Below the pieces are notes generated by a model. That model was given only the letters and a program-made list of their open reading frames with translations, made no database searches and was not told where the DNA came from. 37,053 nucleotides of DNA from contig CADCLN010000032.1 in the NCBI GenBank assembly GCA_902802265.1, positions 18,400-55,452 of the forward strand. Direction: 5' to 3'. Shown piece after piece: positions 1 to 37,053 of this stretch. The stretch is from an uncultured Bacteroidales bacterium. Its GTDB lineage: Bacteria; Bacteroidota; Bacteroidia; Bacteroidales; Bacteroidaceae. Position numbers and translations under genes: made by a program. Numbering within the stretch: position 1 is the stretch's first letter; each line of letters opens with the position of its first letter.

Positions 1-753
1 GTCTATCCAGGCCCTGGACGATGCCGCCACGGCCGTTGCGCAAGCACCCGTCCCACAAGCCATTGTGATACCACTTCCGCGCTCCCAAACACGCACACGA
101 ATACCGTCAGGACGCATTTCGGCAAATTCGATGTTAGTGCGCTCGGGAAACGCAGGGTGGTATTCTAGTTCTCTTCCTCTTTCTTCCACAGCGTCCACGT
201 TGTCCGTGAAGATGACATAGTGAGGATTACCCATTGAAACGAAAAGGGACTGACCCTCGGAACCACTCTCTATCCTCTCCCTAGAGGGTCTTCTCCCCCT
301 AGATGGGGAGTTAGAGGGGGTCTTTAAGAGTTTGGGATTAAACTGTTCTTCCTTTTCGAATACAGGTTCGCCCATATCCACTGTTACCGTATCGACGCTG
401 TTCGTTGGAGTAAGGTTCAGCCATAGAACCTTGATGCCGGAAAGTGTAAGTAGTCTGATTTCTGTCTTCTCGGTCAGCCCCTTCTCGTAAAGATACTTTC
501 CGATGCAGCGACAGGCATTTCCGCACATCATAGCTTCCGAACCGTCTGCATTGAAGATACGCATGGAGAAATCAGCTTCGGGAATGGGACTTCTACCAAT
601 CAAGACGAGCCCATCGGAACCTATTCCTTGGTGGCGGTCACTCCAAAGACGTGCCAACTCCGACGGATTGTCTATATTATATAATAATGTGTCAATGTAG
701 ATGTAGTCGTTGCCCGCACCATGCATTTTTGTAAAGCGAATAACCTGTTTCAT
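1..753 (-). CDS. dapF: Diaminopimelate epimerase DapF (C-terminus cut by window edge)
   Basis: DapF interconverts LL- and meso-diaminopimelate in lysine and peptidoglycan-precursor synthesis in the cytosol. I translated it on the minus strand from ATG 753-751. Visible family motifs are KMHGAGNDY near the start, [13 protein letters not shown] with the first catalytic Cys, SMGNPH, and [15 protein letters not shown] with the second catalytic Cys. About 251 codons are present and the last few tens of residues lie outside the window. Oddity: between VDMGEPVF and SMGNPH the protein carries a low-complexity stretch ([19 protein letters not shown]) encoded by a dispersed G/C-rich repeat at 282-325. 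The frame stays open through it, and it sits in what is normally a short variable loop between the two catalytic motifs. A minus-strand TAnnTTTG box at 803-810 lies just upstream. The identity is secure from both Cys motifs; whether the insert is tolerated is inference. Confidence 0.95.
282..325 (-). repeat. Dispersed hairpin repeat, copy 1, inside dapF
   Basis: Read on the minus strand, this is AAAGACCCCCTCTAACTCCC, then CATCTAGGGGGAGAAG and a degenerate second half (ACCCTCTAG). It matches the copies at 8494-8529 and 9653-9684 almost base for base. It is in sense orientation to dapF and is translated as [10 protein letters not shown]. The inner TCCCC...GGGGA arms can form a small stem. Confidence 0.85.
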
Positions 754-802
754 TTTGTGTTGCCTTTTTTCTTTTTACTTACATTTTTATGTAAATCCTG
801 TG

Positions 803-835
803 CAAAGGTATGCATTTTGTTTCAAAACAAGCAAA
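803..835 (-). promoter_or_regulatory. Putative dapF promoter (Bacteroidetes type)
   Basis: The minus strand reads TACCTTTG at 810-803, a match to the TAnnTTTG -7 box. A TTTG -33 element lies at 835-832, separated by 21 bases, and the dapF ATG is about 50 bases downstream. This is seen in sequence; promoter activity is inferred. Confidence 0.6.
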
Positions 836-923
836 TTTAGCGAACAAAAGCATAATATATCGCTTAATTATTTATCATATATCAAGAAAAGCATATCAAA
901 TCATATCATTTTGGTATGTTTTT

Positions 924-955
924 ATTGTAAAATACAACATATTGTCTTACCTTTG
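924..955 (+). promoter_or_regulatory. Putative glnK-amtB promoter (Bacteroidetes type)
   Basis: TACCTTTG at 948-955 matches the -7 consensus, with a TTG at 925-927 about 20 bases upstream. It lies 55 bases before the PII start and is divergent from the dapF promoter. The 754-1010 gap is AT-rich and holds nothing else I recognise. Confidence 0.6.
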
Positions 956-1010
956 CACCGAAAACATTGCAATGTGACAAATAGGACGCTTAATTTTTAA
1001 ATTTTAAGTT

Positions 1011-1358
1011 ATGAAGAAAATTGAAGCAATCATTAGGAAAACCAAATTTGAGGAAGTGAAAGAAGCTCTGCTCTCGTCGGACATTGACTGGTTTGAGTAT
1101 CACGACGTTCACGGCATCGGCCAGAGCCGACAGGAACGTATCTATCGTGGTGTTCAGTATTCAACGGATGTGATAGAGCGTGTGGCTATGACCATTGTCT
1201 GTCGCGACCAGTTCGTGGAGCCAACGGTGAAAGTAATCATTGATACCGCTCACACGGGTGAAATTGGTGATGGGCGCATCTTCGTGAGCGAAATGATAGA
1301 CACATGGAGCATCCGCACAGGGGAACATGGAGACACCGTATTAAGAGATAAAAAATAA
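1011..1358 (+). CDS. glnK: Nitrogen regulatory protein PII (GlnK/GlnB family)
   Basis: This is a small trimeric signal protein that senses 2-oxoglutarate and ATP/ADP and plugs AmtB when nitrogen is plentiful. At 115 residues it has the family length (112-115). It starts MKKIEAIIRK like E. coli GlnB. The T-loop reads RIYRGVQYSTD, with Tyr50 aligned to the uridylylated Tyr51 of E. coli after a one-residue deletion. The nucleotide-binding B-loop TGEIGDGR is at residues 82-89, followed by IRTGE. It lies 34 bases before amtB, the usual glnK-amtB pairing, and I name it glnK mainly on that context. Whether Tyr50 is modified here is unknown. Confidence 0.95.
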   Translation: MKKIEAIIRKTKFEEVKEALLSSDIDWFEYHDVHGIGQSRQERIYRGVQYSTDVIERVAMTIVCRDQFVEPTVKVIIDTAHTGEIGDGRIFVSEMIDTWSIRTGEHGDTVLRDKK

Positions 1359-1392
1359 ATAGTACAACAACACAAACAAAGTATTTATTATT

Positions 1393-2649
1393 ATGAACGA
1401 TATTGCACTTTCATTAGATACAGTATGGATGTTGTTGGCGGCTATGCTTGTGTTTTTTATGCAACCTGGCTTTGCGCTATGCGAGGCTGGTTTTACACGT
1501 AGCAAGAATACGGCCAACATTCTGTTTAAGAATTTTGTAGATTTCATGTTCGGCTCACTGTTGTTCTGGTTCATTGGTTTTGGATTCATGTTCGGATCGG
1601 ACGGTGCCGGCTTCATAGGAGCACCCAACTTCGGCGACCTTTCTTTTTATCGTGGCGATTTGCCAGTAGAGGGTTTCCTTATCTTCGAGACTGTTTTCTG
1701 CGCCACAAGCGCCACGATAGTCAGCGGTGCAATGGCGGAACGGACAAAGTTTTCGATGTACGTCATCTACAGTGCCATCATTTCATTGGTTATTTATCCC
1801 ATCGAGGGGCATTGGACTTGGGGCGGCGGATGGCTCTGCAATGATGCCACCGACGGCTTCATGATGCAGACTTTTGGCGACGCCTTCCATGATTTTGCTG
1901 GGTCGGCCATCGTGCACAGCGTGGGCGGTGTGCTGGCTCTGATAGGTGCAATGGCTTTGGGCGCACGGCGGGGTAAGTATGCCAAGGACGGTAGCAGCCG
2001 TGCCATTCCAGGTCACTCGCTGACGCTTGCAGCACTGGGGGTCTTTATCCTCTGGATGGGATGGTTCGGCTTCAACCCTGGATCGCAGTTGGCTGCCAGC
2101 GGTGCCGTCAATCGGATAGCCATCAGCCACGTCTTCCTGACGACGAACCTGGCAGCAGCGGCGGGTGGTGTCGCCACCATGTTCATCACATGGCTGAAGT
2201 ACAGGAAGCCGTCGTTCTCGTTGACGCTGAACGGTGTACTGGCGGGTCTGGTGGGCATTACGGCAGGCTGCGACCTTGTCTCGCCCGCAGGAGCCGTCGC
2301 CATCGGACTGGTCTGCGGAACGGTGCTCGTCTTTTCCATTGAGTTTATCGACCATGTGTTGCACATCGACGACCCTGTCGGCGCAAGCTCTGTCCATGGT
2401 GTCTGCGGCATCCTCGGCACGTTGATGACGGGGCTGTTCTCAACGAGCAACGGAGCTTTTTACGGCCACGGCTGGGGTTTCTTCGGTGCTGAGTGCTTTG
2501 GCATACTCGTCATTGACCTCTGGGCAGCAATGTGTGGCGGGTTGCTTTTCTTTGGCATTAAGGCGATTCACGGCTTGCGCGTGCCTGCCCGTATTGAGGA
2601 CGAGGGACTGGATGTGTATGAGCATGGAGAACTTTGTTATAATTCATAA
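1393..2649 (+). CDS. amtB: Ammonium channel AmtB
   Basis: This is an inner-membrane trimeric ammonium/ammonia channel of 418 residues. The sequence is almost entirely hydrophobic segments, consistent with 11 membrane helices. The twin-histidine pore pair is visible: His175 in HDFAGSAIVHSVGG and His335 in DDPVGASSVHGVCG. The CxxGF-like early motif LCEAGFTRSKN is also present. No cleavable signal peptide is obvious. It follows the PII gene at 34 bases. The stop codon (2647-2649) lies inside short AATTCNN heptamer repeats that lead into the next gene, with only 19 bases between them, so the three genes probably form one transcript expressed under nitrogen limitation (inference from the family). 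Confidence 0.97.
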   Translation: MNDIALSLDTVWMLLAAMLVFFMQPGFALCEAGFTRSKNTANILFKNFVDFMFGSLLFWFIGFGFMFGSDGAGFIGAPNFGDLSFYRGDLPVEGFLIFETVFCATSATIVSGAMAERTKFSMYVIYSAIISLVIYPIEGHWTWGGGWLCNDATDGFMMQTFGDAFHDFAGSAIVHSVGGVLALIGAMALGARRGKYAKDGSSRAIPGHSLTLAALGVFILWMGWFGFNPGSQLAASGAVNRIAISHVFLTTNLAAAAGGVATMFITWLKYRKPSFSLTLNGVLAGLVGITAGCDLVSPAGAVAIGLVCGTVLVFSIEFIDHVLHIDDPVGASSVHGVCGILGTLMTGLFSTSNGAFYGHGWGFFGAECFGILVIDLWAAMCGGLLFFGIKAIHGLRVPARIEDEGLDVYEHGELCYNS

Positions 2650-2661
2650 TTCGCAATTCAC
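2641..2661 (+). repeat. AATTCNN heptamer repeat, three units
   Basis: AATTCAT, AATTCGC and AATTCAC follow one another and overlap the amtB stop codon. This is the same 7-base periodicity seen before asnB (6761-6823) and carAB (8535-8555). Confidence 0.6.
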
Positions 2662-2668
2662 AAATAAA

Positions 2669-3358
2669 ATGAAAAAATTAGTAATGATAGCCCTGTCTGT
2701 GGTCGGTATGACCACGGCGGGCGCCCAAGACAAGGTGGGGGCAACCATCGGAACTGACCTCGTTAGCCAGTACATTTGGCGTGGCCAGAATCTCGGCGAC
2801 CTCAGTCTGCAGCCTACTCTTGGGATTGACTACAAGGGTATCAGCCTCTCGGCATGGGGCAGCGTGGGCATCAGTAATAGTTCGGACACGAAGGAGCTGG
2901 ACCTGACTCTCAGGTACGACTGCAGGGGTTTCAGCGTGGGTGTGACCGACTATTGGTTCTCTGGCGGCAATTATTTCCAGTATGAAGGGGGCAGGACGAC
3001 ACACATCTGGGAGGGGTTCGTCGGCTACGACTTCGGTTTTCTTGCCGCAACATGGTACACGAATTTTGCGGGTAACGATGGTCTGAACGGCAACGACCGG
3101 CGAGCCTACAGTAGTTATTTTGAAGTGTCTTCACCCTTCCGTCTCGGTGGACTTGACTGGGCAGCAACGGTCGGCATGGTGCCTTGGCAAACAACAAGCT
3201 ATGGCAGCAACGGCTTCTGCGTCACGAATGTTTCGCTGCGGGCCACCAAGGATTTTGTTGTCAAGGACCAGTGGCATTTGCCCGTTTTCGCAGGGCTTAC
3301 GGCTAACCCCCGAAGTGAGAGTCTCTATCTGATTGTCGGACTGTCGTTCCGCCGCTGA
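2669..3358 (+). CDS. Outer-membrane beta-barrel protein, TorF/Gcw_chp-like, linked to amtB
   Basis: The product is 229 residues from ATG 2669. An upstream in-frame ATG at 2486 would run through amtB and lacks a signal, so I reject it. The N-terminus MKKLVMIALSVVGMTTAGAQ is a signal peptide with probable cleavage near AGA-Q. The mature part has alternating aromatic and polar strands, opens with GATIGTDLVSQYIWRGQNLG and ends in a C-terminal aromatic/Arg strand (LYLIVGLSFRR). Both traits are typical of small porin-like barrels of the TorF (Gcw_chp) family. Its position directly after amtB suggests an outer-membrane partner for ammonium or nitrogen uptake. Substrate and pore activity cannot be read from the sequence. 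Confidence 0.75.
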   Translation: MKKLVMIALSVVGMTTAGAQDKVGATIGTDLVSQYIWRGQNLGDLSLQPTLGIDYKGISLSAWGSVGISNSSDTKELDLTLRYDCRGFSVGVTDYWFSGGNYFQYEGGRTTHIWEGFVGYDFGFLAATWYTNFAGNDGLNGNDRRAYSSYFEVSSPFRLGGLDWAATVGMVPWQTTSYGSNGFCVTNVSLRATKDFVVKDQWHLPVFAGLTANPRSESLYLIVGLSFRR

Positions 3359-3373
3359 TGTTTATCAAGGATG

Positions 3374-3404
3374 GGGGAAGGCCGACAATGGTCTCCCCCC
3401 CCAC
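3374..3404 (+). terminator. Possible imperfect hairpin before pyrG
   Basis: A run of G (GGGGGAAGGCC) followed shortly by GGTCTCCCCCC can form an imperfect stem between the TorF-like gene and pyrG. There is no U-tract, so it may be an attenuator-like fold rather than a terminator. Confidence 0.3.
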
Positions 3405-3415
3405 TACTATAGCGT

Positions 3416-5032
3416 ATGAGTTCAAAATATATTTTCGTCACAGGTGGCGTGGTTTCGTCGCTGGGCAAGGGTATCATCGCTGCAAGTATTGGCAAGTTGC
3501 TACAGGCTCGCGGCTTCAGGGTCACGATTCAGAAGTTCGACCCCTACATCAATATTGACCCTGGTACGCTCAACCCCTACGAACACGGCGAGTGTTATGT
3601 GACGGCGGACGGCGTGGAAACTGACCTCGACCTGGGACATTATGAGCGTTTCACCGACATACGGACTACTCGCCACAACAGTATCACCACGGGTAGAATA
3701 TACAAGACGGTCATTGACCGTGAACGCCACGGCGACTATCTGGGCAGGACTATTCAGGTGGTACCACACATCACGGACGAGATAAAGAGGAGGATGTTGA
3801 GGGAGGACGGCGAGGACGAGGTGTTTGACTTCGTCATCACGGAGGTGGGGGGCACGATAGGCGACATCGAGAGTGCTCCGTTCATGGAGGCTATACGCCA
3901 GTTGCGTTGGCAGCTGGGGCAGGGTGCGGTGTGTGTACACCTGACGTATGTTCCTTACCTGCGAGCAGCTGACGAACTGAAGACTAAGCCTACGCAACAC
4001 TCTGTCAAGGAGATGCAAGGCATGGGCATCCAGCCCGACGTGCTGGTGCTCCGCACGGAACGCCACCTGGACGATGGGCTGCGCGGGAAGGTGGCTTCGT
4101 TTTGCAATGTGGATTTGGAGTGTGTGGTGCAATGCGAGGATATGCCCAGCATCTACGAGGTGCCTGTCAGTATGCAACGGCAGGGGCTGGACGCTGCCAT
4201 ATTGCGCAAGATGGGTATTGCGGTCGGCGAGACTCCAGCGATGGCGCCTTGGCACGTTTTTCTGGAAAAGCTGCATGGTGCCCAGCAGGAGGTGCACGTG
4301 GCTCTGGTGGGCAAGTATGACTTGCAGGATGCTTATAAGAGTATTCGCGAGAGCCTGAATCTGGCGGGCATCTACAACGGCGTGAGGGCTGTGGTTCATT
4401 TTGTCAACAGCGAGGGTTTAACGCAAGCGTGTGTGGCTGACAGACTGGATGGGGTGGCTGGCATCGTCGTTTGTCCTGGTTTCGGCCGGAGGGGTACGGA
4501 GGGAAAGGTGGTAGCCGCCGAATATGCACGTACACACGACATACCTGCCTTCGGAATATGCCTCGGTATGCAGATGATGGTCGTTGAGTTTGCACGTAAT
4601 GTGCTGGGGTATGACGACGCGAACAGTAGCGAGATGGACTCGCAAACGCCGCACAATGTCATCGACATGATGGAGAATCAAAAGGCGGTCACACAGATGG
4701 GCGGAACGATGAGACTCGGTGCATACGACTGCGAACTTGCAGAGAATAGTCGTGCCTACGAGGCTTACGGTCAGGTATCTTTTATCAGGGAAAGGCACAG
4801 GCATCGCTATGAGTTTAACAACGCCTACAGGGAGGCTTTCGAAAGGGCAGGCATGAAGTGTGTGGGTATCAACCCCACAGCCAATCTTGTCGAGGTTGTC
4901 GAGATACCATCGTTAAGGTGGTACATCGGCACACAGTTCCACCCCGAGTACACATCTACCGTGCTACACCCGCATCCACTGTTTATGTCGTTCATTAAAG
5001 CTTGCGTAAGATATGGAACAGTTAAAGCATGA
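3416..5032 (+). CDS. pyrG: CTP synthase
   Basis: PyrG makes CTP from UTP, ATP and glutamine. It is 538 residues, the normal length. The N-terminal synthetase domain begins KYIFVTGGVVSSLGKGI (residues 4-20) and contains the UTP/CTP site region GGTIGDIES near residue 145. The C-terminal class I glutaminase domain (from about 294) has the nucleophile Cys382 in FGICLGMQ and the His509/Glu511 pair in QFHPEY. The last 20 bases overlap the start of the PurF-like gene, so the two are probably translationally coupled. It follows the TorF-like gene by 57 bases. That gap holds an imperfect GGGGGAAGGCC / GGTCTCCCCCC hairpin, which could attenuate or terminate. Confidence 0.98.
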   Translation: MSSKYIFVTGGVVSSLGKGIIAASIGKLLQARGFRVTIQKFDPYINIDPGTLNPYEHGECYVTADGVETDLDLGHYERFTDIRTTRHNSITTGRIYKTVIDRERHGDYLGRTIQVVPHITDEIKRRMLREDGEDEVFDFVITEVGGTIGDIESAPFMEAIRQLRWQLGQGAVCVHLTYVPYLRAADELKTKPTQHSVKEMQGMGIQPDVLVLRTERHLDDGLRGKVASFCNVDLECVVQCEDMPSIYEVPVSMQRQGLDAAILRKMGIAVGETPAMAPWHVFLEKLHGAQQEVHVALVGKYDLQDAYKSIRESLNLAGIYNGVRAVVHFVNSEGLTQACVADRLDGVAGIVVCPGFGRRGTEGKVVAAEYARTHDIPAFGICLGMQMMVVEFARNVLGYDDANSSEMDSQTPHNVIDMMENQKAVTQMGGTMRLGAYDCELAENSRAYEAYGQVSFIRERHRHRYEFNNAYREAFERAGMKCVGINPTANLVEVVEIPSLRWYIGTQFHPEYTSTVLHPHPLFMSFIKACVRYGTVKA

Positions 5033-6761
5033 GTGTGGCGTAGCTATGGTGAGGCTCCTGAAACCACAGGGGTATTTCAAGCAGAAGTACGATTCTGGGG
5101 CTTATGCGCTCGAAAAGCTCTATCTGATGATGGAGAAGCAGCATAATCGCGGTCAAGAGGGAGCTGGCATCGCTTGTGTCAACATGGATTCGCCTGTTGG
5201 CACAGAGTATATGTTGCGCGAAAAGGCTCTGGGGAAGGATGCTATCACGGAGGTCTTCAGCAGGGTTACTCCCGAATGGTCGGAGGCTCAGCTTTTCATG
5301 GGGCACCTGCGCTACTCCACCACAGGAAGGATTGGCCTGCAGTATGTGCATCCGTTTTTACGCCGTAACAACTGGCGGGCAAAGAATCTTTGTCTCTGCG
5401 GCAACTTCAATATGACAAACATTGACGAGATTTTCCAGATGATGGTCAGACAAGGACAATCGCCACGCATCTACAGCGATTCGTACATCACGCTCGAACT
5501 GATGGGACATCGGCTGGACCGCGAAGCGGAACGATGTTTCGAAGAAGCAAAGAAGAAGGGTCTGCAGGATACTGATATTACCCGTTACATAGAGGATAAC
5601 GTGCAGATGGGCAATGTGCTGCGCACCACGATGGCTAAGTATGACGGCGGTTACGTCATGTGTGGCCTTACAGGCAGTGGTGAGATGTTTGCCATGCGCG
5701 ACCCTTGGGGCATCCGACCAGCCTTTTTCTACAGGAATGATGAAGTGGTAGCCGTCAGCAGTGAGCGTGCTGTGTTGCAGACAACCTTTGACCTCTGCTG
5801 TGAAGATGTAGAGGAACTGTCAGCAGGCGGAGCGATTATCGTTCACAAAAACGGTCGGTTCGATCTCGAATCCATCCTTCCACCGCAGATGCAGTCTCGT
5901 TGCTCGTTTGAACGCATCTACTTCAGCCGTGGTTCCGACCGCGATATCTACCGTGAACGCAAGCTACTCGGCAAGGGGCTCACAGCACCTATCCTTAAAG
6001 CCATCGATGGTGATGTTGAAAACACCGTGTTCTCCTTCATCCCCAACACAGCCGAGGTGGCTTTCTACGGCATGATAGAAGGACTGAGAAACCAAGGCTA
6101 CGATGTGCGCAGCGAGAAGGTGGCGTGGAAGGACGTCAAGCTACGCACCTTCATCACAGAGGCTGGCACTCGCAACAACTTAGCATCGCATGTCTATGAC
6201 ATTACCTACGGATCGCTACGCCCATATAAAGACAACCTTGTCATCATCGACGACTCGATTGTGCGCGGAACGACTCTGAAGGAAAGTGTCTTCAAGATAC
6301 TTGACCGACTGCATCCCAAGAAAATCGTGATGGTCAGCAGTTCACCACAAATCCGTTACCCCGACTATTACGGCATCGACATGGCGCGTCTGGAAGAATT
6401 CTGCGCTTTCCGTGCTGCTATAGAGCTCGCCAAGGAACGCGGCATGGGGCAGTTGGTGAACGACATCTACGAAGCCTGTCGTGCCGAACTACGCAAGCCA
6501 AATGAAAAACAGCAGAACTGCGTATGCTCTCTTTACAAGTCTTTCAGCGTGGAGGATATTAACCGAAAGATGGCAGAGATGTTGCGCCCTGCCAACATGC
6601 AAACACAGGTCGAGTTCGTCTTTCAGACTATCGAAGGACTTCATGCAGCCTGCCCCAACCACAAAGGTGACTGGTACTTCACCGGTCGTTATCCGACACC
6701 AGGAGGCAATCGGCTTGTCAACCAGGCATTTATCAAGTATGTTGAAGAAGACCCCCTCTAA
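5013..6761 (+). CDS. purF: Amidophosphoribosyltransferase-like glutamine amidotransferase (long PurF form)
   Basis: PurF transfers glutamine amide nitrogen to PRPP in the first step of purine synthesis. At 582 residues this is longer than the usual 470-505. The nucleophile is Cys8 in HECGV, implying removal of a seven-residue propeptide. The class II amidotransferase core follows (HNRGQEGAG, MGHLRYSTTG, LCGNFNM). The PRPP-binding loop IIDDSIVRGTT is at about 410-420. The C-terminal extension ends in GDWYFTGRYPTPGGNRLVNQ, resembling long Bacteroidetes homologues. It overlaps pyrG by 20 bases. The final residues EDPL and the stop come from a partial copy of the dispersed CCCCCTCTAA repeat. A second, standard-length PurF may exist elsewhere, in which case this one could have a different acceptor. 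Confidence 0.85.
   Translation: MEQLKHECGVAMVRLLKPQGYFKQKYDSGAYALEKLYLMMEKQHNRGQEGAGIACVNMDSPVGTEYMLREKALGKDAITEVFSRVTPEWSEAQLFMGHLRYSTTGRIGLQYVHPFLRRNNWRAKNLCLCGNFNMTNIDEIFQMMVRQGQSPRIYSDSYITLELMGHRLDREAERCFEEAKKKGLQDTDITRYIEDNVQMGNVLRTTMAKYDGGYVMCGLTGSGEMFAMRDPWGIRPAFFYRNDEVVAVSSERAVLQTTFDLCCEDVEELSAGGAIIVHKNGRFDLESILPPQMQSRCSFERIYFSRGSDRDIYRERKLLGKGLTAPILKAIDGDVENTVFSFIPNTAEVAFYGMIEGLRNQGYDVRSEKVAWKDVKLRTFITEAGTRNNLASHVYDITYGSLRPYKDNLVIIDDSIVRGTTLKESVFKILDRLHPKKIVMVSSSPQIRYPDYYGIDMARLEEFCAFRAAIELAKERGMGQLVNDIYEACRAELRKPNEKQQNCVCSLYKSFSVEDINRKMAEMLRPANMQTQVEFVFQTIEGLHAACPNHKGDWYFTGRYPTPGGNRLVNQAFIKYVEEDPL
6748..6761 (+). repeat. Dispersed repeat, copy 2 (partial), at the purF stop
   Basis: AAGACCCCCTCTAA is identical to the first 14 bases of the copy at 8496-8509. 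Here the TAA inside the repeat serves as the stop codon of the PurF-like gene. Confidence 0.7.
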
Positions 6762-6823
6762 ATGAAGAATGAAGAATGAAGAATGAAGAATATCGTAAAT
6801 TGTAAATCGTAAATTGTAAATTG
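6761..6823 (+). repeat. Two heptamer tandem arrays between purF and asnB
   Basis: Four perfect AATGAAG units (6761-6788) are followed by AATATCG and four TAAATYG units (6796-6823), ending four bases before the asnB ATG. Because 7 is not a multiple of 3, successive TAA triplets fall in all three frames. Confidence 0.85.
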
Positions 6824-6827
6824 TATT

Positions 6828-8495
6828 ATGTGTGGATTTGTAGGTATTTTCAAGCCGGATGGCGATGTCCGGCAGAAACGTGAGCAGGCTCTGAAGATGT
6901 CTGCAAAAATACGTCATCGCGGACCAGACTGGAGTGGTATATATTGTAGTGACGCGGCTATCCTTGCCCATGAACGTCTCTCCATCGTCGATCCCGAGAG
7001 CGGCGGACAGCCGTTGTTCTCGACCGACAGGAAACAGGTGTTGGCTGTCAATGGCGAGATTTATAATCATCAGGAGATTCGCCGACGCTTTGCCGGACGG
7101 TATGAGTTCCAGACGGGCAGCGACTGTGAGGTCATCCTTGCGCTCTATCGGGAGAAGGGCATCGCTTTTCTTGACGAGGATATCAGCGGCATTTTTGCTT
7201 TTGCCCTGTATGATGAGCAGCGGGATGAGTTCCTGATTGCACGCGACCCTATCGGCGTGATTCCTTTGTATATGGGGCACGATGCCGACGGAACGGTGTA
7301 TGTGGCTTCGGAGCTGAAGGCGCTGGAGGGGTTCTGCGAGGAGTACGAGCCTTTCCCTCCTGGACATTACTATTGGAGCAGGGAACCTGGCTTGAAGCGG
7401 TATTACAGGCGCGACTGGTTCGGATATGATGCCGTGAAGGATAATGGGGCAAGCGCCGATGCCATTCGCGAGGGGCTGATGGCTGCCGTGAAGCGACAAC
7501 TGATGAGCGACGTGCCATACGGGGTGCTGCTCAGCGGCGGACTGGATTCTTCGGTCGTCTCTGCCATTGCCGAGAGGTTCAGCGAACATCGCATCGAGGA
7601 CGGTTCGCAGACTCGTGCCTATTGGCCTCGGCTGCATTCCTTCGCTGTGGGCTTGAAGGGGGCTCCCGACCTGGCAAAGGCTAAACTGGTGGCTGACAGT
7701 ATAGGGACGGTGCACCATGAGATTAACTACACGGTGCAGGAGGGTATCGATGCCATCCGCGACGTGATTTACCACATCGAATCTTATGATGTGACGACTG
7801 TCCGAGCCTCTACACCGATGTATCTGCTTGCCCGCGTCATCAAGTCGATGGGCATCAAGATGGTGCTGAGCGGCGAGGGCGCCGACGAGGTGTTCGGCGG
7901 GTATCTGTATTTCCACAAGGCGCCAAGTGCGAAGGCGTTTCATGAGGAGACGGTGCGCAAGCTGTCGAAGTTGCACTACTACGACTGTCTGCGTGCCAAC
8001 AAGAGTCTTGCGGCATGGGGCGTGGAGGGGCGTGTGCCTTTCCTCGACAAGGAGTTTCTCGATGTGGCTATGCGCACGAATCCGGAAGCGAAGATGTGTC
8101 GGGGAACCTGCATCGAGAAGAGGATTGTTCGCGAAGCTTTTGCCGATATGCTGCCTGCGGAGGTTGCCTGGCGCCAGAAGGAGCAGTTCAGCGACGGTGT
8201 GGGCTATTCGTGGATTGACTCGCTGAAGCGGATGACTGCCGAAGCGGTGACCGACGAACAGATGGCACGGGCTGCCGAGCGCTTCCCCATCAACCCGCCG
8301 CTGAACAAGGAGGAGTATTATTACCGCAGCATCTTTGCCGAGCTTTTCCCAAGTGATTCGGCTGCCCGAAGCGTCAACCAGGAGGCTTCTGTTGCTTGCT
8401 CTACAGCCATCGCCCTGGAATGGGATGCTTCGTTCAGAAATATGAACGAACCCAGCGGCCGCGCGGTGAAGGGGGTACATGAGGACCCTATTTAA
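6828..8495 (+). CDS. asnB: Asparagine synthetase B, glutamine-hydrolysing
   Basis: AsnB forms asparagine from aspartate, ATP and glutamine. It is 555 residues, the AsnB length. Cys2 (MCGFVGIF) is the class II amidotransferase nucleophile, with IRHRGPDWSG, NGEIYNH and GSDCEV following. The synthetase domain has the PP-loop LLSGGLDSSVVS near residues 234-245 and LSGEGADEVFGGYLYFHKAP near 345-365. It ends in the family C-terminus EWDASFRNMNEPSGRAVKGVH. The last residues (EDPI) and the stop border another repeat copy. It sits between the PurF-like and CarA genes with no visible promoter of its own, so cotranscription is likely. In Bacteroidetes asnB is often linked to glnK-amtB, which fits this location. 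Confidence 0.97.
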   Translation: MCGFVGIFKPDGDVRQKREQALKMSAKIRHRGPDWSGIYCSDAAILAHERLSIVDPESGGQPLFSTDRKQVLAVNGEIYNHQEIRRRFAGRYEFQTGSDCEVILALYREKGIAFLDEDISGIFAFALYDEQRDEFLIARDPIGVIPLYMGHDADGTVYVASELKALEGFCEEYEPFPPGHYYWSREPGLKRYYRRDWFGYDAVKDNGASADAIREGLMAAVKRQLMSDVPYGVLLSGGLDSSVVSAIAERFSEHRIEDGSQTRAYWPRLHSFAVGLKGAPDLAKAKLVADSIGTVHHEINYTVQEGIDAIRDVIYHIESYDVTTVRASTPMYLLARVIKSMGIKMVLSGEGADEVFGGYLYFHKAPSAKAFHEETVRKLSKLHYYDCLRANKSLAAWGVEGRVPFLDKEFLDVAMRTNPEAKMCRGTCIEKRIVREAFADMLPAEVAWRQKEQFSDGVGYSWIDSLKRMTAEAVTDEQMARAAERFPINPPLNKEEYYYRSIFAELFPSDSAARSVNQEASVACSTAIALEWDASFRNMNEPSGRAVKGVHEDPI

Positions 8496-8529
8496 AAGAC
8501 CCCCTCTAACTCCCCCTCTAGGGGGAAGA
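8494..8529 (+). repeat. Dispersed hairpin repeat, copy 3, between asnB and carA
   Basis: AAAAGACCCCCTCTAACTCC followed by CCCTCTAGGGGGAAGA is the cleanest copy. The arms TCCCCC and GGGGGA flank TCTA. It starts at the asnB stop codon. Confidence 0.85.
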
Positions 8530-8534
8530 TAAAA

Positions 8535-8555
8535 ATGGTAAATGGTAAATGGTAA
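8535..8555 (+). repeat. ATGGTAA heptamer repeat carrying three ATGs
   Basis: Three perfect ATGGTAA units put an ATG in each of the three reading frames (8535, 8542, 8549). The first two open frames of 6 and 5 codons that end in TAA; only the third continues into carA. Confidence 0.8.
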
Positions 8556-11434
8556 ATAATAATCGAGAAGCAAAATTAATACTGGATAACGGCACGGTGC
8601 TGAGTGGATGGTCATTCGGCGCGGAACGGAATGCCGTGGGCGAAGTGGTGTTCAATACGGCTATGACCGGCTATCCTGAAAGTTTGACCGATCCAAGCTA
8701 TGCAGGGCAAATTCTGGTGGCAACGTACCCGCTGATTGGGAATTATGGCGTACCTGATACAGGAGGCAAACCTTACCCCAGATTCATGGAGAGTGAACGC
8801 ATCCATGTGAAGGGGCTTGTCGTGGCTAATTATAGCGAGAGGTACAGCCACTGGAATGCGAAGGAGTCTCTCTCGGAGTGGCTGAAGCGAGAGGGTGTTC
8901 CTGCCATTACTGGCATCGATACAAGACGGTTGACCAAGTTGCTGAGGGAGCACGGGGTGATGAGCGGACGCGTGGTTGTGGAGGGGTGTGACAGCTGCGG
9001 GGCAGCGGAGGATTACGATGCTGTGGGATGGGTGGAGCAGGTGAGCTGCAAGGATGTCATCACCTATAAACCGAATGGGCTCGGTGCAAACGGGAAGGCA
9101 GCGAACAGCCGTTGCAGGAGGGTTGTCCTTGTTGACTGCGGCGTCAAGGCGAATATCATACGTTGTCTGCTGCAACGGGGAGTCGAGGTGGTGCGTGTGC
9201 CTTGGGATTATGATTTCAACCAGATGGACTTCGACGGTTTGTTTCTGACGAATGGCCCAGGTAATCCGGAGCAATGCAGCAAGACGGTGGATCATATTCG
9301 CACGTTTCTTCACCAGAAGGATGTGCGTCCCGTCATGGGCATCTGTCTGGGCAACCAGCTTTTGGCTCGTGCGGCAGGAGCAAGGACGTATAAGCTGAAG
9401 TATGGTCATCGGAGCCACAATCAGCCCGTGCGGCGTGTGGGCACTTCGCAGTGTTTCATCACAAGCCAGAATCATGGTTATGCGGTGGATGTGACGACGT
9501 TGCCTCCCGACTGGGAACCGCTCTTCGTGAACATGAACGACGGCTCCAACGAGGGTATCCGCCACAAGACGAATCCTTGGTTCTCGGCTCAGTTCCATCC
9601 CGAAGCTTGTTCTGGTCCCATGGACACAGAATGGATGTTTGACGAGTTTGTGAGGACCCTCTCTAACTCCCCCTCTAGGGGGAGGACGGGGAGGACGGGA
9701 GGACGGGGAGGATTTTTGCAGGGTAATCTCCCCAAGAAGGTCCTCTTGCTGGGTTCGGGTGCCCTCAAGATTGGACAGGCTGGGGAGTTTGACTACAGTG
9801 GTGCACAGGCATTGAAGGCTCTGAAGGAGGAGGGCATTGAATCGATACTCATTAACCCCAACATCGCAACGGTGCAAACATCGAAGGGTGTGGCAGACAC
9901 GGTGTATTTCCAACCCGTAACACCTGAGTTTGTTGAACGAATCATTGAGAAGGAACGGCCAGACGGCATCCTGCTGGGTTTCGGCGGACAAACGGCGCTG
10001 AACTGTGGCGTAGCGCTTTACAAGAGGGGTGTTTTCGAGAAGTACGGCGTGAGGGTTCTTGGTACTCCCATTCAGGCTATCATCGACACTGAGGACCGCG
10101 ACATCTTTGTCAAGCGTCTTGACGAGATTGGTGTGAAGACCATCAGAAGCGAAGCGTGCAGCACACGGGAAGAGGTGGAAAGGGCAGCTCGGACGTTGGG
10201 TTTCCCTGTGATTTTGCGTGCTGCCTACGCTCTTGGTGGACTGGGGTCTGGCTTTTGCGACAATGAGAAGGAGTTGTCGGCACAGGCCGAGGAGGCGTTC
10301 TCGTTTTCACCACAGGTGCTTGTGGAGAAGTCGCTGAGGGGATGGAAGGAAATAGAGTATGAGGTGGTGCGTGACTGTTACGACAACTGCATCACGGTCT
10401 GCAACATGGAGAATTTCGACCCGCTCGGCATTCATACTGGCGAAAGCATCGTGGTGGCTCCCAGTCAGACGCTCAGCAATAGCGAATACTACAAGCTTCG
10501 TGACCTGGCCATCAAGATTGTCCGCCACATTGGTGTCGTTGGCGAATGTAATGTGCAATATGCCCTCGACCCAAATTCGGAGGATTATCGGGTCATTGAA
10601 GTCAATGCCCGCCTCTCGCGTTCCTCGGCACTGGCCTCGAAGGCAACAGGCTATCCGTTGGCTTTCGTGGCTGCCAAGCTCAGTCTGGGCTATGGTCTGT
10701 TTGAATTGAAGAACTCCATCACCAAGACCACCAGCGCTTTCTTCGAACCAGCCCTCGACTATGTCGTCTGCAAGATTCCTCGTTGGGACCTCTCGAAGTT
10801 TCATGGCGTAAGCCATCAGATCGGTTCAAGCATGAAGAGTGTGGGCGAGGTGATGGCTATCGGACGCACTTTTGAAGAAGCTTTGCAGAAGGGGTTACGC
10901 ATGATAGGTCAAGGAATGCATGGATTCGTGGACAATCACGAAGTTAAGTTTTCCGATGTACCCAAGGCTCTCCTTCATGCCACCGACATGCGCATCTTCG
11001 CCATAAGCAAGGCTTTGCAGATGGGCTATTCGGTAGAACAGATTCACCGCTGGACGATGATAGACCGATGGTTTCTGGAGAAGCTGAAGCACATTGTGGA
11101 GGTCAACGACCGCCTTCGGGAATTGTCTTTCCTGACAGCGTATGCTGAGTGTTATGATTACTCGGAGTTCCTGGAATTTCTTGAGGCACCGGAAGTCTGC
11201 GGGTTGCTGAGAGAGGCAAAGGTTTGCGGCTTTTCCGACTTCCAGATAGGCAGGGCACTCGCTCTGGGAACGGACACGAAACAAGGCATGAAGTGTGTTG
11301 ACATGGAACAGGCTGGATTGACTGTGCGCAAATGGAGGGAAGAACTGGGCATCGTGCCACTTGTGAACCAGATTGACACACTTGCGGCTGAATACCCTGC
11401 CTCCACTAATTATCTGTATTTGTCGTATTTGTAA
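8549..11434 (+). CDS. carA: Single-chain CarA fused to the N-terminal half of CarB (carbamoyl-phosphate synthetase)
   Basis: The product is 961 residues. Residues 1-368 are a complete CarA glutaminase subunit: Cys266 in GICLGNQ, and His350/Glu352 in QFHPEACSG. Residues 370-391 ([20 protein letters not shown] and onward) are encoded by a dispersed repeat and replace the expected carA stop and carB start. Residues 393-961 match the first half of CarB: the carboxyphosphate ATP-grasp domain (LLLGSGALKIGQAGEFDYSG, GGQTALNCG, ALGGLGSGF, NARLSRSSALASKATGYPLA) and the helical connection domain. It ends AAEYPASTNYLYLSYL, where full-length CarB (about 1,070 residues) would enter its second half. That half, which makes carbamoyl phosphate from carbamate and carries the allosteric domain, is absent from the window. 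The CarB part resembles eukaryotic CAD, as in other Bacteroidetes. A terminator follows directly. The second half may be encoded elsewhere, may have been deleted, or may not be needed. Confidence 0.9.
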   Translation: MVNNNREAKLILDNGTVLSGWSFGAERNAVGEVVFNTAMTGYPESLTDPSYAGQILVATYPLIGNYGVPDTGGKPYPRFMESERIHVKGLVVANYSERYSHWNAKESLSEWLKREGVPAITGIDTRRLTKLLREHGVMSGRVVVEGCDSCGAAEDYDAVGWVEQVSCKDVITYKPNGLGANGKAANSRCRRVVLVDCGVKANIIRCLLQRGVEVVRVPWDYDFNQMDFDGLFLTNGPGNPEQCSKTVDHIRTFLHQKDVRPVMGICLGNQLLARAAGARTYKLKYGHRSHNQPVRRVGTSQCFITSQNHGYAVDVTTLPPDWEPLFVNMNDGSNEGIRHKTNPWFSAQFHPEACSGPMDTEWMFDEFVRTLSNSPSRGRTGRTGGRGGFLQGNLPKKVLLLGSGALKIGQAGEFDYSGAQALKALKEEGIESILINPNIATVQTSKGVADTVYFQPVTPEFVERIIEKERPDGILLGFGGQTALNCGVALYKRGVFEKYGVRVLGTPIQAIIDTEDRDIFVKRLDEIGVKTIRSEACSTREEVERAARTLGFPVILRAAYALGGLGSGFCDNEKELSAQAEEAFSFSPQVLVEKSLRGWKEIEYEVVRDCYDNCITVCNMENFDPLGIHTGESIVVAPSQTLSNSEYYKLRDLAIKIVRHIGVVGECNVQYALDPNSEDYRVIEVNARLSRSSALASKATGYPLAFVAAKLSLGYGLFELKNSITKTTSAFFEPALDYVVCKIPRWDLSKFHGVSHQIGSSMKSVGEVMAIGRTFEEALQKGLRMIGQGMHGFVDNHEVKFSDVPKALLHATDMRIFAISKALQMGYSVEQIHRWTMIDRWFLEKLKHIVEVNDRLRELSFLTAYAECYDYSEFLEFLEAPEVCGLLREAKVCGFSDFQIGRALALGTDTKQGMKCVDMEQAGLTVRKWREELGIVPLVNQIDTLAAEYPASTNYLYLSYL
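9653..9712 (+). repeat. Dispersed hairpin repeat, copy 4, forming the CarA-CarB linker
   Basis: AGGACCCTCTCTAACTCCCC CTCTAGGGGG is followed by a short tandem of GGACGGGGA-like units (9, 8 and 9 bases). It is in frame with both CarA and CarB and encodes the same peptide core SNSPSRGR as the dapF copy. No ATG lies between the repeat and the CarB core; the only alternative start is a TTG at 9716. Confidence 0.9.
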
Positions 11435-11466
11435 AGTTTTACAGGATTTTTGTTTCTGTCAATAAC

Positions 11467-11506
11467 AAACGAAACGACCGCGGGGATGCAGTTGTTTCGT
11501 TTTTTT
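11467..11506 (+). terminator. Terminator after carAB fusion
   Basis: AAACGAAACGAC (11467-11478) pairs with GTTGTTTCGTTT (11491-11502), a 12-bp stem with one G-U pair, followed by a T-run. It ends the plus-strand transcript and faces the minus-strand lipoprotein gene, so it may act in both directions. Confidence 0.85.
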
Positions 11507-11527
11507 GCAGAAGTTGCAAGCACTTTT

Positions 11528-12151
11528 TTAGAGTCCAAGTCCTTTCTTTACTTGGTCGGCAGCGGCATCGATTTGTTCGGCTGCTTTGTCCTTGGCAGCT
11601 TGCTTGGCTTCTTCAGTCTTCTGCTTTACAGCTTCTTCGGCAGCAGCCTTGGCATTGTTGGCAGCTTCTTCTACTGCCTGATTGGCTGCATCGACTGCCT
11701 GGTTGGCTGCATCGACTGCCTGGTCTGCCTGCTGCTGGGCTGCATCCTGAATGGATTCGGCTGCTCCGCTCACTGCACTGCTCAGGTTTTCAACGACCTG
11801 TTCGGGAGAGATGGATGTGAGGGCTGAAACGGCTGTGGAGATGGCTGCGTTGTCGCCTGCTACTTCCTTGATTTTGTCGGCATTCTCTTTGAGGAATGTC
11901 TGTACCTTTGCAACGTACTCTTTGGCAACTTCGGGGTTGTTGTTGATAAATTCAGTAATCTTCTCCTTGATGGAAGCGAGGGTTTCCTGCAGTTTGTCAA
12001 CCTGAGCGGCATCGAGTTGTTCGGTGAGTGCGGTGATGGTGGCGTCGGCTGCTTCTGTAGCTTCAGCGTCGGTGCCCTGCTTGGCTGTGCCGTTGCAGGA
12101 TGCAAGACAGATGGCGATGACTGCTATCAGTGCGAATAAAATCTTTTTCAT
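11528..12151 (-). CDS. Ala-rich lipoprotein with predicted coiled-coil/helical body
   Basis: The product is 207 residues from ATG 12151; the longer in-frame start at 12307 is rejected because the signal peptide begins here. MKKILFALIAVIAICLASC is a lipoprotein signal with lipobox LASC and lipidated Cys19. The rest is Ala/Glu/Lys/Gln-rich and almost certainly helical. The region near residues 140-160 is repetitive (AVDAANQ units), matching a 21-base tandem repeat at about 11690-11730. I do not recognise a catalytic domain. By composition it resembles periplasmic, Lpp-like or apolipoprotein-like helical proteins anchored to the membrane, but no function can be assigned. It lies convergent with carAB and downstream of the GGGtGRT gene. 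Confidence 0.8.
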   Translation of the reverse strand: MKKILFALIAVIAICLASCNGTAKQGTDAEATEAADATITALTEQLDAAQVDKLQETLASIKEKITEFINNNPEVAKEYVAKVQTFLKENADKIKEVAGDNAAISTAVSALTSISPEQVVENLSSAVSGAAESIQDAAQQQADQAVDAANQAVDAANQAVEEAANNAKAAAEEAVKQKTEEAKQAAKDKAAEQIDAAADQVKKGLGL

Positions 12152-12200
12152 CGTGTTCTTTGTTTTTTTAGGTTGTTTTGTTTTTCTCTTATCTTTTAGT

Positions 12201-12233
12201 AGAGGGTTTGCCCATAAGCGGAGCAAACCCTCT
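12201..12233 (-). terminator. Hairpin between GGGtGRT gene and lipoprotein gene
   Basis: AGAGGGTTTGC (12201-12211) pairs perfectly with GCAAACCCTCT (12223-12233), an 11-bp stem. No clear U-tract follows on either strand, so termination or attenuation is uncertain. It could separate the two minus-strand transcripts. Confidence 0.45.
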
Positions 12234-12258
12234 TCCCTTATATATAAATAATGTGTAA

Positions 12259-13269
12259 TTATTTGTTTAGTGCAAGTGCTACGTTCACGGCGCAAGCTAC
12301 GGTGCAACCTACCATTGGGTTGTTGCCGATGCCGAGGAAGCCCATCATTTCTACGTGGGCTGGCACTGAGCTGGAGCCTGCGAACTGTGCGTCGGAGTGC
12401 ATACGTCCCAGTGTGTCGGTCATACCGTAGGAGGCTGGACCTGCTGCCATGTTGTCTGGGTGCAGGGTGCGACCTGTACCACCACCGCTGGCTACTGAGA
12501 AGTAGGGCTTGCCGGCGAGGACGCGCTCCTTCTTGTAAGTACCTGCAACGGGATGCTGGAAGCGTGTGGGGTTGGTGGAGTTGCCTGTTATGCTGACATC
12601 AACGTTCTCTTTCCAGAGGATGGCTACGCCTTCACGCACGTCGTCTGCACCGTAGCAGTTCACTTTGGCGCGTGGACCGTCGCTGTATGCCTTGGTCTTT
12701 ACGACTTTGAGTTCGCCCGTGAAGTAGTCGAACTGTGTCTGCACGTAGGTGAAGCCATTGATGCGGCTGATGATCATGGCAGCGTCTTTGCCCAGACCGT
12801 TGAGGATGCAGCGGAGTGGCTTTTTGCGTACCTTGTTTGCCATTTCAGCAATCTTGATGGCACCTTCGGCTGCTGCAAATGATTCGTGGCCTGCCAGGAA
12901 GGCGAAGCACTCTGTCTCTTCGCGGAGCAGACGTGCTGCGAGGTTTCCGTGACCGATACCTACCTTGCGGTCGTCAGCTACGGAGCCAGGGATGCAGAAT
13001 GCCTGCAGACCGATGCCGATGGCTTCGGCTGCGTCGGCAGCGTTCTTGCAGCCTTTCTTGATGGCGATGGCACTGCCCACAACGTAAGCCCACTTGGCGT
13101 TCTCGAAGCAGATGCGCTGTGTTTCTTCACAAGTCATGTATGGGTCGAGACCTGCTTTTTCGCAGATTTCGTTAGCCTCTTCGATAGAGGAAATGCCGTT
13201 CTCGTTCAAAGCAGCCAGAATCTGCTTCATGCGACGGTCCTGTGATTCAAATTTTACTTCGCGTATCAT
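12259..13269 (-). CDS. GGGtGRT family protein
   Basis: The product is 336 residues. It contains the family name motif GGGTGRT at 262-268, followed by HPDNMAAGPASYGMTD, the conserved C-terminal block of this uncharacterised family. It is soluble, with no signal peptide and many Gly and Cys residues (Cys47, Cys54, Cys74, Cys92, Cys121). The start is supported by a strong AAGGAGG 9 bases upstream, which overlaps the stop of the preceding scaffold gene. That implies translational coupling and a common complex or pathway. In known genomes GGGtGRT genes are found next to Fe-S scaffold-like genes, as here; the biochemical role is not established. The family call is firm, the function open. Confidence 0.9.
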   Translation of the reverse strand: MIREVKFESQDRRMKQILAALNENGISSIEEANEICEKAGLDPYMTCEETQRICFENAKWAYVVGSAIAIKKGCKNAADAAEAIGIGLQAFCIPGSVADDRKVGIGHGNLAARLLREETECFAFLAGHESFAAAEGAIKIAEMANKVRKKPLRCILNGLGKDAAMIISRINGFTYVQTQFDYFTGELKVVKTKAYSDGPRAKVNCYGADDVREGVAILWKENVDVSITGNSTNPTRFQHPVAGTYKKERVLAGKPYFSVASGGGTGRTLHPDNMAAGPASYGMTDTLGRMHSDAQFAGSSSVPAHVEMMGFLGIGNNPMVGCTVACAVNVALALNK

Positions 13270-13278
13270 AGTCTTTTT

Positions 13279-13285
13279 CCTCCTT
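13279..13285 (-). promoter_or_regulatory. Strong Shine-Dalgarno for the GGGtGRT gene
   Basis: The minus strand reads AAGGAGG, 9 bases before ATG 13269 and overlapping the upstream TAA. This is unusual in Bacteroidetes, where most genes lack such a site. Confidence 0.7.
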
Positions 13286-13985
13286 ATTCTTTACGTGGAT
13301 CAATTGATTTAACAACTCCCTGCTCTGGCTTTGTGCGGCCGTATGTGCCGGTTACGCTCTTCAGTGCTTCGTTGGCGTCCATGCCCTTCTTCACTGCTTC
13401 CATGAACTTGCCCATGTGTACGTACTCGTAGCCACAAACTTCGTTGTCCTCGTCGAGGAACATCTTGGTGATGTAGCCTTCGGTGAGCTGAAGGTAGCGA
13501 GTGCCCTTGAGCTTCGTGCCGTAGAGTGTACCGCACTGGCTGACAAGTCCCTTGCCGAGGTCTTCCAGGCCTGCACCGATGACGAGACCGCCCTCAGAGA
13601 AGGCTGACTGTGTACGGCCATAGACAATCTGGAGGAAGAGTTCGCGCATGGCGGTGTTGATGGCGTCGCAAACGAGGTCGGTGTTGAGGGCTTCCAGAAT
13701 AGTCTTGCCTGGAAGGATTTCACTCGCCATGGCAGCAGAGTGTGTCATGCCGGAGCAACCAATTGTCTCAACCAGACACTCTTCGATGATGCCTTCCTTC
13801 ACATTGAGCGAGAGCTTGCAGCAACCCTGCTGAGGTGCGCACCAGCCAATGCCGTGGGTCATGCCCGAAATGTCTTTGATTTCTTTTGCCTGAATCCACT
13901 TTCCTTCTTCGGGAATAGGGGCTGGTCCGTGGTTAGGACCTTTGGCAACGCAGCACATTTCCTGTACTTCTTTTGAATAAACCAT
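13284..13985 (-). CDS. IscU/NifU-like iron-sulfur cluster scaffold protein, GGGtGRT partner
   Basis: The product is 233 residues. The central part resembles the IscU/NifU-N fold: VETIGCSGMTHSAAMASEIL-PGKT parallels the IscU block around its second ligand Cys. Possible ligand Cys are Cys49 and Cys55/56 in GWCAPQQGCC, Cys77 in GCSGM, and Cys151 in SQCGTLYG. An extra Cys pair (Cys11/12) is near the start. It is about 100 residues longer than IscU, with an added C-terminal part (GYEYVHMGKFMEAVKKG). It is the first gene of the pair with GGGtGRT (13-14 bases between them). A role in Fe-S assembly is inferred from the fold; it lies apart from any isc, suf or nif genes here, so a dedicated client is possible. 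Confidence 0.8.
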   Translation of the reverse strand: MVYSKEVQEMCCVAKGPNHGPAPIPEEGKWIQAKEIKDISGMTHGIGWCAPQQGCCKLSLNVKEGIIEECLVETIGCSGMTHSAAMASEILPGKTILEALNTDLVCDAINTAMRELFLQIVYGRTQSAFSEGGLVIGAGLEDLGKGLVSQCGTLYGTKLKGTRYLQLTEGYITKMFLDEDNEVCGYEYVHMGKFMEAVKKGMDANEALKSVTGTYGRTKPEQGVVKSIDPRKE

Positions 13986-14021
13986 AATTTTAATACTGTT
14001 TTAAATGAATAATAATGATCG

Positions 14022-14091
14022 TAAAGTTACGAATGATTTCACTAAAACCACTGCCAAAATTCACCTTTTAGCAGTATTAGCCGCAAAGTTA
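14022..14091 (-). promoter_or_regulatory. Putative promoters for the scaffold-GGGtGRT operon
   Basis: The minus strand shows TAACTTTG at 14091-14084 and a weaker TAACTTTA at 14029-14022, upstream of ATG 13985. Either could be the -7 box. Confidence 0.45.
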
Positions 14092-14119
14092 CGTTAATCT
14101 GTGAAAATATAAAAGCATT

Positions 14120-14154
14120 TTTGAAGTTTTTTTTACAGGAAAGCCGTAACTTTG
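14120..14154 (+). promoter_or_regulatory. Putative promoter of the DUF3298-type lipoprotein gene
   Basis: TAACTTTG at 14147-14154 matches the -7 box, with a TTTG at 14120-14123. The 13986-14229 gap therefore holds divergent promoters and nothing else I recognise. Confidence 0.55.
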
Positions 14155-14229
14155 CAGCAGGAAAGCATTTCTGCCATACAGAACTGACATTTCCACAATA
14201 CATCTATCAACTTTTTCAATGTTTTTAGG

Positions 14230-15018
14230 ATGAAAAGAAAAACCTTTCAGACATTATTCATTATAGGCACATTTTTGCTGTCGGCTTGCAATGACACAGG
14301 CAAGTGGAACGGCATTGCTTTCAGCAAGGCAAGCGAGAACATCAAGATAAAGGCTTCGGAGATAAAGGAAGTGCCCACCGACAGTTATCTGCCCGAAGAG
14401 GAAATGGTCTTCGACGTGAGTGTGGACATGGATTTCATGGAGCCAAAGGACACCGAAGACTCAGTAGCCTGCGACCGGATTAACCGTTATCTCATCACAC
14501 AACTGCTGTCCCAACCCGAAGCCAGCACACAGCAGGAAGCCATCGAGAACTACATTAAGAAGAAGAAGGCGGAGTTCAAGGCTGAGGAATACATGATGAC
14601 GTGCTACGACCACATCACAGGCGAAGCCGCCTACGGCATCAAAGGGGTCATCAACTATACTTTCACGGAAGATTTCTTCGGAGGCGGTGCCCACCCCGTT
14701 CAGAACATTATCATCCGCCGTTTCAACACCACCACGGGCGACCCCATCGGCCTGTGGGACGTCTTTGTGGATTCTTGCTCCACGTCCCTGAAAAACCTTC
14801 TCACCGAGCGGCTGATGGATGCGATGTGTGTCAAAACCATTGACGACCTCAAGTCGTTAGGGTTCCTCGACATGGTTGACATGTTTGTTCCCGAAAATTT
14901 CCTGATGGAACCCGACACCCTCACCTTTTTCTTCAACCAGTACGAGATTGCTCCCTACGCCATGGGACAGACTACCCTCTCGTTCAGCTACGAAGAGCTG
15001 AAACCGTTTATGAGGTAA
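14230..15018 (+). CDS. Lipoprotein with DUF3298-like (RsiV-type) C-terminal domain
   Basis: The product is 262 residues. MKRKTFQTLFIIGTFLLSAC is a lipoprotein signal (lipobox LSAC, Cys20). The middle part has YGIKGVINYTFTEDFFGGGAHP, and the end is FFFNQYEIAPYAMGQTTLSF followed by SYEELKPFM. Both patterns are characteristic of DUF3298 domains, found in RsiV-type lysozyme-binding anti-sigma factors and in many Bacteroidetes lipoproteins. There is no transmembrane anti-sigma part, so it is more likely a stand-alone surface or periplasmic protein. It is monocistronic, between divergent promoters and the convergent glnN. Ligand unknown. Confidence 0.75.
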   Translation: MKRKTFQTLFIIGTFLLSACNDTGKWNGIAFSKASENIKIKASEIKEVPTDSYLPEEEMVFDVSVDMDFMEPKDTEDSVACDRINRYLITQLLSQPEASTQQEAIENYIKKKKAEFKAEEYMMTCYDHITGEAAYGIKGVINYTFTEDFFGGGAHPVQNIIIRRFNTTTGDPIGLWDVFVDSCSTSLKNLLTERLMDAMCVKTIDDLKSLGFLDMVDMFVPENFLMEPDTLTFFFNQYEIAPYAMGQTTLSFSYEELKPFMR

Positions 15019-15036
15019 AAGACCCTCCCCACTGCC

Positions 15037-17226
15037 CTATCGGATGAACAGCAGCTCCCTGTATTTCGGCAGGGGCCAGGCTTCGTCATCGACGATGGTT
15101 TCGAGTTTATCGACGTGGTAGCGAATGGATTCGAGCAGAGGAGCCACTGTGTCGTGATAGGCAATGGCTTTTTCGCGCTCCGACTCAATGCGGTTGGCAG
15201 CTTTGCGAGCCTCTATCATGCGCTCCACATTCTCAATGATGAAGGATTCGTGTTCGCTGATGCGCTCAATGATGACGAGATTTTCGCGGGAAATCTTCTG
15301 TGCCTGCTCGGCGGGGAAGATTTCCATCACCTTGTGCACATTGTCGATGAGCACACTTTGGTACTGTGTCACCACGGGAATGATGTGGTTCAGGCAGAGG
15401 TCGCCAAAGATGCGGCTCTCGATCTGAATCTTTTTCGTGTAGGTTTCCCACTTGATTTCGTTGCGTGCCTCCAGTTCCAGACGAGTCATGACGTTCTGAC
15501 TTTCAAACATGCGGATGCTGGCTTCGTCCAGATAGCGGTCGAAGATGAGCGGCGCAGAAGTCTCGCAATCCAGTCCGCGACGGGCTGCTTCCTGCTTCCA
15601 CGCTTCACCGTAGCCGTTGCCGTTGAAAATGATGGGACGGACATATTTGATGTCTTCGCGCACCACCTTCAGTATGGCAGCCTCCTTGGGCTCACCTGCT
15701 GCCATGAGGGCATCGACCCGCGACTTGAACAGGGTCAGTGCCTCGGCCACGGCGGTGTTCAGAGTCAGCATGGCACTGGCACAGTTGGCTTCGCTGCCCA
15801 CTGCACGGAACTCGAAGCGGTTGCCCGTAAAGGCAAACGGAGAGGTGCGGTTGCGGTCGGTATTGTCAATGAGCAGTTCGGGGATGGCTGGGATGTCAAG
15901 TTTGAAAGCCGTCTTCGAAGCCATGCTGAAAGCATTCTCGTCGGCCTGTTCCACATGGTCGAGCAAGTCCGAGACAGTCTTTCCGAGGAAACTGCTGATG
16001 ATGGCTGGCGGAGCTTCGTTTGCACCCAGACGGTGGGCATTGCTCGCCGACATGATACTGGCCTTGAGCAGTCCGTTGTGGTCGAGTACAGCCTTGAGCG
16101 TCTCCACAGTAAATGTGACGAAGCGCAGATTGTCGAGCAACGTCTTGCCTGGTGCATGGAGCAGGATGCCCGTGTCCGTCGAAAGGCTCCAGTTGTTGTG
16201 CTTTCCGCTGCCGTTGATGCCCTTGAAAGGCTTTTCGTGCAACAGACAACGGAAGCCGTGCTTGCGGGCCACACGCTTCATGATAGACATCATCAGCATG
16301 TTGTGGTCCACGGCCAGGTTGGTTTCCTCGAAGATGGGAGCCAGCTCGAACTGGTTGGGAGCCACCTCGTTGTGGCGTGTCTTTACGGGAATGCCCAGTT
16401 CCAGCGCCTGTATCTCTATATCGCGCATAAAATTTTCCACACGTGCCGGAATAGAACCAAAGTAGTGGTCGTCCATCTGCTGATTTTTCGCAGAGTCGTG
16501 GCCCATCAGCGTGCGCCCCGTCATCACGAGGTCGGGACGGGCTGCATACAAAGCTTCGTCCACCAGGAAATACTCCTGTTCCCAACCCAGATTGCATTGC
16601 ACCTTCTTCACTTCTGGATTGAACAGCTGGCAGACAGCCGTTGCTGCCTTGTCAACAGCGTAGAGCGCCTTCTTCAGGGGCACTTTGTAGTCGAGGGCTT
16701 CACCCGTAAAACTGATGAAGATGGTGGGAATCATCAGCGTGTCGCCAATGATGAAGACGGGCGACGTAGGGTCCCATGCCGAGTAGCCACGGGCTTCAAA
16801 CGTGCTGCGGATTCCACCCGAAGGGAAGCTGGAAGCGTCTGGTTCCTGCTGCACAAGCAGTTTTCCCTCGAATTGCTCTACCATGCCGCCCTTCTGGTCG
16901 TGCTCTACAAATCCGTCGTGTTTCTCTGCGGTCCCCTCCGTCAAGGGCTGGAACCAGTGTGTATAGTGAGTTACGCCGTTGTCGATGGCCCACTGCTTGA
17001 TGCCTTCGGCCACAGCGTCGGCAATGGCGCGGTCAAAAGGGGCACCATTGTCAATGACGTCACACATCTTTTTATATACATCGGCAGACAGGTATTTGTA
17101 CATTTTCTGCTTGTTGAAAACGTACTTTCCGAAATACTCCGATGGGCGTTCCTTGGGAACAGTCACTTCTACGGGTTGACGCTTGAAGGCTTCGTCAACC
17201 ACCTTCAGCCTTAATTTTTCAGCCAT
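15037..17226 (-). CDS. glnN: Glutamine synthetase type III
   Basis: This enzyme ligates ammonium to glutamate using ATP. At 729 residues it has the length of the GSIII family, which is typical of Bacteroidales and replaces the roughly 470-residue GSI. Visible signatures are HNEVAPNQFELAP at about 285-297, the ATP/active-site block NGSGKHNNWSL at 338-348, and NRTSPFAFTGNRFEFRAVGS at 459-478. ATG 17226 is followed by MAEKLRLKVVDEAF, a normal GSIII start. A TAACTTTG box on the minus strand (17262-17255) lies 29 bases upstream. Four phased dyad repeats lie further upstream, at 17487-17568. Its position near glnK-amtB and five glutamine amidotransferases fits a shared nitrogen region. Confidence 0.97.
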   Translation of the reverse strand: MAEKLRLKVVDEAFKRQPVEVTVPKERPSEYFGKYVFNKQKMYKYLSADVYKKMCDVIDNGAPFDRAIADAVAEGIKQWAIDNGVTHYTHWFQPLTEGTAEKHDGFVEHDQKGGMVEQFEGKLLVQQEPDASSFPSGGIRSTFEARGYSAWDPTSPVFIIGDTLMIPTIFISFTGEALDYKVPLKKALYAVDKAATAVCQLFNPEVKKVQCNLGWEQEYFLVDEALYAARPDLVMTGRTLMGHDSAKNQQMDDHYFGSIPARVENFMRDIEIQALELGIPVKTRHNEVAPNQFELAPIFEETNLAVDHNMLMMSIMKRVARKHGFRCLLHEKPFKGINGSGKHNNWSLSTDTGILLHAPGKTLLDNLRFVTFTVETLKAVLDHNGLLKASIMSASNAHRLGANEAPPAIISSFLGKTVSDLLDHVEQADENAFSMASKTAFKLDIPAIPELLIDNTDRNRTSPFAFTGNRFEFRAVGSEANCASAMLTLNTAVAEALTLFKSRVDALMAAGEPKEAAILKVVREDIKYVRPIIFNGNGYGEAWKQEAARRGLDCETSAPLIFDRYLDEASIRMFESQNVMTRLELEARNEIKWETYTKKIQIESRIFGDLCLNHIIPVVTQYQSVLIDNVHKVMEIFPAEQAQKISRENLVIIERISEHESFIIENVERMIEARKAANRIESEREKAIAYHDTVAPLLESIRYHVDKLETIVDDEAWPLPKYRELLFIR

Positions 17227-17254
17227 AAATCGTTGTTTGTGGTTCGTTTGGCTG

Positions 17255-17289
17255 CAAAGTTAAGGATTTTTCGCTGAATTTCTGTCAAA
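17255..17289 (-). promoter_or_regulatory. Putative glnN promoter
   Basis: Minus-strand TAACTTTG (17262-17255) has a TTTG-type -33 element at 17289-17286, 23 bases away. The start codon is 29 bases downstream. Confidence 0.55.
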
Positions 17290-17383
17290 AACCAGATGCA
17301 GTTTTGCTTTCACGCCCCAAAACGGCTGTCAATGCCCCAAAACGTTGCCGTTTTGACCACAACGAAGTACAATTTCCGTCAGA

Positions 17384-17427
17384 AACCAGTGCTACACCCG
17401 TCGCTACCCTACACTTTTCAGCACTGG
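17384..17427. repeat. Inverted repeat in the glnN upstream region
   Basis: CCAGTGCT (17386-17393) and AGCACTGG (17420-17427) are perfect inverted arms. Slightly upstream, AAAACGGC and GCCGTTTT (about 17318-17355) also pair. The whole 17227-17870 gap has no convincing gene. Confidence 0.5.
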
Positions 17428-17486
17428 CAACTCCCCATTCCTTCCTTTCTTGTGAAGAAAAATGTGTCCGTCTGCAGTAAAAAGTC

Positions 17487-17568
17487 AAAACAACGGCGAT
17501 GTTTTTAAAAACAACGGCGATGTTTCTACAAACAAGGGCGATGTTTTCAAAAACAGCGACGCTGTTTT
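17487..17568. repeat. Array of four phased dyad units, about 21-base period
   Basis: The units are AAAACAACGGCGATGTTTTT (17487), AAAAACAACGGCGATGTTTC (17507), ACAAACAAGGGCGATGTTTT (17528) and AAAAACAGCGACGCTGTTTT (17549). Each is an A-rich arm, a CG-rich centre and a T-rich arm, forming a small dyad. The last is nearly perfect (AAAACAGC-GAC-GCTGTTTT). The period of about 21 bases equals two helical turns. They could be protein-binding sites or a hairpin repeat. Confidence 0.7.
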
Positions 17569-17818
17569 AAATTTTCATCCGTGTGTCGGCAAAAACAGTC
17601 AGAAGGCAGGAAATTTATCTGCTGAAGGGGGCTGCAAAATCCGATACAGCACGCAACCGTTTCGAAGGCACTCGGAGGACAGCGACAGAACGTTCCGGCA
17701 ACAAGAGAGAATGGGCTTGGAACCCGACAAAACACAGCGTTTCGGACTTTTCAGCAAGTAATTATGGTAAAAAATCTAAAAAATGCAAGAATAATATAGG
17801 TTATAAAATATTTTTTCA

Positions 17819-17826
17819 TAACTTTG
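17819..17826 (+). promoter_or_regulatory. Putative -7 box before the CMD-family gene
   Basis: TAACTTTG lies 44 bases before ATG 17871. No clear -33 element is seen. Confidence 0.5.
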
Positions 17827-17870
17827 CAAGCGAAACTTATCAGGTTAACTACTAAAACCCAATAGGAACC

Positions 17871-18650
17871 ATGAAAGAACTGAAGATTACCGAAACGGCA
17901 CGAAAAAATATCCGCAGATTGTTTTCACAACGCTACAGTGTGAACACATTGAAGCATGACCCCGAGCTGACTGAAATATTCGACAACTTTGCTTATGACG
18001 AATCGCTGAAACCCACGGAAGGCCCCGTGCTGGAAAAGACTCGCGTGATGTGCATACTGGCTTCCACCATCGGTTGCGGTTCACATCTGGCATTCCGCAA
18101 CTACGTTGACGCCTGCCTGAATGTGGGAGTGAAGCCCAGGGAAATTCGCGAAGTGGTCTATCAGGCCATGCCCTACGTCGGCTTCAACTATGTCATCGAC
18201 CTGCTCCCCATTATGAATGAGGTGTTCGAGAACAATGACATCAAGCTGCCACTGGACCCCCAGAGCACCACTACTCCAGACGACCGCATGGAGAAAGGGC
18301 GCAATTATATAGACGAAGTCTTTGGCAAGGGCACAGTAGATAATATGTACGAGACTTGTCCGAAGGGTCAGGAGCACATCATCGACTACCTGCAAGGCTA
18401 CTGCTACGGTGACTACTACACACGCAACGGCATCGATGCCCAGCACCGCGAACTGATGACCTTCTGTTTCCTGGCTTCACTCGGCGGATGCCCCAACCAG
18501 ATGGAGAGCCACGCCGTAGCCAACAAGAACACGGGTACATCGAAGACCGAGATGGTAGCCGCTGTCACAGCCATGCTGCCCTATATCGGCTTCCCGCGTT
18601 CACTGCAGGCCCTGAACGCCATCAATAAGGCATACGAACATCACTTCTAA
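17871..18650 (+). CDS. Carboxymuconolactone decarboxylase / AhpD-like family protein, two-domain
   Basis: The product is 259 residues with two CMD-type helical repeats. The first is at about 55-110 (TRVMCILASTIGCGSHLAFR, then YVDACLNVGVKPREIREVVY) and the second at about 185-245 (RELMTFCFLASLGGCPNQME, then KTEMVAAVTAMLPYIGFPRS). The AhpD-type redox CxxC is not present in either repeat. The conserved Cys are instead in GCGSH and GGCPNQ, so peroxidase-reductase activity cannot be assumed. Other family members act as decarboxylases or are uncharacterised. It is monocistronic: it has its own promoter box and is followed by a terminator at 18746-18782. Confidence 0.8.
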   Translation: MKELKITETARKNIRRLFSQRYSVNTLKHDPELTEIFDNFAYDESLKPTEGPVLEKTRVMCILASTIGCGSHLAFRNYVDACLNVGVKPREIREVVYQAMPYVGFNYVIDLLPIMNEVFENNDIKLPLDPQSTTTPDDRMEKGRNYIDEVFGKGTVDNMYETCPKGQEHIIDYLQGYCYGDYYTRNGIDAQHRELMTFCFLASLGGCPNQMESHAVANKNTGTSKTEMVAAVTAMLPYIGFPRSLQALNAINKAYEHHF

Positions 18651-18745
18651 AAATTTCATTTAGGTTTTAAATACTAAATTTTATTCAGGTAACCATTGAT
18701 GACTTGTTTGTATTGAGAAAAATTTTTTCATAATTGCAAATGAGG

Positions 18746-18782
18746 AAAAGAGCATTGTCTGTGAAGATAGTGCTCTTTTTTT
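18746..18782 (+). terminator. Terminator after the CMD-family gene
   Basis: AAAAGAGCA (18746-18754) pairs with TGCTCTTTT (18771-18779) and is followed by T residues. It lies 95 bases after the stop. The rest of the 18651-18993 gap holds only the glmS promoter box and AT-rich sequence. Confidence 0.75.
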
Positions 18783-18880
18783 GTGCCTGCAGCGCAACAA
18801 AGTGCCAACGGAACAAGACTTCTTTGGCCATAACAGCAAAATACTTTGTGTGCCATGCAGGATTTTTCAGGAATAGTTTG

Positions 18881-18888
18881 TACATTTG
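18881..18888 (+). promoter_or_regulatory. Putative glmS promoter -7 box
   Basis: TACATTTG matches TAnnTTTG, about 105 bases before the glmS ATG. The -33 element is weak. The long leader shows no glmS-ribozyme-like sequence that I can recognise. Confidence 0.45.
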
Positions 18889-18993
18889 CACAAAATTTCG
18901 ACAGCATGCAGGGCCACTGCTCCATTCATCCCATGCAACAGCGGTCAGGCTACACATTATTTATATATATAACACAGCAAAAACAACGACAAT

Positions 18994-20841
18994 ATGTGTG
19001 GAATCGTAGGTTATCTGGGCAAGCGCAAGGCTTACCCCGTATTGATTAACGGACTGAAACGGCTGGAATATCGCGGATATGACAGTGCCGGCGTGGCCAT
19101 GATTAACGACCAGGGCCAGCTGAACGTGTATAAAACCAAGGGCAAAGTGAGCGACCTGGAGGCATACGCCAGCGACAAGGACCTCACAGGCACAGTGGGC
19201 ATCGCCCACACCCGATGGGCCACCCACGGCGAACCCAACTCCGTGAATGCACACCCCCACTTCTCCGCTTCAGGCAACCTTGCCATCATCCACAACGGCA
19301 TCATCGAGAACTACGCCGTACTGAAGAAGCAGCTCATGGAGAAAGGTGTGGAATTCAAGAGCAACACCGACACGGAGGTGCTCATCCAACTCATCGAATA
19401 CATCCAGACCAGTAAGCATACCGACCTGCTCACGGCTGTGCGCATGGCTTTGCATACTGTGATCGGAGCTTACGCCATAGCCGTACTCGACCGCAACAAC
19501 CCTGACCAAATCATCGCAGCCCGAAAGAGCAGCCCGTTGGTTGTGGGCATCGGCGAGGACGAGTTCTTCCTGGGCAGCGACGCAAGCCCTATCATTGAAT
19601 ACACCAAAAAGGTCATCTACCTGGACGACAAGGACATTGCCATCATTCGCAGAGGCGAGGACGTGAAAATCGTGGATTTCTACAACGAGGAACTGAAGCA
19701 CGACGTGACCGAAGTAGCACTCGACCTGGCTCAGATTGAAAAGGGCGGCTACCCACACTTCATGCTGAAGGAAATCAACGAACAGCCCGACTGCCTGATG
19801 GACTGCATGAGCGGACGCGTGAATGTGGATGTAAACAATGTAGTGCTCAGTGCCGTCATCGACCATCGTCAGCGACTGGTCGATGCCAGACGGTTTATCA
19901 TCGTGGCCTGTGGAACGTCATGGCACGCAGGACTCATTGGCAAACAGCTCATCGAGGACATCTGCCACGTGCCCTGCGAAGTAGAGTACGCCTCGGAGTT
20001 CCGTTACCGCAACCCCGTGATTAACAGTACCGACGTGGTAATAGCCATCTCGCAGAGCGGCGAAACAGCCGACACATTGGCAGCTGTGGAACTTGCCAAG
20101 CAGAAGGGTGCATTCATCTACGGCATTTGCAACGCCATCGGCAGCAGCATACCTCGCGCCACACATACTGGCAGCTATATCCACGTGGGACCGGAAATCG
20201 GTGTGGCTTCCACAAAAGCCTTTACCGGACAGGTCACGGTGCTGACCATGCTCGCCCTGGCCTTGGGAAAAGAGCGCGGCACCATTGACCAGCAGAAGTA
20301 CGTGAACCTTCTGCACGAACTGCACGACATCCCCGAAAAGATGAAGACACTGCTGCAGCAGTGCACCGACAACATCCACGAGATAGCCAAGATATTCACC
20401 TACGCCCGCAACTTCCTGTACCTGGGACGCGGCTACAACTATCCCGTTGCACTGGAAGGCGCATTGAAACTGAAGGAAATCAGTTACATACACGCCGAAG
20501 GATACCCTGCTGCCGAGATGAAACACGGCCCCATTGCCCTTATCGACGAGGAGATGCCCGTCGTGGTAGTCGCTACCAAGAACGTGCTTTACGAGAAAGT
20601 GCTCAGCAACATACAGGAGATAAAAGCCCGCCATGCCCGTGTCATCGCACTGGTAAACGAGGGCGACGAAACCATCAAACGTATGGCTGATGCCGTCATC
20701 GAACTGCCACAGACACAGGAATGCCTCGAACCGCTCCTGGCAACCATCCCCCTGCAGCTCATGGCGTATTTCATTGCCGTCTGCAAAGGCAAGGACGTTG
20801 ACCAGCCCCGAAATCTGGCAAAGAGCGTCACCGTGGAATAA
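18994..20841 (+). CDS. glmS: Glutamine-fructose-6-phosphate aminotransferase
   Basis: GlmS makes glucosamine-6-phosphate, the entry to peptidoglycan and LPS amino sugars. It is 615 residues, full length. Cys2 (MCGIVGYLGKR) is the class II glutaminase nucleophile, with RLEYRGYDSAG, HTRWATHG and HNGIIENY following. Two SIS sugar-isomerase domains follow from about residue 290: ACGTSWHAGLIGK and SQSGETADTL in the first, and YLGRGYNYPVALEGALKLKE with AEMKHGPIALI in the second. The C-terminus DQPRNLAKSVTVE is the family signature. It is probably cotranscribed with trmD, 56 bases downstream. Confidence 0.98.
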   Translation: MCGIVGYLGKRKAYPVLINGLKRLEYRGYDSAGVAMINDQGQLNVYKTKGKVSDLEAYASDKDLTGTVGIAHTRWATHGEPNSVNAHPHFSASGNLAIIHNGIIENYAVLKKQLMEKGVEFKSNTDTEVLIQLIEYIQTSKHTDLLTAVRMALHTVIGAYAIAVLDRNNPDQIIAARKSSPLVVGIGEDEFFLGSDASPIIEYTKKVIYLDDKDIAIIRRGEDVKIVDFYNEELKHDVTEVALDLAQIEKGGYPHFMLKEINEQPDCLMDCMSGRVNVDVNNVVLSAVIDHRQRLVDARRFIIVACGTSWHAGLIGKQLIEDICHVPCEVEYASEFRYRNPVINSTDVVIAISQSGETADTLAAVELAKQKGAFIYGICNAIGSSIPRATHTGSYIHVGPEIGVASTKAFTGQVTVLTMLALALGKERGTIDQQKYVNLLHELHDIPEKMKTLLQQCTDNIHEIAKIFTYARNFLYLGRGYNYPVALEGALKLKEISYIHAEGYPAAEMKHGPIALIDEEMPVVVVATKNVLYEKVLSNIQEIKARHARVIALVNEGDETIKRMADAVIELPQTQECLEPLLATIPLQLMAYFIAVCKGKDVDQPRNLAKSVTVE

Positions 20842-20897
20842 AACGACCATTAACAACTGGAACTACAGAGAGGCTTCAACAGTAGCCCGACATATTC

Positions 20898-21596
20898 ATG
20901 CGAATAGATATTATCACTGTGCTGCCCGAACTGATTGAACCGTTCATGCGTGAAAGCATTTTGGGCAGAGCGCAAAAGAAGGGATTGGCAGAAATCCACA
21001 TCCACAACTTGCGCGACTACACAGCAGACAAGCATCGCCGTGTAGATGATTACCCCTTTGGCGGACAGGCTGGTATGCTGATGCAATGCCAGCCTATAGA
21101 TGCCTGTATCAGTGCATTGAAAGCAGAACGAGACTACGATGAAATCATCTTCACAGCCCCTGACGGCGAGCGATTTACCCAGCCCCTTGCCAACGAACTA
21201 AGCTTGAAGAAGAACATCATCATTCTCTGCGGCCACTACAAAGGCATTGACTACCGCATCCGTGAACACCTGATTACCCGCGAGATTTCAGTGGGCGACT
21301 ATGTGCTCACAGGTGGCGAACTGCCCGCAGCCATCATGGCTGACGCCATTGTTCGCGTATTGCCAGGCGCCATTGGAGACGAACAGAGCGCACTCTCGGA
21401 CTCCTTCCAGGACAATCTGCTGGAACCGCCCACTTACACACGCCCTGCGGAGTATCACCCTGTAGGTCAACCCGAAGAGACTTGGACTGTGCCGGAGATT
21501 TTGCTTTCAGGCCACGAGGCTAAGATTAAGGAGTGGGAATATGAGCAAGCCTTGGCAAGGACGAAGGCACTGAGACCCGACTTGCTCGAAAGTTAA
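20898..21596 (+). CDS. trmD: tRNA (guanine37-N1)-methyltransferase TrmD
   Basis: TrmD methylates G37 next to the anticodon using S-adenosylmethionine and prevents +1 frameshifting. It is 232 residues, slightly shorter than E. coli (255). It starts [16 protein letters not shown], and [19 protein letters not shown] is near residue 40. The trefoil-knot cofactor region [12 protein letters not shown] is followed by [15 protein letters not shown] near 130-145, and then [18 protein letters not shown]. The C-terminal part ([20 protein letters not shown]) is also typical. It lies 56 bases after glmS and before a weak hairpin. Confidence 0.97.
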
Positions 21597-21598
21597 GG

Positions 21599-21623
21599 AA
21601 GGGGCGATGTATGCCCCTTTTCA
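21599..21623 (+). terminator. Short terminator after trmD
   Basis: AAGGGGC (21599-21605) pairs with GCCCCTT (21613-21619) and is followed by TTTC. The short stem makes it a modest candidate. Confidence 0.5.
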
Positions 21624-21649
21624 TTTGTAATTTCTAATCATTCATTTTC

Positions 21650-22687
21650 ATGTATTTACCAGCAGAATGGCATCCGCAGGCCTTTGTGCAGTTGACATGG
21701 CCGCACAAGGGAACCGACTGGGCACCACTTTTGGACGAGGTGGTGCAGTGTTATGTGCAGATGGCAAAGGAGATTGCCTGCAGGGAGCCTTTGCTCATTG
21801 TGGCGCAGGATGTGGACGAAGTTGAGATGCAGCTGCAGACGGGACTGGTCAATATGCAGAACGTGAAGCTGTTCCAGTGCAACACCAACGACACATGGGC
21901 ACGCGACCACGGCTTCATCAGTTGTCTGCACAGCCGGCAACGCATCTTGATGGACTTCCAGTTCAACGGCTGGGGCATGAAGTTCGCTGCAAACTACGAC
22001 AACCAGATCAACCGCAGGCTGGCAGAGGCAGAGGCTATCGACGGCACTTACATTGGGTGCCTGGACTTTGTGCTTGAAGGTGGAAGCATCGAAAGTGACG
22101 GTCAAGGCACGTTGCTGACTACATCCAGTTGCTTGCTGGCTCCCAATCGAAACGAAGGAATGAGCCAGACGGACATCGAGCGGCAACTGTGTCAGCTGTT
22201 CGCGACAGAACGGGTGCTTTGGCTGAATCACAGTTGGTTGGCAGGAGATGACACAGACGGACACATCGACACTGTGGCAAGATTTTGCGATGCTGAGACC
22301 ATTGCCTACGTGCAATGCACGGACTCGGCGGACGAACATTACTCGGAACTCTCCGCCATGGAAGCAGAACTCAAGCAGTTTACCACCAAGGACGGCAGAC
22401 CCTACCGATTGATTCCGCTACCCATGCCGTCAGCCCTCTACGACGAGACGGATGCGGACGAAGACGGACAACCTCAACGATTGCCTGCCACGTATGCCAA
22501 TTTCTTGATTATGAACGGTGCAGTACTGGTCCCAACGTATGGTCAGAAAGAAAACGATGCGTTGGCGATGAAGCGACTGAGCAGCGCTTTCCCCGACCGA
22601 GAGATTGTCGGCATTGATTGCCGTGTGCTCATCCGTCAACACGGGTCGCTACATTGCTGCACCATGCAGTACCCCGCAACAGAATAA
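21650..22687 (+). CDS. Agmatine deiminase / peptidyl-arginine deiminase family protein
   Basis: The product is 345 residues. It starts LPAEWHPQAFVQLTWPH, the family opening. NDTWARDHG (near 84) carries the Asp of the guanidine-binding site, FVLEGGSIESDGQG is at about 140-153, and GDDTDGHID (near 203) carries the catalytic His. The C-terminal nucleophile is Cys336 in HGSLHCC. These are the residues of the agmatine iminohydrolase/PAD_porph superfamily, which converts agmatine to N-carbamoylputrescine or deiminates arginine. There is no signal peptide, so agmatine or another small guanidine in the cytosol is the likelier substrate. No partner N-carbamoylputrescine amidohydrolase is visible in the window. 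Confidence 0.85.
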   Translation: MYLPAEWHPQAFVQLTWPHKGTDWAPLLDEVVQCYVQMAKEIACREPLLIVAQDVDEVEMQLQTGLVNMQNVKLFQCNTNDTWARDHGFISCLHSRQRILMDFQFNGWGMKFAANYDNQINRRLAEAEAIDGTYIGCLDFVLEGGSIESDGQGTLLTTSSCLLAPNRNEGMSQTDIERQLCQLFATERVLWLNHSWLAGDDTDGHIDTVARFCDAETIAYVQCTDSADEHYSELSAMEAELKQFTTKDGRPYRLIPLPMPSALYDETDADEDGQPQRLPATYANFLIMNGAVLVPTYGQKENDALAMKRLSSAFPDREIVGIDCRVLIRQHGSLHCCTMQYPATE

Positions 22688-22693
22688 AATGAA

Positions 22694-22735
22694 AAAGAAA
22701 CTGGCAAAGAGCGTTATTTCTTTGCCAGTTTCTTT
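22694..22735. terminator. Bidirectional terminator with a perfect 17-bp stem
   Basis: AAAGAAACTGGCAAAGA (22694-22710) pairs perfectly with TCTTTGCCAGTTTCTTT (22719-22735) across an 8-base loop. It lies between convergent genes. The right arm also encodes the last residues (KKLAKK) of the lipid kinase, so the 3' end of that gene is part of the hairpin. Confidence 0.85.
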
Positions 22736-23763
22736 ATGATCTGCAAGTTTTTTCTACGGATGGCCTGTGTGCGGCGCAGGTTTTCCTGCAAGACATTCTC
22801 ACTGCGCTGGTAGATTTGGTTCAAATGCTCCAGGAAGAAGTTCTGAATATTCTGCCCCATGTCGAGCATACCCTCCGTCTGTGGCGAAATACACTTCAAG
22901 CCGTCGGGAATCAATTCGATGTCAATGTCTGTGCCTGTCTCGGCAGGGTCGCCATCATAGTGAATGGCTCCGCTACGGCTTCGGTGCACATGCAGCTTTT
23001 TGCACCGGAACGTCTTGATGCAGCTATTGTCGGGCAGATTGCCTGTAAAAAGCTGAATGGCAATCTGTGGAGCATCAATCACGGTGAATGGTTCGATGAT
23101 GGTCACATCCATCAGACCGTCGCGCACAGAAGCCCGAGGAGCGATGTAAGCGTTGTTGCCATACTGCGAAGCATTGGCGCAGGAGATGAGGAAAGCCTTG
23201 TATTCGCTCTGCTCCTTGTCGTCGATATAGATTTCGTAGGTGTCGGGATTGTAGCTCAGTCCGTTCTTCAACACATTTTCCATATATGTAAGGGGGCCGC
23301 GCTTGCCTGCCTGAGCAAATTTCATGGAGATAAACGCATCGAAACCCATGCCGCAGGTGCAGAAGAAGGGATGGTCGTTGATGAGTCCGTAGTCCATGGT
23401 CGAGAGATTACACTCGTTGAGCACCCGAATAGCCCCTTGTGCATCGACGGGAATGTGGAGGTGGCGAGCCAATCCATTGCCGCTGCCAGCCGGAATAATA
23501 GCCAGAGCTGTCTCGCTATGGGCTATGGCACGAGCCGTCTCGTTCACTGTGCCGTCTCCACCTATGGCACACACGATGTCAATGCCTTGGTTCGCCGCCG
23601 TGCGTGCAATTTCGGTAGCATGACCCATGTATTCCGTTGTTTTGACCTCCCACTCAAACTGATTTGGGTCAAGTCGATTGTTAATCATTTTCAGGATTGT
23701 TTTCTTGCTATTTGTTCCTGAAATCGGATTAACTATAAAAACAATCCTCTTTCGTTCATTCAT
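22714..23763 (-). CDS. Lipid kinase of the diacylglycerol kinase (DgkB/YegS) family
   Basis: The product is 349 residues from ATG 23763 (MNERKRIVFIVNPISGT). Longer in-frame starts lie beyond the -7 promoter box and are rejected. The nucleotide-binding motif AIGGDGTVNE is at about 66-75, with PAGSGNGLARHL following near 95, both diagnostic for the DAGK catalytic fold. The C-terminal tail is basic (RRTQAIRRKNLQIIKKLAKK). It phosphorylates a lipid such as diacylglycerol or a sphingoid/ceramide acceptor; which one cannot be read from the sequence. It is divergently arranged with serine palmitoyltransferase, and a DAGK-family gene near the sphingolipid genes is also known in Bacteroides, which makes a sphingolipid role plausible (inference). 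Confidence 0.88.
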   Translation of the reverse strand: MNERKRIVFIVNPISGTNSKKTILKMINNRLDPNQFEWEVKTTEYMGHATEIARTAANQGIDIVCAIGGDGTVNETARAIAHSETALAIIPAGSGNGLARHLHIPVDAQGAIRVLNECNLSTMDYGLINDHPFFCTCGMGFDAFISMKFAQAGKRGPLTYMENVLKNGLSYNPDTYEIYIDDKEQSEYKAFLISCANASQYGNNAYIAPRASVRDGLMDVTIIEPFTVIDAPQIAIQLFTGNLPDNSCIKTFRCKKLHVHRSRSGAIHYDGDPAETGTDIDIELIPDGLKCISPQTEGMLDMGQNIQNFFLEHLNQIYQRSENVLQENLRRTQAIRRKNLQIIKKLAKK

Positions 23764-23785
23764 GCCTTTTTGTATTAAGTGCTTG

Positions 23786-23819
23786 CAAAAGTACGACTTT
23801 TTTGGTTGAAAAGCACAAA
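23786..23819 (-). promoter_or_regulatory. Putative lipid-kinase promoter
   Basis: Minus-strand TACTTTTG (23793-23786) is a -7 box, with TTTG at 23819-23816 as -33. It is divergent from the spt promoter. Confidence 0.55.
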
Positions 23820-23888
23820 ATAAAAGGTTACTTTTTCGTGAAAGACGTTTTTTTTCCATAAAACCGATGCCATCAAACATATTTTTTG

Positions 23889-23896
23889 TACCTTTG
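23889..23896 (+). promoter_or_regulatory. Putative serine palmitoyltransferase promoter -7 box
   Basis: TACCTTTG lies 42 bases before ATG 23938. No clear -33 element is seen. Confidence 0.5.
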
Positions 23897-23937
23897 CAGC
23901 TTGAAACGCGAAAAAAAGAAATACCACTAAAGAAAAT

Positions 23938-25122
23938 ATGGGTTTATTACAAGACAAAATGAGTAAGTATAGAGAGCCGCAGAAATACATGGCGGCTGGC
24001 ATCTATCCTTACTTCCGTGAGATTGACAGTCATCAAGACACTGAGGTACTCATGGGTGGTCATAGGGTTCTCATGTTCGGCTCCAATTCTTATATGGGTC
24101 TTACATACGACAAGAGAATCTGTGAAGCAGCAAAGAAAGCGATTGATAAATATGGTACCGGATGTGCAGGTTCACGTTTCCTCAACGGAACGCTTGATTT
24201 ACACGTACAGCTTGAAAACGAACTGGCCGAATTTATAGGCAAAGAAGAAGCCTTGTGCTATGCCACAGGTTTCAGTGTCAATTCAGGTGTAGTTTCCTGT
24301 GTGACAGGTCGTGGCGACTACATTTTGTGCGACGACCGCGACCATGCTTCCATCGTAGATGGACGTCGCTTGTCATTCTCTGAATTTCTGCGGTATAAGC
24401 ACAACGACATGCAGCACCTGGAAAGCCAGTTGATGCGTTGCAACCCCGACGCCATCAAACTGATTGTCACGGACGGCCTTTTCTCCATGGAAGGCGACTT
24501 GGCAAAACTTCCGGAAATCGTGAAGCTGAAGAAGAAGTACAACGCCAGCATCATGGTGGACGAAGCACACGGCCTGGGTGTATTTGGACGCAACGGACGG
24601 GGCACATGTGACCATTTCGGCATCACCAAGGATGTGGACCTGATTATGGGAACTTTCTCAAAATCATTGGCAAGCATCGGCGGATTTATCGCAGCCGACA
24701 AAGACACCATCAACTGGATTCGTCACAACAGCCGCACTTACATCTTCTCGGCATCCAACACGCCTGCCTCCACCGCAGCAGCACTGGAGGCTCTGCACAT
24801 TCTGATTAACGAACCCGAGCGACAGGAAAATCTCTGGAAGATTACAAACTACGCTCTGGAACAGTTCAAAGAAGCAGGCTTTGAGATTGGCGACAGCGAA
24901 AGCCCCATCATTCCACTCTATGTGCGCGATCCGGAAAAGACCTTCGCCGTCACCGCTTTAGCTTTCGAAAAGGGCGTATTCATCAATCCTGTCATTCCAC
25001 CAGCTTGTGCACCACAAGACACACTGGTCCGCGTAGCACTGATGGCCACACACACCAAGGAACAAGTGGACAAGGCTGTGAATATTCTGGTAGAAAGTTT
25101 CAAAGAACTTGAAATCATGTAA
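23938..25122 (+). CDS. spt: Serine palmitoyltransferase, Bacteroides type
   Basis: This PLP enzyme condenses serine and palmitoyl-CoA to 3-ketodihydrosphingosine, the first step of sphingolipid synthesis. It is 394 residues, an alpha-oxoamine synthase. Visible are GSNSYMGL near 48, GTGCAGSRFLNGTLDLHVQLE at 73-93, the PLP-stacking His136 in DDRDHASIVDG, Asp208 and His211 in VDEAHGLG, and the Schiff-base Lys242 in GTFSKSLASIGGF. The opening MGLLQDKMSKY and the end INPVIPPACAPQDTLVRVAL closely follow the Bacteroides SPT pattern, rather than glycine C-acetyltransferase (Kbl), the main alternative. It has its own promoter box and a strong terminator. Confidence 0.9.
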   Translation: MGLLQDKMSKYREPQKYMAAGIYPYFREIDSHQDTEVLMGGHRVLMFGSNSYMGLTYDKRICEAAKKAIDKYGTGCAGSRFLNGTLDLHVQLENELAEFIGKEEALCYATGFSVNSGVVSCVTGRGDYILCDDRDHASIVDGRRLSFSEFLRYKHNDMQHLESQLMRCNPDAIKLIVTDGLFSMEGDLAKLPEIVKLKKKYNASIMVDEAHGLGVFGRNGRGTCDHFGITKDVDLIMGTFSKSLASIGGFIAADKDTINWIRHNSRTYIFSASNTPASTAAALEALHILINEPERQENLWKITNYALEQFKEAGFEIGDSESPIIPLYVRDPEKTFAVTALAFEKGVFINPVIPPACAPQDTLVRVALMATHTKEQVDKAVNILVESFKELEIM

Positions 25123-25155
25123 CCAGATTTCACCTTTTTATCGCTTTTAATACAA

Positions 25156-25190
25156 CGGAACACCATAAAAAACGGTGTTCCGCTTTTTCT
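25156..25190 (+). terminator. Terminator after spt
   Basis: CGGAACACC (25156-25164) pairs with GGTGTTCCG (25174-25182), followed by CTTTTTCTTT. Confidence 0.85.
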
Positions 25191-25206
25191 TTCCAAATAA
25201 AATCGC

Positions 25207-25214
25207 TAAATTTG
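25207..25214 (+). promoter_or_regulatory. Putative amidase-mlaD promoter -7 box
   Basis: TAAATTTG lies 32 bases before ATG 25246, downstream of the spt terminator. Confidence 0.45.
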
Positions 25215-25245
25215 CAGCCCAGAAACAAGCACAGACAATCATACA

Positions 25246-26364
25246 ATGCCACATCTACACATTATTATATATATAACAGCCCTGATGTTCTGCCTTTTCC
25301 CCCACCCTTGCAAGGCCGCGGACAAGTCATTCACCGTCGTACTCGACGCAGGGCACGGAGGCAAAGACCCTGGCACCATCGGATCCCACCCATCACACAG
25401 GGAAAAGGACATTGCCTTCAACATCACAATGGCTGTGGGCAAATTGCTGAACAAAAAACACCCGAACATTAAAGTGGTCTATACGCGACAGACCGACGTG
25501 TTCGTAGAACTGGGAAGACGGGCAGAAATCGCCAACAAGGCAAAAGCAGACCTCTTCGTCTCCATCCACGTCAATTCCCTGCCCCAGAATGCCACCCGCC
25601 GTGTCACAGGTGTACAGTCCTACACCCTGAGCCTCAAAACAGCAGAAACCAATCTGGAAGTGGAAAAACGCGAGAACTCCGTGATTGCCATGGAGGGCGA
25701 AGCCGCCAAGAAATACAACTACAACGCATCAGCCGAAAGCAACATCATGTTTGAACTGATGCAAGACCGAGACATGAAGGAAAGCGTGGAGTTTGCAAAA
25801 CTGGCGCAAAACGAGATGATACACACAGGCGGCAGAAAAGACATGGGTGTGAAACAAGCCAATCTGGCTGTACTCCGCCTGACCTACATGCCCAGCGTAC
25901 TGCTCGAAGTGGGCTATATCTCCACACCATCCGAAGAGAACTTCCTGATGTCAAGCCAAGGGCAATCGACCATGGCAGCGTGCATCTACAATGCCATCGC
26001 CAAGTATGTGGAGAAACAGACTGGCAAGCAAGCAAACCTGGAGAAAGTGGAAAAGCCCAAACCTGAAACCACGCAACCTGCCGACACGGCCAAAGCCGAA
26101 ACAGAACAGCAGACTACCCAAACAGCAGAACCTGCTACGCCGTCTGAAACCGACAGCCCAACCATGTATCATGTGCAAATCCTTGCAGGCTCAAAAAAAC
26201 TGAAAGACAACGATAAACAATTCAAAGGACTGAAAGTCGATATGCACAAAGAAGGCAACACCTACAAATACACCTACGGCTCCGTGGCAACCCTGCAGGA
26301 AGCCAAAGCTTTGAAAAAAAGCATCATCGACAAATTCCCGCAAGCATTTATCGTACAATTTTAA
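25246..26364 (+). CDS. N-acetylmuramoyl-L-alanine amidase with C-terminal SPOR-like domain
   Basis: This periplasmic Zn amidase cleaves the stem peptide from MurNAc during septal splitting or wall turnover. It is 372 residues. The N-terminus is a short signal peptide (to about residue 25). The amidase_3 fold shows the Zn ligands His37 (LDAGHGGKDPG), Glu53 (HREKDIAF) and His108 (FVSIHVNS), and the catalytic Glu221 (LLEVGYIST). A Thr/Pro/Glu-rich linker (about 260-305) joins a C-terminal domain (YHVQILAGSKKLKD, then YKYTYGSVATLQEA, to the end) that looks like a SPOR peptidoglycan-binding domain. It is 33 bases before an MCE-family gene, a pairing common in Bacteroidetes. Confidence 0.92.
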   Translation: MPHLHIIIYITALMFCLFPHPCKAADKSFTVVLDAGHGGKDPGTIGSHPSHREKDIAFNITMAVGKLLNKKHPNIKVVYTRQTDVFVELGRRAEIANKAKADLFVSIHVNSLPQNATRRVTGVQSYTLSLKTAETNLEVEKRENSVIAMEGEAAKKYNYNASAESNIMFELMQDRDMKESVEFAKLAQNEMIHTGGRKDMGVKQANLAVLRLTYMPSVLLEVGYISTPSEENFLMSSQGQSTMAACIYNAIAKYVEKQTGKQANLEKVEKPKPETTQPADTAKAETEQQTTQTAEPATPSETDSPTMYHVQILAGSKKLKDNDKQFKGLKVDMHKEGNTYKYTYGSVATLQEAKALKKSIIDKFPQAFIVQF

Positions 26365-26397
26365 TTCATCATTCATCACATCATTTCATTCGTTATC

Positions 26398-27312
26398 ATG
26401 AAATTCTTCACTAAAGAAACCAAAATTGGCATCACCGCCATCATCGCTATTGTCATCATCTATGTGGGCATCATACTGCTGAAGGGACTCAGCCTCTTCA
26501 GCTCCGACAAAGTTTATACCGTTGTCATGGACAACGTCAGCGGCATCAGCATCTCGTCCGACGTACTGGCAAACGGACTGAAAGTGGGCTACGTCAAGGC
26601 CATCAACTACGACGAAGAGAGCCAAGACCTCTTCGTCTCGCTCAACATCGACCCAGATTTTCCAATACCCTCTGGCACCACAGTATTTGTGTCAAAGGAA
26701 ATGCTCGGACAAGCCAAGCTCAATCTGGAGTTGGGTAAATACTCGTCCCCCCTGCTGTCTGCCGGCGACACCATCTACAGCACAGAAGCCACTGACCTGA
26801 TGAGTGCTGCAGAAGACATTATCCCCGAAATTCAGAACCTCATTCCCGTCATCAATTCCATTCTGAATTCGCTGAACAAACTCATTTCAGACCCCGCATT
26901 GACTGCTACACTGAGCAACCTGGAATCCACTTCCGCCAACCTGAAAGCGATGACCAAAGAAATCAATGCACTGATGCACAAAGATGTGCCTCAACTGCTG
27001 ACTTCAGCCAACCAAGTCATGAGCAACGCCGAGACACTGACACAAAACATCAACCAAATCGATATCGCCAGCATTGCCAACAACGCCAACCAGACGCTGG
27101 CCAATGCCAACAACATCACCAACAAGCTGAACACCTCGCTCAACAGCAAGGACAACACCCTCGGACTGTTGCTCAACGACAACTCCTTGGCACTCCATAT
27201 TGACACCACCATTATCAATGCTTCGCTCCTGCTCGAAGACCTGCGACTGCATCCCAAACGCTACGTCCACTTCTCTGTTTTTGGCAAAAAAGAAAAGGAG
27301 TATAAAAAATAA
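26398..27312 (+). CDS. mlaD: MCE/MlaD-family lipid-transport protein
   Basis: The product is 304 residues. One N-terminal membrane helix (about 12-32) anchors it in the inner membrane. The MCE domain (about 38-115) contains VVMDNVSGISISSDVLANGL and VGYVKAINYD. The remainder is a long helical region (about 130-270) with Asn/Leu repeats such as IANNANQTLANANNITNKLN. MlaD proteins form hexameric rings that pass phospholipids between membranes with an MlaE/MlaF ABC transporter. No MlaE or MlaF gene is in the window. It probably shares a transcript with the amidase. Confidence 0.88.
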   Translation: MKFFTKETKIGITAIIAIVIIYVGIILLKGLSLFSSDKVYTVVMDNVSGISISSDVLANGLKVGYVKAINYDEESQDLFVSLNIDPDFPIPSGTTVFVSKEMLGQAKLNLELGKYSSPLLSAGDTIYSTEATDLMSAAEDIIPEIQNLIPVINSILNSLNKLISDPALTATLSNLESTSANLKAMTKEINALMHKDVPQLLTSANQVMSNAETLTQNINQIDIASIANNANQTLANANNITNKLNTSLNSKDNTLGLLLNDNSLALHIDTTIINASLLLEDLRLHPKRYVHFSVFGKKEKEYKK

Positions 27313-27648
27313 ACAACCATGCACTATCTAAACTTTGTCAAAATAAGTACAAGCGTGTAACAATTCTTTTTAATGCATTTTTAGAAAGTAAAAAACAGAG
27401 GATTAGCAAAAAGATTTTTTCAACAGACAAACAAATGTGGAACAACAACTAAACACTTCAACACACTCATTGTCAAAACCTTTATAAAATTCAAAAGCCC
27501 TTTTACTTCAACAAAATTCCGTCTTCAGTAAAACGCTGAAATTACACACACTCTCGCAAAAAACAATAATACGGAAAAATAAAAAGATTTTGTCAATTGA
27601 AAAAAAAAGCGGAAATTTGCACACCGAAAACACAAAAACACTAAACGA
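27313..27648. other. AT-rich gene-free leader of dnaA
   Basis: This stretch of 336 bases has A-tracts, low GC and no credible ORF. It contains loose DnaA-box-like words (TTTTCAACA near 27418, TGTGGAACA near 27435), each two mismatches from TTATCCACA, and ends near a weak TTTGC promoter-like box (about 27616). It could hold dnaA autoregulatory sites. I see no convincing origin. Confidence 0.35.
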
Positions 27649-29052
27649 ATGAATATTGATTACAAAAGCAAATGGGAAAACTGCCGCCAGTTCATCAGCG
27701 ACAACATCAGCCCTGAGCAATACAAGACAATTTTTGCCTTTGTGGAATTTGAAAGTTTCACAGACGGCAGACTTTATCTCTGTGTGCCCAGCTCTTTTGT
27801 AAAAGATGTCATCGAAGAGAAATACCTTCACCTCATGCGCACAGCACTCCGCCGATTCTTTGGCGAAGTGTCACTCTTCTACCGCATTCTGAAGGACAAA
27901 GAAGACGGAACCACCGCAACTGAAGAAGGAACACACAAGACAGCCATCCAAAACACCACACAGCAGTCGACACGCCCTGCCAACATCGCCCCCAATCAGC
28001 TTGCAGCCTCTAATCCCAATGAACTGGACTCGCAGCTGAATGCCATCTACAATTTCGATACATTCATCGAGGGCGACAGCAACCGTTTGGCACGATCCGT
28101 GGGAGAATCCATTGCTAAGAATCCAGCCAAGACCTTCAACCCTCTCTTCGTGTTTGGCCCATCAGGATGCGGAAAATCACACCTTGTCAATGCCATCGGA
28201 TGGAAAATCAAAGAACTACATCCGCAGCTCCGAGTACTTTACATTTCAGCACACCTGTTCACTGTGCAATGGGGTAACGCCGTCAGAAAAAACGTGCGCA
28301 ACGACTTCATTGCATTCTACCAGACTATCGACGTGCTCATCATCGACGACGTACAGGAACTTTCTGGCAAACAAGACACCCAGAACACCCTCTTCCACAT
28401 CTTCAACCACTTACATCTCAACAAAAAGCAAATCATCCTGACAGCAGACCGTCCACCCATCGACATACTGGGACTGGAAGAACGACTGCTCACCCGATTC
28501 AAATGGGGACTGCAAGCAGAGATAGAAAAGCCTACCAAGGAACTGCGACTCTCCATACTCCATGCAAAGGTCAACCAGGAAGGGCTCAACATTCCCAACA
28601 ACATCCTGAGCTATATCGCCGAGAATATCGTCGACAGTGTGCGTGACCTTGAAGGCATGATCAATTCGCTCATGGCCCACTCCATCGTCTATAACTGCGA
28701 CATTGACATGAACTTAGTCAACAAAATCATGCCAAAGTTCAAAGCCAGGGAAGACGAGAACAAGGAAATTACCCTCGAAGCTATCTGCGAAAAAGTATGC
28801 GAATACTTCAACATCACAGTTGAAACACTTACCTCCCGAACTCGCAAGCAACCTATATCCTATATACGTCAGCTCGCCATCTACCTGGCCAACAAGTTCA
28901 CAGGCGAAAGCGTCGTGCAAATTGGGCAGAAACTCGGCGGCAGAAACCATGCTACCGTCATCCATGCCATCAAGAACATACGCAGTCTGGAATCGATTGA
29001 CCAGAAAATCAAAGCCGACATAGAATACTTAGAAAACCTCATTCACGCATGA
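27649..29052 (+). CDS. dnaA: Chromosomal replication initiator DnaA
   Basis: DnaA binds the replication origin and opens it using ATP. It is 467 residues, the normal length. Domain I is at about 1-85 and a Thr/Gln/Asn-rich linker at about 86-125. The AAA+ domain has Walker A FGPSGCGKSH (169-178), Walker B LIIDDVQEL (230-238) and sensor I region LTADRPP. The C-terminal DnaA-box-binding domain includes IGQKLGGRNHATVIHAIKNI, with GGRNHATVIH at 430-439. The stop codon overlaps the next ATG by four bases (ATGA), so a downstream SGNH hydrolase is coupled to it, which is an unusual neighbour for dnaA. Confidence 0.98.
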   Translation: MNIDYKSKWENCRQFISDNISPEQYKTIFAFVEFESFTDGRLYLCVPSSFVKDVIEEKYLHLMRTALRRFFGEVSLFYRILKDKEDGTTATEEGTHKTAIQNTTQQSTRPANIAPNQLAASNPNELDSQLNAIYNFDTFIEGDSNRLARSVGESIAKNPAKTFNPLFVFGPSGCGKSHLVNAIGWKIKELHPQLRVLYISAHLFTVQWGNAVRKNVRNDFIAFYQTIDVLIIDDVQELSGKQDTQNTLFHIFNHLHLNKKQIILTADRPPIDILGLEERLLTRFKWGLQAEIEKPTKELRLSILHAKVNQEGLNIPNNILSYIAENIVDSVRDLEGMINSLMAHSIVYNCDIDMNLVNKIMPKFKAREDENKEITLEAICEKVCEYFNITVETLTSRTRKQPISYIRQLAIYLANKFTGESVVQIGQKLGGRNHATVIHAIKNIRSLESIDQKIKADIEYLENLIHA

Positions 29053-29741
29053 AACGAACATCTACCCTACTGGCCATGCTTCTCTGCATGGCCACTCTTT
29101 CTTTACACGCACAGGCATACAAGCCCCTCATGTCCATTCTCGGCGACTCCTACTCCACCTTTGTAGGATATGTCGAGCCCGACACTAACCTGGCATGGTA
29201 TCCACGAGCACGGGTAGGCAACGACTGCCTCAAGGTGGAACAGACCTGGTGGCATCTGCTGGCAAACCGTTTGGGCTATCGTCTCTGCCAAAACAACTCA
29301 TACTCGGGATCCACCGTTTGCAACACAGGCTATGACAAAAAAGACTACTCAAACCAGTCTTTCGTCACACGCATGACAAACCTCGGCGCACCCGACATCA
29401 TCTTCATTTTCGGTGGAACAAACGACTCATGGGCCAACTCGCCAATGGGAGAATTCTTGTACAACGATTGGAAGAAAGAAGACCTCTATCAATTCCGTCC
29501 TGCCATGGCATATATGATTGATTATATGCAGAAAAGATACATCAACGTAAAGCTTTGCTTCATCCTTAACAACGAGCTTTCCGAAGCATTGACAACTTCT
29601 GCCACCGAAATCTGCAAACACTACAACGTGGCGTGTGTTCAGCTCAGCGGCATCGACAAGCAAGCAGGACATCCTTCCACCAAGGGAATGCAACAAATCG
29701 CTGACCAAGTCGCAGCACATTTACAGACAATCGGATGGTAA
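29049..29741 (+). CDS. Secreted SGNH/GDSL-family hydrolase
   Basis: The product is 230 residues. The N-terminus MKRTSTLLAMLLCMATLSLHAQA is a signal peptide. SGNH blocks are visible: block I SILGDSYSTF (nucleophile Ser near 34), a Gly-containing block around NNSYSGSTVCNTG, block III IFGGTNDSW (Asn), and block V with the catalytic His in HPSTKGM. The family includes esterases, lipases and carbohydrate O-acetylesterases, and no substrate can be assigned here. It overlaps dnaA by four bases and the next gene by seven, so the three are one translationally coupled unit. Confidence 0.85.
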   Translation: MKRTSTLLAMLLCMATLSLHAQAYKPLMSILGDSYSTFVGYVEPDTNLAWYPRARVGNDCLKVEQTWWHLLANRLGYRLCQNNSYSGSTVCNTGYDKKDYSNQSFVTRMTNLGAPDIIFIFGGTNDSWANSPMGEFLYNDWKKEDLYQFRPAMAYMIDYMQKRYINVKLCFILNNELSEALTTSATEICKHYNVACVQLSGIDKQAGHPSTKGMQQIADQVAAHLQTIGW

Positions 29742-30310
29742 ACACAAACGGACTACCCGTCTTGCGCCAATTTCTCATGGAGTACGGCAGCATCATGGGA
29801 CTTAGCTGGACAGCCATCTTTGCGCTGTATGTCATCGGATTCCGTAGCGGAAACGGAATCTTTCTGCTTTTAGCCTTCTTGGGACTGCTGGGCAACGTGG
29901 CCCTGGAATTTTACTTCGGCATCCGTGTGAAGAAACGCTCCGTCCAGCTCAACCTCAGCCTCTCCCCGCTCTTTACCTTTGTCAACATCTTCAGCATGTT
30001 CATGTACGCCTGCCTGCTCTGCGGAGCCATGGAGTACCTCTACTTCCAAGCCATAGACAAAGGCACCCTGATCGCAGCCATCGGACAGATGGTGGAGCAA
30101 AGCGACGTGAAGCAGACATACTACCAAATGGGCATGAAAGAGTCATACGACCAGGTGGTTAGCCTCATCAATGAAGTTTCCTCCCTTTCTGCCCTTGACA
30201 AGGTCATTCTCCTTTTCAACCAGAATTTCTTCACCTCACTCATCATTGCCGTGCCTGTCACAATGGCAAACTGGTTCTACAAACCTAAAGACGTGGCACA
30301 AGCCGAGTAG
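29735..30310 (+). CDS. Integral membrane protein, DUF4199-like
   Basis: The product is 191 residues with about four hydrophobic segments (roughly 18-38, 40-62, 78-104 and 160-182). The order and the C-terminal NWFYKPK resemble the Bacteroidetes DUF4199 family, which has no known function. A loop of about 50 residues (QAIDKGTLIAAIGQMVEQSD onward) separates the third and fourth segments. It overlaps the SGNH hydrolase by seven bases and ends the dnaA unit. The repeat island starts directly after its stop codon. Confidence 0.7.
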   Translation: MVNTNGLPVLRQFLMEYGSIMGLSWTAIFALYVIGFRSGNGIFLLLAFLGLLGNVALEFYFGIRVKKRSVQLNLSLSPLFTFVNIFSMFMYACLLCGAMEYLYFQAIDKGTLIAAIGQMVEQSDVKQTYYQMGMKESYDQVVSLINEVSSLSALDKVILLFNQNFFTSLIIAVPVTMANWFYKPKDVAQAE

Positions 30311-30430
30311 CACAGTTCTCCCACCTCAGTGGCACTGCATTGCTACTGCGGTGGGAGAACTGTGTCATTGCGGTGGCACTGCATTGCTACGGCAGTGAGA
30401 GAACTATGCCACCGCAGCAGGAGAACTGTG
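30311..30430. repeat. Intergenic repeat island with nested direct and inverted repeats
   Basis: The arms CACAGTTCTCCCACC (30311-30325) and GGTGGGAGAACTGTG (30350-30364) form a perfect 15-bp stem. GTGGCACTGCATTGCTAC is directly repeated (30329-30346 and 30373-30390). The decamer GAGAACTGTG, in one orientation or the other, occurs at 30311, 30355, 30399 (one mismatch) and 30421. The first hairpin could act as terminator of the dnaA unit, although no T-run follows. Confidence 0.85.
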
Positions 30431-30628
30431 AGCCACAGAAGATGTATGGCGCATGTTTGAGCAAAGGCACAAGAGAATGATTATTTTGAATATATAATCC
30501 GCGAATAAACTGTTATTCAATATGATACGACAAGTTCCAATATCTTATTGGGTCAACATCTATATCATTGCCTTTTATTTTGAATACAATCTCTTTTGAT
30601 ACAAATTTTTTTTCGAAACATCCGTAAC

Positions 30629-30652
30629 GAGAGAACTGTGACACCGCAGCAG
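30629..30652. repeat. Displaced copy of the repeat-island word
   Basis: GAGAGAACTGTGACACCGCA GCAG matches 30397-30420 with two mismatches over 24 bases, 232 bases away. The sequence between (30431-30628) is AT-rich and shows no gene. Confidence 0.75.
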
Positions 30653-30766
30653 TTTTTGCGTACTCGACATTACATTGTCACGGGACAAAAGGGCACGTAA
30701 AGGAAAATATCTCTCGACAATAACAAAATAACACCTCCGAAATTTCCTTTTTCAAAGAAAAAGCTG

Positions 30767-30774
30767 TAACTTTG
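30767..30774 (+). promoter_or_regulatory. Putative nqr operon promoter -7 box
   Basis: TAACTTTG lies 63 bases before the nqrA ATG, with a poor -33 (TTTC about 20 bases upstream). Confidence 0.5.
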
Positions 30775-30837
30775 CAGCTTAAATGTGCACTTTTGCACGG
30801 AAAGAGAGATAAAATCCATTTATTTATTAACTATTAT

Positions 30838-32181
30838 ATGGCGAATGTAATTAAGCTAAAGAAGGGCCTTACCATCAACCTGAAAGGAAGGGCTGCCCAG
30901 AAGCTGTCTGCCGCAGGCGCATCGAAAGTCTATGGACTGGTACCCGATGCGTTCTGGGGAATGAAGCCGAAGGTGGTCGTCAAGGAAGGAGATGTAGTTA
31001 AGGCCGGTGATGCTTTGTTTGTCAACAAACTGCATCCCGAAATGAAGTTCGTCTCTCCCGTAGCTGGCAAAGTAAAGCTGGTGGAAAGAGGCGAGCGTCG
31101 TAAAGTTTTAAGCGTTCAGGTCGAAGCCGCAGCCACACAGGAGTATGTGGACTTCGGACGGAAGCAAGCAAGTTCGCTCAATGCAGCACAGGTGAAGCAA
31201 GCCCTTTTGGATAGTGGACTCTTCGGCTTCATCATTCAGCGCCCTTATGCTGTTGTCGCTAATCCAGACGACCAGCCTAAGGCGATTTTTGTTTCTGCAT
31301 TCAGCGACATGCCGCTGGCAGCCGATGTCAACTATGTGCTGAAAGGCCGCGAGCAGGACTTCCAGACAGGCGTTGACGCGCTGGCCAAGATTGCCCAGGT
31401 ATATCTTGGCGTACAGGCCGGCAGCATTCTGGCTGGCACGAAGAACGCAACAGTAACAGTGTTTGAAGGCAAATGTCCTGCGGGCAATGTCGGTGTACAG
31501 ATTAACCATGTCAGCCCCGTGAACAAGGGCGAAGTGGTTTGGACACTGGGAGCCGAAGAAGTGGCCATGGTGGGCCGTCTGTTCAACACAGGCAAGGCTG
31601 ATTTCACCCGCATCATAGCTGTGGCAGGCTCCGAAATCAAGGAGCCACAGTACAAGCAGGTGCTCATCGGTGCGCCCATCGGCGACATCGTGGCAGGCAA
31701 TGTGCAGACGGACAAGAAGGTGCGCCTCATCGACGGCAACCCGCTGACCGGTCAGCAGACGTACAATGAGGGATTCCTCATGGCGCACAGCACCGAAGTG
31801 ACAGCCATCCCCGAAGGCGACGATGCCGACGAACTGTTTGGCTGGATTAGTCCTCGACTGAACGAATTCTCCGTGAGTCGTTCTTACTTCTCATGGGTGA
31901 TGCCCAAGAGCAAGGAATATACGCTGGATGCCCGCGTGAAGGGTGGCCACCGTCACATGATTTTCAGTGGCGAATATGACAGCGTGTTCCCTATGGACAT
32001 CTATCCAGAGCAGCTGGTGAAGGCCATCATTGCGGGCGACATCGACCGCATGGAGGCACTGGGCATCTACGAGGTGGCTCCTGAAGACTTCGCCGTAGCT
32101 GAATTTGTTGATAGCTCAAAAGTTGAACTCCAGCGCATTGTCAGGGAAGGTCTTGACATGCTGCGTAAAGAAAACGAATAA
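30838..32181 (+). CDS. nqrA: Na+-NQR subunit A
   Basis: This is the cytosolic subunit of the Na+-pumping NADH:quinone oxidoreductase, part of the quinone site. The product is 447 residues from ATG 30838 (MANVIKLKKGLTINLKGRAA). An in-frame ATG at 30772 lies on top of the promoter box and is rejected. HPEMKFVSPVAGKVKLVERGERR near 55-80 and the C-terminal end AEFVDSSKVELQRIVREGLDM are typical. It is first gene of six in the order ABCDEF. Confidence 0.97.
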   Translation: MANVIKLKKGLTINLKGRAAQKLSAAGASKVYGLVPDAFWGMKPKVVVKEGDVVKAGDALFVNKLHPEMKFVSPVAGKVKLVERGERRKVLSVQVEAAATQEYVDFGRKQASSLNAAQVKQALLDSGLFGFIIQRPYAVVANPDDQPKAIFVSAFSDMPLAADVNYVLKGREQDFQTGVDALAKIAQVYLGVQAGSILAGTKNATVTVFEGKCPAGNVGVQINHVSPVNKGEVVWTLGAEEVAMVGRLFNTGKADFTRIIAVAGSEIKEPQYKQVLIGAPIGDIVAGNVQTDKKVRLIDGNPLTGQQTYNEGFLMAHSTEVTAIPEGDDADELFGWISPRLNEFSVSRSYFSWVMPKSKEYTLDARVKGGHRHMIFSGEYDSVFPMDIYPEQLVKAIIAGDIDRMEALGIYEVAPEDFAVAEFVDSSKVELQRIVREGLDMLRKENE

Positions 32182-32190
32182 GCACACATT

Positions 32191-33351
32191 ATGGGACTTA
32201 AGAAAATTCTTGACAACTTGAAGCCTACCTTCTCGGAAGGAGGTAAGCTAAGCGCATTCGGCTCTTTCTATGACGCAATGGAGACCTTCTTCTATGTGCC
32301 AAACGAGACAGCCAAAGCTAAGGGCGCACAAATACATGACGCAATTGACTCGAAGCGTTCCATCTTCTTCGTTATCATTGCGATGATTCCTGCCATTCTC
32401 TTCGGAATGTACAATATCGGCTATCAGCACAGTCTGGCCGTGGGTTGCACGGAAGAGTGCTGCTGGTTCAACCAATTCCTTTATGGACTGGGCGTCATGC
32501 TGCCCAAGATTGTAGTCAGCTACGCCGTGGGTCTGGGCATTGAAATTGCCATCGCTCAGTGGAAAAAGGAAGAAGTACACGAAGGCTTCTTCGTTACTGG
32601 TATGCTGATTCCGATGATTGTTCCCGTCAACTGTCCGCTCTGGATTCTTGCCATCGCCACAGCCTTCGCTGTTATCTTTGCCAAGGAAGTGTTCGGCGGT
32701 ACGGGCATGAACATCTTCAACCCAGCACTGATTACTCGCGCATTCCTGTTCTTCGCTTATCCGTCAATGATGTCGGGCGACAAGGTATGGGTGAATGCCG
32801 ACTACATGGACTGCATTAACGGCACTATTGACGGTTACTCCTGCGCTACCCCACTCGGTCAGCTCGGTGCTGGCGAACCTGTAACTTACAGCGCGATGGA
32901 CACCATCATCGGTACAATCCCAGGCTCTATTGGCGAGACCAGTGTCATTGCCATTCTGATTGGTGCAGTCATCTTGGTATGGGCAGGCATTGCCAGCTGG
33001 AAGATTATTCTTTCCTGCTTTGCCGGCGGTGCACTGATGGCCTACCTGTTGCCTTACGGCGATGCTGAGGCACTGAACTTCCAGTGGTGGGAGCAGCTCA
33101 CCGTCGGTGGATTCTGCTTCGGTGCCGTGTTCATGGCTACAGACCCTGTGACAAGCCCACGTACAGAGGGCGGCAAATGGATTTTCGGATTCCTCATCGG
33201 TGCGATGGCCATCATCATCCGCGTACTGAATCCAGGCTATCCCGAAGGCATGATGCTCGCCATCCTGCTGATGAACGTGTTTGCACCACTGTTCGACTAT
33301 TTCTTTGTTCAGTCAAATATCAACATGCGCGCCAAGCGTGCAGCTAAATAA
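32191..33351 (+). CDS. nqrB: Na+-NQR subunit B
   Basis: This membrane subunit carries a covalently bound FMN and part of the Na+ path. It is 386 residues with about ten hydrophobic segments and the conserved GGTGMNIFNPALITRAFLFF at 169-188. The covalent FMN is normally linked to Thr of an S-G-A-T motif. Here the matching place reads GYSCATPLG (Thr220), so Gly is replaced by Cys. The Thr itself is kept. It lies 9 bases after nqrA. Confidence 0.96.
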   Translation: MGLKKILDNLKPTFSEGGKLSAFGSFYDAMETFFYVPNETAKAKGAQIHDAIDSKRSIFFVIIAMIPAILFGMYNIGYQHSLAVGCTEECCWFNQFLYGLGVMLPKIVVSYAVGLGIEIAIAQWKKEEVHEGFFVTGMLIPMIVPVNCPLWILAIATAFAVIFAKEVFGGTGMNIFNPALITRAFLFFAYPSMMSGDKVWVNADYMDCINGTIDGYSCATPLGQLGAGEPVTYSAMDTIIGTIPGSIGETSVIAILIGAVILVWAGIASWKIILSCFAGGALMAYLLPYGDAEALNFQWWEQLTVGGFCFGAVFMATDPVTSPRTEGGKWIFGFLIGAMAIIIRVLNPGYPEGMMLAILLMNVFAPLFDYFFVQSNINMRAKRAAK

Positions 33352-33353
33352 AT

Positions 33354-33360
33354 AAGGAGG
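33354..33360 (+). promoter_or_regulatory. Strong Shine-Dalgarno for nqrC
   Basis: AAGGAGG lies 10 bases before ATG 33371, inside the 11-mer AATAAGGAGGA shared with two other junctions. Confidence 0.7.
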
Positions 33361-33370
33361 AAACAAGATT

Positions 33371-34000
33371 ATGGCAAAATTGAATACAAACAGCAACGCA
33401 TATACTATTATATATGCCAGCGTGCTCGTCATCATCGTAGCGTTCCTTCTGGCCTTCGTTGCATCGGCACTGAAGCCGACACAGGAAGCCAACGTTGCTC
33501 TTGACACAAAGAAGCAGATTCTTTCAGCCCTGAACATCCGCGACCTTGCCAATGCTGAGGCAGAAGCCAAATACAACGAGGTCATCACCGAAGGCGAACT
33601 CAGCAGCCCCGTGCTGAAAGCCAACATCGACGGCGAGGAGAAACTCATCGTCGCCGTGAAGGGCGCAGGCCTCTGGGGTCCGCTGTGGGGATGGGTTTCC
33701 ATCAACAAGGACGGTGAAACCGTGTATGGAACCTTCTTCAACCACGAATCGGAAACCGCCGGTCTGGGTGCCCGCATCAAGGAACAGTGGTTCCAGGACG
33801 GCTTCCAGGGCAAGAAAATTTTCCAAGACGGCCAGGTTGCCCTTGGCGTATATAAAGCAGGAAAAGCTCCGGCCACACTCTCCACAGACTACTACGTGGA
33901 TGCTGTGACAGGTGCCACCCTGACTTCAAATGGTGTTAACGACATGATTCAAAAGTGCCTCACTGACAATTTGAGCGCAATTGAAGCATTTAAAGAATAA
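33371..34000 (+). CDS. nqrC: Na+-NQR subunit C
   Basis: This periplasm-facing FMN flavoprotein subunit is 209 residues. One N-terminal membrane helix (about 12-34) is followed by a soluble FMN-binding domain. ETAGLGARI (128-136) and the covalent FMN motif TGATLTS with Thr183 are present. Subunit B is upstream and D follows at 14 bases. Confidence 0.97.
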   Translation: MAKLNTNSNAYTIIYASVLVIIVAFLLAFVASALKPTQEANVALDTKKQILSALNIRDLANAEAEAKYNEVITEGELSSPVLKANIDGEEKLIVAVKGAGLWGPLWGWVSINKDGETVYGTFFNHESETAGLGARIKEQWFQDGFQGKKIFQDGQVALGVYKAGKAPATLSTDYYVDAVTGATLTSNGVNDMIQKCLTDNLSAIEAFKE

Positions 34001-34005
34001 GGAGG
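33999..34005 (+). promoter_or_regulatory. Strong Shine-Dalgarno for nqrD
   Basis: AAGGAGG overlaps the nqrC stop (TAA 33998-34000), 9 bases before ATG 34015. Confidence 0.7.
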
Positions 34006-34014
34006 ACAAAGAAC

Positions 34015-34647
34015 ATGAGTTTATTTTCAAAAGAGAATGGCGAAATCTTCAAGGGTCCGCTTAACCTTAACAACCCTGTCGCCGTACAGGTGCTCGGCAT
34101 CTGTTCCGCACTCGCCGTCACATCACAGCTGAAGCCAGCCATCGTCATGGGACTCTCCGTTACCGTGATTACAGCTTTCAGCAACGTTATTATATCCCTG
34201 CTCCGCAAGACCATCCCGAACCGCATCCGCATCATCGTGCAGCTGGTGGTTGTGGCTGCACTCGTGACCATCGTGAGCAACATCCTGAAGGCATACGTCT
34301 ATGACGTCAGCGTACAGCTTTCAGTCTATGTGGGACTGATTATCACGAACTGTATCCTGATGGGCCGCCTGGAGGCATTCGCCATGCAGAACGGCCCGTG
34401 GGAGTCGTTCCTCGACGGCATCGGCAACGGTCTGGGCTATGCCTTCGTGCTCGTCGTCGTAGGTTTCTTCCGCGAATTCCTCGGCTTCGGCTCACTCTTT
34501 GGCATCCAGATTATCCCTGATAGCTGCTACGTAGAGAACGGCGGCTGCTACATCAACAACGGCATGATGACCATGCCCGCCATGGCACTCATCCTGGTGG
34601 CTTGCTTCATCTGGGTACACCGTGCAGTAAATAAAGAAGAACTATAA
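34015..34647 (+). CDS. nqrD: Na+-NQR subunit D
   Basis: This integral membrane subunit of 210 residues has six predicted helices. GPLNLNNPVAVQVLGICSAL near 12-31 and TNCILMGRLEAFAMQNGPW near 102-120 are conserved. NqrD and NqrE are homologous and pseudo-symmetric, and in known structures their conserved Cys bind an Fe-S cluster at the membrane centre. Cys28 and Cys104 (in NCILMG) fit that role. Confidence 0.97.
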   Translation: MSLFSKENGEIFKGPLNLNNPVAVQVLGICSALAVTSQLKPAIVMGLSVTVITAFSNVIISLLRKTIPNRIRIIVQLVVVAALVTIVSNILKAYVYDVSVQLSVYVGLIITNCILMGRLEAFAMQNGPWESFLDGIGNGLGYAFVLVVVGFFREFLGFGSLFGIQIIPDSCYVENGGCYINNGMMTMPAMALILVACFIWVHRAVNKEEL

Positions 34648-34671
34648 ACCCAATAAGAATTTGACAAAACT

Positions 34672-35301
34672 ATGGAACATTTCATTAGCTTATTTGTTCG
34701 CTCCATCTTTGTGGACAACATGATTTTCGCTTTCTTCTTGGGTATGTGCTCTTATCTTGCAGTATCCAAGACAGTAAAGACCAGCTTCGGACTGGGCATC
34801 GCCGTAACCTTCGTGCTGCTCATCACCGTCCCTGTTGACTATTTGCTTCAGACAAAAGTCCTGGCCAACGGCGCACTGGCCGAAGGCGTTGACCTCTCGT
34901 TCCTGGCATTTATCCTCTTCATCGCAGTCATCGCAGCCATGGTGCAGCTCGTGGAAATGATTGTGGAGCGTTTCTCTCCCGCCCTCTACGCCGCACTGGG
35001 TATCTTCCTGCCGCTGATTGCCGTGAACTGTGCCATCATGGGTGCCAGCCTCTTCATGCAGCAGCGCATCCTGCTCGACCCCGAGACCTCTACACAGGCC
35101 ATCAGCGGTGTGGGCGACTGCGTTGCCTACGCTCTGGGCAGCGGCATCGGCTGGACACTCGCTATCGTGGGTCTTGCTGCCATACGTGAAAAGATGGCGT
35201 ACTCTGACGTGCCAAAGCCACTGCAGGGACTCGGCATCACTTTCATCACCGTAGGTCTCATGGCCATGGCATTCATGTGTTTCTCTGGTCTTAAACTCTA
35301 A
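34672..35301 (+). CDS. nqrE: Na+-NQR subunit E
   Basis: This membrane subunit of 209 residues is homologous to Nqr[21 protein letters not shown] begins it, and [20 protein letters not shown] and [15 protein letters not shown] follow. The Cys in GMCSYLA and in NCAIMG fit the intramembrane Fe-S site shared with NqrD. No Shine-Dalgarno is visible, in contrast to nqrC and nqrD. Confidence 0.97.
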
Positions 35302-35324
35302 TAAAAAGAAAGGACATAGCAAAT

Positions 35325-36599
35325 ATGGATATGACATTTATATTATACAGTATCGGAGTGTTCTTGGTAATCGTGCTCGTCTTGGTTATCATCCTCCTCG
35401 TTGCTAAAAAGTACCTTTCTCCCAGCGGACAGGTCACTATCACCATCAATGGCAAAGACAAGCTCACTGTGGACCAGGGCAGCAGCCTGCTCTCCACACT
35501 GGCAGCCAACGACGTTTACCTTCCTTCAGCCTGCGGTGGCAAGGGCTCTTGCGGCCAGTGCAAATGCCAGGTAATAGAAGGCGGTGGCGAGATTCTGGAT
35601 TCAGAGAAAGGACACTTCACCCGTAAACAAATTAAGTCAGGCTTCCGTCTGGGTTGCCAGTGCAAAGTCAAGGGCGACCTCGCCATCAAGGTGGACGACT
35701 CTGTAATGGGCGTAAAGGAATGGGAATGCGAAGTTATCGGCAACCGCAACGTTGCCACCTTCATCAAGGAGTACAAAGTGGCTCTGCCTCCAGGCGAACA
35801 CATGGACTTCGAACCTGGCAGCTACGCTCAGATCAAGATTCCAACCTTCCAAATCGACTACGACAAAGACTTCGACAAGAGCCTCATCGGCGACACTTAC
35901 CTGCCGGCATGGGAAAAGTTCGGACTGTTCAACCTCAAGTGCGTCAACGACACACCGACCATCCGTGCCTACTCCATGGCAAACTATCCCGACGAAGGTG
36001 ACATCATCACCCTCAACGTGCGTATTGCCACCCCTCCATTCAAACCGAAGGAGCAAGGCGGCGGCTTTATGGACGTGAACCCAGGTATCGCCTCCAGCTA
36101 CATCTTCTCTCTGAAGCCAGGCGACAAGGTCATCATGTCGGGTCCTTACGGAGAATTCCGCCCGCAGTACGGCACCGGCCGTGAAATGATTTGGGTCGGC
36201 GGTGGTGCCGGTATGGCTCCGCTCCGTGCACAAATCATGCACATGCTGAAGACACTCAACACCCGCGACCGCGAAATGCACTACTTCTACGGTGCACGTG
36301 CCCTGGAAGAAATCCCATTCCTCGACGACTTCCTCCAGCTGGACAAGGAGTTCGACAACTTCCACTTCCACTTGGCACTCGACCGTCCAGACCCAAAGGC
36401 CGACGAAGCAGGCATCAAGTACACTCCAGGCTTCGTAGCCCCAGTGATGGGCGACACCTACCTGAAGCAGCATGAAAATCCCGAAGACGTTGAGTACTAC
36501 CTCTGCGGTCCTCCAATGATGGCCAAGACCGTGCTCGACCTGCTCCACTCCCTCGGTGTGGAAGACGACATGATTCGCTTCGACAACTTCGGTGGATAA
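35325..36599 (+). CDS. nqrF: Na+-NQR subunit F (NADH dehydrogenase module)
   Basis: This is the NADH-oxidising subunit with FAD and a 2Fe-2S cluster. It is 424 residues. One N-terminal helix (about 5-28) is followed by a ferredoxin domain with Cys70, Cys76, Cys79 and Cys111 (SACGGKGSCGQC and LGCQC). The FAD-binding part contains RAYSMANYPDEG, and the NADH part has IWVGGGAGMAPLRAQ and YYLCGPPMM. The C-terminus EDDMIRFDNFGG is the NqrF ending. It is last in the operon and followed by hairpins. Confidence 0.98.
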   Translation: MDMTFILYSIGVFLVIVLVLVIILLVAKKYLSPSGQVTITINGKDKLTVDQGSSLLSTLAANDVYLPSACGGKGSCGQCKCQVIEGGGEILDSEKGHFTRKQIKSGFRLGCQCKVKGDLAIKVDDSVMGVKEWECEVIGNRNVATFIKEYKVALPPGEHMDFEPGSYAQIKIPTFQIDYDKDFDKSLIGDTYLPAWEKFGLFNLKCVNDTPTIRAYSMANYPDEGDIITLNVRIATPPFKPKEQGGGFMDVNPGIASSYIFSLKPGDKVIMSGPYGEFRPQYGTGREMIWVGGGAGMAPLRAQIMHMLKTLNTRDREMHYFYGARALEEIPFLDDFLQLDKEFDNFHFHLALDRPDPKADEAGIKYTPGFVAPVMGDTYLKQHENPEDVEYYLCGPPMMAKTVLDLLHSLGVEDDMIRFDNFGG

Positions 36600-36621
36600 T
36601 CCGCCGCACAATACTCTAATC

Positions 36622-36664
36622 AAGTAGGAGGTAAACCCTAATCACAGGTGTTTACCTCCTACTT
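36622..36664 (+). terminator. Terminator of the nqr operon
   Basis: AAGTAGGAGGTAAAC (36622-36636) pairs perfectly over 15 bp with GTTTACCTCCTACTT (36650-36664), followed by TTG. It is symmetric and could also stop transcription from the right. Confidence 0.8.
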
Positions 36665-36676
36665 TTGTGTTTACCT

Positions 36677-36711
36677 GCCCAATTGACCATGTAAACCAGT
36701 TGGGCTTTCTC
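36677..36711. terminator. Second hairpin after nqrF
   Basis: GCCCAATTG (36677-36685) and CAGTTGGGC (36697-36705) form a 9-bp stem with one G-U pair, followed by TTTCTC. Confidence 0.55.
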
Positions 36712-36752
36712 GGATAAAGTGGGATAAATTATGTCTCGTCCATGTTCATTAA

Positions 36753-36983
36753 TCACCTCTCCGAATTGTCCAGCAATTTGTCTAATTGACTTTGTAATTC
36801 GTCTCGATTAGGCAGGTATAGTTGATAACGCGCTGCAAATAGTTGGTTGTCTATACCTTGTAGAGCATATTCCATCAAGAGTTCATCCTTTCTTGCCCCC
36901 AAAACAATACCTATAGGTGGATTGTCGTCTGGTTGACAAATCTCATTCTTAAAATAATTAGGGTCTGCTGAATTATTATTTCG
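36753..36983 (-). pseudogene. C-terminal fragment of a YhcG/DUF1016-type PDDEXK nuclease
   Basis: On the minus strand an open frame of 76 codons ends at TGA 36755-36753. NYFKNEICQPDDNPPIGIVL, then GARKDELLMEYALQGIDNQL and FAARYQLYLPNRDELQSQLD match the C-terminal part of the YhcG/DUF1016 nuclease family, just after its catalytic region. In the intact family the text before NYFKNE continues as a GQ-x-NMYL-like strand. Here it is replaced by unrelated sequence and an in-frame TGA (36986-36984), so the rest of the gene is missing or frameshifted. The composition is AT-rich compared with the nqr genes. It is either a decayed gene or a frameshift error near the window edge. Confidence 0.6.
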
Positions 36984-37053
36984 TCACAGGCAGAGGGTAG
37001 CAGACGTAGCCCCTCATAGTGACGATAGCGATGATAATCCGCCAAAGTTCGGT

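Follow-up and report, generated by a model that had tools for sequence, protein, structure and literature searches.

Carbamoyl-phosphate synthetase (CPS) of half size is known mainly from engineered proteins: the CPS.A homodimers and GLN-CPS.A constructs of Guy and Evans 1996, Guy et al. 1997 and Serre et al. 1999 reportedly carry out both ATP-dependent steps. For the ordinary enzyme, the cited part of a review describes the two halves of E. coli CarB as functionally equivalent apart from regulation (PMC6245113), and the passage cited for human CPS1 describes a pseudohomodimer in which the two phosphorylation domains contribute evenly to the tunnel (PMC4655335). Aquifex aeolicus is described in the excerpt cited here as having a split CPS of CarA, CPS.A and CPS.B, the three assembling (PMC6022934), and the same excerpt mentions the 41-kDa 'smallest CPS' of Methanobrevibacter smithii (Popa et al. 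2012), reported as a half-size dimeric CPS. This claimed natural example is disputed: in the cited part of a later phylogeny, the 41-kDa protein is not close to CarB and a pseudomurein role is proposed for it (PMC11915815). The locus described below suggests that half-size CPS may exist in nature, in gut bacteria related to Prevotella.

The window, the whole 37,053-nt stretch of DNA analysed here, contains a single open frame of 961 codons at 8549-11434 (+), in which CarA is joined to the first half of CarB (Table 1). A first-pass annotation had described it as CarA fused to a CarB that ends at its duplication boundary, and the frame, Pfam and the NCBIfam models all bear this out. Pfam placed CPSase_sm_chain at residues 10-141, GATase at 193-369, CPSase_L_D1 at 396-511, one CPSase_L_D2 at 516-718 and CPSase_L_D3 at 807-902, and found neither a second L_D2 nor an MGS domain in the 961-residue protein, whose C-terminus, NYLYLSYL, lies at the boundary of CarB's two halves. 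The CarA model TIGR01368 matched residues 8-371 with 448.8 bits (cut-off 307.35), which qualifies this part as CarA. The CarB model TIGR01369 was matched over positions 6-542 of 1052 only, with 839.4 bits against a cut-off of 1027 for full CarB; the broader NF003671 was passed (711 vs 599), but over positions 8-541 of 1058 only. The frame stops after the first half and is not a single chain of CarA with both CarB halves; as far as the sequence can tell, it has the GLN-CPS.A architecture, a glutaminase joined to one CarB-type half with its active site intact. Cys266, His350 and Glu352, already pointed out as catalytic, are invariant in an alignment of 12 fused proteins, that of the window among them. 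The terminator proposed after the stop was recovered by RNA folding of 11435-11512, as a 12-pair stem with a 3' arm that continues into a run of 7 U (z = -3.4); a simple terminator scanner listed none on the + strand of that interval. An AlphaFold model of the CPS.A half reached a pLDDT of 82.6 and a TM of ~0.84 to both E. coli CarB and ligand-bound human CPS1, while a model of the whole fused protein (12 rows) was poor, at a pLDDT of 48.4, and was set aside.

Table 1. Features of the fused gene and its nitrogen-metabolism neighbours, in window coordinates
Feature	Position	Strand	Remarks
P-II nitrogen regulator (GlnK/GlnB-like)	1011..1358	+	presumed identity, named from its sequence
Ammonium transporter amtB	1393..2649	+	
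CTP synthase pyrG	3416..5032	+	only one found in the window's genome
PurF-like amidophosphoribosyltransferase homologue	5013..6761	+	140 bits, below TIGR01134 cut-off of 350
Glutamine-dependent asparagine synthase asnB	6828..8495	+	
CarA part (glutaminase)	8549..9661	+	residues 1-371; CPSase_sm_chain and class-I GATase; Cys266, His350, Glu352
Linker between CarA and synthetase half	9662..9730	+	residues about 372-394; begins within a dispersed repeat, read in frame
CPS.A half	9731..11431	+	residues 395-961; preATP-grasp, one ATP-grasp, L_D3 oligomerisation domain
Stop codon TAA of the 961-codon frame	11432..11434	+	
Rho-independent terminator	11467..11506	+	12-pair hairpin, then T run

Half-size CarB was found in at least 40 genomes of the window's family, from at least six genera. 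The 47 non-redundant halves stop from one residue before to three after the window's stop, and in the CarB tree they form one clade (support 100) on a long stem branch of 0.34 changes per site, with Bacteroidales full-length CarB1 as nearest relatives. At the level of sequence, these results show that the second half of CarB was lost from an ordinary carAB locus, once on the CarB tree, in the Bacteroidaceae/Prevotella group. The CarA tree did not recover the half type as one clade (3 changes), but it is compatible with a single origin. Across 395 sampled genomes of the phylum, 51 had a match at E <= 1e-200, and the only short frame beyond the window's own was one of 586 aa (G838). Since the window's genome is a draft (63 contigs, 85.65% complete), a pseudogene, deletion or misassembly confined to it could be imagined, and loss of this kind had been one of the first-pass alternatives. 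The chance of it is close to negligible: the same half is present in the other genomes, three of which are 99% complete (G130, G322, G438), and the halves are under purifying selection. Misassembly or recent deletion was rejected on the shared end point.

The other first-pass alternative, a second half encoded by a separate gene, also found no support. A split synthetase with CPS.B elsewhere, as the cited part of the literature describes for Aquifex (PMC6022934), is very improbable here. A second-half query against the 40 half-bearing genomes, most of them drafts, found no detached CarB1-type second half; it matched CarB2, the second CarB described below, and the only other loose piece was a 199-residue frame with 35% identity in G170. 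A PF02786 search of the window's genome picked up the half, CarB2 twice (once in each of its halves) and three weak matches. When seven second halves served as tblastn queries on 46 pieces of downstream sequence (309-3000 nt long, one of them from the window), no second-half remnant emerged either; two chance-level matches were returned (E about 0.7), and the positive control worked.

What is left of CarB appears to be maintained. Nine E. coli CarB positions that we take to be catalytic (R129, R169, E215, H243, Q285, E299, N301, R303 and R306) are invariant in 47/47 halves, and the Cys/His/Glu triad is kept in all 48 half-linked CarAs; the 85 'F' rows of CarA in that comparison include E. coli CarA itself. 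The carbamate-tunnel residues A23, E25, R306, M378 and E383 are likewise kept in every one of the 47; all of these but R306 are known mainly for carbamate transfer to the second site. Among 201 columns that are fixed at >= 97% in the full-length set and >= 90% in CarB2, 186 stay >= 97% fixed in the halves. Values of dN/dS were 0.020-0.114 across nine pairs of halves, somewhat higher than for full-length first halves (0.016-0.041 in six of seven pairs, the seventh being saturated). That the half-size protein is an intact enzyme under selection is well supported by this conservation.

The join between CarA and CarB, a point beyond the first-pass annotation, starts in a dispersed 25-nt palindromic repeat (9659-9683) that is translated in frame and is followed, within the linker, by an imperfect GGGGAGGAC tandem array at 9679-9712. 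CarA is fused to the half in 37 of the 47 cases and adjacent to it in 10, with H_L171 assigned by hand as its contig cuts the frame. Because the linkers of the different members are unrelated sequences, several of them resembling repeats, the joining of CarA to the half probably happened more than once. Complete CarA-CarB fusions were also present in relatives, in 17 of the 85 rows counted as full-length CarB, which are all full CarBs with <75% identity to CarB2's second half and include two (L113b and L122b) that branch with CarB2.

The window's genome was also found to encode a complete second CarB (CarB2), which the first-pass annotation had not reported. It had, however, named a second complete carB as something that might explain a loss of function here; CarB2 does not do so, since no sign of such loss is seen in the half. 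CarB2 is present in 38 of the 40 half-bearing genomes, with a short or cut frame in four (G364, G356, G170, G188). The remaining two genomes, in which it was not found, are G335 (63% complete) and G133 (87% complete). CarB2 was observed in 74 of 129 full-CarB1 genomes (>= 95% complete), against 38/40 half genomes, a difference with a Fisher p of 2e-6, uncorrected for kinship; at equal completeness, the comparison is 6/6 against 74/129 (p = 0.08). These classes draw on 149 genomes >= 95% complete that were typed by hand, 'CarB1' being a match at E <= 1e-230, with G147 and G150 left out as unclear and G056 counted as CarB2-only. The half as sole synthetase of its cell is not supported by these counts, and because a complete CarB2 shares the genome, carbamoyl phosphate need not come from the half alone. 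Without CarB2 to meet the demand, the truncation might therefore not have been tolerated.

CarB2 itself seems not to need CarA: 17 genomes with CarB2 and without a CarB1-type match were tested, and CarA is absent from 15 of them. Position C232, which the cited passage counts among the ammonia-gate residues of E. coli CPS (PMC6241538), is Ala in 56/56 CarB2 rows, and R265 is Gln (Lys once), some rows being one gene fetched twice; CarB1 and the halves nearly always have Cys and Arg. One CarA match per genome, and not more, was found in all 40 half genomes. With this and the near-constant presence of CarB2, the CarA-half protein might be a glutaminase subunit that docks on CarB2 and supplies glutamine-derived ammonia, the half acting as a scaffold. 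We consider this improbable, as an intact ATP site of its own would be superfluous for a scaffold and the CarB2 residues at C232 and R265 are alike in CarA-less, full-CarB1 and half genomes. Moreover, the CarB2 of half genomes and that of CarA-less genomes can be told apart at only 2 of about 1050 positions, and an adaptation of CarB2 as partner of the half was rejected on the same count. The set of 40 CarB2 rows includes genes fetched twice, and its gaps at E. coli positions 18-25 (27/40 rows) reflect script trimming, not losses.

The half adjoins the purF-like gene, pyrG and asnB, together with glnK-amtB in the window and where the flank reaches, and ordinary carAB loci mostly lack these neighbours, the purF-like gene excepted (near 8 of 15 full carAB loci). 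The cluster's pyrG is not a special paralogue: one CTP synthase was found in 23 of 24 genomes searched and none in G410. Distinct users of carbamoyl phosphate gave no clue, two carbamoyltransferase matches being found in 10/10 half genomes and likewise in 24/28 others. These neighbours, the long stem branch and the cover that CarB2 can provide would fit a half that no longer yields carbamoyl phosphate and has become a glutamine-driven module, forming carboxyphosphate/carbamate or acting as an ATPase, whose role among the nitrogen genes is new or regulatory; all of the product would then come from CarB2. Three positions fixed in full-length CarB but mostly changed in halves point the same way (E. 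coli 67 L to Q in 45/47, 155 A to V in 46/47, 527 K to N in 40/47). This is unlikely, in our judgement: the tunnel residues, which would serve little purpose if there were no second site, are retained in all 47 halves, and halting at carbamate would waste ATP because carbamate released into water is lost.

We favour, with somewhat better than even confidence, the reading of the 961-residue protein as a natural GLN-CPS.A carbamoyl-phosphate synthetase, a homodimer that would take its nitrogen from glutamine, alongside a CarB2 that uses ammonia. The first-pass annotation had offered a natural GLN-CPS.A among its interpretations, and this part gained support from the conserved clade, the intact active sites and tunnel residues, the strong purifying selection and the lack of a second-half remnant downstream. 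We infer the dimerisation and the product: two copies of the half would pair like the two halves of ordinary CarB, and the CarA parts would free ammonia from glutamine. One half of the dimer would form carboxyphosphate and carbamate, and its partner, reached through a symmetric tunnel, would phosphorylate the carbamate. The CarA-half protein would then be the glutamine-dependent synthetase of the nitrogen cluster (glnK, amtB, pyrG, purF-like, asnB), and the complete, CarA-independent CarB2 would produce carbamoyl phosphate from free ammonia. We give even chances to the fuller proposal that gut Bacteroidaceae have regained the pre-duplication state, as a GLN-CPS.A homodimer that performs both phosphorylations without any regulatory domain, shares its expression with P-II and AmtB, and is the glutamine-using partner of the ammonia-using CarB2. 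If a conserved natural GLN-CPS.A is confirmed, the proposed pre-duplication enzyme would be open to direct study and the CarB duplication could be said to be reversible. The pairing with a seemingly glutaminase-free CarB2 suggests a division of labour between ammonia and glutamine for carbamoyl phosphate in gut bacteria.

Compared with known systems, the window's protein is closest to the Bacteroidales carAB CPS; in the full loci compared, identity is about 61-66% for CarA and about 71-73.5% for the first half of CarB1. Neither the second ATP-grasp half nor the MGS domain, the regulatory part of that enzyme, is present in it, and its gene, unlike carAB, has asnB and pyrG beside it. Over its own first half, CarB2 shares about 56-64% identity with the half; unlike the half it is full length, and its second half is 93-97% identical within the window's genus. 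The free CPS.A polypeptide of Aquifex aeolicus, as far as the cited source describes it, resembles the half, but Aquifex also encodes CPS.B, which was not found in half genomes. The M. smithii enzyme, in the passages cited, is a single 41-kDa synthetase domain, the absence of a glutaminase being judged from its size, whereas the window's half is plainly CarB-derived. Engineered GLN-CPS.A has the same domain order as the window's protein, a glutaminase followed by one synthetase half; it and CPS.A are laboratory constructs, whereas the window's gene is natural and conserved.

Domain searches and alignments bore out the first-pass annotation's claim that CarA and a truncated CarB share one frame. 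The 961-codon gene encodes a complete CarA part, made up of CPSase_sm_chain and a class-I glutaminase domain, which a short linker joins to the first half of CarB (the half), consisting of a preATP-grasp, one ATP-grasp, and an L_D3 domain. Its C-terminus, NYLYLSYL, is the point at which ordinary CarB continues into its second half, as judged by alignment with E. coli CarB and with CPS1 from human. The protein scored above the cut-off of the NCBIfam CarA model and below that of the CarB model TIGR01369, where its match was limited to positions 6–542 of 1052; a broader NCBIfam CarB model was above cut-off over the first half only. A 12-pair hairpin into a T run lies 3' of the frame, where a strong terminator had been claimed. 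Feature coordinates are collected in the table.

Features of the window, with positions and strands
Feature	Position	Strand	Remark
Dispersed palindromic repeat CCCTCTAACTCCCCCTCTAGGGGGA, at most 1 mismatch	294-318	-	in frame within dapF
PurF-like protein, well under PurF cut-off	5013-6761	+	also near carA in 8/15 ordinary carAB loci
Dispersed palindromic repeat CCCTCTAACTCCCCCTCTAGGGGGA, at most 1 mismatch	8502-8526	+	between asnB and carA
CarA-half frame, 961 codons, uninterrupted	8549-11434	+	open reading frame
Dispersed palindromic repeat CCCTCTAACTCCCCCTCTAGGGGGA, at most 1 mismatch	9659-9683	+	in frame, start of CarA/half linker
GGGtGRT-family protein beside weakly NifU-like protein	12259-13985	-	

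A separate second-half gene, raised as an alternative at first reading, did not turn up in the source genome (2.88 Mb draft, 63 contigs, 85.65% complete): a PF02786 search of this draft returned the half, the two halves of CarB2, and three weak matches, with no detached CarB second half. The window's CarA is the sole CarA match there. The second complete carB that had been considered possible does exist, as the paralogue CarB2 (1076 aa counted from its ATG) on another contig. No trace of second-half remnants was seen in 46 pieces downstream of halves.

The arrangement recurs in relatives, with at least 40 half-bearing genomes from six genera found through a query of relatives and 399 sampled genomes from the family; other relatives carry CarA with a full-length CarB of ~ 1070–1120 residues, unfused or joined to CarA. 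Thirteen named loci (L068–L080, among the 80 loci retained out of 596) hold the half, all from uncultured or MAG drafts labelled Prevotellaceae, Prevotella, Bacteroidaceae, or Bacteroidales, several with goat, sheep, or deer gut in the record name; RUG in record names presumably denotes rumen genomes. After removal of near-identical rows, 47 halves shared the C-terminal consensus AAEYPAxTNYLYxx(Y/F) and ended between 1 residue before and 3 after the window's end. In a phylum-wide sample, 51 of 395 genomes had a match at E ≤ 1e-200, and the only short frames among these were the window's own and one of 586 residues in genome G838. A different CarA-CarB pair, 37–41% and 44–45% identical to the window's protein, was observed at L218 and L219 (genomes G150 and G197, genus g13); with the cut-offs applied, G150 matched neither the CarB1 type (ordinary full-length) nor CarB2.

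The half gene is real, conserved, and under selection. A first-half tree was built from 173 sequences: the 47 halves together with 85 further CarB of full length, 40 CarB2 rows, and E. coli. In it, the halves formed a single clade with support 100, placed among CarB1 of Prevotella-like relatives at nodes with supports of 80–90. The CarA tree did not force more than one origin of the half type, yet did not recover a single clade. Nine catalytic residues (R129, R169, E215, H243, Q285, E299, N301, R303, and R306, a choice based on E. coli CPS work) were invariant in 47/47 halves, as was the CarA triad in 48/48. Also invariant in the halves were the carbamate-tunnel residues A23, E25, R306, E383, and M378, the last of which we take to be one. 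By alignment, counted on 6uel, E25, R306, and E383 correspond to human Glu440, Arg721, and Glu797, which are listed as tunnel residues of CPS1 (PMC4655335); A23 is named in PMC6241538. The full-length set and CarB2 share 201 fixed columns, and in the halves 186 of these keep a fixation of at least 97%; conservation near the tunnel loop, R306, and M378/E383 was similar to that of the full-length set. Pairwise dN/dS was 0.020–0.114 for halves (9 pairs) versus 0.016–0.041 for first halves of full-length CarB (6 pairs; a seventh was saturated), which points to strong but slightly weaker constraint on the halves.

CarA was fused in 37 of the 47 halves and a separate gene just before the half in the other 10, one row being set by hand. 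Unfused halves were dispersed across the first-half tree, and the 35 linkers measured (10–65 residues) had scant shared sequence. A palindromic repeat, present in three copies in the window versus none expected by shuffling, lies at the start of the linker; taken together, these features suggest that joining seems to have occurred more than once, possibly through in-frame insertion of such repeats. The repeat resembles the palindromic elements that Rickettsia carries in frame. In 7/47 half proteins, including the window's, CarA loops, L_D3, or linkers contain stretches like PSPxGEG, PLSPWRG, or NSPSRGR.

The CarB2 second half was found in 38/40 half-bearing genomes, its frame short or cut in four of them (G364, G356, G170, G188); the two lacking it were G335 (63% complete) and G133 (87% complete). 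Among 149 genomes classed by hand, each at least 95% complete, CarB2 accompanied full CarB1 in 74/129 and the half in 6/6. The association was strong with kinship and completeness ignored (38/40 vs 74/129, p = 2e-6) and less marked when only the strict set was counted (p = 0.08). Of 17 searched genomes with CarB2 and no CarB1-type match, 15 had no CarA match, including the single-contig G053 and G402; the exceptions were G197, with an unrelated second CarAB pair, and G056, whose CarB is interrupted where the contig ends. Two carbamoyltransferase matches were present in 8 of 10 CarA-less genomes searched for them. On these findings together, CarB2 appears to work without CarA, presumably with ammonia as nitrogen source. 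CarB2 has Ala at the ammonia-gate position C232 and Gln (one Lys) at R265, alike in CarA-less, full-CarB1, and half genomes, whereas Cys232 and Arg265 are kept in 47/47 halves and 83/85 of the full-length set. Since ammonia-using human CPS1 retains the gate Cys (PMC4655335), the Ala marks a difference and is not proof of ammonia use. The CarB2 of CarA-less genomes is likely an ammonia-dependent bacterial CPS of CarB type. All nine CarB2 loci read from CarA-less genomes (L236–L244) carry Ala at the gate. At L066/L226 (G002:C52), CarB2 is split into overlapping 529- and 611-aa frames, in a 99% complete genome with full CarB1.

The window's gene order is dapF, which we identify from its sequence, on the minus strand, then glnK, amtB, an unknown ORF, pyrG, the purF-like gene (probably a PurF paralogue), asnB, and CarA-half, all on the plus strand. 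Within the flanks available, 23 half loci versus 15 full-length loci had asnB nearby in 21 vs 0, the purF-like gene in 21 vs 8, pyrG in 15 vs 1, and the more distant amtB in 5 vs 0. Eight additional half loci, of which one or more also belong to the first set, gave asnB in 7 and pyrG in all 8, with the same amtB at 3 of them; neither asnB nor pyrG was near two additional full-length loci. The source genome has no CTP synthase match other than the window's pyrG. Prevotella ruminicola 23 has a cluster made up of a P-II gene, amtB, a hypothetical gene, and asnB, located downstream of ammonium-assimilation genes and dapF, with a strong ammonium response whose direction is given inconsistently within the source (PMC5552732).

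The protein likely functions as a half-size synthetase, and we infer that it dimerises, forms carbamoyl phosphate, and has a nitrogen-related role. In human CPS1, the two phosphorylation domains pair as a pseudohomodimer and contribute evenly to its tunnel (PMC4655335), and the E. coli CarB halves are described as functionally equivalent, regulation excepted (PMC6245113). A homodimer of halves would rebuild such a tunnel symmetrically, and retention of the tunnel residues is best understood if carbamate still passes to a second site. Modelled by itself with AlphaFold from 63 alignment rows, the half had the CarB fold (pLDDT 82.6, pTM 0.84), with TM by query length of ~ 0.84 against both E. coli CarB and human CPS1 with ligands bound, and 0.72–0.73 against the apo form. 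The tunnel loop and M378 fall in two of the model's four lowest-confidence stretches (14–25 and 367–375), which would fit an absent partner chain but is only suggestive. In the literature searched, with subscription papers mostly outside its reach, no report of a natural GLN-CPS.A (glutaminase plus one synthetase half) was found; a Methanobrevibacter "smallest CPS" is cited in PMC6022934, and its status as a CPS is disputed (PMC11915815). Full-length single-chain CarA-CarB fusions, observed in 17 of the 85 full-length CarB rows (L019, L020, L062, L063, L081, L087, and others), mimic the eukaryotic arrangement.
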